A stretch of 64,000 bases of DNA, taken from Acidobacteriota bacterium (GTDB lineage: Bacteria > Acidobacteriota > Thermoanaerobaculia > UBA5066 > Gp7-AA6). Both the position numbers and the translations under genes were made by a program. This document shows, in pieces, positions 1-64,000 of this stretch (positions are counted from its first letter, which is position 1; the number at the start of each line of letters is the position of its first letter). The notes beneath the pieces are model-generated. The model was not told where the DNA came from. It saw only the letters and a program-made list of their open reading frames with translations, and made no database searches. The stretch lies in assembly GCA_020199905.1 (NCBI GenBank), contig JAIVJS010000013.1, positions 1 through 64,000 of the forward strand, read 5' to 3'.

Positions 1-21
1 GCCCGTGACGACGACGCGCAT
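1..21 (-). CDS. N-terminal fragment (MRVVVTG) of a probable NAD-dependent epimerase/dehydratase, truncated by window edge
   Basis: Reverse strand starts ATGCGCGTCGTCGTCACGGGC, a typical Rossmann start, directly downstream of two sugar-nucleotide genes. Confidence 0.4.
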
Positions 22-81
22 CAGCGGAACCCGCCGGGAGGGGGGAGGCGGCGGGGGACAGGAGGGAAAGTCTCCGTCCTT

Positions 82-114
82 CGCCTCCCGCCTCCCGCCT
101 CCCGCCTCCCGCCT
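82..114. repeat. 7-bp tandem repeat (CGCCTCC) x4.7
   Basis: cgcctcc repeated perfectly four times plus partial; 5 bp from ugd stop codon. Confidence 0.95.
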
Positions 115-118
115 GGGC

Positions 119-1417
119 TCATCCCCGTCCCACTCCGGTGTAGTTCCATCCGGCCTCCCTCATCGCCTTCGGCTCGTAGACGTTTCTGAGGTCGATGATC
201 GTCCGGGACTTCATGGCCCGGGCGAGCCTCGGCAGGTCGAGGGCGCGGAACTCGTTCCATTCGGTCGCGAGGACGAGGAAGTCGGCCCCGGCCGCGCAGT
301 CGTAGGCGTCGGTCGCGTAGTGGATGTCGGGAAAGAGCGCCCGCGCGTTCTCCATCGCCGCCGGGTCGAAGGCGCGGATCTTCGCCCCCGCTTTAACCAG
401 GCCCTCGACGACCGAGATCGCGGGCGATTCCCGGATGTCGTCGGTCTCCGGCTTGAAGGAGAGGCCGAGCACCGCCGCCGTACGCCCCGCGAGCGGGCCC
501 GCGGCTCGCTCGATCTTCTCGACCATCCGCGCCTTCGTCTCGCGGTTGACCTGCATCGTCGCCTCGATGATCCGGAACTCGTATCCATGCTGCCGGGCGA
601 GGTCCGCGGCGGCCGAGGTGTCCTTGGGAAAGCAGGATCCCCCGAATCCCGGACCCGGGTGCAGGAACTTGCCGCCGATCCGCTTGTCGAGACCCATCCC
701 GCGCGCGACGTCGTGCACGTCCGCGTTCATCAGCTCGCACAGGCGTGCGATCTCGTTGATGAAGGAGATCTTGACGGCCAGAAAGCCGTTCGACGCGTAC
801 TTGATGAGTTCCGCCGAGGCGACGTCCGTGATGAGGAAGGGCGTCTCGATCAGGTACAGCGGCGAGTAGATCTCCTGCATCACCTCGACCGCGCGCCGGT
901 CGGAGGCGCCGATCACGATGCGATCTGGCCGCAGGAAGTCGGCGATCGCGGAGCCCTCGCGTAGAAACTCCGGGTTCGACACGATCGAGAAGTCGTGCTT
1001 CCCGTCGTTGTCGCGCATGATCTGCTCGATCATCTTTCCGGTTCCGGTCGGGACGGTCGACTTCGTCACGACCACCTTGTAGCCGTTCATGTGCGCGGCG
1101 ACGGCCTCGGCGACCTGCCGGACGAAGGTGAGGTCGGGCGACCCGTCCGGCCGCGGCGGCGTGCCCACGGCGATGAAGATGGCGAGAGAGCTCTCGATCG
1201 CGGACTTGAGATCCGTCGTGAACTTCAGGCGACCGGCGCGCTCGTTCTTCGCCACGATCTCCTCGAGCCCGGGCTCGTAGATCGGAATCTCGCCGCGCTG
1301 GAGCGCCGCGACTTTCGCTTCGTCCTTGTCGACGCAGGTCACGTTCATTCCGAAATCCGCAAGACACGCGCCCGTGACGAGTCCGACGTAGCCCGTCCCC
1401 ACCATGCAGATGTTCAT
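119..1417 (-). CDS. ugd: UDP-glucose 6-dehydrogenase
   Basis: MNICMVGTGYVGLVTGACLADFG start; GPGFGGSCFPKD active-site motif. Confidence 0.95.
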   Translation of the reverse strand: MNICMVGTGYVGLVTGACLADFGMNVTCVDKDEAKVAALQRGEIPIYEPGLEEIVAKNERAGRLKFTTDLKSAIESSLAIFIAVGTPPRPDGSPDLTFVRQVAEAVAAHMNGYKVVVTKSTVPTGTGKMIEQIMRDNDGKHDFSIVSNPEFLREGSAIADFLRPDRIVIGASDRRAVEVMQEIYSPLYLIETPFLITDVASAELIKYASNGFLAVKISFINEIARLCELMNADVHDVARGMGLDKRIGGKFLHPGPGFGGSCFPKDTSAAADLARQHGYEFRIIEATMQVNRETKARMVEKIERAAGPLAGRTAAVLGLSFKPETDDIRESPAISVVEGLVKAGAKIRAFDPAAMENARALFPDIHYATDAYDCAAGADFLVLATEWNEFRALDLPRLARAMKSRTIIDLRNVYEPKAMREAGWNYTGVGRG

Positions 1418-1421
1418 CGGC

Positions 1422-2378
1422 TCAGGGTCCCGATCCGTGAGTTCGATACCATTCGACGCTCCTCCGGATTCCCTCTTCAAGGGGGACGCGGGCGTGGAAA
1501 TTCAGGAGACGCTCCGCCTTCTCGACAGCCGCATACGTCACCGGAACGTCGCCCGGCTGGTCCGGATGGCGTTCGAGTTTCGCGGTCTTCCCGAGCGCGC
1601 GCTCGATTTCGCCGACCAGGCGGCTCAGGGTGATCGGCCGCGAGCCGCCGAGGTTGATGATGTCGAATCCCGGAGGTCCTTCGATCGCCGCCTCGACGCC
1701 GTCGGCGATGTCGTCGACGTAGGTGTAGTCGCGAAGGGATTCGCCGTCGCCGTAGAAAGGGATCGGGTCCCCGCGGTCGATCGAGCGGATGAAGCGGGCG
1801 ATCGCCATCTCCGGCCGCTGCCGGGGGCCGTAGACCGTGAAGAAGCGCAGGCAGACCGCCTCGAGGCCGTGGATGTGATGCGCCGTGAAGACGTGGAGCT
1901 CCCCCGCCCGTTTCGTGGTCGCGTAGGGAGAGATCGGCCGGTCGATCGGGTCTTCCTCCGAGAACGGGACCTTCGCGTTGATCCCGTAGACGGACGACGA
2001 AGAGGCGAACACGAATCGCGGCCGTCCGTGAACCACGGCCGCATCGAGGAGGTGCAGCGTCCCGACGCAATTCACTTCCTCGTACAGCACGGGCTGGAGG
2101 AGGGACGGGCGCACACCGGCGCGCGCCGCGAGGTGCACGACCGCGTCGGGCGTCTCTTCACGGAACACGCGGAAGACGGCGTCCCGGTCCCGGATGTCCG
2201 CTTCGACGAGGCGGTAATTCGGATTTCCGGCGTGCGGAGCGACGTTTTTCCGCTTGAGGGAGGGATCGTAGAAGTCGTTGAAGTCGTCGAGCACGACGAC
2301 GCGATCGCCCCGGGCGAGCCGTCGATCCGCGACATGAGAGCCGATGAAGCCGGCCCCGCCCGTGATGAGGATCTTCAC
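1422..2378 (-). CDS. NAD-dependent epimerase (UDP-glucuronate/UDP-glucose 4-epimerase type)
   Basis: ILITGGAGFIGSHV, YATTKRAGE (YxxxK), FTVYGPRQRPEMA; GTG start overlapping the upstream gene's stop. Confidence 0.9.
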   Translation of the reverse strand: MKILITGGAGFIGSHVADRRLARGDRVVVLDDFNDFYDPSLKRKNVAPHAGNPNYRLVEADIRDRDAVFRVFREETPDAVVHLAARAGVRPSLLQPVLYEEVNCVGTLHLLDAAVVHGRPRFVFASSSSVYGINAKVPFSEEDPIDRPISPYATTKRAGELHVFTAHHIHGLEAVCLRFFTVYGPRQRPEMAIARFIRSIDRGDPIPFYGDGESLRDYTYVDDIADGVEAAIEGPPGFDIINLGGSRPITLSRLVGEIERALGKTAKLERHPDQPGDVPVTYAAVEKAERLLNFHARVPLEEGIRRSVEWYRTHGSGP

Positions 2379-3634
2379 TTCGGACGAGGAGTCCCGGGAG
2401 GCGTCGGCGTCGGCGTCGAGGCCCCGGGCGGCGGATCCGGAACGGCCGCCTCCGCGCCGTCGTCCGATGCCGCTCCCGCCCGGCGCTGCCCCTGGTCGTA
2501 CCTCCTCCGAATCCCGGACTTCTGCCGGTCGCGGACCAGCCACCGGAGAAGCTTCGATTCGTGGACTCCCACGACGAGGTCGTTCGCGGCGTCGAAGATG
2601 GCGGGATCGTTGATGAGCTTTCCGGCCGTTCCCTCGCCCTCGTCGAGCTTGCGCCCGATCGAATCGAGGCGCTTCGAGAAATTCCGCAGGTTGTTCGTGA
2701 ACTCGCGGCCGAAGCGCTCGTCATGCAGGAGCAGCGGGAGCGCGCCGTTCCCCTTCTCGAGCTGAGCGGTCACCTGCGCCAGCGACACCGCCGCGTTCGA
2801 GAGATTGTCGACGAGGGCGTAGACTTTTTTCTTGCCTTCGGGGTCCGACAGGAGCGCGGGAATGGCGCCGGAGTTGGAGCGCATCCCCTCGTCGATCTTC
2901 GCGAAGACTCCCTGCACCGAGCGGATCGCTCCCCGCAGGGAATCGCCCGTCTCACGGCCGTATTTCTCATCGACGAGCAGCTTCCCGACGAGCCCCCGGC
3001 CGGAGTCGACTTTTTTGAGAATGGAGTTCAGGGAGTTCAATGTGGTCTGGAGGCCGCTCTCGAGCCGCGCGCTTTCGGGGCTGTCCGTCGTCAGCGCGCC
3101 CAGAAAGCCCTTGCCCTGCTCCGTGCGGCCGAGAATGTTCTTGAGCGACCGCGCGATGCCCGAAAGGTCCGTGAGCAGGTCGCCGCCTCCTTCGAGAAGC
3201 TTCTCGATGCCCGCTCCCGGCGCGGGAGGAATCGTGCCGTTGATCGGCACCTCCGGCTCCTGCGCCGTGCCTCCTGCGAGATCGACGTACTTGTCGCCGA
3301 GAAGCCCGATCGTCTTGATCGACGCGCGAGTGCCCTGCCGCAGCCGCGGCGCCGCTCGCCGGTCGACGTCGTAGTGGACTTTGACGGTCTGATCCGCCGG
3401 GTCGGGAGAGAGCACGACCTCGATCACGTTGCCGACCGTGACTCCATTCAGGCGGACGGGATTGCCCGCCACGAGCCCCGCGGCGGAATCGAACCGCGTC
3501 TCGTAAGGGAACTTTTTGCGGAACAGATTCGCGCGGCGGCCGACCATGAGGATCCCCGCCATCAGCGCCACGAGCGCGATGAGAACGACGATCCCGACGC
3601 GGAACCGGCGGCCGACCTGAGGCTCGTTGACCAA
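2375..3634 (-). CDS. mlaD: MlaD/MCE-family phospholipid-binding ABC transporter component
   Basis: N-terminal TM followed by MCE domain (FDSAAGLVAGNPVRLNGVTVGNV); adjacent to MlaF and MlaE homologs. Confidence 0.85.
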   Translation of the reverse strand: MVNEPQVGRRFRVGIVVLIALVALMAGILMVGRRANLFRKKFPYETRFDSAAGLVAGNPVRLNGVTVGNVIEVVLSPDPADQTVKVHYDVDRRAAPRLRQGTRASIKTIGLLGDKYVDLAGGTAQEPEVPINGTIPPAPGAGIEKLLEGGGDLLTDLSGIARSLKNILGRTEQGKGFLGALTTDSPESARLESGLQTTLNSLNSILKKVDSGRGLVGKLLVDEKYGRETGDSLRGAIRSVQGVFAKIDEGMRSNSGAIPALLSDPEGKKKVYALVDNLSNAAVSLAQVTAQLEKGNGALPLLLHDERFGREFTNNLRNFSKRLDSIGRKLDEGEGTAGKLINDPAIFDAANDLVVGVHESKLLRWLVRDRQKSGIRRRYDQGQRRAGAASDDGAEAAVPDPPPGASTPTPTPPGTPRPK

Positions 3635-4465
3635 TTACGTTCCTCCTCCCACGGCGGGGAACGCTCCCGTGCCGCAGGGGAATCCCATGGATCGGAAGTA
3701 TTCGGAGAGCACCGGGTGCGCCCCGCGAGCCGCCTCGTCGAACGTCCCCACGAACTGGAAGCGGCCCTGGTGGAGGAAAGCCAGACGGTCCGCGACCGTT
3801 CTCGCGGCGACGATATCGTGCGTCACGACGACGGACGTGGTCCGAATCCGCAGATTGATGTCGACGATCAGCTGCGCGATCTTCTCCGAGGTGAGAGGGT
3901 CGAGGCCGGTCGTGGGCTCGTCATAGAGAATGATCTCGGGCTCGAGCGCGATCGAGCGGGCGAGCGCGATTCGTTTCTTCATCCCGCCGGAGAGCTCGGA
4001 CGGCATCTTCTTCTGGGTCCCCGGGAGCCCGACGAGCTGCAGCTTTTCGGCGACGAGCTCCGCGATCTCCTTCGGGGTCTTCTGCGTGTGCTCCTTCAGA
4101 GGAAACGCGATGTTCTGCTCGACGTTCATCGAGTCGAAGAGCGCGCCGCCCTGAAACAGCATCGCGAGGCGCCGACGGATCGGAGAGAGGGCCTCCTCGC
4201 TCAGGGGAACGACCGACTCGCCGAAGACGCGCACGTCGCCGCTGTCCGGCTTCGTCAGGCCGTTGATGTGCCGCAGGGCGACGCTCTTGCCTGTGCCGGA
4301 CGGGCCCAGGATGCAGAGCACCTCTCCGCGAAAGACGCTGAGGTTCACGCCGGCCAGGATCTCCCGCGCGCCGTATCGCTTCCAGACGTCGAGGAACTGG
4401 ACGACGGTTTCCCCGCCGGGAAGAGCGGCGCCTCTGTCGCGCGCGGAGGGTGCCGGAGTGCTCAT
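3635..4465 (-). CDS. mlaF: ABC transporter ATP-binding protein, MlaF type
   Basis: Walker A GPSGTGKS, LSGGMKKR signature, DEPTTGLDP Walker B. Confidence 0.92.
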   Translation of the reverse strand: MSTPAPSARDRGAALPGGETVVQFLDVWKRYGAREILAGVNLSVFRGEVLCILGPSGTGKSVALRHINGLTKPDSGDVRVFGESVVPLSEEALSPIRRRLAMLFQGGALFDSMNVEQNIAFPLKEHTQKTPKEIAELVAEKLQLVGLPGTQKKMPSELSGGMKKRIALARSIALEPEIILYDEPTTGLDPLTSEKIAQLIVDINLRIRTTSVVVTHDIVAARTVADRLAFLHQGRFQFVGTFDEAARGAHPVLSEYFRSMGFPCGTGAFPAVGGGT

Positions 4466-4469
4466 GCGG

Positions 4470-5297
4470 TCACAGCGACAGAAAGAGCTTGGTCAGGAAG
4501 AAATCGGAGATCAACACGCAGATCGACGCGAACACCACGGTGCGCGTCGTCGCGATTCCGACGGCGGCCGCGCCTCCTTCGGTCCGGAGGCCGTTCCAGC
4601 AGCCGATGAGGGCGATCTCGAACCCGAAGAAGAACGTCTTGGCCAGCCCGCTCATGATGTCCGAGATCTGGAGCTGGTTCCAGATGCTGGTCAGGTAGTC
4701 CTGGGTGGTCATCTGCAGCTCGACGATCGCAATTCCGAGGCCGCCCAGGATCCCGAGGACGTCGGCGAGAGCCGCCAGCACCGGCATCATGAAGAGCGTC
4801 GCCAGGACGCGGGGAACGACGAGCCTCCGCACGGGTGAGATCGCCATGGCGCGCAGCGCATCCACTTGCTCCGTCACGGTCATCGAGCCGAGCTCCGCCG
4901 TGATCCCCGACCCGACTCGCCCGCCGACCATGAGGGCTGTGAGCACCGGCCCGAGCTCGCGGACCAGCGAAAGGGAGACGACGCGTCCCACGAACAGCTT
5001 TCCGCCGAACGCGGCCAGCGAATAGGCCGTCTGCAGCGCCAGGACCATGCCCGTGAAGAGGGCCGTGATCCCGGTGATGGACACGGATTTGACCCCGATC
5101 TCGTCCATCTGGTGCAGGAGTTCGGAGGCGTAGAAAGGGCGGCTGACCGCTCCCACGATCGTCTGGCCGGCCAGCTGGGTCAGACCCCCCACGTACTCGA
5201 CGACGGACTGGCCGCGCCGCCCGAACCGGTCGACGAACCGGAGCCACCGGAAGTTCCGGTAGAAAAAGGCGGTCGCGGACGGTTGTGGCGCTGGCAT
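4470..5297 (-). CDS. mlaE: ABC transporter permease, MlaE family
   Basis: MlaE motif LVRELGPVLTALMVGGRVGSGITAELGSM; start MPAPQPSATAFFYRN. Confidence 0.92.
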   Translation of the reverse strand: MPAPQPSATAFFYRNFRWLRFVDRFGRRGQSVVEYVGGLTQLAGQTIVGAVSRPFYASELLHQMDEIGVKSVSITGITALFTGMVLALQTAYSLAAFGGKLFVGRVVSLSLVRELGPVLTALMVGGRVGSGITAELGSMTVTEQVDALRAMAISPVRRLVVPRVLATLFMMPVLAALADVLGILGGLGIAIVELQMTTQDYLTSIWNQLQISDIMSGLAKTFFFGFEIALIGCWNGLRTEGGAAAVGIATTRTVVFASICVLISDFFLTKLFLSL

Positions 5298-5424
5298 CCG
5301 GCGGGATTGTATGCCGCCGGCGCCCGTGCGTAAACCTCGGAGGGGCGACGACTTCGGCCGCGCCGGGCGCGCGCGGCGCTCCCGGTGCCGCGCGCCGCCC
5401 ATCCGGGCTAGGATCCGTTCTCCG

Positions 5425-6159
5425 ATGCGGATGCTGCGCGCCGTGCTCGTCTGGCTCGGGATTTCCTTGGCGACGCTCCTCTTCGGGATCCCGGCGATCC
5501 TGGCCGCCTTCGTCCCGCCGCGGGGCGACTGGTTCCTGCGGTTCGCCCGCGGGTGGGCCCGGGCCATCCTCGCCTTCTCGGGGGTCTCCGTCCGGGTCCT
5601 GCGGCCGGAGCGCCTCCGCGGGCCTTCGCCCGTCGTCCTGGTCGCCAACCATGAGAGCCTCGCGGATATCCTCGTTCTCCTCGCCCACGTTCCTTTCCAG
5701 GTCCGCTTCCTCGCAAAGAGAAGCGTCTTCAGCATTCCGGTGCTCGGGTGGTCCATCCGAGCGGCCGGATTCGTGCCCGTGGACCGCGGAGATCGCGCGA
5801 GGAGCGCATCGACGCTCGATGCGGCCCTCGCCCGGCTCGAGAGCGGCCGCTCCGTCGTGATCTTCCCGGAGGAAACGCGGACCCGAACCGGGGAGCTGCT
5901 GCCGTTCAAGAAAGGCGCGGCAGTTCTGGCGCTTCGTTCCGCCCGCCCCCTTCTCCCGGTGGCGATCTCGGGAACCCGGCAGGTCCTCTCCCGCGAATCG
6001 CTCCTCCCGAGCCCGGGCCGGATCGTTCTCGCCGTCGGAGACCGGATCGAATCCGCGGGGCTCGAGACGAAAGACCGCGCGCCGCTGACCGCCGCGATCC
6101 GCGCCGCGGTGTCGTCGCTTCGCGAAGAAGCCGCGGCGGCCCGGGAGCGGGACGCGTGA
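5425..6159 (+). CDS. 1-acyl-sn-glycerol-3-phosphate acyltransferase (PlsC family)
   Basis: NHESLADILVL (HX4D variant), FPEETRTRTGELLPFKKGA. Confidence 0.85.
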   Translation: MRMLRAVLVWLGISLATLLFGIPAILAAFVPPRGDWFLRFARGWARAILAFSGVSVRVLRPERLRGPSPVVLVANHESLADILVLLAHVPFQVRFLAKRSVFSIPVLGWSIRAAGFVPVDRGDRARSASTLDAALARLESGRSVVIFPEETRTRTGELLPFKKGAAVLALRSARPLLPVAISGTRQVLSRESLLPSPGRIVLAVGDRIESAGLETKDRAPLTAAIRAAVSSLREEAAAARERDA

Positions 6160-6181
6160 TAAAAGTGACCGCGGGAGACCC

Positions 6182-7264
6182 ATGCCGCCGACCACGGAGC
6201 TGACGGAAGAAAAGGTTCTCGAGACTCTCCGGACCGTCAAGTTCCCGGGGCTCTCGCGCGACATCGTGTCTTTCGGCTTCGTCAAGGATCTGGCCGTCGG
6301 AGGCGGAAACGTCTCCTTCCGGCTGGAGATCACGACCGAGTCTCCCCGCGCCGCGGAGGAGATCGAGCGCGACGCGAAGGAGAAGCTCCGCTCGCTCCCC
6401 GGAGTCAACGCCGTCACGGTCCGCATGTCCGTGCAGCCGCCTTCGATGGCCGCTCCCCGGGGCGCCGCCGGAGTCGCTCCCGCCGACCCGGCCCTCCTGC
6501 GGGACGTGCGATTCAAGGTCGCGGTCGCGTCGGGAAAGGGAGGCGTCGGCAAGTCCACGGTGGCCGCCAACCTCGCGCTGGCCTTAGCGAAGCTCGGCCT
6601 CCGGGTCGGGCTCATGGACTCGGACATCTACGGCCCTTCGCAGCAGATGATGATGGGAATCGACGAAAAACCCTTCATCAACCCGGAGAACCAGATCGTC
6701 CCCATCGAACGCTACGGGGTCAAGGTGATGTCGCTCGGCTTCCTGATGGACGTCGATCAGCCGGTCATCTGGCGCGGGCCGATGGTGATGAAGGCCGTCG
6801 AACAGTTTCTTCAGGACGTCGCTTGGGGCCATCTCGATTTTCTCCTGATCGACCTTCCTCCCGGCACCGGAGACGCGCAGCTCACGCTGACCCAGAAGAT
6901 CCATCTCTCGGGCGCGGTCATCGTGACGACGCCTCAGGACGTGTCGTTGATCGATGCGCGCAAGGGGCTCGCGATGTTTCAGAAGGTCAACGTGCCCGTC
7001 CTCGGGATCATCGAGAACATGTCGTATTTCATCTGCCCGAAGTGCGGCCATCGGGAGGAGATCTTCAAGCACGGCGGGGGCGAAAAAACGGCGAAGCAGC
7101 TGCGCGTTCCTTTCCTCGGCGAGATCCCGCTCGACCCGAAGGTGGCGATCGGCGGCGATTCCGGGCGCCCCATCGTGGCGGGGGAGCCGTCGTCTCCGGT
7201 GACGGCGTCTTACCTGGGCATCGCCGAAGCGATCCAGCGCACTCTCGAAACGACCTCGCCGTGA
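6182..7264 (+). CDS. apbC: Mrp/NBP35-family P-loop Fe-S cluster carrier
   Basis: N-terminal DUF59-like domain; ASGKGGVGKSTVAANLALAL; CPKCG motif. Confidence 0.92.
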   Translation: MPPTTELTEEKVLETLRTVKFPGLSRDIVSFGFVKDLAVGGGNVSFRLEITTESPRAAEEIERDAKEKLRSLPGVNAVTVRMSVQPPSMAAPRGAAGVAPADPALLRDVRFKVAVASGKGGVGKSTVAANLALALAKLGLRVGLMDSDIYGPSQQMMMGIDEKPFINPENQIVPIERYGVKVMSLGFLMDVDQPVIWRGPMVMKAVEQFLQDVAWGHLDFLLIDLPPGTGDAQLTLTQKIHLSGAVIVTTPQDVSLIDARKGLAMFQKVNVPVLGIIENMSYFICPKCGHREEIFKHGGGEKTAKQLRVPFLGEIPLDPKVAIGGDSGRPIVAGEPSSPVTASYLGIAEAIQRTLETTSP

Positions 7265-7303
7265 ACGCCCGGGCCCGGGAGGAAGAGAGGCGGCTCTCGA
7301 GGG

Positions 7304-7338
7304 CTCGACTCTCAACGCTCGACGCTCGACGCTGAACC
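7304..7338. repeat. 7-bp tandem repeat (CTCRACG) x5
   Basis: ctcgact ctcaacg ctcgacg ctcgacg ctgaacc. Confidence 0.9.
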
Positions 7339-7351
7339 TTCCCTGAACGCC

Positions 7352-10300
7352 GTGCTCGTCGGGCTTCTCGTCTCCTTCGCTCTCCTCCTCGCGACTCCGG
7401 CGCCTTCCGACGCCGATGCGGCGCGGCTCGAATCGGAGAAAAATGTCGGCCTCGCGAGCCTCGAAGAGGGCGACCTTCCCCAGGCGAAGGCGCGTTTTGA
7501 CTCGCTCCGGCGCCTCGCAGCCGCGGAGCCTCTCGGGTGGGCGAACGGCGCGGTCGCGGCCCTGCGCGCCAGGGACCCCGCCGCGGCGAAGGCTCTGATG
7601 GCCGAGGCCCTGCGCCTGGCGCCCGGCGACGCGCGCGTCCTCGCCCTGGAGGGCATCCGGGCGGAGGCGGCGGGCGAAACGGCGGCCGCAGTCGCGGCCT
7701 TCGAGAAGGCGGCCGCGGCGAATCCGCGCGATCTCCCGTCCCGCTGGAACGCCGCGCGTCTGCTCTCGGCGGGCGCGTCGGCCGATCCCGGCCGCGCGCG
7801 GCGGGCGATCGACGCCGCGCTCGGGCAGGCGCCCGGGAATCTGTTCCTTCTCGTGCGGTCGATCGACCTCGAACGCGAGTCCGGCGACAGCGCCCGGGCG
7901 CTGGCCGCCCTCGATCGCCTCGCGCCCCTTCTGGAGAACCGGGAGGCGCGCCTCGACCGCGCCGTTGCCGAGGCGAAGGCGGCGCTCGAGTCGGGCGACC
8001 GCGCGGCGGCCGGGATCAAGGTGCGCCTTCTCGAGAACCTGCTGCGGGGTCTTCCGCGCTATCAGCAGGCGAGGCACGAGGTGGATCCCGGAGTCCTCGG
8101 GATTCCCCTGGAAGACTTCTCGCCGGAGCTCGCCTCCCGCCTCCGCGCGCGGCCGAAGCCGATCCCCGTCCGCTTCGCCGAGAAGCGGCTCCCGGGCCTC
8201 TCCGCTCTGAAGGGAGTCTCGGCCGTCCGCGCCGCGGGAAAGGATGCCCGAGACCTGGCCTTCCTCACGGGCGGCGGGATCGTCCTCGCGGCCGCGCGGG
8301 AGGGGTACCGCTCCGGCGCCGCGCTCCCGGGATCCGGCGGGGCGCTCGATCTCGCCGTCGCGGACGTCCAGAACTCGGGCGCGCTCGACCTCGCTACGCC
8401 CGGAGCGCTGTGGAGCGCGGACAAGGCCGCGTTCCGGCGGGTCCCGATCGCCGCGGGGGAGCGGATCCTGCCGATCGACTACGACTCGGACGGCGACCTC
8501 GACCTGTACGTGTGCGCCGCCCGCGGAGACCACCTCCTTCGCAACAACCTCGATCAGACGTGGACGGACGCCGGCGCGGGGCTGCCGGCCGGCACCGCCT
8601 CGCGGGTTGCCGCCGTCGCCGACTTCGACCGCGATGGAGACCCCGACATCGTCATCGCGCGCGCGGCCGGGGGGCTGGCTCTCCTCGACAACCTCCGCGG
8701 CGGCCGCTTCGGCGAGCGCGAGGCGGGCCTGCCGCGCTCGGGAGCAATCCTGGCGCTCGCCTCCGGGGACCTGAACGCGGACGGGCGCCCCGATCTGGTC
8801 TGGACGACCGAGACGGCGGCCTGGGTGGCGCTGAACCGGGGCGACGGCACTTTTCTCCCGGCGCGGGAGATCCCGGCCGGCGGACGAGCCCTGCTGTTCG
8901 ATTTCGACAACGACGGGGCTCTCGATCTCTTCCTCTCCTCGAAGCGCGGTTCCGGTCTCTTTCGCAACGACGGGGCGGGCGCATTCCATCGGGTGGAAGG
9001 GAATTTTCCTCCCGCGATCGATGCCGAGGCCGTCGACGCCGACGGGGATGGGGACCTCGACCTCGCGCTCGTCACCCCGGAAGGCGGGGCGATCCTGCTG
9101 GAGAACGACGGAGGCAACTCCAACGCCTGGATCGACGTCGCGCTCGAGGGCCTTCCGACGGGGTCCGCGAAAGTGAACCGGCTCGGGTTCGGCTCCGAGA
9201 TCGAGATCAAGGCGGGGACGCTCTACGCGTTCCGAACGGCCGCCCGCGCGGTGACGCGGATCGGACTCGGCGGGGCCCGGAGGCCGGACGTCCTCCGCGT
9301 GGTCTGGACGAATGGGGTCCCGCAGAACGCGCTCGCGCCGGCGGCGAAGACCGTGGTCCGGGAAGTCCAGCAGCTGAAGGGCTCGTGCCCGTTCGTTTAT
9401 GCGTTCGACGGGAAGCGGTGGAGCTTCGTGACCCGCTGACTCCGAGGGCGACCGACGAGGCCGGGCGCGACCGCACGGACGAGATCGCGCGCCAGGACGG
9501 GCGGCATCTCGCGGGCTTCGCGCCCACCCGCTACCAGGGAATCGTCGCCCCGCACGACCTCCTGCTCGAGTTGCCGGCGGCCCGGCAGGCGCGGACCGTG
9601 ATGCTGTACCTGACGGGCTGGATCTTCTACGCCGATACGTCGATCAACGTGTCGGTGTCGCAGGGAGGCGGGGTCCGGCCGGCCGGTCCCGAGCTTCAGA
9701 TTCCCGACGGCCGGGGCGGATGGAAGACGGCGATTGCCGCGATGGGCTATCCCGCGGGGAAGACCAAGACGATGCCGGTGGACCTCTCGTCAGTCCTCGA
9801 CCGCCGCGATCCGCGCGTGCGCATCCGCACCAATCTGGCGATCTACTGGGACCGCATCGCGTACACGGTCGACGACGCGCCCGCGCCGACGCGGCGGACG
9901 GAGGCGCCGCTGCTCCGCGCCGATCTTTCCTTCCGCGGCTTCTCGCGGATGACGCGCGAGACGCCCGACGGGCCGCAGGTTTTCGTGCACGACGACGTCG
10001 AGAAGACGCCGCGCTGGGCGGACATGGTCGGGATGTACACGCGGTTCGGCGACGTGCGCGCGCTGCTGGAGGCGGCAGATGACCGGTACGTCGTGCTGAA
10101 AAGCGGCGACGCGGTCCGGCTCGAGTTCGACGCTCGCGCGATTCCGCCGCCGCCGGAGGGCTGGGTGCGCGACTGGCTCCTGGTCCTGGATGGATGGGAC
10201 AAGGACGCCGACAAAAACACGGTCGCCGGACAGACGGTGGAGCCGCTTCCGTTCCACGGCATGGACGACGGCCTCTACGGAACCGCTCAGGCGCCCGCGG

Positions 10301-10416
10301 ATTCGGAGGGGATGCGGCGCTTCCGGGATCAGTGGCTGACGCGTCCGGGCGGGCCGGACGAGTTCCGGGACTCGGTTCGCCTTCGTTCCGTAGCGGAAAA
10401 GGGAGGAGGTCGGTGA
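7352..10416 (+). pseudogene. TPR plus FG-GAP/VCBS (CRTAC1-type) protein, apparently disrupted by a frame change and missing segment at about 9430
   Basis: First frame ends ...SCPFVYAFDGKRWSFVTR* at 9439; homologous continuation (PRATDEAGRDRTDEIARQDGRHLAGFAPTRYQGI...WIFYADTSINVSV) is in another frame to 10416. Confidence 0.7.
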
Positions 10417-12149
10417 AAGGGTTTCTCCTGGCGGCGGCCGCCTTTCTCGCGGTGGGGTTCATCCTCGCGGCCGCGCCGGGCGGACCGGCCGAGCCCGTCT
10501 TCCGCGACGTCACCCGCTCGTCCGGCATCGACTTCCGCGTCTCCGCCGACATGCGGCGGCTGAAGATGATCGCCACCATGATCGGCGGCTGCGCCTTCGG
10601 CGATTACGACGGGGACGGGCTACCCGATCTCTACGTCACCGGCTCGATTCCGCACTGGGGCAAGCCGAACGAGGCTTCCTGCGGCCGGCTCTACCGCAAC
10701 CTTGGCGGCGGCCGTTTCGAAGACGCGACCGCCCGCTCGGGCATCCATGCGTGCGGCCTCGGGATGGGCGCTTACTGGGCGGACCTGGACGGCGACGGCC
10801 GGCTCGACCTCTACCTCACGAACGTGGGCCCCAACACGGTCTACTGGAACCGGGGCGACGGAACCTTCGAAGAGGGAAAGTCGACCGGCCTCGAAGACCC
10901 TCTCTTTTCGATCGGAGCCGCGTTCGTCGACTACGACGGGGACGGCCGGCTGGACGTCGTCGTCGGCAACTATCTCGATTCGACGCCCGAGTGGGAAGCG
11001 GCTCAGCCGCAGTTTCAGCTGAGGGTTCCCGAGGACTACCGCGGGCAGCCCTCGCACCTGTATCGCAACGAGGGGGACCGGCATTTCCGGGACGTGACCG
11101 CCGCCGCCGGGCTCGCGATGAATCCGGAGGAGACCAAGACGCTCGGCATCGCCGTGCTCGACTACGACGGCGACGGGCTTCCCGACCTTTTCTTCGTGAA
11201 CGACCGTGTGTCCAACCGGCTCTTCCGGAACAAGGGCAACGGCACGTTCGAGGAGACGACCGCCGAAACGGGTGCCGGGATCCTCGGGCCGCGGCCCCGC
11301 GCGGGGATGGGCGTCGCCGTCGGCGATCCGTTCGGCGCGGGGCGCCCGAGTCTCTTCGTTACGAATTTCGGGGGCGAGCCCAACAGCCTTTACCGGAACG
11401 TCGAAGGCGCTCTCTTCGAGGATGCGGGCGCCGCGGCGGGGGCCGCGGGGATCGGCGAGCCCTTCGTGCGCTGGGGCACCCACTTCGCGGATTTCGACAA
11501 CGACGGGTGGCCCGACCTCTACGCCGTCGGCGGTCACCTCGCTCCGAAGATCGTTCGCAGCGTGGGGCATTACAAGAGCGGCAAGGCGAAATACGTCGAG
11601 GCGGGGGATTCCGCCTACACGCAGAAGGCGGTGCTGCTGAAAAATCTCGGCGGCGGAAAGTTCGAGGAGTGGGCGGCGTCCGGCGATCTCGGGCGGCTGA
11701 AGATGGCGGCCCGCGGCAGCGCGGTCGCCGACGTCGACGGCGACGGCGATCTCGACCTGTTCGTCATGGATCTGGCGGGGCCCTCGAGGCTGTTCGAGAA
11801 CGTGGTGGGCAGCCGCCACTCATGGGTGCGAATCGAGCCTCGGGTGAGCCGCGATGGCCGGCCGGTCCTCGGCACGAAAGTGCGCGTCACGGCGGGCGGG
11901 CGATCGTCGACGCGGGAGTTCTACCCGTCGCCCTCCTATGCGTCGGGCTCGCTGACCGATCTGCATTTCGGGCTCGGCGCCGCGGAAGTGGTGGACGAGA
12001 TCGAGATCACGTGGCCGGGCGGAGAAAAACAGAAGCTCACGGGAATCCCGGCGCGAAAGGTCTATCGGATCGAAAAGGGCCGTCCCCCGGTGGCGCTGGC
12101 TCTTCCGGCGTCTCCGGGCCCGGCCCGTTCCGCGCCGCCGCCGCGGTGA
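10413..12149 (+). CDS. CRTAC1-family FG-GAP/VCBS repeat protein with ASPIC/UnbV domain, secreted
   Basis: Repeated DxDGDGxxDL blades; C-terminal ASPIC-like GLGAAEVVDEIEITWPGGEKQKL; GTG start overlapping upstream stop (GTGA). Confidence 0.88.
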   Translation: MKGFLLAAAAFLAVGFILAAAPGGPAEPVFRDVTRSSGIDFRVSADMRRLKMIATMIGGCAFGDYDGDGLPDLYVTGSIPHWGKPNEASCGRLYRNLGGGRFEDATARSGIHACGLGMGAYWADLDGDGRLDLYLTNVGPNTVYWNRGDGTFEEGKSTGLEDPLFSIGAAFVDYDGDGRLDVVVGNYLDSTPEWEAAQPQFQLRVPEDYRGQPSHLYRNEGDRHFRDVTAAAGLAMNPEETKTLGIAVLDYDGDGLPDLFFVNDRVSNRLFRNKGNGTFEETTAETGAGILGPRPRAGMGVAVGDPFGAGRPSLFVTNFGGEPNSLYRNVEGALFEDAGAAAGAAGIGEPFVRWGTHFADFDNDGWPDLYAVGGHLAPKIVRSVGHYKSGKAKYVEAGDSAYTQKAVLLKNLGGGKFEEWAASGDLGRLKMAARGSAVADVDGDGDLDLFVMDLAGPSRLFENVVGSRHSWVRIEPRVSRDGRPVLGTKVRVTAGGRSSTREFYPSPSYASGSLTDLHFGLGAAEVVDEIEITWPGGEKQKLTGIPARKVYRIEKGRPPVALALPASPGPARSAPPPR

Positions 12150-12164
12150 AGGGATTCGGGGCGC

Positions 12165-13910
12165 TCAGCGGGGCGGGGACGGCGCGGGCGCCGCGCCGGA
12201 ACCCTCCGTGACGGTCCGGAGGGTTCCGCCGGCCAGGGTGCCCAGGGTCTCCCGGCGCCCGTCGGGCCAGCGGATCTCGAGGGAGTCGATACGGCGCGCT
12301 CCACCGAGCCCGAAGGTGAGCGTCTTCTCGGGCGCGGAAAGGTAGGACTCGCCGCCGCTGACCTGGGAGGTGAGACTGCGCGATCCGATGCGGGCGGTCA
12401 CGCGCGCTCCGATCGCATCCCGATTGGACCGGTCGGTCCCGACGAGCCGCACGCGCACGCTCTCGTCGGGACGGTCGAGCCGGTTCACGAATACCCGTGC
12501 CGGCCCACCGTTCTCGACGACGACGATGTCGAGGTCTCCGTCGCCGTCGAGGTCCGCGTAGACCGCACCGCGACCCACGATCGGCGTCGCGAGGTCGCCG
12601 CCCGTCGCCGCGGCGAACCGGTTGTCACCGAGGTTGCGGTAGAGGACCGGCGCCTGACGGTAGGTCACGGTCTTCTGGACCTCCTGCACGCTCGGCTCGA
12701 CGTGGCCGTTGGCGAGAAAGAGGTCGAGCCGGCCGTCGAGGTCCGCGTCGAAGAAGAAGAGGCCGAACGTGAGCGAGAGCAGCGAGCTCGATCCGACGCC
12801 GCTGCGCGGCGACTCGTCCAGGAAAACGTCCCCGGTCTCGGTCCAGTAGAGCGATTTAAGCTCGTTGGAAAAGTTTCCGACGGCGAGCGTGGCGCCCTTT
12901 CCGTTCCGGGTGTCTCCCCACGCCGCGCCCATCGACCCGCGCGACCGCCCCGCTTCATCGACCGCGACTCCGGCTTCCACCGCGACGTCTTCGAAGGTCC
13001 CGTCGCCTCGGTTCCGATAGAGGTTGTTCGGCGCGGTGTCGTTCGAGACGAAGAGGTCCGGCCTCCCGTCGCCGTTGACGTCCCAGGCGGCGGCGCCCAG
13101 GGCCTTCTGGTTTACGTTCCAGAGACCCGCCTTCCGGGTCACGTCTTCGAAACACCCGTTGCCCAGATTGCGGTAGAGGTGCGACGACGTGCCCGGGTAT
13201 CGCTCCGGGGTGCAGTACGACTTGGTCTTTCCGTCGAGTGTGCAGAAGAGGTCCGTCTTGGGCGACCAGTCCACGTACCGGCAGACGAAGAGGTCGAGCA
13301 GGCCGTCTCCGTCGTAGTCGAGCCAGACGGCGGACGTGCCCCACCCGGAATCTCGAACGCGGGCCTTCCCCGAGACCTCTTCGAACCGGCCGCCGGCATT
13401 GTGAAAAAGGAAATTGCGGCCGACCGCGGTCACGTACACGTCCGGCCGGCCGTCATTGTCGTAGTCGCCGACGGCCGCCCCCATCCCCTGGAACGTTCTC
13501 CGGAGGCCGGCCTCCCGCGTCGCGTCCCGGAAGCGCGGGAGACCGTCGGGGCCGTTGCCCTCGTTGTGGTAAAGCGCGAGCGAGCTTTTCTGCGAGGCCG
13601 CGCGGGGATCTCCCGGCCACCAGGCGCCGGACACGAAGAGAAGGTCGGGCCGCCCGTCGCCGTCGTAGTCGAGAACGGCGACGCCGCCGCCCATCGTCTC
13701 CGGCATCCATTTCTGGCCCCGCGCCCCGTTGATGTGAACGAAGTCGATGCCGATCGCCTGCGCCTTCTCATCGAACCGGAGCGCCGCCGCGGGAGTGGGC
13801 TTCGCCGGCGGAGGTGCGGCGGCTCCCGGCTTTTCGGGGCGGCGGCAGGCCATCGCTCCCGCGAGCAGGGCAGCCGCCATCAGCAGAATCAAGCGATGTG
13901 GGCGCTTCAA
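12165..13910 (-). CDS. CRTAC1-family FG-GAP/VCBS lipoprotein with ASPIC/UnbV domain
   Basis: Lipobox-like LLAGAMAC; DYDGDGRPDLLFV repeats; FGLGGARRIDSLEIRWPDGRRETL. Confidence 0.9.
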   Translation of the reverse strand: MKRPHRLILLMAAALLAGAMACRRPEKPGAAAPPPAKPTPAAALRFDEKAQAIGIDFVHINGARGQKWMPETMGGGVAVLDYDGDGRPDLLFVSGAWWPGDPRAASQKSSLALYHNEGNGPDGLPRFRDATREAGLRRTFQGMGAAVGDYDNDGRPDVYVTAVGRNFLFHNAGGRFEEVSGKARVRDSGWGTSAVWLDYDGDGLLDLFVCRYVDWSPKTDLFCTLDGKTKSYCTPERYPGTSSHLYRNLGNGCFEDVTRKAGLWNVNQKALGAAAWDVNGDGRPDLFVSNDTAPNNLYRNRGDGTFEDVAVEAGVAVDEAGRSRGSMGAAWGDTRNGKGATLAVGNFSNELKSLYWTETGDVFLDESPRSGVGSSSLLSLTFGLFFFDADLDGRLDLFLANGHVEPSVQEVQKTVTYRQAPVLYRNLGDNRFAAATGGDLATPIVGRGAVYADLDGDGDLDIVVVENGGPARVFVNRLDRPDESVRVRLVGTDRSNRDAIGARVTARIGSRSLTSQVSGGESYLSAPEKTLTFGLGGARRIDSLEIRWPDGRRETLGTLAGGTLRTVTEGSGAAPAPSPPR

Positions 13911-13914
13911 AGGG

Positions 13915-13963
13915 TCAGCTGCCGGGTCTCAGCTGTCAGCTCTCATGCGCTGGGCGCTGGGCG
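13915..13963. repeat. 7-bp degenerate tandem repeat (TCAGCTG / CTGGGCG)
   Basis: tcagctg ccgggtc tcagctg tcagctc tcatgcg ctgggcg ctgggcg. Confidence 0.85.
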
Positions 13964-14010
13964 AAAAGACTGGGAACGCAGGGGACGCCCAAAATTTTTC
14001 TTTCGATTCC

Positions 14011-14070
14011 CGATCTAGTTGACCGCGGAGTACCGCGGCCGTCTCGCTCCCGTTGGTCGCTCGGCTCCCG
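14011..14070 (+). repeat. 60-bp dispersed element, copy 1
   Basis: cgatctagttgaccgcggagtaccgcggccgtctcgctcccgttggtcgctcggctcccg; near-identical copies at 27639, 27697, 36042 (-) and 55921. Confidence 0.95.
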
Positions 14071-14083
14071 TTTCCCGTTTCCC

Positions 14084-16816
14084 TCACGGCGCCGACCGTC
14101 GCGCGGGCAGCGCGGGCGCTCCTCCGCGCGCCGTCCGGTCCGGAGCATCTCGAAGAATCGGCGGGTGGGCGCGCGTCAGATATCCCCCGTCCGTCTGATA
14201 GCCCTTTCTCCCCATTTCCGCGACCCAGGCGGGCACCGCCGCTTCGGGCGGCTCGGACTCCTCGTGCACGTGGATCGGAAGCGACTCCCGGTTCGCCCAC
14301 GGGTTGGCGCGCCGGAAGTCCGCGGCGACGGCGCGCCCCGTCTCGTCCTCCTTGAACTTCCGGTACTCGCGCTCGTGGAAGGCCGCCCGCCCGCGGTCTC
14401 CCTGCGCGCGGTAGATTCGCATCAGGTTGTAGTGGGCGTTCACGTCCTCGGAGTCGATCGCGAGGGTCTTCCCGTAGGCCTCCGCCGCGTCAGGGTAGCG
14501 GCCCGCGAGCCAGAGGACCGAGCCCAGGTTGTTCCACGCGACCCGGTCGAGGGGGAATTTCGCCAGGACCGTCCGAAGGTCCCGCTCCGCCTCGGGAAGC
14601 CGTCCTTCGTCCTTCTCGAGCGTCGCCCGGAAGAACGCGGTCTTGGGCCAGCCCGGGCGGATCTTCTCGGAGAGGCCGAGAGACGCGCGCGCATCCGCCA
14701 GGCGGCCTTCGGCGATCTCGGCGCGCGCGCGATTCAAGGGACCGTCGGGCTTGTCGGGGGCGAGCTCCGCGACGCGCGTCCATGCTCGGGCGGCGCCGCG
14801 ATAGTCGCCCTGGAGAAAGAGGCCGATGCCGTAGTCGTTCCAGCGCTGCCAGAGCTTGTCCGGGTTGCCGCGCGGCGTCCCGCCGGCCGGGACCTCGCCG
14901 GCCGCGACCGGAATCCGCACGGTGTCGCTCGCGAGCGTCGTGACGGGCAGCGAAGGGTGAGCGGCGCCGAGCGAGAAGGTCGTGTAATCACGGGAGAACT
15001 TCCGATAGTGGGCGCCGGCCGACAGCTCGACGAAGCGGCGGGCGTCCTCGGGGACCCTCATCCGATAGTGCACGACGCGGGCGGCGCCGGGCCCGATCCC
15101 GTTGTTGTAGAGGGTGACGTGGATGTCCTCGGGCTGACGGCGGTCCATGTGGCCTCCGCCGTGATCGATCACGACCTGGGACAGGCGGTCCGCGGCGGGG
15201 TCCACGCGCCCGGACGCGTCGAGCACGCCGGATCGGAAGAAAGCCGTGCCGCCGGACCGGCCTTCGAGTGAGACCCATGTCTCGTTCGAGTCCGCCGTCC
15301 CGTTGGTATAGGGGTGGCCGACCCCGCGCGTGCGAACGACGGCCTCGATCTCCAGAGTCTCCCCCGGCCTGACGCGGATCGGGTCCGCCCCGAGAACCAG
15401 CCTCTCCTCCCCGCGGCGGATCGCGAAGAGATCCACGGTCAGCACTTTGTTCTGAAGGAACTCGCGGATCTTCTGCTCCGTCTGGCGATCGCCCCGGATG
15501 AACGGCAGGGCCGTGTTCGCCGCGGGAAAGAGGTGGTCGTGGAGCTGTCCGTTTTTGTTTCCGAACTCATCCGACCGGTAGGGCGGGAGGTGGCAGTCCC
15601 GGCACGCCCTGGCCGCCGGCGGATCGTAGAAGGAGCGCACGGCGCGCCCCGAGACGCCCGAGTCGTACCAGCTGTCGTAGTGGTTCTGCCCCCGCATCCA
15701 CCGGTAGGAGTTCAACGCCGGGATCAAGGCCACCTTGTGGCAGCTCGAACAGAACTCCGGGGTCCTCATGACGGGCTTCAAGAACGTCTTGCGGTGGAGC
15801 GAGGGCTCCATCCGGATGAGCAGCTGGTTCACCGCCTGCAGCGTCTTGTTTTTCGAGAACGCGAACGGATACTGCTTGGACTCTTCGATGACGTACGAAC
15901 CGTTGCCCTTCACGTCCTTCACTTCGGTGATCGAGTGGCAGGACATGCACGTCAGGCCCTGCTGCGCCTCCCACGAGTCGTAGGAGAACTTCGCCTGCGT
16001 GGCGGCGCCCATCTGCCCGGTGAAAAGCACGACCGGATCGTGGCACCCCGAGCACCACTTGGTGCGCTCGCGCCCGACGCGGTCCGCCATCAGCTCGACG
16101 CTCTTCCGGTAGAAGGGATTGTTGAAGGACGAGAAGCGGTGCGCCGACCGCTCCCACTGGTGAAACGAGTCCGGATGGCACGACTTGCAGTAGTCGTTGG
16201 CGGCCAGCTTCTTCCCGTCGAGAAGCCCCTGGTCGAAGGTCTCGGAAGAGGCGGGGAAGAAGACGGTGTCGCCGTTCCGGTTCACGATCCGCTTCGGCGG
16301 TTTCTCGAGATGCGCGACGACCGCCATGGCGGCCAGAAACGCGGCGACCGCGCCGCCCCAGGCGAACAGCCGTTTGAACTGCAGTTTGTGAACTGCGGCG
16401 CGGCGGTGAAGGATGAACGCCACCAGGGCCAGGGGAACCGACAGCACGTGCGCGAGCCAGATCGCCCGGTTGTTGAGCGTCGCCCCCTTGAACGTCATGA
16501 AGACGCCGGACGCCACGCAGACCGTCGCCAGCGCGAAGATCGAGAGGCCCGCGTACTTCGCGCGCTTGTTCCACATCCGGATCATCCGGCGCGCGTGGGT
16601 CACCGCGAAGACGAAGAACGGGATCGCGACGAGCACGCCGAGCACGAGGTGGAGAAGGAGCATCGCGTAGAAGAACGACGTGTCGCGCGTGAACGCGAAG
16701 AGGTAGATCGCGTTGGCCGCGATGAGACCGAGAGGGATGAGAAGCAGCCGGTAGAGAAGCCTCTGCCAGGGCCGCAGAACCCCGGAGGGCTTCGAAACCG
16801 GAGCTCCTTCCGCCAT
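14084..16816 (-). CDS. Membrane-anchored pentaheme c-type cytochrome with C-terminal TPR repeats
   Basis: Several N-terminal TM helices; CKSCH, CSGCH, CMSCH, CSSCH, CRDCH; C-terminal TPR (AWNNLGSVLWLAGRYPDAAEAYGKTLAID). Confidence 0.88.
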   Translation of the reverse strand: MAEGAPVSKPSGVLRPWQRLLYRLLLIPLGLIAANAIYLFAFTRDTSFFYAMLLLHLVLGVLVAIPFFVFAVTHARRMIRMWNKRAKYAGLSIFALATVCVASGVFMTFKGATLNNRAIWLAHVLSVPLALVAFILHRRAAVHKLQFKRLFAWGGAVAAFLAAMAVVAHLEKPPKRIVNRNGDTVFFPASSETFDQGLLDGKKLAANDYCKSCHPDSFHQWERSAHRFSSFNNPFYRKSVELMADRVGRERTKWCSGCHDPVVLFTGQMGAATQAKFSYDSWEAQQGLTCMSCHSITEVKDVKGNGSYVIEESKQYPFAFSKNKTLQAVNQLLIRMEPSLHRKTFLKPVMRTPEFCSSCHKVALIPALNSYRWMRGQNHYDSWYDSGVSGRAVRSFYDPPAARACRDCHLPPYRSDEFGNKNGQLHDHLFPAANTALPFIRGDRQTEQKIREFLQNKVLTVDLFAIRRGEERLVLGADPIRVRPGETLEIEAVVRTRGVGHPYTNGTADSNETWVSLEGRSGGTAFFRSGVLDASGRVDPAADRLSQVVIDHGGGHMDRRQPEDIHVTLYNNGIGPGAARVVHYRMRVPEDARRFVELSAGAHYRKFSRDYTTFSLGAAHPSLPVTTLASDTVRIPVAAGEVPAGGTPRGNPDKLWQRWNDYGIGLFLQGDYRGAARAWTRVAELAPDKPDGPLNRARAEIAEGRLADARASLGLSEKIRPGWPKTAFFRATLEKDEGRLPEAERDLRTVLAKFPLDRVAWNNLGSVLWLAGRYPDAAEAYGKTLAIDSEDVNAHYNLMRIYRAQGDRGRAAFHEREYRKFKEDETGRAVAADFRRANPWANRESLPIHVHEESEPPEAAVPAWVAEMGRKGYQTDGGYLTRAHPPILRDAPDRTARGGAPALPARRSAP

Positions 16817-16941
16817 TGCGGCGGATTTTATCGAAGCCGAGGCCTGTCAGGTCCAGAGAATCGAGCCGCCAGCACGGGACCGCACACAGACGCCGGGCGG
16901 CGTCGCGGAGCCGGACTGAAAAAACGAGAACCGGGAATCGA

Positions 16942-16969
16942 GAGCCGACAGCTGACAGCCGACGGCTAG
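16942..16969. repeat. 7-bp tandem repeat (AGCYGAC) x4
   Basis: agccgac agctgac agccgac ggctaga; contains the stop codon of the S8 peptidase. Confidence 0.85.
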
Positions 16970-19050
16970 AACGCGTTCGTGTCCGCCTGGCTGACCGGCC
17001 TCCCCTGCGGGCTGAAATACGTCTTCTCGCTTCCCGTCATCGTGTCGGTCACGGTGATCGTGTACTGGACGTCGGTCAGGGCGCCGTAGAACACCCAGAA
17101 CTTTCCGTTCAGCGGGCGGCCGTCGACGACCTTCAGCATCAGCTCAATGTTGTTGGCGCTGAAGAACCAGAAGTAACCCGTGTCGGAGGTGAGGGGCACC
17201 GCCGTGCCGTTCCCGCCCGTCCCCTGCGTGGGCACCTGCCAGGCCACGCTCACCTGGAACCGGCTCGCGTTCAGGCACAGCACGTTCGGGCCGGGCGCGC
17301 ACGGGGCGAGGGCGTTGACGAGCTGCACGGCGAAGTTGCGGATGCGCCCGGCAGTGCCTGTCACGAGGTCCTCCACGCGAAGGGTCCAGATCCCGTTCCC
17401 CGGCTTCCCGGCGAACCGGTCGAGCGATTGCGCGGCCGCGTCGGTCTTGCCGTAGAAGGCGTTGATCGGCTGCTGGCTCGCGCCTGCTCGCTCCGACAGG
17501 AGGACCGTGGTGCCGTCGGGCCCGGTCAGGGTGACGCGGAGCTGCGCCGGCTCCGGGTGGTCGATTTCCACCCAGGCCTGGACGGTCCCGAGCGTTCCCG
17601 TGAATCCGGACGTCGTGACGGTGACGGTTGCGGACCCCGTGCCGTCCGGGATCGCGACGACCGGCCCTCCATACGTGGCGATCTTCACGGCCGCCTGCTG
17701 AACCGCGGCGAGCACGTCGAGGCGCGGCGTCACGATCCCGTTGCGCGTATCCGTGACCGGCTTCCCCGTCGCGCGCAGCAGGCTCATGATGCCCACCGGC
17801 GAGAGGTCCGGGCGCGCCTGATGCACCACCGCCACGGCGCCCGCGACGGCCGGCGTCGACGCCGACGTCCCCGCGAAGGTCGAATCGACGCCGCCGCCCT
17901 TCGTCGCCACGTTCCAGAACGCACCGGGGGCGAGGATGGAGAGGTTGGTGTTCGAGTCGGAGAAGCAGACGACCTGGTCCGGAGTGACGGGGGAGTCCGT
18001 GCATCCGTCCGGGTCGGACCAGCGCACCCTCGAGAAAGCGCTCGAGTACACCGCGCCGACGGAGAAGGCGGAGGTGACGCAGGCGGGCTGGGCGATCTGA
18101 TTGGACCGCGCGCCGTTTCCCGAGGCGACGGCGACGACGATCCCGGTGGCCCTCGCGTTGTCGAACGCCACGGCGTAATCGGGATTGTCGGCGTCGCAGA
18201 ACCCGTGCGTGAGCGTGTCGTCGAACTCGCCGCCGAGGCTCAGATTGATGACGACGATGCCGAACCGCGCCTGATTCGAGATCGCGTAGTTGATTCCGGC
18301 GAGGATGTCGGAGTCGTCGGCTTCGTTGCACGAGCCTTTCGACGAGAAGACCTTGATCGCGACGATCTTCGCCCCGGGCGCGACCCCCGTGGGGCCGGCG
18401 GCGATTGCCGCGACGGACGTGCCGTGTCCCTCGCAGTCCGCGGGGTCGCTGTCTCCATCGGCGAAGTCCATCCCCCCGATCACCTTGGCGGTCGGGAAGG
18501 TCCCCCCGCCAAGCTGGCTGACCGTGTAGTCCACCCCCGTGTCGATCACGGCGATCGAGGACCCGGCGCCGGAAAAGCCGAGAGCGTTGGCGGAGTGGCT
18601 GCGAATCAGGACCTGCGCCTCCTGCGGCGACGCCTGGAGCGCGCGCTTCTTGCCGTCGAACGTGACCCACGCGACGTCCGGCCGGCGAGAGAGGGCGAGG
18701 ATGCCTTCCCGGGAGGCCGTCCCGGAGATCAGCGAGAAGCTCTCGTAGAAGTGCCGCGGCGCAAACTGATCCCGCGGCATCTGGTCCGCCAGGGTCTGCT
18801 GGGCCTCGATGCGCTGGATCTGCCGACGTTTCTCGCCGGCGGGATCCGGCCGGAGCAGGAGCTCCCGGCCCGTCGGAGTGCCGTCGCGGAGCCCGACGAT
18901 GACGGGAAGCGGCTCCGAGGTTTTCGCGAGCTGCTGGAGGAGCCGGGGGGTCGCCAGGGGGGCGTCCGCCGCCGAAATCTGCGCGACGCCCGCGGCGCGC
19001 TGAGCGACGACGAACAGGAGGCCGGCGAGAGCGGTCGAGAGCGCGCGCAT
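16966..19050 (-). CDS. S8-family (subtilisin-like) secreted serine peptidase with P-domain-like C-terminus
   Basis: Signal peptide; AVIDTGVDYT (Asp), GHGTSVAAI (His), GTSASTPAVAGA (Ser); C-terminal PDGTTVLLSERAG...GIWTLRVEDL resembles a P-domain. Confidence 0.93.
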   Translation of the reverse strand: MRALSTALAGLLFVVAQRAAGVAQISAADAPLATPRLLQQLAKTSEPLPVIVGLRDGTPTGRELLLRPDPAGEKRRQIQRIEAQQTLADQMPRDQFAPRHFYESFSLISGTASREGILALSRRPDVAWVTFDGKKRALQASPQEAQVLIRSHSANALGFSGAGSSIAVIDTGVDYTVSQLGGGTFPTAKVIGGMDFADGDSDPADCEGHGTSVAAIAAGPTGVAPGAKIVAIKVFSSKGSCNEADDSDILAGINYAISNQARFGIVVINLSLGGEFDDTLTHGFCDADNPDYAVAFDNARATGIVVAVASGNGARSNQIAQPACVTSAFSVGAVYSSAFSRVRWSDPDGCTDSPVTPDQVVCFSDSNTNLSILAPGAFWNVATKGGGVDSTFAGTSASTPAVAGAVAVVHQARPDLSPVGIMSLLRATGKPVTDTRNGIVTPRLDVLAAVQQAAVKIATYGGPVVAIPDGTGSATVTVTTSGFTGTLGTVQAWVEIDHPEPAQLRVTLTGPDGTTVLLSERAGASQQPINAFYGKTDAAAQSLDRFAGKPGNGIWTLRVEDLVTGTAGRIRNFAVQLVNALAPCAPGPNVLCLNASRFQVSVAWQVPTQGTGGNGTAVPLTSDTGYFWFFSANNIELMLKVVDGRPLNGKFWVFYGALTDVQYTITVTDTMTGSEKTYFSPQGRPVSQADTNAF

Positions 19051-19178
19051 GAAACCCTCCGGAGGTGGCGACGGGGGCGAAAACGTCAGTCTACGGAACA
19101 CAAACAGGCGGGGGAAGCGTGAATTCCCCGAAACCGACCGCGAAGTCCCCTGACGCCCTTCTGGGCTATCTTCCGGGA

Positions 19179-19889
19179 ATGCGAGCCGTTTTCGCGGATT
19201 GCCACGTGGGAAGGCGCCCCGGCGACGAGGGCCCGTTCTTAGACGCCCTGACCGTGGCGGCGGACCGCGGAGCGAAGGCGATCTCTCTTCTCGGGGACAT
19301 CTTCCATTTCTTCATCGCGCATCCGAAATTCGAGACGGTCGCGATCCGCCGCTTTCTGGACGCGGTGGACCGCCTGTCCGCCCGCGATGTTCCCGTCACG
19401 TACGTCGAGGGGAATCGCGATTTCTTCCTGCGCCGCTCCTACGTCGAGCACCATTTCCGGGAGGTCTGCGACCAGGAGACGTTCGAGGCGGGAGGGCGGC
19501 GGTTCCTCCTGACCCACGGCGATCTCTTAAACGAGGCGGACCTGCCATACCGCTTCTGGCGCGCCCTCTCGAAAAATCCCCTCGCGCGCGCGTCGCTGCA
19601 CGTGATTCCGAAGGCGGCCGGCAACCGTCTCGTCTGGAAGACCGAGGCGCGGCTGTACCGGTCGAACTTCAAGCACAAGACGCGGCTGCCCGTCGAGATG
19701 ATCCGCGAGTTCGCGGAGCGCCGGTTTGCCCAGGGCGTCGACACCGTTCTCCTGGGGCACTTCCACAAATCCTGGGTCGAGGACGCGGGCCGCGGGCGAA
19801 TCGAGATCCTTCCCGCCTTCGTCGACGAGCACCGCTGGATGGAGGTCGCCGAGGACGGATCCACGTCGCTCGTCTCCCTACCCGCGTGA
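19179..19889 (+). CDS. lpxH: UDP-2,3-diacylglucosamine diphosphatase-like calcineurin phosphoesterase
   Basis: FADCHVG, LGDIFHFF, EGNRDFFL, HGDLLN, LGHFHK metallophosphatase motifs. Confidence 0.85.
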   Translation: MRAVFADCHVGRRPGDEGPFLDALTVAADRGAKAISLLGDIFHFFIAHPKFETVAIRRFLDAVDRLSARDVPVTYVEGNRDFFLRRSYVEHHFREVCDQETFEAGGRRFLLTHGDLLNEADLPYRFWRALSKNPLARASLHVIPKAAGNRLVWKTEARLYRSNFKHKTRLPVEMIREFAERRFAQGVDTVLLGHFHKSWVEDAGRGRIEILPAFVDEHRWMEVAEDGSTSLVSLPA

Positions 19890-19929
19890 CGGCGGCGGAA
19901 ATCTCCGAGCCCGAGCCGCGGCCGGCCGG

Positions 19930-21207
19930 ATGAAGAGCTTCCTCGCGTTCCCGCCCGCCCGCGAGCTGCGCGGGTCGCTCCGGGTTCCCTCTTCGAAGAG
20001 CGCAACGAACCGGGCTCTCCTGCTTGCGGCGCTCTCCGAGACGCCGGTCCGGATCGAGCGGCCTCTGCAGTCGGAAGACACGCGCGCGCTTCTCGCGTGC
20101 CTGATGGCGATGGGCGCGTGCGTCGTCCGGCACGCCGACGCGTTGTCTCTTTCCGGCCCTCTCCGGGGCAGCGAAGGCGCCTTGACGGTGCTCGACGCCG
20201 GCGAGTCGGGGACGGCGGCCCGGTTCCTCACCGCCGCCGCCGCGGCGACGCCCGGGCGGTTCCGCGTGGTCGGGTCGGCGCGGCTGTCCGAGAGGCCGAT
20301 GGGGGAGCTCGCCGGAGCGCTGCGCGCCCTCGGGGCCGACATCGCCGAGGAGGGCGCCGCCGGATGTCTGCCCCTCGCGATCCGCGGGACGACCCTCGGC
20401 GGCGGCCCGGTGTCGGTCGATTCCTCGCGCTCGAGCCAGTTTCTTTCGGCCCTTCTTCTCGCGGGCGCCGCGGGGCGCTCGATCGAGGTCTCCGCCGCCG
20501 GCCCGGTAGCCTCTCTGCCCTACGTGGCGATGACCGTCGAGTCGCTGCGCGCCTTCGGGCATCGCGTCGACGGCACGGGGCCTTGGCGCGTCGAACGCGG
20601 AGCCCATTCTCCCGAACGCTACGACACACCCGGAGACTTCTCCTCGGCCGTCCCGCTCCTGGCGGGAGCGGGGATCTGCGGCGGGGAGGTCCGGCTGACG
20701 GGCCTCCCGTGGCCGTCTGCCGACGCGGACGCGCTGGCCCTTCCGATCCTCACCTCGATGGGGATCGAGATCTCGACGGGAGAAGACGAAATCTCCGCGC
20801 GCGCGGATCGCGGAAAGCTGAGCCCGGTCTCGGCGGGGATGACCGGATGTCCGGACGCCGTTCCGGCGGTCGCGGCGGCGGCGGCGTTTGCGCCCGGCCG
20901 GTCCCGCTTCGAAGGCGTCGCGCATCTCCGCTGGAAGGAGAGCGACCGGCTGGAGGCGCTGTCTTCCCTGCTGCGTCACGGGGGAGCCGGCGCCACCGCG
21001 GACGCCGGCGAGCTGACGGTCGACGGCGGCGGAGTCGGTTCTTCGTCCGGCCTCGCGTTTCTGCCGACCGCCGGAGACCACCGCATCGCCATGGCGGCGG
21101 GGCTGCTGTCCCTCGTCCGAGGCCGCGCCCTGATCGAGAACCCGGATTGCGTGGCGAAGTCGTACCCCGGGTTCTTCCGCGATCTCGAGGCCCTCAGCCG
21201 CCGGTAG
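19930..21207 (+). CDS. aroA: 3-phosphoshikimate 1-carboxyvinyltransferase
   Basis: [51 protein letters not shown]. Confidence 0.95.
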
Positions 21208-21223
21208 GGGTCGCCTCTCTTTC

Positions 21224-24200
21224 GTGGAGACGCTCCTCGCGGCTCGCGACAATCTGGGGTGTCTGACCCCCATGAACAAGCCGTTGCCCGCGGGCTCGCT
21301 CCACGCCGGCGTCGCGGCGGCCGGCGCGACGCTCGAGCGTTTCCCGCTCGCGGACGCGGGCGAGCGCTGGCGGGCTTTCCTCTCCTTCGACCACGCGTCG
21401 CTTCCCCTCCCGATCGATTACGGCCGCGACGGCGGCGACTTCCTCGTGTGGCGGACGCTTCCGCCGCGCCGACGGATCGCCGACGGTCGGATTTCCGCTG
21501 CGCACGCGGCGGCCCTTTTTCTTCAGGCCGCCGCTTTCTTTTCGACGCTCGAGGCCGCGAGCTTTCGCGCTTCCGCGGACGACCTGGAGGATGCGGCGTG
21601 GGAGGTCGTCGACGGAACGGCGCGGCTCGCGATCGCGCGAACGCCGTCCGCCGTGCGGCTCGGCCCGGCGTCGGCGGGAGCGTCGAAGGTCCCCCTCGCC
21701 GCGTTTCTCAGACGGCTGTTCGCGCGGCGGGGACGCCTCCGGGACCCGCAGGCGCTCGCGCTCGAGGAGGCGCTTCGCGCCGGAGACGCCGAGTGGCGCC
21801 GCGGCGATTTCTGGGTCGGGTGCGCGTTTCGCACATTTCCGGTGCTGTCCTCCGCCGCCTTCGCGGCGGTGCGCCTGCGGACTGTCGGCGCGACGGGCAT
21901 TCTCCTGCGGGGATCGGACTCTCGCGCCCGGCTCGAGAAAGCGCGCGCCCTCCTCGAGGGGAAAGACCCGAAAGTGTTTCTCACGGCGCCCGACGCGCGC
22001 GCTCAGGACGTCGCGGCGGCGGTTCGCCTCCTGCGCGAGGAAGAGGAGGCGAGGCCCGCCGGCGGCCCGCGGACCTGGATCTGCGTGGGCATGGAGACCT
22101 GGGGTGACGCGTCGAGATCCGCGGTTGCGGCCGGCGCGCTGTGCGTCGCGGGCGCGCCGGAGATCCTCCGCGTTCCGGAGCGCCTTCCCCCGCCGGCGTC
22201 TCCTGAGGCGTGGCGGCGCGAGATCGCCGTGCCTTGCGGCGCCCTGCGCGCGTCCGTTCGATTTTCCGAGAAGCTCGCGGAGATCGCGGCGGCGGCCGGG
22301 GACCCGACTCTCGCCGTCTCCGCCGCCTTCGCGATGGTCGCGCACGAAGGATGGGGCGCGTACGTGTCTGATCCCACGGGTCTCGGATCCCTCCCGCCGG
22401 ACGGGACAGCGGAACGCGCCGTCACCGGCCCCGCTTCCGCGGCGGACCTCCCGGCGTCGGCGAGGAATCTGCTCGAAGCGATCGAGGCGCTCGAGGAGCC
22501 GGCGGCGCCGGAAGAGGTCGCCGTTCTCTTTCCGGGCCGCGCCGCCGCGAGGACGCGGGCGTCTCTCCTTCGAAAAGGCCTTCTCGCGCGGGATGCCTCG
22601 GGACGGATATCCCCCGGGAACCGCCGATGTCCCGTCGATTCCGCCGCGCGCTCGAAGTGGCTGCTGGCTTGGGCTCGGGCGGCCGGGAGCGCGCCCTCGC
22701 GCCGGATCGAGCGGCTCCTGCGCGCCGGGGCCGCGGGCGATGCCCTGAGTGATGCCGCGGCTTTGCGGGCAGGATCGTGCGCCGAGCCGCCGGCGCTCCC
22801 GCTCGAGCTGTCCGCGCGGCTGGCGTCCGCGGCGGCACAGGCGGGTCTTCCGCTTCCGCCGTGGCTCGAAGCTCTCGAAGGGGAGCGGGAGCTGTCGGGC
22901 GGACGCGCGGGGAGCGCGCAGTCGAGGTTCGAGGCCGTTGCCGCGGCGCCGGGGAGTCCCGAGGCGGATCGCCGGGCGGCCGGCCTCCGCCTCGCCGAAA
23001 TTGCCTCGCTCCGGGGCCGCGGAGACGAGGCGTCCGCGGCCGCCCGGCTGTGGCTCGCTTCGCATCGCGAAGCGCCTGCCGGGGAGACGGTTCGCGCTCT
23101 GATCGTCGAGGCGGGGAGCGCTTCCCGCGAGGGTGACACCGCGCGCGCTCTGGCGCGGCTCGACGAGGCCGCCAGCTTCTCGGCGTCCCTGCCGGCAGCC
23201 GCGCGGCTGGAAATCGCGCTCGCGCGCGCCGCCGCGTTGTCCCGCGCCGGCCGGTTCGAAGAGGAGTCGCGCGTGTACGCGGATTCCTGGCCGATCGCGC
23301 GCGAGTCCGGCGACGAGCGGCTCGTGGCGCGCCTCCTCGCGGCCGAGGCCCTCGGGCTGGCGGACCGGCGCGAGTTCGACCCGGCGATCCGGCGCCTCGA
23401 GGAAGCGCTGGCGATCCTGCGCGACGACCCCGTCGAGCGCGCGCGGCTCTCGATCGATCTGGCAGCGACCCTCTTCCACGCCGGGCGCCCGGAGCGGTGC
23501 GCCGCGCTGCTCGAGCAGGCGGCGGCCCTGGCGGCGGGAGCGGGGCGCGAGGACCTGGGGCGGATTGCGCGGGGCAATCTCATCGAGGCGTCGCTCGACC
23601 GTTGCGACTGGGCCTCGGCGGAGACCTCGATCGAGGCGCTTCTCGAGAGCGCACGGAGGGAGGGCGAGCGCACCTGGCTGCTCGTCGGGCTCCACCATCG
23701 CGCGCGCCTGGCGCTGCGTGTCGGGCGCCTGGAGGATGCCGCGCGCGACAACGCGGCCGCCCGGGAGCTCGCCGGGCGGCTGGAGGACAGGCTCGAGATC
23801 GGCGAGCTCTGGCTGGAAGAGGGAGACCGATGCGCCCTCCTCTCGGACATCGAAGGCGCGCGCCGCGCCTGGTCTGTGGCCGCGGCCGATCCGCCCGACC
23901 GCTGCGACAGCGACCGCCGGGCGGCCCGCCGCCTGGCGGACATCGACGGTCTCGAGGGCGGGGGACCGGGCGCCGCCGCGTTGCTCGATGCGGCGACGGA
24001 TGCGATCGCCCGCGGAGAATACGTCGGGGCGGAGGCGGTCGCGAGGTGGAATGCGCTTTTTCCCGGGCGGATCCCCGCCCCGCTCGCCGACCGCGCGGAT
24101 CGCCTGCTGCGCGCGCGCGGCGGCGCCGCCCTGGCCGACCGGGCTTTCGCGCGGCCGGAGCCGTCCGGCGGCGGCCTGAGCCGGCTTCGCGAAATGGTCG

Positions 24201-25495
24201 CTCTGGGACTCGCCGGCGAGGCACCCGAAGGACACCTCCCGCTCGGCCTGACCGGACTCTCGGTCCGCAACGACCGCGGCGAAGAGATCCTCTCTCTGGG
24301 CGCCCCCGCCCGGGATGCGGACCCGCCCGGTCTCGAGTCGCTCCGTGCGGGGGACGAGGCCTACACGCTGCGATTGACTCCCGCGCCGGCGGCCGACGTG
24401 GCGCGCGCGGCAGCGCTCGTCGTCGAGACTCTGCTGTTCCGCCCCGCTCCCGCCCTGGCGACGAGCGGCTTCTCGGAGGGGTGGCGCCGGTTCGGAGTCG
24501 TCGCCGGCGATTCCGCGATGGAGGAGCCGTACCGGCGCCTCATGCGATTCGCGCCTCGGGCGATGACGGTGCTCATCCTGGGGGAGTCCGGTTCGGGAAA
24601 GGAGGCGGTCGCCCGAGCCGTGCACGCGTTGTCGCCGCGGGCCCCGGGGCCTTTCGTGGCCGTCAACGTCTCGGCAATCCCGACCGCGCTGCTCGAGAGT
24701 GAGCTCTTCGGGCATGCGCGGGGCGCGTTCACGGGTGCGGACCGCGACCGCGCCGGCCTGCTCGAAGAGGCGGCGCGCGGAACGATCTTTTTCGACGAGA
24801 TCGGCGATCTGGCCCTGACTTCACAGGCGAAGCTCCTTCGCGCGCTCCAGGACCGCGACATCCGGCGCGTCGGGGAGAACAAGGCGCGGCGCATCGACGT
24901 GCGGGTCGTCTCGGCGACGTCCCGGGACCTCCCGCGGGAGGTCGATGCCGGCCGTTTCCGCGAGGACCTCTACTACAGGCTTCACGTCGCGGTCATTCGC
25001 CTGCCGCCACTGCGGGAACGCGGGCGCGACGTTCTCCTTCTCGCACGCCATTTTCTGGCGCAGGCGGCCGGAGAGTACGGCTGCGGCGGCGTCGACCTCG
25101 CTCCCGAGGCCGCGGCCGCGCTTCTCGCGCACGCGTGGCCCGGCAACGTACGCGAGCTGCAGAGCGCGATCGGCCAGGCCGCGGCGCTCGCCGAGGGAGG
25201 GCGCATAGGGCTGATACATCTTCCCGAGGCGGTGCGGAAATCGGCCCGTCCGGGAGATCCGCGGCACGGCTACCGCTCGCGCGTCGACGCCCACCGCCGC
25301 GACCTGATCATGGAAGCGCTCGATCGCGCCGGCGGAAACCGGAGCCGTGCCGCCCGGGAGCTGAAGCTCTCCCGCCAGGCCTTGCTCTATTTGATAAGGG
25401 AGTTGAAGGTGGCGGAGCGACCGCGCGATGGAGGAGGGCGAACTGAGGCGCCGGGCGCTGGCGCGCTGGCGCGCTGGCCAAGAGGCGAAAGGTGA
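21224..25495 (+). CDS. Giant sigma-54-dependent transcriptional activator with long N-terminal TPR/degenerate region
   Basis: [15 protein letters not shown] Walker [15 protein letters not shown] (GAFTGA), FFDEIGDL Walker B, C-terminal Fis-type HTH ([22 protein letters not shown]). Confidence 0.9.
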
Positions 25496-25546
25496 AGAAG
25501 GGGCGGAGCGAAGCTGAGAGCTGACAGCCGAGAGATGACAGCTCCC
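25479..25546. repeat. 7-bp degenerate tandem repeats (AGGCGAA then AGCTGAS)
   Basis: aggcgaa aggtgaa..., then agctgag agctgac agccgag agatgac agctccc (25512-25546). Confidence 0.85.
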
Positions 25547-25566
25547 TCCGCGTACACTGCCCGCCG

Positions 25567-27600
25567 ATGAGCGCGACCCCGTCCCCCCGCGACCGGAGGG
25601 CGTGGTCTTTTTTGCTCGTTCTCGTCTGTCTGATCGCCTATGCCAACGGGATGACAGGGACGTTCACCTACGACGACAAGGCGGTCATCCGTGACAACCC
25701 GCGCATCCGGACCCCGGCGCGCATCGGAGAGATCTTCGCGACGCCGTATTTCGGCGGCCCCCGCGGGTCCGGCACCGCCTACCGCCCGGTGCTGCTTCTC
25801 TCCTACGCGGCGCAGTGGTGGGTGCACGGGCGCGTGCCCGAAGCCTTTCATCTCGTCAACGTCCTGCTGCACGCCGCCGCGACCCTGCTCCTGGGCGCTC
25901 TGCTCGTCCGGGTCGGAGTCTCTCCGGCCGCGGCGGGGCTCACCTCGCTTTTCTTTGCCGTCGCGCCCATCCACGTCGAGGCGGTCACGAGCCTCGTGGG
26001 ACGGGGAGAGACTCTGGGCGCGGTCTTTTTGCTCGCGTTTCTCCACGTCGCTCTCGGACTGGCCGGTTCGTGGCGGCGCTTCGGACGCCTTCTCGCGGCC
26101 CTCGCGCTCTACGCCCTCGGCGTGCTCACCAAGGAAAGCGCGGCCGTCGCTCCGGCCCTTCTGTTTCTCCTCCTCGCCTGGCGGGAGCGCGGCGGGCTCG
26201 GGGCGAGGCTCCTCGCCTCCCTGCGGCGGGGACTGCCGGTGTTCGGCGGAGCCGCCGTTGTCCTCGCGGGGACCTTCGTCCTCCGGTCGTGGGTCCTCGG
26301 CGGGCTCCTCCACGCGCAGGGGACCGGAATCTTCGAGGTGGAGAATCCTCTCGCCCCGCTCGCGGGCTGGCCGCGGGTGGTCAACGCGTGCCTCCTCCTC
26401 GTGAGATACGCCGGCCGCACTCTCTTCCCTCTCCATCTCTCCGCGGACGAATCGGCCTGGTCGATCCGGACCGCCCCCCCCGCATCGTTCGCGGGACTCG
26501 CCGCGGTCGGGCTTCTCGCCCTCCTCGCCGCGCGTGCCGTCGGCCGGGTGGCGAAAGGCTCCCATGCCGCGCTCGGCGTGCTGTTCTTCGGGGTCGCGTT
26601 TCTTCCGGCGGCCAACGTTCTCTACCCGATCGGAACGATCTTCGGCGAGCGCACGGCGTACCTTCCCTCCGCGGGCCTGTGTCTCGCTCTGGCCTCGGTC
26701 TGCGCCCGCGGCGCGGAGACGCTCGGCGACCTCGCGCCTGGAGCCCGGGCGGCGGCGGCCGTGATCGCCGTCGCCTTTTCCGCCCGCACCGTCCTTCGCA
26801 ACCCGGTCTGGTGGAGCGACTCGGCGATCTTCGCAAACTCGGTGAACACATCCCCCGAAAGCGCGAAGACCCACTACAACCAGGGCTACATCGCCGTCGA
26901 GACGGGGCGCCCGAAAGAAGCGCTCGCGCACTATGCGCGGGCCGTTTCGATCTACGGCGACTACTGGGACGCCTGGGCGGGAAAGGGACGGGCGGAGAAG
27001 GAGCTGGGACTCCTCTCCGCGGCGGAGGCGTCCTACCGCCGCGCTCTCGAGGCGAATCCGACGTACGAAAACGGATTCTTCGGGCTCGGCGTCGTCCTCG
27101 AAGCCCGCGGCCGGTTCGAGGAGGCGGAGGCGGCCTACCGTCGCGGCCTCGCGAGCAATCCGGATTCCCTGCCGCTCGCCTACCGGCTGGCGGTCGTGGT
27201 GTCCCGCCGGCCGGACCCGGGCGCCGCCGCGGCGTGGAAGCGCGCGCTCGAGCTGGGGCCCCGTTCGGCGGCGGTGCACGCCGACCGCGCGGACTGGCTG
27301 CTTCGCGCGGGCCGCCCCGGCGAAGCGAGACAGGAGGCGCGCGCCGCCCTGAGGCTCGAGCCCCGCGCGGTGGGCGCGCACCGCGTCCTCGCCCGGCTGG
27401 CCGCCTCGGGCCGGCGCTCCCTTGCGGAGGCGCTCGCGCGGGAGAAGGCGTGGCGCGCCTCGGGAGACGCGGAGGATCTCCGTGCCCTGGAAGAGGCGGC
27501 GCGGGAAAACCGCGCCTACGGCGCGCGGTTCGAGCGGGTTCTGGAAGAGAAGGCGAAAGGGGAAGGGCGAAGGGCGAAGGGTGCGCTGTCCGGAGCGTAG
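25567..27600 (+). CDS. TMTC-like membrane glycosyltransferase (DUF1736-like) with C-terminal TPR repeats
   Basis: FTYDDKAVIRDNPRIR, RPVLLLSYA, PIHVEAVTSLVGRGETLGAVFLL; multiple TMs then TPRs. Confidence 0.8.
   Translation: MSATPSPRDRRAWSFLLVLVCLIAYANGMTGTFTYDDKAVIRDNPRIRTPARIGEIFATPYFGGPRGSGTAYRPVLLLSYAAQWWVHGRVPEAFHLVNVLLHAAATLLLGALLVRVGVSPAAAGLTSLFFAVAPIHVEAVTSLVGRGETLGAVFLLAFLHVALGLAGSWRRFGRLLAALALYALGVLTKESAAVAPALLFLLLAWRERGGLGARLLASLRRGLPVFGGAAVVLAGTFVLRSWVLGGLLHAQGTGIFEVENPLAPLAGWPRVVNACLLLVRYAGRTLFPLHLSADESAWSIRTAPPASFAGLAAVGLLALLAARAVGRVAKGSHAALGVLFFGVAFLPAANVLYPIGTIFGERTAYLPSAGLCLALASVCARGAETLGDLAPGARAAAAVIAVAFSARTVLRNPVWWSDSAIFANSVNTSPESAKTHYNQGYIAVETGRPKEALAHYARAVSIYGDYWDAWAGKGRAEKELGLLSAAEASYRRALEANPTYENGFFGLGVVLEARGRFEEAEAAYRRGLASNPDSLPLAYRLAVVVSRRPDPGAAAAWKRALELGPRSAAVHADRADWLLRAGRPGEARQEARAALRLEPRAVGAHRVLARLAASGRRSLAEALAREKAWRASGDAEDLRALEEAARENRAYGARFERVLEEKAKGEGRRAKGALSGA
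27551..27585. repeat. 7-bp tandem repeat (RGGCGAA) x5
   Basis: aggcgaa aggggaa gggcgaa gggcgaa gggtgcg; lies within the 3' end of the TMTC-like ORF. Confidence 0.85.
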
Positions 27601-27602
27601 AG

Positions 27603-28373
27603 TCACCGATCTCGATCTCTCGTTCCTCCTTCGATTTCCGATCCAGTTGACCGCGGAGTACCGCGGCCGTCTCGCTCCGGTTGGTCGCTCGGCTCCCGAT
27701 CGAGTTGACCGCGGAGTACCGCGGCCGTCTCGCTCCCGTTGGTCGCTCGGCTCCCGTTTCCCGGCTCCCGGCTCCCGTCCTCCGCTTCGTCCACGGCGCG
27801 GCGCCGGTTGGCCGCCCGGATCGCGACCCTCGGATGCCGCCGGTGGTAGGCGCGCAGGATCGACAGGGCGATCAGCGCGGCGAGAAGGCCGAGCGCCACT
27901 GCCAGAATCGTCGTGCCGACGACGAAAGAGAGCAATCGCGGCCAGAGCGCCCGGTGGCCGAACACGACGTGCAGGGTGTGGACGGGGTGAAAGATCCAGG
28001 TGAAGTCGCTGTGCAGGAGCGGCTCCAGGTTCAACCGCGGCACGATCCGCCGGTCGTAACCGAGGATCGCCCGCCCCAGGCTGAACCCGAGCGGGAAGAC
28101 GACCCCCCACGTGGGCACGTTACCGGTCAGGGTCCCGAGGAGGGCATCGAGCTTGTTCAACCGGAAGAGGAACGCCAGCGCCAGCGCGAGGACGAAGTGA
28201 ACGCCGACGAACGGGGAGAACCCGATCGCGACGCCGAGGCCGATGGCGGCGGCCACCCTCTCGGGCGATTCCTCCCGGCCGAGAAGATCGAGAACGAGAA
28301 CTTTCCACCGGCGCCGCCATCTCCAGCGATGAACCTTCCGGCGCCGAAATGCGCGCGTGGTCAGCAGCTTCAC
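27603..28373 (-). CDS. DUF2062-family membrane protein, C-terminus encoded by intergenic repeats
   Basis: GVAIGFSPFVGVHFVLALALAFLFRLNKLDALLGT; C-terminal GSRATNGSETAAVLRGQLDRE... is translated repeat element. Confidence 0.8.
   Translation of the reverse strand: MKLLTTRAFRRRKVHRWRWRRRWKVLVLDLLGREESPERVAAAIGLGVAIGFSPFVGVHFVLALALAFLFRLNKLDALLGTLTGNVPTWGVVFPLGFSLGRAILGYDRRIVPRLNLEPLLHSDFTWIFHPVHTLHVVFGHRALWPRLLSFVVGTTILAVALGLLAALIALSILRAYHRRHPRVAIRAANRRRAVDEAEDGSREPGNGSRATNGSETAAVLRGQLDREPSDQPERDGRGTPRSTGSEIEGGTRDRDR
27639..27698 (+). repeat. 60-bp dispersed element, copy 2
   Basis: cgatccagttgaccgcggagtaccgcggccgtctcgctccggttggtcgctcggctcccg. Confidence 0.95.
27697..27756 (+). repeat. 60-bp dispersed element, copy 3 (tandem with copy 2, 58-bp period)
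   Basis: cgatcgagttgaccgcggagtaccgcggccgtctcgctcccgttggtcgctcggctcccg. Confidence 0.95.
27749..27783. repeat. 7-bp tandem repeat (GGCTCCC/GTTTCCC) x5
   Basis: ggctccc gtttccc ggctccc ggctccc gtcctcc. Confidence 0.88.
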
Positions 28374-29347
28374 GAGGGCCTCTCGAAGTGGTCGTATCCG
28401 AGGGTGGAGACGTCCGCGTCCCCCGAAGCGCCGCGCAGGACGGCGCCCGATCCGGCCTCGATGCGCCCGACCCGCGTGACGGTCACCAGATCAGACAGCG
28501 TCTCGACGGAGGCCGCGGCTTCCTCGGGAACCGCGAACAGGATCTCGTAGTCGTCTCCGCCGGACAGGATCCACGGCATCGGATCGACGCCGCAGCGGCG
28601 CGCGGCGGCCTGAACGGAAGCCGCGATCGGCAGACGCTCGCGCTCGAGCACCACTCGCACGGCCGAGGCGTAGGCGATGCGCGCCGCGTCCGTGCCGAGC
28701 CCGTCGGAGACGTCGATCGCCGCGTGCGCGAGCGCCTGGCGGGACAGCGCGAGGCCCAGGGCCACTCTCGGCTCGGGGTCGTGGAACGCGTCGAGGAGCT
28801 CCCGCGCCTCGGGAAACCCGGTCTCCGCCACGCCGTCGCGCGCCAGGCGCAGCCCCGCGGCGGCCCGGCCCGTCGCTCCCGACAGGTAGAGCAGGTCTCC
28901 GGGGAGGGCGCCCGAACGGGTCAGGGGCGCGCCCTCGAGGTCGCCCCAGAGAGTGACCGAAACGAAGACGCACGGCGCGCGGGAGAGGTCACCTCCCGCG
29001 AGCGCGGCGCCGTGCTCCCGGCCGCGCGCGATCGCGCCCCGGCAAACCGCGAGCGCGAAATCCTCGTCTCGATCTGCCGGCACGGCGATGGAGAGAAGAA
29101 ACAGGCGCGGCTTCGCGCCCATCGCGGCGGCGTCCGAAAGACTGACGGAAACGGCTCTCCTCCCGAGACGCTCGGGGTCCTCGCCGGGAAAGAAATCGAC
29201 GCCCTCGACGAGCATGTCGGTCGTGGCGATGCCGTCGCCGCCGGCGTGCCGCAGCACCGCGGCGTCGTCTCCCGGCCCGAGCAGGATGGCGTCGTCGGGA
29301 GGAAGCATCTCCCGCAGCCGCTCGACGAACCGGTCTTCCGCCCTCAT
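28370..29347 (-). CDS. thiL: Thiamine-monophosphate kinase
   Basis: LLGPGDDAAVL; TTDMLVEGVDFFP; DVSDGLGTDAARIA; GGDDYEILF. Confidence 0.93.
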   Translation of the reverse strand: MRAEDRFVERLREMLPPDDAILLGPGDDAAVLRHAGGDGIATTDMLVEGVDFFPGEDPERLGRRAVSVSLSDAAAMGAKPRLFLLSIAVPADRDEDFALAVCRGAIARGREHGAALAGGDLSRAPCVFVSVTLWGDLEGAPLTRSGALPGDLLYLSGATGRAAAGLRLARDGVAETGFPEARELLDAFHDPEPRVALGLALSRQALAHAAIDVSDGLGTDAARIAYASAVRVVLERERLPIAASVQAAARRCGVDPMPWILSGGDDYEILFAVPEEAAASVETLSDLVTVTRVGRIEAGSGAVLRGASGDADVSTLGYDHFERPS

Positions 29348-29406
29348 GCGGGCGCATTATTCATGAAGGGTGCCGGAGCCGCCCGCCGGACGGCGCCGGC
29401 GTCCCG

Positions 29407-31863
<2,457 letters not shown>

Positions 31864-31938
31864 GGTTCAGAAATTCCGTTCTGTCCTCAGTCGGAGATTC
31901 GGTGGTTACGGCAATTGAAAATCAGCAAAGAGACCGCC

Positions 31939-32412
31939 TCATTCCCGCCGCTCTTCTTCGGCGCGCACGGGGATCTCGGTTTCCTTTTCTCTCTGGTCGG
32001 GGACGTGGGGGAGCACGATCTCGAGGAGACCTTCCTTCAGCTGCGTTTTCGCCTGGTGCGTGTTGACCGCACGCGGGAGAGCGACGGATTTGACGAATCC
32101 CCCGAAGTAGCGCTCCATGCAGAAAAACCGGATGCCCTCCCGGGACCGCGTGCGGCCCTTCTTGGTGCCGCGGACGGTCAGGACCCGTCCCCGCACGGTG
32201 ACGCGAACGTCTTCGGCATCGACGCCCGGCACCTCGATTAAGATGCGCAGCTTCTGGCCGTCGTCCATGACGTCCACGTTCGGGTCCCAGGACGTCGCCG
32301 TCGCCGCGCCGCCCTGGTTGCTCTCGACGAAGGTCGCGAACAAACGGTTCAGCTCGCTCTGGAGGCGCGAAAGCTCGACCATCGGTCCGTAAAACTTGCC
32401 GGAGCGTCTCAT
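31939..32412 (-). CDS. Hsp20/alpha-crystallin small heat shock protein
   Basis: DVMDDGQKLRILIEVPGVDAEDVRVTVRGRVLTVRG; ACD pattern. Confidence 0.9.
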   Translation of the reverse strand: MRRSGKFYGPMVELSRLQSELNRLFATFVESNQGGAATATSWDPNVDVMDDGQKLRILIEVPGVDAEDVRVTVRGRVLTVRGTKKGRTRSREGIRFFCMERYFGGFVKSVALPRAVNTHQAKTQLKEGLLEIVLPHVPDQREKETEIPVRAEEERRE

Positions 32413-32425
32413 GGGCGGGTGTCTC

Positions 32426-32899
32426 CTATCCCGAGGTCTTCGTTTCGGCGCGGCCGATCAGATCCTTCAGCTCGTGGAGGAACTCATCCACGTCCTCGAA
32501 CTTGCGGTACACCGAAGCGAAGCGCACATAGGCGACCTTGTCTAGCTCCCGCAGCCTCTCCATGACGACCGATCCGATCTGGCTCGTCGCGATCTCCCGC
32601 TCCTCCGAGTCGTGCAGGCGGGTTTCGATCTCGTCGACGATCGCGTCGAGCTTCGCCGGCGCCACCGGCCTCTTTTCGACCGCCTTGACCAGGCCCCCTC
32701 GAAGCTTCTTCCGGTCGAAGCTCTCCCGCCGGCCGTCGTTCTTCACGACCATGTAGGGGATTTCCTCGATGGTTTCGTAGGACGTGAAGCGGCGGCCGCA
32801 CGAGACGCACTCGCGCCGGCGCCGTATGACCTCCCCATCGCGGCCTTCGCGGGAGTCCACGACCCGGTCGTCTCCTCCGCCGCAGAACGGACAACGCAT
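32426..32899 (-). CDS. nrdR: Transcriptional repressor NrdR
   Basis: [22 protein letters not shown]...[17 protein letters not shown] zinc ribbon plus ATP cone. Confidence 0.96.
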
Positions 32900-32939
32900 C
32901 TGGCAGAAGAGTATCGCGTGGGACGGCTTCGGGCCATCG

Positions 32940-33962
32940 TCAGCGCTCTTCGCCGCTCCGGCTCGCGGGCTCTTTCCCGCCGGCCGCTGGAACCGCCACC
33001 TCCCGCGCAGGCGCCGCAAGGAGGAACGCGAGACCGATCAGCGTAATCGGAACGAAGGAGATCGCGTGCGCGAGCAGCGCCACGGCGGAAGCCGTGGCGA
33101 CGGGGACCCCGTAGAAGTACGTCAGCGCGAACTGGACCGCCACGTGGTACGAGCCGAGCCCGCCCGGAGTCGGAACCATGAGGCCGAGAACGGCGAACGT
33201 CGTGACCACGAACGCGGCCGCGAACGGGAGCGGGAGATGGAACGCGCGGAAGAGCACCGAGACCTGTACGTTGATCACGAACCACATCGCGAGCGATCCG
33301 GCCGCGACGAGCAGGAAGAGGGCCGGGTCCCGCAGCGTCGCGAACCCGTCGATGAAGGAACCGGAGAACGCGCGCAGCCGCGGCTGCAGCTTTTCGGGCA
33401 GACGCGCCCACACGAGCTCCAGGAACGCCTCCGTTCTCGCGCGCGCAAACACGGCGAAGACGACGACGCCGACGGCCGTGACCATGAACACCGCCGGCAG
33501 GGCGAGCTGGCGGAGTCCCCCGGAGCGGGGGAGGCCGACTGCCATCGCGAAGGCGAAAAAGACGACGACGGAGACACCGTCCAGGACCCGCTCGAGAACG
33601 ATGGAGGCGAGAAGCGGAGAGAACGGCAGGCGGCGGGATCGGGCGAGGAAAGCGGGCCTCAGGACCTCTCCCACTTTGCCGGGAAGATTGTTCGCGGCGA
33701 AGCCGACGGAGGTCGCCGCAAAGGCGGGGAGAAAAGGGACCTTCGCGACGGGGCGGAGGAGCCAGGTCCACCGCACCGCCCGGAGCGCGAACGTCGAGAT
33801 CGCGATCGCCGTGGACAGGACGAGCCAGCCGATGGATACCGAAGAGAGGGCGGCGCCTAGCTCCCGGAAGCGCACCTGCCTGAGGAAGAGGGCCAGGAGG
33901 ATTCCGGCCAGCAGGAGCGAGATCGCGACCTGCGCCGTCCTCGATTTCCAGAAGGCCGGCAT
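32940..33962 (-). CDS. Lysylphosphatidylglycerol synthase-like flippase-domain membrane protein
   Basis: [58 protein letters not shown]. Confidence 0.85.
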
Positions 33963-34135
33963 GGCCTACGCCCCGGTTCCCGTCGCGCGGGGCAGTCGAG
34001 TCGAGGCCGTGGCGCGCTCCGGAATCGGAGCAAAAACCGGTCGGGATGAGAGGGGCTGCGGCATGGCGTCGCGTCAGGTTTTAGCATTTCAGAACGGCTT
34101 TTGCCTAAAAAAATGAGGCGAAGATCTTCAAAGAC

Positions 34136-34164
34136 TTGACTTTCCGTCGAAATTTGCCCATTCT
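34136..34164 (+). promoter_or_regulatory. Possible sigma70-type promoter upstream of the Ig-like repeat protein
   Basis: TTGACT (34136) in an unusually AT-rich leader; -10 is weak. Confidence 0.3.
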
Positions 34165-34192
34165 TTTCTTACTTTTTCGGGAGGTTTGCGAA

Positions 34193-35980
34193 ATGAAGAC
34201 GGCGCCCAGGCATCTGGCGCTTCTGGCGGTTGCCGGTCTGTTCGTGTGCGTGGCGGCGGGCGCACAGCCGATCGGAGTCATCGACGAGCCCACGGCAGGG
34301 CAGCGGGTCTCCGGGGTCGTCCGGGTCGCCGGATGGGTGCTCGACTTCAACAAAGTCGACCGCATCGACCTCTTCGTCGACGGCAATTCCCTCCCGACGA
34401 ACACGGCGGACTTGAACCTTCCCCGAATCGACGTGCTGAACGCGTTCCCGAACTACGCGAACAGCGCGACGCCGAAGCCGGGGTACCTGACGTCCTTCTA
34501 CACGAGGTCGCTGTCGAACGGGACGCACTCGATCAGGGTCCGTGTCACGGAGTCCTCCGGGAGCGTCTTCACGCTCGGGCCCGTCTCGGTGATCGTCGAC
34601 AACACGGTCAACCAGGCTCCGTTCGGATACATCGATACGCCGACCGACAACGCGGTCGAAGGGGCCAACGGCTCCTACCCGGTCGTCGGATGGGCTCTCG
34701 ACGACCAGGGCGTCGACCACATTGATTTTCTGGTCGACGGACAGATCGTCGCCGGAGCGGTCGGACGGCTCGGCGACGTGGGAGGCCGCGGCCGCAGCGG
34801 GGGCGCGAACGGCCAGACGGCGACCTACGGGACGACGCGGCCCGACGTGGCGGCGGCCTTTCCGGACGTGCCTTTTGCGATCTTCTCCGGCTTCGTCGCC
34901 AACGTCGACACGACGAAGCTCGTCAACGGAGTGCACGTGTTTTCCGTGCGCGTCACGGATTCCGGCGGCACGGCGCGCGTGATCGGCACCCGGACGGTTC
35001 AGGTCATCAACAACGGCAGCAATCTGGCGCCTTTCGGACGGATCGACTTCCCGCTCGACAAGGCATCGCTCAACTGCCAGCCCCCGTTCACGGTCGTCCC
35101 GCCGCCGAACGTCTGCCCGTCGCCGTGCTTCCCGCCGGGCCCGACGGGGACCCCCGCGCTGCCGGTCTCGTTCTTCAGCAACATCGTCAAGGGCTGGGCC
35201 CTGGATACCGGATCCCGGCTGGACAAGGGCCAGGTCGCCTTCGTCGAGCTGCTCTTGGACGGCCAGCCGATCGCCAACAGCCGGCGCGACTGCGTCCGGC
35301 TCGGAACCGCGCTCCTGAACTGCTACGGGGTGAACCGCCCCGACGTCGCGCGCGCCTACTCCGGGTACGTCAATGCCGACAACGCGGGGTTCAACTTCGC
35401 GTTCGCCCTCCAGCAGAACACCGCGACGGGCCTTCTCCAGGTGGTCATCCCGGCGGCGGCGGGCGGCGCTCAGGTCACCGGCTTCACCAACTCCGGAAAG
35501 CACACGCTTGCACTGCGGGTCGGAGACGACGAGCAGACGGTGATCCAGATCGGGGCGATGTCCGTCGACGTCCTTTGCGACCTCTCGACGCTCGAGCCCG
35601 ACAGGCCGGCGTTCGGATACGTCGACACGCCGTACGAGTTCCAGTTCATCAACAAGACGTTCCTGGTGTCCGGCTGGGCGTATGACTTCGACGGGGGGAT
35701 CTCCCGGCTCGAGCTCGACGTGGACGGCCAGGTCCTGGCGATCCTGGACGCGCCGACCGGGACTTACGGGCTCTACCGTCCCGACGTGCCGGACAACGAC
35801 ATCCGCGTTCCGACGCCGGACGTCGGGTTCTTCTTCCCGCTCGACACGACGCACATGAGCGACACCGAGCACGATCTCGTGATCTACGCCTACGACAACC
35901 CGGGCTTCGCCGCTCCGAGACGAACAGAGATCGGCCGCCGCAAGTTCGTCGTCCTGAACAATTCGGTAATCAAGAACTGA
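34193..35980 (+). CDS. Secreted protein with four Ig-like (GWALD) repeats
   Basis: Signal peptide MKTAPRHLALLAVAGLFVCVAAGA; repeats PIGVIDEP..VAGWVLD, PFGYIDTP..VVGWALD, PFGRIDFP..VKGWALD, AFGYVDTP..VSGWAYD. Confidence 0.85.
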   Translation: MKTAPRHLALLAVAGLFVCVAAGAQPIGVIDEPTAGQRVSGVVRVAGWVLDFNKVDRIDLFVDGNSLPTNTADLNLPRIDVLNAFPNYANSATPKPGYLTSFYTRSLSNGTHSIRVRVTESSGSVFTLGPVSVIVDNTVNQAPFGYIDTPTDNAVEGANGSYPVVGWALDDQGVDHIDFLVDGQIVAGAVGRLGDVGGRGRSGGANGQTATYGTTRPDVAAAFPDVPFAIFSGFVANVDTTKLVNGVHVFSVRVTDSGGTARVIGTRTVQVINNGSNLAPFGRIDFPLDKASLNCQPPFTVVPPPNVCPSPCFPPGPTGTPALPVSFFSNIVKGWALDTGSRLDKGQVAFVELLLDGQPIANSRRDCVRLGTALLNCYGVNRPDVARAYSGYVNADNAGFNFAFALQQNTATGLLQVVIPAAAGGAQVTGFTNSGKHTLALRVGDDEQTVIQIGAMSVDVLCDLSTLEPDRPAFGYVDTPYEFQFINKTFLVSGWAYDFDGGISRLELDVDGQVLAILDAPTGTYGLYRPDVPDNDIRVPTPDVGFFFPLDTTHMSDTEHDLVIYAYDNPGFAAPRRTEIGRRKFVVLNNSVIKN

Positions 35981-36002
35981 CGAGTCCCTCGCCCCTTCTT
36001 TC

Positions 36003-36030
36003 AGCCCCGCCGCGAGGCGGGGCTTTTTGT
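36003..36030 (+). terminator. Rho-independent terminator
   Basis: agccccgcc-gcga-ggcggggct followed by tttttgt, just after the 35980 stop. Confidence 0.9.
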
Positions 36031-36041
36031 TGGGCGGGAGG

Positions 36042-36100
36042 CGGGAGCCGAGCGACCAGCGGAAGCGAGACGGCCGCGGTACTCCGCGGCAACCAGATCG
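36042..36100 (-). repeat. 60-bp dispersed element, copy 4 (inverted)
   Basis: cgggagccgagcgaccagcggaagcgagacggccgcggtactccgcggcaaccagatcg, reverse complement of copy 1 with few changes. Confidence 0.93.
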
Positions 36101-36166
36101 GGAATCGGGAATCGGAAAAAATCGCCGAGCCGAGTATCCCCTCTTTCAAGAGGCCGGCCTTACTTT

Positions 36167-36236
36167 CTCAACTCTCAACTCTCAACTCTCTACTCTGAAT
36201 CTCTCACGTCTTTCCCGACGCTGAACGCTCAACCCG
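36167..36236. repeat. 7-bp tandem repeat (CTCAACT) x3 passing into degenerate heptads and (CGCTSAA)
   Basis: ctcaact ctcaact ctcaact ctctact ctgaatc ... cgctgaa cgctcaa. Confidence 0.88.
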
Positions 36237-36238
36237 GC

Positions 36239-36691
36239 TCACTCGTACTCATCCGACCCCTGCACCCACAAAAACGACTGCAGGTCGATCATGTCGCGCG
36301 GCCGCAGGTCCTTCAGGTCCCGCCGGACGCGGGCCGCGAATCCAAGGAGGCTCTCGTACGTCTCCCGGTTCGGCGTTGAGCGATAGGCGAATTCCACCCC
36401 GTACCGCTGCGCGGCGATGCGCGTCACGTTGGGCTTCAGGAAGATGTGGCGGTCGGGGTGGCGCGCCTTCAGAAGCGAGCGATAGCGGCCCGGCTCGAGA
36501 AGCTCCGTCCAACGCTCGTGCGCGGCGGACTTGTAGTTGCGCTCCCAGTCGAGGTACGTCTCGTCCTGGAATCCGCCTGGAAAGAACCGGAGGAACCTGC
36601 GCCGGCAACGCCGGGCGCCTGCGGGCAGGGAAGTCGTCCGGGCCGCGTGAGAGGTGCGGGTGCTGGCGCGAAGCGCCGCGGGGAAGGCCAT
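36239..36691 (-). CDS. Conserved hypothetical protein, apparently internally shortened
   Basis: FLRFFPGGFQDETYLDWERNYK... and HIFLKPNVTRIAAQRYG...DLRPRDMIDLQSFLWVQGSDEY; N-terminal start uncertain. Confidence 0.55.
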   Translation of the reverse strand: MAFPAALRASTRTSHAARTTSLPAGARRCRRRFLRFFPGGFQDETYLDWERNYKSAAHERWTELLEPGRYRSLLKARHPDRHIFLKPNVTRIAAQRYGVEFAYRSTPNRETYESLLGFAARVRRDLKDLRPRDMIDLQSFLWVQGSDEYE

Positions 36692-36728
36692 GCGCCGTTC
36701 CGGTGCAGAGAACGGGCCACTCGGGGGG

Positions 36729-36763
36729 AGCTGTCAGCGATCAGCTATCAGCCCTCAGCCACT
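36729..36763. repeat. 7-bp degenerate tandem repeat (AGCTRTC) x5
   Basis: agctgtc agcgatc agctatc agccctc agccact. Confidence 0.85.
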
Positions 36764-36873
36764 CAGGAATCCGCCAGGGCGATGCGCCGTGCCTCCAAGG
36801 CGGCCCTCACCACCCTGGAAGCGGGCGCGTGTCGCGCGGATCAGGAGGGACCGCTGGTTCAAGAGGATCGGAA

Positions 36874-36903
36874 AGAAAACGGGCGGCCGCGAGGCCGCCC
36901 GTT
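36874..36903 (-). terminator. Rho-independent terminator downstream of the S41 peptidase
   Basis: On minus strand AACGGGCGGCC-TCGC-GGCCGCCCGTT followed by TTCTTTCC. Confidence 0.8.
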
Positions 36904-36909
36904 GAAGAC

Positions 36910-36937
36910 GCTGAGAGCCGAGAGCTGACGGCTAACT
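36910..36937. repeat. 7-bp tandem repeat (GCYGAGA) x4
   Basis: gctgaga gccgaga gctgacg gctaact; covers the stop codon of the S41 peptidase. Confidence 0.82.
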
Positions 36938-38563
36938 TCCCTGCCGCGCCGCGCGGGCCGGCGCCGGCTTCTTGGGCAGCGCGGCGATCCGCGCGGCCTC
37001 GTCGAACATTGCGAGCCCCTTCTGGAGCTGCGTGTCGCCCTCCGCCTGTGCCTTGCGGCCGGCTTCGAGGCCGAACTTCGCGTTGACGATCTCGACCCTC
37101 ATGGCGAGGTCCACGATGCCCCGGTTGGGCTCGGCTTCCCACTGCCGGGTGAGCTCCTCGACGCTCGAGAACTTGCCCGCCTCGGCGAACTTGAAGAACT
37201 GCTGGCGCAGCTCCGAGGTCACCTCGAAGTTCGGTTTCACGTCGGGATGGTGGGAAAGGTAGTCGATCGCGAAATTGAAGAACAGGTTGCGTGCGAGGAA
37301 CTGCGAAAGGAGCTTGGATTCGGAGAAGCCGCTCTTGATCGCGACGTCGGGGGTGATCCCGCCGGCCGCGTAAACGGTGCGGCCCGCCTCCGTGTAGAAC
37401 GTCTGGCCGGCCGTGCGCGGGGCTTCGGCGGCCGTCTCGCCGCTCGCGACCGCGGCGTCGGGGTCCTCGGGGTTCACGTACGCGAGCAGGTCGCTGTAGT
37501 CGCGCTGGATCCATCGGCCGGAGGGCGTGTAGTAGCGCGCCGTCGTGAGCGCCAGGCCCGCGCCGTAGGGGAGGGTGTAGACGCTCTGCACCAGACCCTT
37601 GCCCCAGCTTCTCTGCCCGACGATCAGTCCCCGGTCGTGGTCCTGGATCGCGCCCGCGACGATCTCGGAAGCGGAGGCGGAACCGCGGTTGATGAGCACG
37701 ACGAGCGGGCGGTCGAAGTGCAGCCCGTCGCCGGGGGCGTAGAAGTCCTGGGCGGAGGACGGCGTCCGTCCGCGCGTATAGACGATCTTCGAGCCCTTCG
37801 GGAGGAAGACGTCGGAGACATCGACGGCCTGATCGAGGACGCCGCCGGGATTTCCGCGCAGGTCGAGAACGAGCCGCTTCATGCCGAGCTTCTCGAGCTT
37901 CCCGAGCGCGGCGATCAGCTCGCGGCTCGACGTGTGCGTGAAATCTCGGAGGAGAATGTATCCAATGTCGGCATTCAACATGAACGCGTACGGGACCGAC
38001 AGCGTCGGGATCTCCGCTCGGGTGATCGTCATGTGAAGCGGCTCGTCGAGACCGGTGCGGCGGATCGTGATGCGCACGGCCGTCCCCTTGGGCCCGCGCA
38101 GCTTCTTGACGACGTCGTCGGTCGAGGCGTCTTCCTTGATCTCCTCATCCTCGATGTGGGTGATCACGTCGCCCGCGCGGACGCCCATCTTGTAGGCGGG
38201 AGTGCCCTCCATGGGCGCGATGACCGTGATCTTGCCCATCCGCTTCTGGATCTGGATGCCGAGGCCGAAAAAGGAGCCCTGCTGCTTCTCGCGCATCGCG
38301 GCGTACTCGTCGGGTTCGAGAAACGCCGTGTGCGGATCGAGCCGGGCGAGCATCCCGTGGATCGATGCATACACGAACTTTTCGGGCGCGACCGGCTCGG
38401 GAGACCATTCCCCGAGGGTGGTCAGGATGTCGGCGTACTCATCCAGGGGAGGAACTTCGCGCTCGGGAGACGCGAACAGCCTGCCTCCGAGAGCCCCCCC
38501 GAGAAGGGTGGCGGCTCCGAGGAGCGCGATCGAGACCAGTACTCGAGACCGTGGCTGGCTCAC
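36932..38563 (-). CDS. S41-family C-terminal processing peptidase
   Basis: PDZ domain [33 protein letters not shown]; catalytic [21 protein letters not shown]...GQRSWGKG. Confidence 0.95.
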
Positions 38564-38683
38564 TCGAACCTCCTGCCCCCTGCCGTTCGGGAGATCAACA
38601 TTCTGACACGCGGGCTCACAAATCCCCAGGGATTCCCGCGGCTCGTCGGGCGCGGGGTTAGAATCGCCTGCGCAGGGGGAAAC

Positions 38684-39025
38684 ATGTTCGGCTCCATCGG
38701 TATGCCCGAGTTGATTCTGATCTTCGTGGTGGCCCTTCTCGTGTTCGGGCCCAAGAAGCTGCCGGAGATCGGCAAGTCCCTCGGAAAGGGGCTGGCCGAG
38801 TTCAAGAAGGCGTCCGACGAGCTGAAAAAGACGATCGAGACCGAGATCGAGCAGAGCAAGGCCGAGGTCGCGGCGGTCAAGGACCACGTCTCCTCGATCC
38901 AGGACAGTTTGATCTCTCCGCCGGCGGCCGAAACGGTTCCTTCTCTGCCTGCGGACCCGGCCTCGGTCGCCGTCGCGGACCCGTCCCCTTCGGTCGCCGA
39001 CCCGTCGCCCATCCATCCCGCTTGA
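38684..39025 (+). CDS. tatA: Sec-independent translocase protein TatA/TatB
   Basis: [43 protein letters not shown]. Confidence 0.95.
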
Positions 39026-39038
39026 GTTCGAGGCCGAC

Positions 39039-39074
39039 GGCCGCCGCGGAGCCTTCGCGGCGGCCCTTCCTGTT
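39039..39074 (+). terminator. Possible hairpin terminator between tatA and tatC
   Basis: ggccgccgcg-gagcctt-cgcggcggcc followed by cttcctgttt. Confidence 0.55.
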
Positions 39075-39092
39075 TGACACGGCGCGGCGCGC

Positions 39093-39872
39093 TTGACCGA
39101 CGAGCCCTCGAGCGGCCGCCGGGAGGAAGGGGACGAGGAGCTCCCCCGGATGGGGTTCTTCGACCATCTCGAAGAGTTCCGGAAACGCCTCATCGTCTCC
39201 CTGATCGCGGTCTTCGTCGCTTTTCTTTTGTGCTGGAGCTGGGCGCAGGAAATCTTCGACTTTCTCGCCCGGCCGCTCCGGCGCGTGCTCCCGCCCGGCC
39301 AGAACCTGTCCTACACGACGCTCACCGAGCCCTTCCTGATGTATTTCCGCGTCGCCCTCTTCGCCGGCGTCATCCTCGCCTCGCCGGTGCTTCTCTGGCA
39401 GATCTGGCTTTTCGTCGCGCCCGCTCTCTACCGGAGAGAGCGGCGGTACGTCTGGCCGTTCATTCTCGCTGGACTCGTGTTCTTCCTGTCGGGCTGCGCC
39501 TTCGCCTACTACGAGGCGTTCCCGCTGGTGGTCGGATTCCTCGTGGGCGTCGGGAAGAGCTTCAACGCGGTCATCACCATCAACGAGTACCTGTCGACGG
39601 CGATCAAGCTCATCCTAGGCCTCGGCATCTGTTTCGAGACCCCGATTTTCATCTTCTTCCTGGCCCGGATGGGAATCGTGACCCCCGGCTGGCTCATGAA
39701 GAAGTTCAAGTACGCGATCCTGATCATCTTTGTCATCGCCGCCGTCATCACGCCGACGCCCGACATCGCCACGCAGTGCGTGTTCGCCTTTCCGATGATG
39801 GCGCTCTACCTGCTCGGCGTCGGCGTGGCGTGGATTTTCCGGAGGAGGGAAACGGAAACGGAGGCGAGCTAG
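39093..39872 (+). CDS. tatC: Sec-independent translocase protein TatC
   Basis: MGFFDHLEEFRKRLIVSL; SYTTLTEPFLMYFRVALFAGVILASPV; TPTPDIATQ. Confidence 0.95.
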   Translation: MTDEPSSGRREEGDEELPRMGFFDHLEEFRKRLIVSLIAVFVAFLLCWSWAQEIFDFLARPLRRVLPPGQNLSYTTLTEPFLMYFRVALFAGVILASPVLLWQIWLFVAPALYRRERRYVWPFILAGLVFFLSGCAFAYYEAFPLVVGFLVGVGKSFNAVITINEYLSTAIKLILGLGICFETPIFIFFLARMGIVTPGWLMKKFKYAILIIFVIAAVITPTPDIATQCVFAFPMMALYLLGVGVAWIFRRRETETEAS

Positions 39873-39905
39873 CCGTCAGCTGCCAGCTCCCGGCTCTCAG
39901 CCCGC
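39871..39905. repeat. 7-bp degenerate tandem repeat (AGCYGTC) x5
   Basis: agccgtc agctgcc agctccc ggctctc agcccgc; begins at the tatC stop codon. Confidence 0.82.
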
Positions 39906-40122
39906 CGCCCGAGCCTTCGGTTGCGCGCCAGGACGAGCTCGATGAACTCGCGGACGGCGCCGCGTCCGCCCCGGTTCTTCAGGACCACGTCAGCGGAGCG
40001 GCGGGGAAGTCGTTTCCGTCGTCCGAGAGATAGATCCGGCCGTCTGTGAGAACGCCGTCGACGTCGAAGAAGAGCGCGCGGATGGGGAGGGTCCGATTGG
40101 CGCGGCCCGATCGGGAGCTCAC
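39874..40122 (-). pseudogene. kdsC: KdsC-like 3-deoxy-D-manno-octulosonate 8-phosphate phosphatase remnant (internal deletion and frameshift)
   Basis: N-term PIRALFFDVDGVLTDGRIYLSDDGND then, in another frame, C-term ADVVLKNRGGRGAVREFIELVLARN. Confidence 0.75.
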
Positions 40123-41075
40123 GCGGTGACTCCCGCGGAGAGAAGGTCGTGAAGGTGGACGGCGCCGGTGAGGCGGCCGTCTTCCACGACGAACAGCGAC
40201 GTGATGCGCGACGCTTCCATCGTGGCGAGCGCGGTGGAGGCGAACTCCTCGCCGCCGATGGTCCGCGGGCCGGGATGGAGGCAGGTCCCCGCGGTGCGCG
40301 AGAGCAGCGCGGCGTCCTTCTCCAGGAGACGGCGCAGGTCTCCGTCGGAGATCACCCCGAGCAGCCGGTCCTCCCGATCCACGACAGCGGTGATGCCCAT
40401 CATCTTGCGGGACATCTCGTGGATCGTCTCCGCCATCGGCGTCTCCGTCCCGACTCTGGGGACGCGGTCGCCCGTCCGCATCAGGTCCTTGATCTTCAGG
40501 AACCGTTTTCCGATGTCCCCGCCGGGATGGAGCGCGGCGAAGTCCTCCTCGCGGAAGCCCCGCATCTCGGAGAGCGCCATCGCGAGAGCGTCGCCGACTG
40601 CCAGCATCGCCGTCGTCGAAGCCGTCGGAGCGAGGTTCAACGGGCACGCCTCCCGCGACACGGTGATCGCCATCGCGATGTCCGCCGCCCGGGCCACCGA
40701 CGACCCGGGGGTGCCTGTCATGGCGATCGTCCTCACGTGGCGTGTGCGCGCGAACTCGAGGAGCCGCACGATCTCGGGAGTCTCGCCGGAATAGGAGAGG
40801 GCGAGAACGAAATCGCCGGCCACCAGCATGCCGAGGTCGCCGTGGCTCGCCTCCGCGGCGTGAAGGAAATACGCCGGGGTGCCCGTCGAGGCGAGCGTGG
40901 CGGCGATCTTCTGGCCGATCAGCCCCGATTTTCCGAGCCCGGTGACGCAGAGGCGGCCGGCCGACGCGGAGATCTCCTCGACGGCGCGCACGAACCCGGG
41001 ACCCAGGTTGCCGATCTGTTCGCGGACGGTATCGGCCTCTATCTGGAGAACCCGGCGCGCCGCTTCGAGGATCAC
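40119..41075 (-). CDS. kdsD: Arabinose-5-phosphate isomerase (KpsF/GutQ)
   Basis: GLGKSGLIGQKIAATLASTGTPAYFLHAAEASHGDLGM; two CBS domains. Confidence 0.94.
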   Translation of the reverse strand: MILEAARRVLQIEADTVREQIGNLGPGFVRAVEEISASAGRLCVTGLGKSGLIGQKIAATLASTGTPAYFLHAAEASHGDLGMLVAGDFVLALSYSGETPEIVRLLEFARTRHVRTIAMTGTPGSSVARAADIAMAITVSREACPLNLAPTASTTAMLAVGDALAMALSEMRGFREEDFAALHPGGDIGKRFLKIKDLMRTGDRVPRVGTETPMAETIHEMSRKMMGITAVVDREDRLLGVISDGDLRRLLEKDAALLSRTAGTCLHPGPRTIGGEEFASTALATMEASRITSLFVVEDGRLTGAVHLHDLLSAGVTA

Positions 41076-41094
41076 TGGGCCCTATCTTAGCCGT

Positions 41095-41163
41095 GGGCGA
41101 GGCGCTGGGCGACAGGCGAAAGGCGAAGGGCGAAGGGCGAAGGGCGAAAAAGGCGAAGGGCGG
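41095..41163. repeat. 7-bp tandem repeat (GCGAAGG)
   Basis: gcgacag gcgaaag gcgaagg gcgaagg gcgaagg gcgaaaa. Confidence 0.9.
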
Positions 41164-41191
41164 GAATGCGGCGTGATCCGGGCGTTTACCC

Positions 41192-41220
41192 GCTCAACGC
41201 TCAACGCTCAACGCGTCAAC
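41192..41220. repeat. 7-bp tandem repeat (GCTCAAC) x3+
   Basis: gctcaac gctcaac gctcaac gcgtcaac; stop codon of the downstream HEAT gene lies inside. Confidence 0.9.
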
Positions 41221-42296
41221 ACCTCCTCGATGTAGCCGAGCGCCCGAGGGTCCTTTGACTGACCGAGCCAGAAGAGCGCCTGCTTTCGGACCGCGGGATT
41301 CCGGTTGGTTTTCGCGACGTGGATCAGCTGGGTCGTCGACTCCTCCGCCGGCAGCTGTGTCAGCGCGAACACCGCCTTCTTCTTGACCTCGGTCTCGGGA
41401 TCGTCCCGGATCGCCGCGGTGATCGCGTCGGCGGCGCGCCGGCCGGCCTTGTGCGCCAGCCAGAAAAGCGCCTGTCCCCGCACGCCGGGGCTTTCGTCCC
41501 GCTTCGCCATCTCGATCAGGGTGGAGACCGCTTCCGGCACGGGACTCTGAGACAGCGCGAACGTGAGGTTCTTCCGAACCGAATCGCTCGGCTCCTCCGT
41601 CGAGAGACGCTTCAGGATCTCGTATCCGCGCCGGCCTCGCGAGTTTCCCAGCCAGAACATCGCCTTCTTGCGGATGGATTCGCTGGTCGGGGGCAGGGCG
41701 AATTTCTCGAGCGCCGCGTCCGCCGACGGATCCTCGTGCAGGGCGATGGCGGTCAGCGCCTCGCGCGAAGGCCGCCCTTCACTCGATTCTTCGTCCTCGC
41801 GGTCCCGGCCGCCGGCCACCATTCCCGACAGAAGGGCCACGCTCTCCGACGGCCGGACCCCGGTCAGCCAGACGACCGCCATGCCGCCGCCGTCGATCGA
41901 GCAGGCATCGGAGAAGAGGCGCAGCCGGGTCGTTCGCCCTTTCTCCGCGCGATGGAACACCAGCATGCGCACGCCGGACGCCAGCTCTGCCCGGGAAGTC
42001 CGCTGTGACGTCTGCGAAGATCGGCCGGGCTCCAGGGCGCAGGTTCCGGAGCAGCCGTTTCCATCCCAGGAGTCGCCGCAGCAGAGGCCTTGTCCTTCCG
42101 GCGAAGGCACCGCGTAGCCGATCCACACCGGCGAGGCCGACGCGGCGGCCGCGCGAAACGCGCGCTCGAGGCCCGAGGACGCGTCCCGCGTCTCGGCGCG
42201 CGCGTTGGTGAGACCGGACGGTCCCTCCGCCGGAGCAGGGAGGGCGGCGCCGGCACAGACGAGCAGGGCGGCGAGGACCGGTCCCCTCCGCGTCAC
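41208..42296 (-). CDS. HEAT-repeat secreted protein
   Basis: Repeats AMFWLGNSRGRRGYEIL, ALFWLAHKAGRRAADAI, ALFWLGQSKDPRALGYIEEVL; signal-like N-terminus. Confidence 0.8.
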   Translation of the reverse strand: MTRRGPVLAALLVCAGAALPAPAEGPSGLTNARAETRDASSGLERAFRAAAASASPVWIGYAVPSPEGQGLCCGDSWDGNGCSGTCALEPGRSSQTSQRTSRAELASGVRMLVFHRAEKGRTTRLRLFSDACSIDGGGMAVVWLTGVRPSESVALLSGMVAGGRDREDEESSEGRPSREALTAIALHEDPSADAALEKFALPPTSESIRKKAMFWLGNSRGRRGYEILKRLSTEEPSDSVRKNLTFALSQSPVPEAVSTLIEMAKRDESPGVRGQALFWLAHKAGRRAADAITAAIRDDPETEVKKKAVFALTQLPAEESTTQLIHVAKTNRNPAVRKQALFWLGQSKDPRALGYIEEVLTR

Positions 42297-43249
42297 TCGC
42301 CCCTCCCGGTTCCCGAGTCGATCGAGACGGGCCCGTTGACGGTCGAGAGGGTCACGACGGGGGTCCCGGACCCGAACTCGATGCGCCGCGAATCGTCGTC
42401 CCAGGACTTCCGCGCCGCGTCGCAGGCGGCCGCGCGGCAACGCACCGGCGAATGCCCCGAGCTTTCGACGAGGGTCGCCGACCGGTAGCCGTCCGGGATG
42501 TGCAGCGTCACCGGTCCGTTCACGGCGTGCCCTTCGAGCCGGCCGTCCCGCCACGAGGCGCCCGAGAGGCGCACGGAGATCGGGCCGTTGGACGTCCGCA
42601 GCCGGAGGTTGCCCGAATCGCCGGAGACCGAGATCGGTCCGTTGTCGGCGCGCGCGTCGACGTCCCCCGTCGTGCCCTTCAGGGAGATCGGACCGTTCTG
42701 GGCGCGGGCCTCGATCGACGCCGAGCAGTCGCGGAAGCTGAGCGGCCCGTTCTGCACGCTGGCAGCGATCCTGCCCGAGAACCCCTCGAAGTGCAGCGGG
42801 CCGTTCGCCGATTCCGCGTTGAGATTTCCCGCGGCGGGGCCGTCGACGAGAAAGAAGACCGTCCACCCGTCGCCGGCGGGCCCCTTCACTTCGAGCTCGC
42901 CCCGGCTCACGCTCACCGAGATCTGCGGCAGGAGATCCGCCGACACGGCGGCCTTGCAGGCGAGCACGCCCCAGTCCGCGCGCCCGGAGCTGCGGAACCA
43001 CGCGCCCGCGTTTTTCGGGAGCCGGACCGTCAGCGGGTCGCGGCCCGCCGCCGCGGCGAGACTCTCCTCGGCGCGGGCCCCGTCGCGGTCGTCCCACCGC
43101 ACGGTGATGTCGGAGCAGGCGCGCACGGCGTCGTCTGCGGTCGTCACGCTCATGTTGTCGCCCTGGTGGGACCAGCGCCCGCTCGACGCCGCGGCGGGGG
43201 CCACGGCCGCGGCGAAAGCGATCAGCGCGAATGCGGTTCCTCGGAGCAT
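42293..43249 (-). CDS. DUF4097-like beta-helix (putative adhesin) protein
   Basis: Signal peptide; regularly spaced NGPL/I/V motifs typical of DUF4097. Confidence 0.75.
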   Translation of the reverse strand: MLRGTAFALIAFAAAVAPAAASSGRWSHQGDNMSVTTADDAVRACSDITVRWDDRDGARAEESLAAAAGRDPLTVRLPKNAGAWFRSSGRADWGVLACKAAVSADLLPQISVSVSRGELEVKGPAGDGWTVFFLVDGPAAGNLNAESANGPLHFEGFSGRIAASVQNGPLSFRDCSASIEARAQNGPISLKGTTGDVDARADNGPISVSGDSGNLRLRTSNGPISVRLSGASWRDGRLEGHAVNGPVTLHIPDGYRSATLVESSGHSPVRCRAAACDAARKSWDDDSRRIEFGSGTPVVTLSTVNGPVSIDSGTGRGE

Positions 43250-43319
43250 GGTGTCCTCCTTCGAGTCTCGTTGGTGGTTGGGTGTCGTGCGTTTTCCGTC
43301 CGCGATCGGCGGATCGCTT

Positions 43320-44561
43320 TCAGCGGTTCAGGATCTCCAGCATGTAGTCGGTCGCTTCCTTGTTGTGCATGATCGAGAGCTTCGAGACCGCTTCGGCTTT
43401 CATCCGCGGGTCCTTCTCGGTGCGGGCGATCTCGACCAGAGCGTGCGCGTTGTTCTGGAGGAAGAGTCCCTGCAGGACCGCCTTACGGACCTCGGGGTCC
43501 TTCTCTCCCTGATAGATCGAGAGCAGAGCGGGGCCGGCATGGCCGTGGTCCATCAGGCCGAGCCTGTGGATCGCGGCGCGGCGAAGGGCGGGCGACGGTT
43601 CCGTCCGCGCGAGCTCCAGAACGTGGTCGACGTCTCCCGCGATGAACATCGCCTGGAGGATCGAGTCCTTGACGCTTTCGGCCGACTCGGCCCGATACAT
43701 CTGCCAGAGCTCGGTGCGCGCGCCCATGACGCCGAGCTGATGGACCGCGGCCGACCGCAGCGCCGGGCTCTTCTCGTTGCGCGCGGCCGCGAGCACCCTC
43801 TCCCGGTTCCCCGACACCATGAAAGCGTGGAGGACTCTCTCCTTCACCTCGTTCGACGTCGAGGAGTCGTAGATCTCCGAGAGCAGCTGAGCGTTGCCCT
43901 TTCCCCCGAAGACCCCGAGATAGTGAATCGCCTTTTCCTGGAGGTCCGGTCCCGACCTGCCGCGGGCGGCGGAGGCGAGGATGTCCCGTCCCCGGGGCGA
44001 CGAGCTCTGGGCGAGGACGAAGAGGGCCCGCTCCTTCAACTTCGGCGACGCGGAGCCGTTCAACACCTTCTCGAGCAGAGGAAGCGCTCGCTCCGGGTCC
44101 GTGTTCATCAGGCTGTTGAGCGCCATCAGCTTCAGGTCCTCGTCGTTGCCGTCTTCGCGCAACACGGTGCGGCCCGAGCCCGGCTGGATCTCGAGCTCCA
44201 GCGCGCGTGCCTCCTTGCGCCAGGTGCTCTTGGGATATTTCGAGGCGAAGCCCCGGAGAATCTCGAGCGCGGCGTCCGGCCGGCCCTGCCTGTTGAGCGC
44301 ATAGGCCACCCAGTACGTCGCGCCGTCCGCCCGGGCGCCGCCCATCTCCGCGGCCTTCCGGAAGGACCTGACCGCCTCCTCCCACTCTCCGTCATCCAGG
44401 GCCCGAGTCCCGCGGTCGTACATCTGGGTTTCGCGAGCCGCCCGGTCGTCGGGGTCCGCCGCCTCGGGCACGAGCAGCGCCTCGAAGGAGAGAGCGGCCG
44501 CGGCGGGAGCGAACCCCGCGGAGAGGGCGAGGACCAGCAGGCCGAGAGCTCCTCTTTTCAT
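43320..44561 (-). CDS. TPR/HEAT-repeat secreted protein
   Basis: Signal peptide MKRGALGLLVLALSAGFAPAAA; TPR then HEAT-like repeats. Confidence 0.8.
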   Translation of the reverse strand: MKRGALGLLVLALSAGFAPAAAALSFEALLVPEAADPDDRAARETQMYDRGTRALDDGEWEEAVRSFRKAAEMGGARADGATYWVAYALNRQGRPDAALEILRGFASKYPKSTWRKEARALELEIQPGSGRTVLREDGNDEDLKLMALNSLMNTDPERALPLLEKVLNGSASPKLKERALFVLAQSSSPRGRDILASAARGRSGPDLQEKAIHYLGVFGGKGNAQLLSEIYDSSTSNEVKERVLHAFMVSGNRERVLAAARNEKSPALRSAAVHQLGVMGARTELWQMYRAESAESVKDSILQAMFIAGDVDHVLELARTEPSPALRRAAIHRLGLMDHGHAGPALLSIYQGEKDPEVRKAVLQGLFLQNNAHALVEIARTEKDPRMKAEAVSKLSIMHNKEATDYMLEILNR

Positions 44562-45313
44562 GCGCGTTTCCTTTCGGTCAGAGCGTCCCGATGGGAGGGC
44601 GCCGTCCGCTCGCCGGCGCGAATTCGCGACGAGAGGACGCGAAGCCGAAACAGCACCCCATCGGCCTCGATGCGGCGGGCGAGCGCCTCGCGCTGGGCCC
44701 CGGTCAGCCGGGAGGGTCCGTGCTCGACGTCGAGCAGCACCCGCTCCAGCTCGTCCAGGACTCCGGTGATGGCCGGCTCGCCGGCGCGCCGCGCGGACTG
44801 GCGGATGAGCCGGTTCGCCGGCAGAAGCTCCGTCAGGCGCGCCTGCTCGGCCGAGACGTCGAGCGCGCCGTCGGGGGCGTTCGAGAGCTCCAGGAGAACG
44901 GCCTCGGACCGCGCCAGGTGGCCTGAGAGCTCGGCGAAGAGAACCCGCTGCCGCAGAGCGGCGAGCTCCTCCGCCCCGGGCGGGCGGGGAGCGGCGAGAC
45001 GGCCCGCCAGGAACCCCGCGAGGATGAGCGCGGCGATCGCGGCGCCCACACCGAGCGGCCGTAGCCCGAACGGCCACGCCCATGCCTGCGCCCGCGGCGG
45101 AGGCTCCGTCAGCCGCGGCTGAAGGCGCGCCCAGACGTCGCGGCCGTAGCCCGGTCCACGCTCCGGAACAGGCGCCCCCCCGGCGGCGTGCAGGACCGCG
45201 CGGAGATCCGCCAGGCTCCCGGCGCACTCGGCGCACTCCGCCACGTGCGATCCGGTCTTGCGGTCCGCGTCCCAGTGGAAGCTCAGGAGGTCCTCGTCGG
45301 TGGGATGCGTCAT
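44558..45313 (-). CDS. Anti-sigma factor with zinc-finger-like N-terminus and one TM
   Basis: HVAECAECAGSLADL zf-HC2-like; TM segment GVGAAIAALILAGFLAG; overlaps sigma gene by 4 bp. Confidence 0.82.
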   Translation of the reverse strand: MTHPTDEDLLSFHWDADRKTGSHVAECAECAGSLADLRAVLHAAGGAPVPERGPGYGRDVWARLQPRLTEPPPRAQAWAWPFGLRPLGVGAAIAALILAGFLAGRLAAPRPPGAEELAALRQRVLFAELSGHLARSEAVLLELSNAPDGALDVSAEQARLTELLPANRLIRQSARRAGEPAITGVLDELERVLLDVEHGPSRLTGAQREALARRIEADGVLFRLRVLSSRIRAGERTAPSHRDALTERKRA

Positions 45314-45870
45314 CGGGCGGCGCTCCGAAGCGGGCCGAGGTCTTCCCGCAGCTTCGCGACGGCCCGGAAGACGCAGTTCTTGGCGGCGCCGGCGCGCACC
45401 CCGAGGATGCCGGCGACCTCGCCGATCGACCGGCCCTCGAAGTGACGCAGGGTGAAGGCGGCGCGCTCCATGGCGGAGAGACGGTCGAGGGAGGCCTGCA
45501 TCCGGCGGTCGATCTCGGATCCGTAGGCCGCCGCTTCCGGCCCCGAGCCCGCGTCGGGGACGAGATCGGCGTCCGGGGAGGAAGAGGCGGAGAACGCCGC
45601 GCCCCTGCGCCGCCGGAGGAGATCGACGGCGCAGTTGGCCGCAATCCGATGGAGCCACGTGGACACCTCGGAGGTCCCCTTGAACCGCTCGAGCCCTCGA
45701 TACGCCTTCAGGAAGGTCTCCTGCACCACGTCCTCCGCGTCTTCTTCGTTTCCCGTCATCCGGAAGGCCAGCCCGAAAACGTGCCGGCTGTGCGTTTCGA
45801 CGATCTCCCGGAAGGCGTCCCGGTCGCCGGCCTTCGCTCGGAGGACGGCCGCTCGATCGATCCCTTCCAT
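45310..45870 (-). CDS. ECF RNA polymerase sigma factor
   Basis: AFRMTGNEEDAEDVVQETFLKAYRGLERF; STWLHRIAANCAVDLLRRRR; region 4 present. Confidence 0.94.
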   Translation of the reverse strand: MEGIDRAAVLRAKAGDRDAFREIVETHSRHVFGLAFRMTGNEEDAEDVVQETFLKAYRGLERFKGTSEVSTWLHRIAANCAVDLLRRRRGAAFSASSSPDADLVPDAGSGPEAAAYGSEIDRRMQASLDRLSAMERAAFTLRHFEGRSIGEVAGILGVRAGAAKNCVFRAVAKLREDLGPLRSAAR

Positions 45871-45960
45871 CCGATCAGTTAGACGGGGCGAGGCGCCCGC
45901 GGTTAGCCGGGGAGGCGAGATTTGTGCGGCCGGCCATGGGGGAGGTATACCCCTGGGGCC

Positions 45961-45995
45961 GGGAATCGGGAATCGGGAAACGGGAAACGGGAACC
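45961..45995. repeat. 7-bp tandem repeat (GGGAAWC) x5
   Basis: gggaatc gggaatc gggaaac gggaaac gggaacc. Confidence 0.92.
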
Positions 45996-46025
45996 GAAGG
46001 AGCCAAACCCTCTCCGGGTTGCATG

Positions 46026-46060
46026 GACGCTCGACGCTGAACGCTCAACGCTCGACCGGC
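46026..46060. repeat. 7-bp tandem repeat (RACGCTS) x5
   Basis: gacgctc gacgctg aacgctc aacgctc gaccggc. Confidence 0.88.
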
Positions 46061-46091
46061 TTCTCCGGCCCCACTCCGGTACCATCGCTCC

Positions 46092-47066
46092 GTGCACCCG
46101 CTGGTCGAGACCGTCCTCAAATACGGTCTGCCTTTCGTCTTTGTGAACGTGCTGCTCGAACAGATCGGGCTGCCGATTCCGGCGGTGCCTACCCTGATCG
46201 TCGCCGGCGCCCTGACGGTCGAGCACGACATCCGGGTGGCCCATGTTCTTCTCGTTGCGCTCGTCGCCTGCCTGATCGCGGATTCGATCTGGTACGCGCT
46301 GGGGCACCGCCTGGGTCTCGGAATCCTGAAGACCCTGTGCCGGATCTCGCTCTCTCCGGATTCCTGCGTCCGGCAGACGTCGAGCGCGTTCGAGCGGTGG
46401 GGAATGCCCTCGCTGCTCGTCGCCAAGTTCATCCCGGGCTTCTCGACGGTCGCGCCGCCGCTCGCCGGGGCGATCGGGCGGCGGCCGCTCGCTTTTCTCT
46501 TCTACGACGCGGGCGGGTCCCTGATCTGGGCGGGCGGAGCCGTTCTTCTCGGCCGCGTCTTCCACCGAGCGGTCGAGCGGGCTCTCGACTTTCTGGCCGG
46601 CATCGGAACGGGCGCCTTTGCGCTGCTCGGCACGGCGCTCTTCCTGTTCATCCTGCTCAAATGGTGGCAGCGCCGCCGGTTTTACCGGGCCCTGCGGATG
46701 GCGCGGATTACCGTCGAGGAGCTCCAACCCCTGCTCTCCGGGAAGCTGGCTCCCGTCGTTCTGGACGTGCGCACGCAGGGTGCCCGCATGGCAGATCCCC
46801 GGCGTATTCCGGGCGCGCGGACGCTCGAATACGGCGAGATCGAGGCGAAGGCCTCGTCTCTGCCCGGAGACCGGCAGATCGTTCTCTACTGCACGTGACC
46901 GAACGAAGCCTCGGCGGCCCGTGTGGCCCGCGCGCTGATCGACAGAGGATTCAAGAACGTACGGCCCCTCGCGGGAGGATTCGAAGCGTGGGTCGCGGCC
47001 GGTTTTCCCATCGAGGAGTTCTCAGAGGAGGAGCGCCCCGGGAAACTGTCGTCGGGGCTGTCCTGA
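46092..47066 (+). CDS. DedA-family membrane protein fused to rhodanese domain; in-frame TGA at 46896 (candidate selenocysteine)
   Basis: DedA motif KFIPGFSTVAPPLAG; rhodanese IVLYCT-[TGA]-PNEASAARVARALIDRGFKNVRPLAGGFEAWVAAGFPIEEF continues in the same frame to 47066. Confidence 0.78.
46912..46934 (+). promoter_or_regulatory. Candidate bacterial SECIS-like hairpin downstream of TGA
   Basis: cggcggcc-cgtgt-ggcccgcgcg: about 8-bp stem with two single-nt bulges; apical loop 22-26 nt after the TGA with a G in the first two loop positions. Confidence 0.4.
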
Positions 47067-47124
47067 CTCCCTGACCGGCCTGCGATCCTCGAGCCGCGGT
47101 TTCGCTCCTCGAAAGACCCGGTGC

Positions 47125-50383
<3,259 letters not shown>

Positions 50384-50418
50384 CACGTCGGGAAGAAGAG
50401 TGTATTCTCTGCCGCGCC

Positions 50419-51021
50419 TTGGGTCAACACAGCTCCTCGCGCGCCGGTCCGGGCGCATCCTTTCCACGCCGCCTGGCGGCGATTCTCGCGGGCTTCGTTC
50501 TCATCGCTCTCCTGTCCCACGGGATTCTCTCCCTTCTTCGAAGCGCCCGTGCCGGCCGGGCGGGATTCGGCGGCGCGCGCTGGATCTGGTTCTCGGCGAG
50601 CCCGGAGCGGCATCCCGCGCGCTTTACCGCCTTGCGCGATCTCACCCTGTCCACGGTTCCGCGCCGGGCGCTCGTGCGCCTCTTCGTCGACCGGCGTTTT
50701 ACTCTCCGCGTCAACGGGGTGCCGGCCGCCGCCGGAGGTCACCAGCCCGGAGAGGCGGCCTCGTTCGTCGACGTCACGCCTCGGCTGAAAGCCGGGAGGA
50801 ATTCTTTCGCCATTCTCGCGGAGAGCCCCGACGGGATCGGAGGCATCCTTTTCGCCCTCGACCTCGGGGGCCCCGCCCCCGCTCTCGTTTCCGACGGGAG
50901 CTGGTCGATCGATCCGACGGGGCAGCCCGCCGAGCCGCCCGGCCTCCACCGGGCCGCCCTCCTGGGCCGGCCGCCTTTGTTTCCCTGGGGGTGGACCGCT
51001 GTGGAAGGCGTTAAGCGTTGA
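50419..51021 (+). CDS. Hypothetical membrane-anchored protein with galactose-binding-like fold
   Basis: N-terminal TM; WIWFSASPERHPARFTALRDLTL...LFVDRRFTLRVNGVPAA...DVTPRLKAGRNSFAI. Confidence 0.6.
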   Translation: MGQHSSSRAGPGASFPRRLAAILAGFVLIALLSHGILSLLRSARAGRAGFGGARWIWFSASPERHPARFTALRDLTLSTVPRRALVRLFVDRRFTLRVNGVPAAAGGHQPGEAASFVDVTPRLKAGRNSFAILAESPDGIGGILFALDLGGPAPALVSDGSWSIDPTGQPAEPPGLHRAALLGRPPLFPWGWTAVEGVKR

Positions 51022-51041
51022 GAGTCGAGCGTTGAGCGTCC
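51014..51041. repeat. 7-bp tandem repeat (AGCGTTG) x4
   Basis: agcgttg agagtcg agcgttg agcgtcc; includes the stop codon of the 50419 gene. Confidence 0.85.
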
Positions 51042-51096
51042 AGAAGAAAACGCGGGGAGGAGACGGGTTCGAATTCGACCATGTCTGCGGCTCGAA

Positions 51097-51124
51097 AACG
51101 CTCAACGCTGAACGCTGAACGCTC
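51097..51124. repeat. 7-bp tandem repeat (AACGCTS) x4
   Basis: aacgctc aacgctg aacgctg aacgctc. Confidence 0.92.
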
Positions 51125-51133
51125 AACCACGTC

Positions 51134-51493
51134 TCAATCGGATTGCGCTTGCACCAGCAGATCGAGCGCAGTCTGGGCGGCGGCGCAATACGCGTCACGC
51201 GGATCGTAGGACGCGAGGGCGATGACCTTCCTGTACGCCGCCACGGCAGAGCTCACGTCCGCGAGGCCGCGGTCGTAGATCCGGCCGACGAGGAGCCTCG
51301 TTGCCAGGTCCCGGGAGTCGAGCTCCAGCGCCTTCGAGCAGAAGATCAGGGCGACGTCGAAGCGCTCTTCGGCCGCGGCGAGGCAGGCGCGGCGATAGTA
51401 GAGCATTCCCTCTTCCGTGGGCCCGGGGCCGGCCGTACGCGCTAAGGTCTTGAATTTGCTGGTGATACTGGTCCAGGGAAGGGCTAGGGACAT
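51134..51493 (-). CDS. Short TPR-like hypothetical protein
   Basis: GMLYYRRACLAAAEERFDVALIFCSKALELDSRDLATRLLVGRIYDRG. Confidence 0.6.
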   Translation of the reverse strand: MSLALPWTSITSKFKTLARTAGPGPTEEGMLYYRRACLAAAEERFDVALIFCSKALELDSRDLATRLLVGRIYDRGLADVSSAVAAYRKVIALASYDPRDAYCAAAQTALDLLVQAQSD

Positions 51494-51619
51494 GTTGCCT
51501 GATTGTAGGCAGCTTGCCGCCGGGCGGCAACATTTATTTAGGCGCGGCGAACGCTTCCTTTTGTGGGGATACGGGTCCGGTCCGGGCGCCGAAACGGAGA
51601 GAGCGGGGCCGGAACCCTG

Positions 51620-52624
51620 TCAGCTGACCCGGTCGATCACGGACTCGGTCGCGAGGAGCAGGCCGTCCTTGGCGTCGCAGTCGGCGAAGGACCCCAGCGC
51701 CACCCGGGCGGCGCCGGCGTAGTCGCGCGCGAGGGCCCGCGTTTCCGCGATCCCCTTGTGGCGTTCGACGATCGAGAGAATTTCCGCCGGCTCGATGGTG
51801 CGGAATTCGCGCTCGCGCACGACGGTCGCGACCGCTTCCCGGTCGCGCGCGCTCGCGCGAGGCAGGGCGAGCAGCAGGGGCATCGTGAGCTTGCCTTCCC
51901 TCAGGTCGTTCAACACGGGCTTTCCGGTGGATTCCTCGCTGCCCGTGTAGTCGAGCAGGTCGTCGATCAGCTGGAATGCGACGCCGAGACACCGCCCGTA
52001 TTCCGCCAGGCGTTCGGCCGCGAAGAGATCGCCCCGCGGCGAGAAATGCGCCGGCAGCCGGCAGGCCGCCGAAAAGAGGTCCGCCGTCTTGCGCCGGATG
52101 ATGTCGAGCGCCTCGTCGCGGCTGACCTGGATGTCTCCCGTCTTTTCGATCGCGATGATCTCGCCTTCGATCATGGAGAGCGTCGTGTCGGACAGAACTT
52201 TCAGGATCGTCAGGTCGCCCTCATCGAGCGCGATGCCCATCGACTTCGTGTACAGGTAGTCGCCGAAGAGCACCGTCAGGTTGTTGCCCCAGCGCGCGTT
52301 GGCGGAGGTGCGTCCGCGGCGGAGGCGCGCCTCGTCGATGATGTCGTCGTGCACGAGGGTCGCGGTGTGGATGAATTCGACGACGGCCGCGTAGCGGACG
52401 TCCTTCTCTCCTTCCTCGTATCCGAGCAGACGCGAGGAGAGGAGCAGCAGGGCGGGCCGCAGGCGCTTCCCTCCGCCCGATCCGAGATACGACCCGATGC
52501 CGTCGATCGTGGGAATCGGGGACCGGAAGTGAAGGGCCAGCTCCTTCTCGACCAGGGCGAGTTTGTCGGAAATCAGGTCGTACGCGCGCGCGAATCGAGG
52601 GTTCGCGAGGCGCCGGACGCTCAT
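51620..52624 (-). CDS. Polyprenyl diphosphate synthase
   Basis: GGGKRLRPALLLL; LVHDDIIDEARLRRG; FQLIDDLLDYTG. Confidence 0.94.
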   Translation of the reverse strand: MSVRRLANPRFARAYDLISDKLALVEKELALHFRSPIPTIDGIGSYLGSGGGKRLRPALLLLSSRLLGYEEGEKDVRYAAVVEFIHTATLVHDDIIDEARLRRGRTSANARWGNNLTVLFGDYLYTKSMGIALDEGDLTILKVLSDTTLSMIEGEIIAIEKTGDIQVSRDEALDIIRRKTADLFSAACRLPAHFSPRGDLFAAERLAEYGRCLGVAFQLIDDLLDYTGSEESTGKPVLNDLREGKLTMPLLLALPRASARDREAVATVVREREFRTIEPAEILSIVERHKGIAETRALARDYAGAARVALGSFADCDAKDGLLLATESVIDRVS

Positions 52625-53118
52625 CGGTAGTTCGTGAACTGGAGCGGCACGCCGAAATCCCCGCCGCGCAGGAGCATCTGAACGGATTGCAAGTCGTCCT
52701 TGTTGCGGCCGGAGATGCGGACCTGGTCGCCCTGGATCGCCGCCTGGACTTTGATCTTGCGGTCCTTGATCGCCTTGACGATCTCTTTGGCCTTCTCGGA
52801 AACGATGCCCTGCTGGATCTTGACCACCTGGCGCACCGTGCCCCCGGCGGCGTCTTCGATCTTGCCGAAGTCGAGCGCCTTGACCGCGATCCCGCGCTTG
52901 ACGAGACGCGTCTCGAGGATGTCCACGACCGACTTCAATTTGTGCGCGTCGTCGGAGGTCAGGGTGAGCTCGAGCTCCTTCTCGTTCCACTCGATCTTCG
53001 AGGCGCTGCCCCGGAAGTCGAATCGCGTCGCTATCTCCTTGGACGCCTGCTGGACGGCGTTTACGACCTCCTGGAGGTCCACCTTGGAGACGACGTCGAA
53101 CGAGAACTCGGTGGCCAT
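52621..53118 (-). CDS. yajQ: YajQ-family nucleotide-binding protein
   Basis: EFSFDVVSKVDLQEVVNAVQQASKEIATRFDFRGS. Confidence 0.95.
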   Translation of the reverse strand: MATEFSFDVVSKVDLQEVVNAVQQASKEIATRFDFRGSASKIEWNEKELELTLTSDDAHKLKSVVDILETRLVKRGIAVKALDFGKIEDAAGGTVRQVVKIQQGIVSEKAKEIVKAIKDRKIKVQAAIQGDQVRISGRNKDDLQSVQMLLRGGDFGVPLQFTNYR

Positions 53119-53153
53119 GCCGCCCGGTATTCTATTTCAGCGTTCGGGGAGTC

Positions 53154-53181
53154 GCTGGGAGCTGAGAGCTGACAGCGGAGA
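53154..53181. repeat. 7-bp tandem repeat (GCTGAGA) x4
   Basis: gctggga gctgaga gctgaca gcggaga; 5 bp from the lolA stop. Confidence 0.85.
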
Positions 53182-53185
53182 GGTT

Positions 53186-53839
53186 TTAGTTCTGCAGGAT
53201 CCTCGTGCCGGGCGGCCCGGCGATCTTGAAGTCCGCCGCCGGGCGCGCCTTCTGCGTTCGCCAGCCGTCGAAGCGGAACTCGGTGCGGTTGCCGGACCCG
53301 TCCTCGTAGGAAAGCTCCGCCACGGCGCCGTCCTTCGCCAGGGTCAGGCGCAGCCACGCGAGCTCAGGGCGCGGCGCGCGGGGCTTCAAGAGCACGCGGG
53401 TCGCGCCTCCCTCCGCCGTCTCCCCCGAGACCGCGTACTCCCGCGCGAGCTCCGCCGGGTCGGAAAGGAAAACGATCGGCAGGCGCGCCCGCTCCTCTGG
53501 ACCCAGGCGCTGAATCGTCAGCTGTTTGTCCTCGGGGGTGAAGAGGCGGCCCTCGCCGGCGTCATAGGTGAACGTCTTTTTCTCCGGCGCCTCGTAATCG
53601 AAGCGGAGACGCTGCGGCGTCTGGATCCAGAGCGTGCCGGACTCGCGCCGCGCCGTCGTGAAGCCCGACGGGGTATAGATCTGAGTGAAGGGGGCGGCGT
53701 GGGCGGAGCCGTCCGTGTAGAGCGACGCGGCGCGTCCAAAGGCCGAGGCCACGTCGGGAGGCAGTTTTGCGGCCGCCGGCTCCGGCTGGGCGAGGAGAGG
53801 CGAAGCGCCGAGCACGAGGAGAAGCAGCGAAATTCGCAT
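53186..53839 (-). CDS. lolA: Outer-membrane lipoprotein carrier protein LolA
   Basis: Signal peptide; PFTQIYTPSGFTTARRESGTLWIQTPQRLRFDYEAPEKKTFTYD. Confidence 0.88.
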   Translation of the reverse strand: MRISLLLLVLGASPLLAQPEPAAAKLPPDVASAFGRAASLYTDGSAHAAPFTQIYTPSGFTTARRESGTLWIQTPQRLRFDYEAPEKKTFTYDAGEGRLFTPEDKQLTIQRLGPEERARLPIVFLSDPAELAREYAVSGETAEGGATRVLLKPRAPRPELAWLRLTLAKDGAVAELSYEDGSGNRTEFRFDGWRTQKARPAADFKIAGPPGTRILQN

Positions 53840-53898
53840 CCCTCTCGCAACGCGCTCCGCGCGCGCGCCATTTCCGGAAAGAGCGACTGGAGAGCGGG

Positions 53899-55473
53899 TC
53901 AATGGCGGAAGTGGCGGCGGGGCGCGATCATGTAGGCCATCTGGTGCTCGTCCGCGGCGGCCACGATTTCCTGGTCGCGGATCGAGCCGCCCGGCGCGAC
54001 GATCGCGGTCACGCCGGCCTGGGCGAGGATGTCGACGCCGTCCCGGAACGGGAAGAAGGCGTCGGAGGCCGCCCCGCAGTTGACGACGGGCAGAACGGGT
54101 TTGGCGGCGGCGAGGCGGCACGCGTCCACGCGGCTCATCTGTCCCGCGCCGATCCCGATCGTCTGACGCGCGTTGGCGAGCACGATCGCGTTCGACTTCA
54201 CCCGGCGCGCCACCCGCCAGGCGAGCTCGCAAGCCGCTCTCTCGACCATGGTCGGTTTGCGCTGCGAGACGGTGCGCCAGGCTCGCGGCTGGTCGGGCTC
54301 CGTGTCGGCGTCCTGAACCAGGAGTCCGCCGTCGATTCGTTTCCAGTCGATTCCCGGCGCCGGCCGGCGCGACACAGGAAGCTTCAGCAAACGGATGTTC
54401 GGCTTCTTGGCGAAGAAATCGGTCGCCTCGGTCGTGAAGTCGTCGGCCGCGACGACCTCGACGAAATGCTGCAGCACCAGCGAGGCGATCGCTCCGTCGA
54501 CCACGCCGCGGATCGCGATGATGCCGCCGAACGCGGCGAGCGGGTCGCACGCGAACGCGCGCCCGAACGCCTCCACGAGGGAGTCGCCGATGGCCGCGCC
54601 GCAGGGATTGTTGTGCTTGACGATGACGGCCGCCGGAACGTCGAAGTCGCGGGCCAGCGTCACCGCAGAATCGAGGTCGAGGAGATTGTTGAAGGACAGC
54701 TCCTTCCCCTGCAGCATCTGATATCGAATCAACGCATCGGGCGGGGCGTCCGGGTTTCCGTACACGGCCGCGCGCTGATGCGGGTTCTCCCCGTACCGGA
54801 GCGACCCGAGCCGCTCGAAGGACAGCACGAAGCTCTCGGGGAAGGCATCTTCGGGACCTCCTTCGCGGGCGAAATATCGCGCGATGGCGCCGTCGTAGGC
54901 GGCCGTGCGGGCAAAGGCGCGCGCCGCGAGATGCCGCCGGGTCGCGAGAGTGGTCCCGCCCGTTGCGCGGATCTCGTCGGAGAGACGCGCATAGTCCGCG
55001 GCGTCCACCACGACCGCCACGCGCGCGTGGTTCTTGGCGGCCGCCCGGATGAGGGCCGTGCCGCCGACGTCGATCATCTCGATCGACTCCTCGCGGCTGC
55101 CCCCGCCCGCCACGGTCTTCTCGAACGGGTAGAGATTCACGACGACGAGGTCGAAGGCTTCGATCGCGGCTTCGACGAGGTCGCGGGCGTGGTCGTCCCG
55201 CGTCTCGTCCGCGAGAACGCCCCCGAAGATTTTCGGGTGAAGCGTCTTGACCCGGCCTCCGAGGATCTCGGGATACCCCGTCTCGTCCTCGACTAAGGAG
55301 ACGTCGAGGCCGGCCTCCTTCAGATGCGCGGCCGTCCCCCCGGTCGACACGAGGCGAACGCCCCGGCCGGCGAGCTCCCGGGCGAGCTCCGCGACCCCCG
55401 TCTTGTCGTGCACGGAGAGCAGCGCCCGCCGAACCGGCGCGACCGCGGAAGGCGTCAGGCTGGGCTCCGGCAT
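53899..55473 (-). CDS. purH: Bifunctional AICAR formyltransferase/IMP cyclohydrolase
   Basis: [55 protein letters not shown]. Confidence 0.97.
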
Positions 55474-55501
55474 GGAGGGAGGAATATAGCCGATGGAACG
55501 G

Positions 55502-55529
55502 CGGGAAACGGGAAACGGGAAACGGGAAG
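55502..55529. repeat. 7-bp tandem repeat (CGGGAAA) x4
   Basis: cgggaaa cgggaaa cgggaaa cgggaag. Confidence 0.93.
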
Positions 55530-55599
55530 CGACCCGTTGGAGTCGGATGGCAGGGCAGAACCGCGCCCGGGAAGCGTCAGACGGCTCGGCCGGGAGAAG

Positions 55600-55857
55600 A
55601 TGCCCATTGTGAAACCGCTTGAAATGTTCGTCGAGGTCGATGCGCGCGGCCTCTACTGTCCCATTCCGATCCTGCGGCTCGCCTCCGCACTCGAGCCGTG
55701 TCCGCCGGGGGCTCGCGCGCGACTGCTCGCGACGGATCCCGACGCCCTGGCCGACGTGGAAGCGTTTTGCCGTGAAACGGGCGCCACGCTGATCAGCCGG
55801 CGCCAGGAGAAAGAAATTTTTGTCTTCGACGTGAAAAAGCGCGGCAACCCGATTTAG
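55600..55857 (+). CDS. TusA-family sulfurtransferase
   Basis: EVDARGLYCPIPILRLASAL (CPxP motif). Confidence 0.9.
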   Translation: MPIVKPLEMFVEVDARGLYCPIPILRLASALEPCPPGARARLLATDPDALADVEAFCRETGATLISRRQEKEIFVFDVKKRGNPI

Positions 55858-55864
55858 TTTTCGC

Positions 55865-55920
55865 CGTTTCCCGTTTCCCGTTTCCCGTTTCCCGTTTCCC
55901 GTTTCCCGTTTCCCGTTTCC
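55865..55920. repeat. 7-bp tandem repeat (CGTTTCC) x8, perfect
   Basis: Eight identical contiguous copies, running directly into element copy 5. Confidence 0.98.
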
Positions 55921-55980
55921 CGATCCAGGTGACCGCGGAGTACCGCGGCCGTCTCGCTTCCGTGGGTCGCTCGGCTCCCG
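55921..55980 (+). repeat. 60-bp dispersed element, copy 5
   Basis: cgatccaggtgaccgcggagtaccgcggccgtctcgcttccgtgggtcgctcggctcccg. Confidence 0.95.
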
Positions 55981-55990
55981 TTTCCCGTCC

Positions 55991-58771
55991 CTAGAACAGC
56001 TTCAGCAACAGCACGTTGATCACGTAGCCCGAGACGCCGTGGCCCACGACGGGAACCCCGACTTCGGCGCGGAAGAGCGAGTTCTTCCACGGGCCGTTCA
56101 GGGACGCCAGCAGGCCCGCGCCGGAGAAGTACGTGTTCGTGAATCCCGAAACGCGGTCGTTCAACACCGCCTGGTCGTAGAAGCCTTCGAACCGGATGAT
56201 GTCTTCGATGTTGATCCCATAGGAAACGTTGCCGAGGTACGCGCGCTCGGTGCGGAGGCTGCCGCTCTGGAACCCCCGCAGGGGATGCCCGGAGAAGGCG
56301 CCGAACTCGTACTTGGAGAACCGATCGAGGTCCGTGCCGCCGAGGTACGAGATCGAAACGTGGAGCTTTCGAAAGCCCGAAAAGTACTGGTCCTTCGAGA
56401 GGCTCGCGTCCCACCGGAAGTAGTCCTTCTGCGACGGTTGAAATTCGGACGTCGCCGGGTCGCCCCAGAACTCCCATTTCTGCCGTCGGAAGTAGTTTCC
56501 GGAGACAGAGGCGTTGAAGCCTGAGAGGTTCGCGACGAGCTTCAACTCCGCGCCGTTGGTCATCGTGTCGACCGGCGTCACGAAAGCAGGGCCGGTGTCC
56601 TTGTCGCGCTGGTAATTGTCGTATTTTGCGAAAACGCCGAGAGACGCCTTGAGATAGGGGCCGAGCGGATGCCCCAGGTTCACCTGCAGCACCGCGGGCA
56701 GGTGCTTGATCTTCTCGGAAGAGACCTGAGACCCGTTGCGGTAGGACACGTCGCCGAACGCCACGGCGGCGCCGAAGAGGTCGGCTCCGAAATCGAACCG
56801 GCTTCCGAGGAATGACGGGTCGGAGTAGTTGGTCGTGAGCAGCGCTCCGGCGAAGAAGACGGACAGCTGCTTGCCCTTCCCGAAGAGGTCGAAGTTGAAG
56901 TGCTGGACCCCGATCAGAGGAATGGGGTAGTCGAGCGACTTGTCGTAGAAAGCGCCGAGGATGGCGAACGTGCTTTTCTTCGAGACTTTCATCTCGACGA
57001 TCCGCGCCCCGGGCACGGCGGGATCGGGGATGAGGTTGCGCATTCCGACCTCGGTATCGCGGATCATCTGCGACTCGGAGGCGTAGGCCTTCGCGCGCCG
57101 GTCGATGAAGTCCGGCGAGTTGAGCTCGACGGTCCGCAGGACGACGTCGCGTTCGATCGCGGTCGTCCGGCCCGCCGTCGAGAAGACCTGCGTCCCCTTG
57201 ATCTCGAGGGGCAGACGGAGATCGGGATGGCCGGGCACCGGCCGGTAGTACTCCGTCTGGACGTTGGAGAGAGTCTCGCCCTTCAGGTTCATCTGGATCG
57301 AGTCGCGGCGGAGCAGCGCGAAGGTTTCCCTGTCGATCCAGACGCTCCCGCGGTAGACCGCCTTGCCGGCGATGGAGCTCTTCGGCGTGTAGGCGACGTG
57401 ATACGCGCGACGGGTTTCGATTGTCCCCTCGCCCTTGAGCTCGTAGGCGTAGTCCTCCGAGAGCCGGAGATCGAGCGGGAGGGTCGTGACCTTCTCGGGC
57501 TGCAGGATCGGGAGCTTCGGAAGCGTCTTCCCTTTCCACTTCACCCCGTTCAGATAGAACTCGCTCCACTGCCAGTCCGCCGGCTCGCCTCGCCGGTAGT
57601 AGAAAGGGCCGCGGATCGTGAGGTCGAACGTCTCGTTGACGTCGGCGACGCGGAACCGCAGCGACGCGTTCATGTCGCCCACGTAGGACTCGATGCGCTC
57701 GCGCTGGCCCGCCTCCCACGCCCGTTGGCGGGCTACGATCTCTTCCGCCGTGAGGCCGCGGGTCGCGCCGACTTCGACCGCGGTGCGCGCCTCTCCTCCG
57801 GGCCGCGCCGCCGGATGCAGAACCACCGCGAGCGGGCCGCTTGCGGGATCGAGAGCCAGCACCTTCGCGCCGCGGAGATCGAAGTCGCGCCGCGCGCCGG
57901 AGCCGAGATTCTCGACCGACGCGGACGCGAGAGCGCCGTCCGACACCGATACCTGCGCGCGCGGGGACTGATGCAGGAAAACGATGGGGGTGAACTTCTT
58001 CGCGTCGAAGAAACGCAGGGCCTCGTAGGTCTCGTCGGGAAGCGTCACCGCCGTCTTCGTCGGGTCGGGGGAGACGTCCTCCGTGAAATAGGACTGCAGG
58101 CGCTCGAGCGCCGCGACGGCAGCCTCGTCGATTCGCGAGCCCGCCACGGCTGTGACGGCGACGAGGCGAACCGTCGCGAGGCTCTCGCGCGGGAACGACT
58201 CGAGCGCGCGGAGCGCGTCCGACGCCGGCGTGCTCTCGGAGTGGGGGACGATCCACCGGCCCGGCAGGGGCGCCTCGACGCCGGCGGCGACCGCCTCGGG
58301 ACGGGGCACGATCGCGTCCGCGTAGGGCGAGAGGTCCTCGTCTCCCGCGGGCCGCGATCCGAGATCGAGTCCGACGGACGCGTCCGGCGAGACTCCCCGG
58401 ACCGCCGAAGAGAGCTTCTTGACGGCATAAGGAATGCGCGCCGGGTCGCCCGTCGCGGAAGAAAGGTCGAGCAGCACGTACGAAAGTTTCGGGATCTTCG
58501 CGAGCCGCGAGGCGAGCTCCGAAAGCGGGGCCTCGGCGAGGTCGCGAGCGTCGACGACGAGAAGACACCGGGACACGTCCGCCGGCGGCGTCCGCGAAGG
58601 GGAGAGCCGCGCGATTCCGAGCACCGGCGAACGGTCGGGGCACCCTCCGTCGGCGCGCTCGGCCGCGAGCTGGAGACGCGGAGCCGCCGCGAGAGGCGCG
58701 GCGTGGAGAAGGAGGGCGGAAAGAAAAGCGCCCGCGAGGATGCGGGCGCCTGAAAGTCGGGTCATCGCCAA
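55991..58771 (-). CDS. Large predicted outer-membrane beta-barrel protein with N-terminal periplasmic domains
   Basis: Signal peptide; C-terminal barrel pattern ending NVLLLKLF; GHPLRGFQSG resembles the Omp85 VRGF/Y motif. Confidence 0.7.
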   Translation of the reverse strand: MAMTRLSGARILAGAFLSALLLHAAPLAAAPRLQLAAERADGGCPDRSPVLGIARLSPSRTPPADVSRCLLVVDARDLAEAPLSELASRLAKIPKLSYVLLDLSSATGDPARIPYAVKKLSSAVRGVSPDASVGLDLGSRPAGDEDLSPYADAIVPRPEAVAAGVEAPLPGRWIVPHSESTPASDALRALESFPRESLATVRLVAVTAVAGSRIDEAAVAALERLQSYFTEDVSPDPTKTAVTLPDETYEALRFFDAKKFTPIVFLHQSPRAQVSVSDGALASASVENLGSGARRDFDLRGAKVLALDPASGPLAVVLHPAARPGGEARTAVEVGATRGLTAEEIVARQRAWEAGQRERIESYVGDMNASLRFRVADVNETFDLTIRGPFYYRRGEPADWQWSEFYLNGVKWKGKTLPKLPILQPEKVTTLPLDLRLSEDYAYELKGEGTIETRRAYHVAYTPKSSIAGKAVYRGSVWIDRETFALLRRDSIQMNLKGETLSNVQTEYYRPVPGHPDLRLPLEIKGTQVFSTAGRTTAIERDVVLRTVELNSPDFIDRRAKAYASESQMIRDTEVGMRNLIPDPAVPGARIVEMKVSKKSTFAILGAFYDKSLDYPIPLIGVQHFNFDLFGKGKQLSVFFAGALLTTNYSDPSFLGSRFDFGADLFGAAVAFGDVSYRNGSQVSSEKIKHLPAVLQVNLGHPLGPYLKASLGVFAKYDNYQRDKDTGPAFVTPVDTMTNGAELKLVANLSGFNASVSGNYFRRQKWEFWGDPATSEFQPSQKDYFRWDASLSKDQYFSGFRKLHVSISYLGGTDLDRFSKYEFGAFSGHPLRGFQSGSLRTERAYLGNVSYGINIEDIIRFEGFYDQAVLNDRVSGFTNTYFSGAGLLASLNGPWKNSLFRAEVGVPVVGHGVSGYVINVLLLKLF

Positions 58772-58841
58772 CGGGAAACCGGGAAAGGAGATTGATCCTT
58801 CCCGGTTCCCGAGGCCCGCCCCTCGAATCGCCTCTGAGTTT

Positions 58842-59951
58842 CTAACGCCGGGCTTTCTCGGCGGTCGGCGCCTTGTCCCGGGTCGCGGAGTCGGAGGCGG
58901 GCGGGGGAGTCTTGTCGATCGGGTCGGGAGGAAGGAGGCCGAGGTGCTTCCGCAGCTTGGTCTCGATCTCGTTGGCGAGCTCCGGGTTTTCCCGCAGGAA
59001 CTGCTTCGCGTTCTCGCGGCCCTGGCCGATTCGCAGGTCGCCGTAGGAGAGCCACGCGCCCGACTTCTCGACGATCTTCGCTTCGATTCCCATGTCCAGG
59101 AGCTCGCCCTCGCGCGAGATTCCTTCGCCGTAGTTGATGTCGAACTCGGCCTGCCGGAACGGCGAGGCTACCTTGTTCTTGACGATCTTCACCTTCGTCC
59201 GGGATCCCACGACCGTCTCGCCATCCTTGATCGAGGCGATCCGCCGGATGTCGATCCGGATCGAGGAGTAGAACTTGAGGGCGCGTCCGCCGGTCGTCGT
59301 TTCCGGGTTTCCGAACATGACGCCGATCTTTTCCCGGATCTGGTTGATGAAAATGAGGCTCGTCTTCGACTTCGAGACGATGGCGGTCAGCTTCCGCAGC
59401 GCCTGCGACATGAGCCGCGCCTGCAGGCCCATCTGCGCCTCGCCCATCTCGCCCTCGATCTCGGCCTTGGGAACGAGCGCGGCGACCGAGTCGATCACGA
59501 CGACGTCGACCGCTCCGGAGCGGATGAGCATCTCGGCGATCTCGAGCGCCTGCTCGCCGTTGTCGGGCTGAGAGACGAGCAGATTGTCGGTATCGACCCC
59601 GAGCTTGCGCGAATACTCGGCGTCGAGGGCGTGCTCGGCGTCGATGAACGCGGCGAGCCCGCCGGTCTTCTGAGCCTGCGCGATGATTTGAAGCGAGAGA
59701 GTCGTCTTGCCGGAGGATTCCGGTCCGAAGATCTCGATCACGCGCCCTCGGGGAACGCCGCCGACGCCGAGAGCGGCGTCCACGGCCAGAGAGCCGGTCG
59801 GGATCACCTGCATCACGGTCTCCGGCTGGTCGCCCAGCCGCATGATGGACCCCTTGCCGAACTGCCTTTCGATCTGAGTCAGCGCGGTTTCGATCGCGCG
59901 CCATTTTTCGGTGGATTTGATGCTGGCGTCCGTGGGTTTCACGCTCGACAT
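58842..59951 (-). CDS. recA: Recombinase RecA
   Basis: [58 protein letters not shown]. Confidence 0.97.
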
Positions 59952-60008
59952 GTCCTCAATCCTTTCTGCCTTTTCTGGTCATTCCGCTCGAAGGCAAGTG
60001 AGAAATCG

Positions 60009-60031
60009 TGCGCGTTGTGCGCGCAATTATA
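60009..60031 (-). promoter_or_regulatory. recA promoter -10 (TATAAT) abutting palindrome TGCGCG-N5-CGCGCA
   Basis: tgcgcgttgtgcgcgca then attata on plus strand; perfect TATAAT on minus strand about 75-80 bp upstream of recA ATG. Confidence 0.5.
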
Positions 60032-60082
60032 GACTCGGGCTCCGAAAGGCCGATGAGGACAACGCCATCTTCTCCCCCGCCG

Positions 60083-60628
60083 ATGGCAGAGTCAACGCTC
60101 TCTCTCTCGCGCGCGTTCCGCGAACGGCCGATCGCGATTCTCCTCTCGACGGGACTCGGCGTCGGGTTCGTCCCCGTCGCGCCCGGGACGGCGGGATCTC
60201 TCCTCGCTCTCGTCGTCGCCGCCGGGGCGCTCGCTCTCTTTCATCGATTGCATGAGCCGAGCATGGCGGCGGCGGTCGGACTTTTGGCGTCCGGGCTTCT
60301 CGTCGGCGCGATCGGCGTGCCGGTCACGACTCGCGCGAGCCGCGCGATGGGGGGCAAAGACCCGGCGGCCATCGTGCTCGACGAGGTGTCGGGACAATGG
60401 ATCGCGTGCGCGCCGATCCCCCTCTTCGCTTACGCGTCGGCCGGCCGGGCGGCCCTGGTCTGGCTCGTCGCGTTTCTCGTGTTCCGGCTCTTCGACGTCT
60501 GGAAGCCGGGCGCGATCCACCGCCTGCAGGACCTGCCCGAAGGGCTGGGAATCATGGTCGACGACGTCCTCGCCGGAGCCCTCGCCGCGGGCGTCACGCT
60601 CCTCGTCGGGAAGGCGCTCTCGGCATGA
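60083..60628 (+). CDS. pgpA: Phosphatidylglycerophosphatase A
   Basis: STGLGVGFVPVAPGTAGSLLAL; VLDEVSGQWIACAPIP; FRLFDVWKPGAI; DLPEGLGIMVDDVLAG. Confidence 0.93.
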   Translation: MAESTLSLSRAFRERPIAILLSTGLGVGFVPVAPGTAGSLLALVVAAGALALFHRLHEPSMAAAVGLLASGLLVGAIGVPVTTRASRAMGGKDPAAIVLDEVSGQWIACAPIPLFAYASAGRAALVWLVAFLVFRLFDVWKPGAIHRLQDLPEGLGIMVDDVLAGALAAGVTLLVGKALSA

Positions 60629-61524
60629 GCTTGTCCCTGTCCGCCGGAGAAGGCGCGGTTCTCGAGAACGAGCCGCTCGCCCGGCACACGACCTGGCGCA
60701 TCGGGGGGCCGGCGCGCTGGTTCTGCCGGGTCCACAACGAGGCGGGGCTGGCGAAGGTGCTCCGCGCCGCCGCCTCCGGAGGCGCGCCCCTGGCTCTGCT
60801 GGGGATGGGGTCGAACGTCCTGGCGGCGGACGAGGGCTTTCCGGGGTTCGTCGTGCGGCTCGACGGCGAGTTTCTCCGGGTCGCGATCGACGGCGAGATC
60901 GTGGATGCCGGCGGAGGCGCGGCGCTCGGCGGTGTCTGCGCCGCGGCCGCCCGGGCCGGCCTCTCCGGGATCGAGGCGATCTCGGGCATCCCCTCGTCGA
61001 TGGGAGGCGCCGTCCGCATCAACGCGGGAGCGTACGGCGGCGAGATCTTCGACGTTCTCGAATCGGTGCGGCTCATGGAGCGGGCCGGGGAGGCGAGAAC
61101 GGAGCCGGCGTCCGGGATCCCGCACGGGTACCGGTGGACGCGGCTCTGCGAAACCGGCGAGATCGTGGTCTCGGCGCGGCTGCGGCTCAAGCCCGCGCCC
61201 CGCGAGGCCATCGAGGCGAAGACCCGGGAGGTCGCCGCGAAGCGCCGCGGCGCCCTTCCTTCGGAGCCCAACGCCGGCAGTGTCTTCAAAAACCCGCCCG
61301 ATGACCATGCCGGGCGGCTGCTCGAGGCCTGCGGGCTGAAGGGCGTTCGCCTCGGAGGCGCGGAGATATCGCACCGGCACGCCAACGTGATCGTGAACCG
61401 GGGGGGCGCTTCGGCCCGCGACGTCCTGGCGCTCATGGAGAGGATGCGGGACGAGGTCTCCGCCCGGTTTGCGATTACCCTCTCTCCTGAGGTGGACATG
61501 CTGGGCATTTCCTGGAAACGATGA
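60625..61524 (+). CDS. murB: UDP-N-acetylmuramate dehydrogenase
   Basis: HTTWRIGGPARWF; GIPSSMGGAVRINAGAYGGEI; GSVFKNPP. Confidence 0.96.
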   Translation: MSLSLSAGEGAVLENEPLARHTTWRIGGPARWFCRVHNEAGLAKVLRAAASGGAPLALLGMGSNVLAADEGFPGFVVRLDGEFLRVAIDGEIVDAGGGAALGGVCAAAARAGLSGIEAISGIPSSMGGAVRINAGAYGGEIFDVLESVRLMERAGEARTEPASGIPHGYRWTRLCETGEIVVSARLRLKPAPREAIEAKTREVAAKRRGALPSEPNAGSVFKNPPDDHAGRLLEACGLKGVRLGGAEISHRHANVIVNRGGASARDVLALMERMRDEVSARFAITLSPEVDMLGISWKR

Positions 61525-62522
61525 GGGTCCTGCTCCTGGCGGGAGGAGGCGGGACGCGTCTCTGGCCCCTCTCGACGGACGCCACCCCCAAGCAGTTCCT
61601 GGCCCTCCTCACCGGCCGGTCCCTCCTGGCGGACACGGCCGCCAGGCTCGAGCCTCTGACCCGGGAGATCTACGTCGCCACGTCCGAGCGCCACGCCGCG
61701 CGCGTGCGCGAGGACCTGCCGTCCATCCCGGTCGAGAGGATCCTCGCCGAGCCGTGCCGCCGCAACTCGGGTCCCGCGGTCCTCGCCGCGGCGATCGCGT
61801 TCGCGCGCGACGGCGATCCCATCACCGCGGCGGTGCCTTCCGATCAGACGGTCGCGGATGCCGCCGCCTTTCGCGCCTCGCTCTCGGCGGCCGCGGAGGG
61901 CGCAGACACCGCGTCCGTCGTGGTCCTCGGGGTCCCGCCCACCCGGCCGGAGACGGATTTCGGCTATCTCGACGTCCGGCCGGACGCAAAATCCGCGTCG
62001 CTTTCCGTTTTTCGTTTCGTCGAGAAGCCGGACCCCCTCCGCGCCGAAGAGCTGGTCCGGCTGGGCTGCCTCTGGAACGCGGGGATCTTCGTCTTCCGTC
62101 CGTCCCGGTTCCTGGCCGAGGCTCGCCGCGTCTCGGCGGATCTCGTCGCGGCGGTCGAGCGGTACGAGACGGCCCGGGTCTCGGGGGACCGGGCCGCGGC
62201 GTCCGCCGCGTACGAGGCGCTGCCGGACATCTCGATCGACTATGCCGTGATGGAGAAGGCGGCGAGGGTCCGGGCCGTGCCCCTCCGGGCGGGATGGAGC
62301 GACGCCGGGACGTGGAGGGCGGTCCGGGAGCTCAAAGGCGCCTCCGACGCCCATGGCAACCTCATCATCTCGGACCAGCCGGTCGTGGCGCCGGGGATAT
62401 CGAATTCCGCCATCGTCATCGGCCCGGAAGGTGTGCTGGTGATGCCTTTTGACCGGGAGCGGGAGCTCAAAGCCGCGGTGGAAGCCCTCCGGCGGGAACA
62501 GGCGGGCGAGAAACCGCGTTAA
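61521..62522 (+). CDS. manC: Mannose-1-phosphate guanylyltransferase
   Basis: LLAGGGGTRLWPLSTDATPKQFLAL; EPCRRNSGPAVLAAAI; FVEKPD; WNAGIFVF; IDYAVMEKA; GWSDAGTW. Confidence 0.93.
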   Translation: MRVLLLAGGGGTRLWPLSTDATPKQFLALLTGRSLLADTAARLEPLTREIYVATSERHAARVREDLPSIPVERILAEPCRRNSGPAVLAAAIAFARDGDPITAAVPSDQTVADAAAFRASLSAAAEGADTASVVVLGVPPTRPETDFGYLDVRPDAKSASLSVFRFVEKPDPLRAEELVRLGCLWNAGIFVFRPSRFLAEARRVSADLVAAVERYETARVSGDRAAASAAYEALPDISIDYAVMEKAARVRAVPLRAGWSDAGTWRAVRELKGASDAHGNLIISDQPVVAPGISNSAIVIGPEGVLVMPFDRERELKAAVEALRREQAGEKPR

Positions 62523-62542
62523 CCTGAATCACCCCAACCCCC

Positions 62543-63484
62543 ATGCAAACCGAAGTCACGACGGGCCTCGACCGCCTCCGAGAGAACGTCCGGCTCGTCT
62601 ATCGCGGCGAGAAACGGGCCGTCGACCTCGTTCTGACGGCGCTGCTGTCGCGCGGACACGTGCTGATCGAAGACGTGCCGGGGGTCGGCAAGACGACCCT
62701 CGCCCGCGCCCTCGGGAAGAGCCTGTCCCTGGAGTTTCGCCGCATTCAGTTCACGAGCGACACCCTCCCGGCGGACGTCCTGGGAGTCTCCGTGTTCCAG
62801 TCGGCCACCGAGCGGTTCGAGTTTCATCCGGGACCCATCTTCGCCAACATCGTGCTGGCGGACGAGATCAACCGGGCGACGCCGAAGACGCAGTCGGCGC
62901 TTCTCGAGGCGATGAACGAGTCCGCCGTGACGCTCGACTCCGAGCGCCGGCCGCTCCCTCAGCCTTTCATGGTCGTGGCCACCCAGAACCCGGTCGAGTA
63001 CCTCGGCACGTTCCCGCTGCCCGAATCGCAGATGGACCGGTTCTTCATCCGCCTGTCCCTGGGGTATCCGACGGCGGAAGAGGAGAAGATGCTGCTGCGG
63101 CGGGGCGGCACGGAGAAGGCCCTCGCGGCGATTCCGGCGGTCCTCGGTCCGGCGGAGCTCATCGGACTGCAGGATCAGACGGAGCGGATCACGGTCTCGG
63201 ACCGCCTGCTCGATTACGTTCATGCGCTGGTCGACGCCTCTCGCCGCGCGCCCGATCTTCGGCTCCCGGTCTCGACACGCGGCGCTCAGGCCCTCTTTCG
63301 CGCGACGCAGGCGCACGCGCTGCTGGAGGGGCGGCATTTCGCGACGCCGGACGACGTGCACGCGGTCGCCGAGCCGGTTCTGGCCCACCGCATCCTCTCC
63401 GCCGCGTCCGACGGCTTCGGCGCCGGCGGCCGGGAACGGGAAGCGGTCCGCAAGCTGCTCGCCCACGTTCCGGTGCCGGTGTGA
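62543..63484 (+). CDS. MoxR-family AAA+ ATPase
   Basis: HVLIEDVPGVGKTTLARALG; RIQFTSDTLPADVLG; ADEINRATPKTQSALLEAM. Confidence 0.96.
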   Translation: MQTEVTTGLDRLRENVRLVYRGEKRAVDLVLTALLSRGHVLIEDVPGVGKTTLARALGKSLSLEFRRIQFTSDTLPADVLGVSVFQSATERFEFHPGPIFANIVLADEINRATPKTQSALLEAMNESAVTLDSERRPLPQPFMVVATQNPVEYLGTFPLPESQMDRFFIRLSLGYPTAEEEKMLLRRGGTEKALAAIPAVLGPAELIGLQDQTERITVSDRLLDYVHALVDASRRAPDLRLPVSTRGAQALFRATQAHALLEGRHFATPDDVHAVAEPVLAHRILSAASDGFGAGGREREAVRKLLAHVPVPV

Positions 63485-63490
63485 GGAAAA

Positions 63491-63586
63491 AGCTGTCGGC
63501 TGTCGGCTCTCAGCTTTCAGCCAGGAAATCCACGGCGAACCGCCGGCTGACAGCTGACAGCTGACAGCTGATAGCTGAGAGCTCCT
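63491..63586. repeat. 7-bp degenerate tandem repeats (RGCTGTC; AGCTGAC x6)
   Basis: agctgtc ggctgtc ggctctc agctttc; then ggctgac agctgac agctgac agctgat agctgag agctcct ending at the ATG of the next gene. Confidence 0.92.
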
Positions 63587-64000
63587 ATGGCCCGTGTCAT
63601 CCCCGAGTGGGAAATCCGTATCACCAACTTCGGCCTCGGCTACATCCTTCTCTGTCTCGTGGTGGCGATCGGCGCGACGAACACAGGCAACAACGGGCTC
63701 TACCTGGTGCTGGCCGCAATGCTCTCCTCGATGGTGGTGTCGGGGCTCGTCTCGAGGCGCAACGTGCGGGGGGTCCTCTGCGAGATCGAGACCGTGGGCG
63801 AAGTCTTCGCCGGCCGCCCCGCCCTTCTGAAGGTGCGGGTCGAGAACCGGCTCCGGCGGGCGACCGCGCAGGCGCTCTTCTTTCTCCACGAGGGACTGCC
63901 CGGGCCGCTCTGGATCGACCCGCTCGCTCCCGGTGAGATCCGGGAAGTCCTGGTCGAAGGATCTTTCGGCCAGCGGGGTGTCGTGCGCGAGCCGGACGCG
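63587..64000 (+). CDS. DUF58-domain protein, truncated by window end
   Basis: Two TMs (GYILLCLVVAIGATNTGNNGLYLVLAAMLSSMVVSG) then RRNVRGVLCEIETVGEVFAGRPALLKVRVEN; adjacent to MoxR ATPase. Confidence 0.85.
   Translation, partial: MARVIPEWEIRITNFGLGYILLCLVVAIGATNTGNNGLYLVLAAMLSSMVVSGLVSRRNVRGVLCEIETVGEVFAGRPALLKVRVENRLRRATAQALFFLHEGLPGPLWIDPLAPGEIREVLVEGSFGQRGVVREPDA

Follow-up and report, generated by a model that had tools for sequence, protein, structure and literature searches.

A predicted diheme b/pentaheme c cytochrome fused to TPRs and paired with an FG-GAP/UnbV propeller gene in three bacterial phyla

Introduction

What is the role of a single polypeptide that joins a histidine-rich membrane domain, five c-type heme motifs and a TPR array, and does it work alone? 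The question is raised by the genome of a soil acidobacterium, in which one gene encodes such a protein, predicted to bind seven hemes and to carry electrons between membrane and periplasm. The gene lies within a stretch of 64,000 nucleotides (contig JAIVJS010000013.1, positions 1 to 64,000), hereafter referred to as the window. A first-pass annotation of this DNA suggested that the product is a self-contained conduit from quinone to periplasm, with heme b presumably bound in the membrane domain.

Each half of the protein has known analogues. CbcL of Geobacter sulfurreducens, as described in the available part of PMC9129911, joins a diheme b domain of six transmembrane (TM) helices to a part with nine c hemes. 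According to the available text of PMC11976967, the pentaheme proteins of cable bacteria, ExtKL and Gsu2801 form one family with an immunoglobulin-like domain (the PHC family), which structurally resembles cytochrome c552.

Results

Domain order of the cytochrome

The features of the cytochrome gene and its neighbor are listed below, together with the evidence for each.

14084..16816, reverse strand: fused b/c cytochrome, 910 aa, ATG start (ORF list, Pfam, motifs, AlphaFold2)
16307..16771, reverse strand: five-helix TM domain, residues 16-170, predicted diheme b (AlphaFold2)
16649..16651, reverse strand: H56, TM2, predicted heme b ligand on the periplasm side, partner H123 (99/99)
16448..16450, reverse strand: H123, TM4, predicted heme b ligand on the periplasm side, partner H56 (99/99)
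16595..16597, reverse strand: H74, TM2, predicted heme b ligand on the cytoplasm side, partner H137 (82/99)
16406..16408, reverse strand: H137, TM4, predicted heme b ligand on the cytoplasm side, partner H74 (82/99)
15452..16219, reverse strand: pentaheme c-type domain, residues 200-455 (fold match 5ze8; PF13435)
16175..16189, reverse strand: heme motif 1, CKSCH, residue 210 (motif scan)
16040..16054, reverse strand: heme motif 2, CSGCH, residue 255 (motif scan)
15935..15949, reverse strand: heme motif 3, CMSCH, residue 290 (motif scan)
15737..15751, reverse strand: heme motif 4, CSSCH, residue 356 (motif scan)
15590..15604, reverse strand: heme motif 5, CRDCH, residue 405 (motif scan)
14897..15451, reverse strand: immunoglobulin-like beta domain, residues 456-640, part of the c552-type fold (AlphaFold2, fold match)
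14372..14851, reverse strand: TPR array, residues about 656-815 (several TPR families above Pfam cut-offs)
12165..13910, reverse strand: partner gene, FG-GAP/UnbV_ASPIC (CRTAC1-like) propeller, 581 aa (Pfam)

As read from the sequence and the predicted fold, the order along the chain is a five-TM domain, the pentaheme (PHC) domain, the Ig-like domain and the TPRs. The five CxxCH motifs and the C-terminal TPR array are present as first annotated, while the TM helices, previously put at roughly four, number five in the AlphaFold2 model (residues 16-41, 47-78, 84-110, 117-141 and 147-170). The model was computed with input alignments A1 and A2, of 82 and 88 sequences, and has a mean pLDDT of 84.3 over residues 1-640 and of 89.7 over residues 1-182. 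The intergenic segments on the two sides of the gene (13910-14084 and 16816-16966) both contain similar short repeats of the GACAGCTGAC/GTCGGCTGTCAGCTG type.

Occurrence and conservation

A cytochrome match at E <= 1e-20 was detected in 28 genomes out of 60, among them the one that carries the window, and at least 581 relatives were confirmed in named genomes among 591 pattern-matched stretches. The best 80 of these at least 581 relatives belong to Acidobacteriota, Planctomycetota and Verrucomicrobiota, apart from one labelled Betaproteobacteria, and include two cultured hosts, Singulisphaera acidiphila DSM 18658 and Rhodopirellula sp. SM50; the closest named relative among them is from Acidobacteria gp7 (bin L031, 77%), which makes a gp7-like acidobacterium the probable source of the window. 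Bin labels such as 'Akkermansia' or 'Kuenenia' are those of the submitters and may be wrong.

Two alignments were used for the systematic comparison. The full-length alignment of 99 rows, window protein included, represents 110 loci after removal of 4 duplicates and 7 partial proteins. The second set, for which 44 proteins were drawn on and 15 dropped as repeats of genomes already aligned or as a fragment, consists of 46 rows, of which 17 are shared with the full-length alignment, 21 are additional long proteins and 8 are short paralogues. One fragment row in this set is gapped past residue 294. All five C..CH sites were conserved in 99/99 full-length homologues, as were H56, G60, G104 and H123, and the combined pattern of five hemes and TM histidines is thus more than chance. 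Variant spacing (CX4CH or CX3CH) at these otherwise conserved sites was noted at heme 1 in L009 and L010 and at heme 5 in L034, L045 and L054.

Two cross-helix histidine pairs in the membrane domain

The TM histidines quoted in the first-pass annotation are indeed present, 18 residues apart in TM2 (H56 and H74) and 14 apart in TM4 (H123 and H137), but the bis-His pairing within a single helix proposed there does not hold, as the pairs run from TM2 to TM4 (H56-H123 and H74-H137). In the AlphaFold2 helices, H56 of TM2 and H123 of TM4 are located close to the periplasm, whereas H74 of TM2 and H137 of TM4 are close to the cytoplasm. The same orientation of TM2 and TM4 was read from the helix order and from the positively charged loops ARRMIRMWNKRAK and HRRAAVHKLQFKR on the inner side. 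With the two helices parallel, H56 lies opposite H123 towards the periplasm, and H74 lies opposite H137 towards the cytoplasm. Two His pairs across helices make up the ligand scheme of cytochrome b, and we infer that heme b occupies the TM domain.

Lack of conservation of these histidines in homologues had been named as a reason to reject the heme b proposal; the opposite was found. The predicted periplasm-side pair H56/H123 is universal among the sampled members, with H56, G60 and H123 retained also in 46/46 rows of the second set. At positions 74 and 137, both residues are His in 82/99 rows and both are non-His in 17/99, with no mixed case (0/99). The 17 rows without the two histidines form one clade in a tree calculated without the TM columns (SH-aLRT 100, one change), so that the perfect co-loss represents a single event, which counts as one data point and not as statistical proof of coupling. 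Of the 21 further long rows, 6 have both histidines, 8 have none and 7 have a single one, the alignment at residue 137 being less certain among divergent rows. In contrast, all four TM histidines are kept in 8/8 short paralogues lacking TPRs. From the alignments, the cytoplasm-side pair H74/H137 looks ancestral and in decay in some Acidobacteriota.

These losses, complete or partial in one clade and in divergent members, indicate that the second b site is dispensable, and they could be taken to mean that a single b heme, held by H56-H123, is all that the domain ever carries. The protein would then be a monoheme-b anchor feeding the pentaheme domain, with H74 and H137 as interface residues near the positive loops, in keeping with their position beside Arg at the cytoplasmic edge in the window protein. 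We regard this as unlikely, because both histidines are retained in 82/99 rows and in all eight paralogues, and because the spacings of 18 and 14 residues place each same-helix His pair on one helix face. Moreover, four-His members occur among both the short and the long forms, and a diheme state is therefore likely to be ancestral. Conservation and predicted fold together give good support to a chain that combines a predicted diheme b domain with a pentaheme c domain, in line with the earlier proposal.

Fold of the membrane domain

The TM domain was searched against Pfam with the first A2 member and nine further member TM segments, and no family scored above its cut-off. PF01292 (Ni_hydr_CYTB, b561) gave weak matches at E<=1 in 6/88 members (best 0.0061), the window protein not among them, and DUF4405 was matched weakly in a few members. 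Sequence comparison of the domain with the PDB gave matches at chance level only. By Foldseek nothing was found below 1e-3, the best match being the NOX5 TM domain (E 0.15); the domain may have a fold outside the list of matches.

When the TM domain was compared by structure, diheme helical-bundle proteins ranked among the top matches. In VIA-align, the designed diheme bundle 4D2 gave Z 10.8 (104 aligned, 2.3 A), followed by b6 (Z about 10), superoxide oxidase 5oc0 (Z 10.0; 132 aligned, 3.5 A), the formate dehydrogenase b subunit 1kqf_C (9.6), SpNOX (9.6) and NOX5 (9.4). The caution level for helical bundles in this method is about 13, all Z values for the TM domain (9-11) are lower, and unrelated helical bundles score nearly as high as the diheme ones, so that the fold match counts as support and not as proof. 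The likeness to cyt b/b6, superoxide oxidase, formate dehydrogenase and NOX, which extends to paired His at two depths on two TM helices, is unaccompanied by significant similarity in sequence or in Foldseek.

The periplasmic half has a c552/ExtKL-type fold

Residues 200-635 matched cytochrome c552 of Thermochromatium tepidum (5ze8) with a Foldseek value of 1.3e-12, far above all other matches, and superimposed on it with Z 23.2 (337 aligned, rmsd 3.4 A). The same structure was found from sequence by profile (E 9.2e-6). By its predicted model, the periplasmic half is a member of the c552/ExtKL (PHC) fold family, in which five c hemes and an Ig-like domain are common to T. tepidum c552, Geobacter ExtKL/Gsu2801 and the sPHC/lPHC of cable bacteria. 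The PHC proteins in the available part of PMC11976967 carry signal peptides or hemoglobin domains, unlike the window protein, in which a five-TM His-rich domain is fused at the N-terminus and a TPR array at the C-terminus.

Among family models, Cytochrome_C554 (PF13435) scored 31.9 bits against a cut-off of 20.8, over residues 210-295 only, and PF22113 barely passed (31.0 against 30). Three assignments were rejected. The equivalog model for ExtKL (NCBIfam NF040886) gave 12.3 bits against a cut-off of 250, which makes this a PHC-fold protein and not ExtKL; decaheme OmcA/MtrC (TIGR03507) gave 16.1 bits against 209.3; and NapC/NirT (PF03264), a family suggested for comparison at first reading, gave 14.2 bits against 24.1. 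Maturation of c hemes is provided for in the genome by three Cytochrom_C_asm loci (CcmC/CcmF/CcsA-type), the absence of which had been considered an argument against the proposed cytochrome.

In the 46-row alignment, only H226, H341, H428 and H501 look like universal candidates for distal His ligands of the five c hemes, while residue 379 (H/E/D/Q) and residue 426 (H/R/K/F) vary. On this pattern, the ligation of one c heme may differ among members, and that heme could have a catalytic role. The protein might then be an enzyme rather than a wire, in which the open or variably ligated heme reduces a small substrate with electrons arriving through the b hemes; profile matches to MccA (E 0.25) and the selenoprotein MccSep (E 0.018) point in the same direction. 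Both matches are weak, however, and the ligands are assigned from an alignment. We consider an enzymatic role possible but doubtful.

A propeller gene accompanies the cytochrome gene

The next gene downstream of the cytochrome gene (12165-13910) is on the same strand after a gap of 173 b, and its product matches FG-GAP and UnbV_ASPIC over the Pfam cut-offs (142.5 and 65.4 bits). By eye, its N-terminus resembles a signal or lipoprotein sequence; other partner N-termini, inspected likewise in part of the loci, resemble either a lipoprotein signal or an anchor of one TM helix. We know of no assigned function for bacterial UnbV/CRTAC1-like propellers. Two neighboring frames in the window were also noted. 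A second UnbV/FG-GAP gene (10410-12149, forward strand) is convergent to the partner gene, which places two of the genome's four UnbV matches side by side. At 7352-10416 (forward strand), a TPR-FG-GAP ORF stops at 9439 and protein-like sequence continues in another forward frame to 10416, possibly reflecting a frameshift.

An UnbV/FG-GAP homologue lies directly downstream in 66/80 named loci. The contig ends too soon in 3/80, and 11/80 fail the adjacency rule, among them L054 and L087, which are probably misses of the rule since an overlapping open frame is present. In L032, other ORFs intervene and some 5 kb separate the cytochrome gene from the start of the downstream propeller gene. Ten of the genomes behind the named loci, chosen for comparison, contained 4-34 UnbV matches each, from which we estimate that adjacency by chance would be around or below 1% per locus. 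UnbV was found in 28/28 cytochrome-bearing genomes against 7/32 cytochrome-less ones, a comparison uncorrected for kinship. Clustering of ORFs in the 80 named loci gave no clear further family in more than 11 loci beyond cytochrome and propeller; clusters 1-3 (28 to 80 loci) were read as shadow frames of these two genes.

A shorter paralogue of about 700 aa (L028, L149-L151, L153-L156) keeps the TM histidines and the c-heme domain, and no TPR was detected by Pfam in the three proteins scanned. An UnbV propeller is the next gene on the same strand in 6/6 paralogue loci with extended flank, and in 5/6 of these the propeller itself bears a C-terminal TPR array (L157, L158, L159, L161 and L162, not L160). 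In contrast, TPR was found in 0/10 scanned propeller partners of the TPR-bearing cytochrome (those of the window, L031, L036, L037, L042, L053, L076, L085, L102 and L106). That a module is borne now by one protein and now by its partner is a classical sign of joint function, and cytochrome, propeller and TPRs are probably parts of one complex. The earlier description of the conduit as self-contained is doubtful, because the cytochrome gene has a conserved propeller partner, with the long form (66/80) and with the paralogue (6/6) alike.

The propeller gene could also be a neighbor of convenience, co-regulated with the cytochrome gene without contact between the products. In 7/28 cytochrome-bearing relatives the partner lies elsewhere than directly downstream, namely upstream in two (G004 and G006) and several kb downstream in five (G005, G007, G009, G013 and G021), and the distance in the latter fits such a loose association. 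Against it, the pairing recurs in three phyla and with both paralogues, and the TPR module switches between both proteins, which makes mere co-regulation a quite improbable explanation.

Discussion

With moderate confidence, we take the protein for a b/c cytochrome of the inner membrane that serves as a wire to or from the periplasm and is docked to the propeller via the TPRs. On the membrane side, its electrons would be exchanged probably with the quinone pool. They would cross the bilayer over a stack of two b hemes, one held by H74-H137 on the cytoplasm side and the other by H56-H123 on the periplasm side. The b hemes would connect to the pentaheme domain in the periplasm, which is of the c552/ExtKL (PHC) type, and this domain would dock through the TPR module with the membrane-attached FG-GAP/UnbV propeller, which most likely holds or presents a redox substrate or partner.

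The direction of flow may be considered separately, as the sequence sets none. In the reverse direction, the periplasmic partner would oxidise a substrate and the cytochrome would deliver the electrons to quinone, and the presence of three haem-copper oxidase matches in the genome means that such quinone reduction would be useful. In the available text of PMC11976967, however, the PHC relatives are discussed for electron export, and we think reverse flow improbable. Besides the three haem-copper oxidase matches, the genome contains one NrfD-type and one cytochrome-b-type match, so that the wire proposed here is probably an additional electron branch and not the sole route. Two other heme-rich regions were observed: G000:C101:4259-15523, with a haem-copper oxidase, an NrfD-type protein and five CxxCH, resembles an alternative complex III-oxidase cluster, and G000:C66:33490-37798 has eight CxxCH on one strand adjoining a cytochrome b match.

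In the available description of CbcL (PMC9129911), the likeness lies in the union of a diheme b domain in the membrane and a multiheme c domain in the periplasm within a single chain, placed between quinone and periplasm. The window protein differs in having its five TM helices placed first, five c hemes of PHC fold, TPRs and a propeller partner, and a CbcL-type architecture of six TM helices and nine c hemes was rejected on the count of five TM helices and five CxxCH. As for the propeller, the available part of PMC12758564 describes CRTAC1 genes flanking homologues of hydrazine-synthase alpha/beta-gamma with c554 domains. There, too, an FG-GAP CRTAC1-like gene is clustered with multiheme (c554-type) proteins, in Planctomycetota/Desulfobacterota, but the cytochromes are different, with neither a b domain nor a TPR exchange in that part of the text. 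The analogy suggests a wider bond between CRTAC1-like propellers and multiheme proteins.

In a search of open-access full text, a scope outside which most subscription journals and preprints lie, no description of the b/c-TPR fusion, the gene pair or the TPR exchange was found. The gene pair suggests that two proteins form an electron-transfer complex, as yet undescribed, in bacteria of three phyla. A more specific and still tentative possibility is a respiratory complex widespread in Acidobacteriota, Planctomycetota and Verrucomicrobiota, in which the diheme-b/pentaheme-c cytochrome would be the quinol dehydrogenase, the propeller the substrate-binding or catalytic subunit, and the TPRs a link that has moved from one subunit to the other in evolution.

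The family adds a TM domain for which there is no Pfam family, and cultured bacteria such as Singulisphaera acidiphila would likely possess an extra electron route between membrane and periplasm. If the proposed complex is true, UnbV/CRTAC1-like proteins of bacteria would gain a biochemical role, which the constant pairing and the TPR swap make directly testable.

Follow-up and report, generated by a model that had tools for sequence, protein, structure and literature searches.

Described selenocysteine rhodaneses and DedA proteins

The selenocysteine (Sec) position discussed here has a precedent in NF041203 (rhodanese_LYCAU, 'rhodanese-related (seleno)protein'), the model of a stand-alone domain of about 126 amino acids, listed as rhodanese form 3, CxU (PMC13188914 Table 1). 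TsoB (NF045694, a rhodanese/DsbD fusion-like selenoprotein) likewise joins a Sec rhodanese to a membrane domain, but this membrane domain is of a different kind and the protein has two Sec residues in a UxxxxU arrangement (PMC13188914). Rhodanese fusions of DedA proteins are also known, and their connection has been described as unclear (PMC10127716). Cysteine (Cys) versions of this fusion are found in Burkholderiales, Pseudomonas and other bacteria under the name 'DedA family protein/thiosulfate sulfurtransferase GlpE'; PA1209, one of the six DedA proteins of P. aeruginosa, is a DedA-rhodanese (PMC12893004). No DedA or VTT selenoprotein is included in the 119-family inventory of 2026 (PMC13188914), and our searches of open-access full texts found no paper describing one.

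We analyzed a stretch of 64,000 nucleotides from an Acidobacteriota genome (the window), which encodes a DedA-rhodanese with an in-frame TGA. Its product shares the CxU arrangement with NF041203, with Sec two residues past the conserved Cys, and adds a VTT/DedA membrane domain. NF041203 is the best NCBIfam match of the window protein at 86.7 bits, which does not reach the cut-off of 115, and the score against the TsoB model is only 23 bits. The Cys fusions of the PA1209 type have the same architecture as the window protein and are about 39-53% identical to it along most of the length; they differ in having Cys in place of Sec, in lacking a conserved SECIS-like hairpin and, mostly, in lacking selB. 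In a phylogenetic tree, a weakly supported branch separates all fusions from the free-standing CxU forms. Sec at the CxU position of a rhodanese is already known from the free-standing proteins of NF041203; what is new is its combination with a DedA membrane domain in one protein.

Free-standing CxU relatives are also present in Acidobacteriota. We observed CxU rhodaneses with an in-frame TGA and apparently no DedA part at eleven loci of this phylum (L187, L190-L193, L195-L197, L204, L212 and L214); some of them are arranged in tandem, as at L197, which has two. Since most of them score below the NF041203 cut-off, which only L187 passes, this model may miss much of the diversity of its own family.

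A DedA-rhodanese gene interrupted by TGA

The gene occupies positions 46092..47066 of the plus strand, as initially annotated, and the frame and sequence are likewise as described there. It starts with GTG at 46092, the coding frame extends to 47063 and the final stop is a TGA at 47064-47066. A single in-frame TGA is found at 46896-46898, in the context YCT-U-PNE. When this codon is read as Sec the product is 324 amino acids long with Sec at residue 269; translation with table 11 yields a 268-residue open reading frame that ends at this codon. The read-through protein exceeds the Pfam cut-offs for two domains. The VTT/DedA membrane domain (PF09335, residues 29-155, 46176..46556) scores 44.1 bits against a gathering score of 33.9, which places the protein in the DedA/VTT superfamily, and the rhodanese domain (PF00581, residues 208-302, 46713..46997) scores 45.8 bits and contains the active-site loop YCTUPNE. 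The linker between them, KWWQRRRFYRALRMAR, is positively charged.

The TGA had been placed exactly where a conserved Cys is expected. Relatives indeed have TGC or TGT there, but the residue is the second Cys of a CxC motif, two codons past Cys267 (TGC, 46890..46892), which is the usual catalytic rhodanese Cys and is retained in the window protein. Cys267 is invariant in alignments of 25 sequences, and the protein has the catalytic Cys that would be needed in a thiosulfate sulfurtransferase.

A gene for a sigma-70-type factor (45310-45870) lies on one side of the DedA-rhodanese gene and a DAHP-synthase-family gene adjoining that for CTP synthase on the other, both on the opposite strand. The minus-strand segments 47125-49775 and 40119-41075, which encode the DAHP-synthase-family protein beside CTP synthase and a SIS-CBS protein, resemble a KDO-biosynthesis cluster. 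Comparison of genomic neighborhoods among relatives revealed no conserved neighbor of the DedA-rhodanese gene beyond the gene itself.

Exchange of selenocysteine and cysteine among homologs

Homologs at E <= 1e-25 are present in 71 of 395 Acidobacteriota genomes. Homologous loci were extracted from the scan of this phylum and from a scan of named genomes (mainly Burkholderiales, plus two named Acidobacteria metagenome-assembled genomes, MAGs). An alignment of orthologs had been proposed as a check for Cys/Sec exchange, and such exchange was found: at exactly the same codon 35 loci have TGA and 93 have TGC or TGT. The gene with TGA at this codon is found in all three genomes analyzed from the same family. 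The identity of the Sec forms falls as low as about 33%, and those with YCTUAREATS-type loops form a clade of their own. One Sec form is a betaproteobacterial MAG locus (L095) with the loop YCSUPNE and with selB in its genome; a search of 399 genomes of that phylum at E <= 1e-60, this MAG included, found no further TGA forms. Two genomes, G190 (L149/L154) and G258 (L150/L157), each have two distinct Sec DedA-rhodanese paralogs.

The sequence beyond the TGA is conserved as well. Identity to eight relatives is 51-69% after the TGA and 51-63% before it, and pN/pS against the same relatives is similar on both sides, which indicates that selection preserves the protein sequence of the rhodanese part. 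The 55 homologous codons that had been noted after the TGA match, on their own, the C-terminus of the rhodanese domain (E = 5e-4, slightly short of the Pfam cut-off). A Cys aligned with the TGA and conservation downstream of it, two properties expected of a bacterial selenoprotein, are thus both found.

These data bear on the simplest alternative, namely that the TGA is an ordinary stop, produced by nonsense mutation, truncation or sequencing error, which leaves a 268-residue DedA protein and a broken rhodanese. This is how table 11 reads the gene. However, the same TGA is present in 35 loci from many genera and one other phylum, conservation after it equals conservation before it, the TGA form co-occurs with selB, and a hairpin conserved among the TGA forms follows it (both described below), and we consider an ordinary stop highly improbable. 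A base-calling error in particular is very unlikely, because 34 loci outside this genome have the same TGA. Its recurrence in relatives led us to reject sequencing error, nonsense mutation and code reassignment alike.

A conserved hairpin downstream of the TGA

A bacterial SECIS-like hairpin was located at 46913..46932 on the plus strand, with an inner stem 46917-46919/46925-46927 that is extended outwards. Its loop, CGTGT at 46920-46924, lies 22-26 nt past the TGA and has G at its second position; the hairpin position, loop distance and early loop G given in the initial annotation are all recovered. The same annotation allowed that the hairpin could be chance in GC-rich DNA. This caution is justified for the single sequence, in which the hairpin energy is unexceptional against synonymous shuffles (z = 0.0), but not for the family: the inner three base pairs around a five-nucleotide loop whose second base is G, the structure expected of a bacterial selenoprotein gene, are found in 35 of 35 Sec loci. 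In the Cys loci the inner three pairs are formed in 41 of 93, with mixed loops, and the hairpin is mostly absent from these relatives. The evidence for the hairpin therefore lies in the comparison, because that of the window is itself unremarkable in energy.

Both sequence and structure are constrained among the Sec forms. Ala at +7 is encoded by GCC in 33 of 35 loci, and Arg at +8 by CGT or CGG in 33 of 34 and never by CGC. The hairpin is conserved and covarying in the 34 aligned Sec loci, from which RNAalifold returned the same structure. Compensatory changes are observed at pair 21-33, which occurs as C-G, G-C, G-U and U-A, and at pair 24-30, which is reversed to G-C in the sequence from the betaproteobacterium. 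None of 500 shuffles, which ignore kinship among the sequences, attained the covariation score of the hairpin.

Selenocysteine machinery and its association with the TGA form

The absence of Sec machinery from the genome had been named as grounds for abandoning the selenoprotein reading. The genome (3.92 Mb in 115 contigs, 92.5% complete) contains selA, selB, selC and selD, and its tRNA-Sec (selC) has a UCA anticodon and scores 67 bits. The selD gene has an in-frame TGA of its own, in the context SAG-U-ACKIG (L018, G000:C53:23538-24503, minus strand), and is itself a probable selenoprotein gene; this makes it very probable that Sec is used in further proteins of the organism.

Across Acidobacteriota, SelB scores above the cut-off in 31 of 31 genomes with the TGA form (that of the window and 30 others), and selB is found in 5 of 41 genomes that encode a TGA-free homolog (Fisher p = 3e-15, kinship ignored). 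The association is phylogenetically clumped: there are only two supported independent contrasts, in the expected direction but too few for the association to count as significant once kinship is corrected for. On the gene tree about five Sec/Cys changes are needed, at least two of which are forced by supported branches. Two genomes, G045 (L162) and G070 (L184), encode Cys forms with the loop YCNCPRE and keep selB; these probably represent a change from Sec to Cys without loss of the machinery.

The machinery also bears on whether the UGA could be read through with an amino acid other than Sec, such as Cys or Trp. Insertion of Cys would also work at this position, as the non-Sec homologs have Cys. 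Against this stand the canonical tRNA-Sec with its UCA anticodon, the presence of selA, selB and selD in the genome and the SECIS-like hairpin that accompanies the TGA. Moreover, the DedA-rhodanese gene itself ends with TGA, which rules out a general reassignment of this codon. Insertion of another amino acid thus has very little to recommend it.

Taken together, the machinery, the exchange at the exact codon, the conservation after the TGA, the hairpin and the co-occurrence with selB support the initial annotation of the gene as a candidate selenoprotein, and from these sequence comparisons we conclude with high confidence that the UGA at 46896-46898 is decoded as Sec. SelB and tRNA-Sec(UCA) would decode this codon under the direction of the hairpin 3' of it, and the product would be a 324-residue membrane selenoprotein.

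A cysteine pair in the membrane domain and a possible function

The membrane domain contains a family-specific Cys pair, C83 (46338-46340) and C92 (46365-46367), in the segment LCRISLSPDSCV (46338..46367). Both residues, like Cys267 and the Sec/Cys at residue 269, are invariant in the 25-sequence alignments of the fusions. Further Sec and Cys homologs that were inspected also have the pair, with the exception of L160, whose extracted stretch starts past the first Cys, and the pair is absent from seven stand-alone DedA relatives encoded in the same genomes. In the predicted fold of a Cys ortholog (mean pLDDT 86), secondary structure assignment puts both Cys close to the termini of two helices that a short loop connects. 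The best 50 matches in a fold search were to rhodanese domains only, with no DedA structure among them.

It seems possible that the protein operates as a membrane-anchored thiol/selenol (persulfide) relay, and not as a plain sulfurtransferase or an undecaprenyl-phosphate (UndP) flippase; we favor this reading tentatively, from sequence features and analogy. The N-terminal VTT/DedA membrane domain would be followed by the linker and by a probably cytosolic rhodanese with the loop C267-T-U269-P-N-E. C267 would take up sulfane sulfur or become oxidized, and Sec269 would act as the resolving nucleophile, with a C-x-U selenenylsulfide replacing C-x-C. The step at Sec269 would release sulfide or hand on electrons, and C83 and C92 would be the likely redox partner of the C-x-U rhodanese.

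Alternatively, the protein may be a membrane-anchored Sec-dependent sulfurtransferase or may handle selenium or selenite. The rhodanese fold is consistent with the former. Typical thiosulfate sulfurtransferases carry a CRxGxR-type loop motif, which the loop CTUPNE does not have. With regard to selenite, C. metallidurans CH34 carries a DedA-rhodanese, and a published link between a DedA protein and selenite resistance is cited in the reference list of PMC10127716. Many of the fusions, however, have Cys and are encoded in genomes that lack selB, and selenium is therefore not the general substrate. We regard functions of this kind as conceivable but rather unlikely.

The VTT domain assigned by Pfam raises the further question of whether the protein is a flippase of the COG0586 type that is regulated by a redox-sensing Sec-rhodanese domain, and rhodanese-fused members of COG0586 have been reported (PMC10127716). 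The fusions share the VTT fold with the DedA/UptA flippases and, in most members, the Glu of the first reentrant helix; they differ from them by the extra Cys pair and the rhodanese domain. Glu39, Asp51, Arg130 and Arg136 are essential for flipping of UndP (PMC10127716). Judged from a sequence alignment that includes stand-alone DedA proteins, Glu39 is mostly kept in the fusions, Asp51 is replaced by V, Y, I or F, Arg130 is Lys throughout the alignment and Arg136 is replaced by A, S, N or G, and the full set of two acidic and two basic essential residues is therefore not present. In addition, a fosmidomycin screen in P. aeruginosa pointed to PA4029, the only one of the six DedA proteins that mattered for sensitivity; no effect followed from deletion of the others, among which is the DedA-rhodanese PA1209 (PMC12893004). 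On the basis of these residues the DedA-rhodanese is probably not a canonical UndP flippase, and a flippase regulated by its rhodanese domain is distinctly unlikely.

Returning to the proposed relay, a broader and more doubtful reading is that DedA-rhodaneses constitute an unrecognized class of transmembrane thiol/selenol relays, in which the Cys pair of the VTT fold would exchange electrons or persulfide sulfur with the cytosolic C-x-U or C-x-C rhodanese, and that Acidobacteriota ancestrally had the Sec form, with several later changes from Sec to Cys accompanying loss of the machinery.

Implications

The fusion adds a new membrane-protein architecture, recurrent across Acidobacteriota, to the catalogue of bacterial selenoproteins, and standard annotation would truncate such genes at the UGA. 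Natural Sec/Cys pairs, among them the betaproteobacterial Sec form and the Cys forms of Acidobacteriota genomes that have or lack selB, allow the benefit of Sec at the rhodanese loop to be tested directly. Finally, the C83/C92 pair provides a concrete lead on why DedA and rhodanese domains are fused, a connection that has been considered unclear (PMC10127716).
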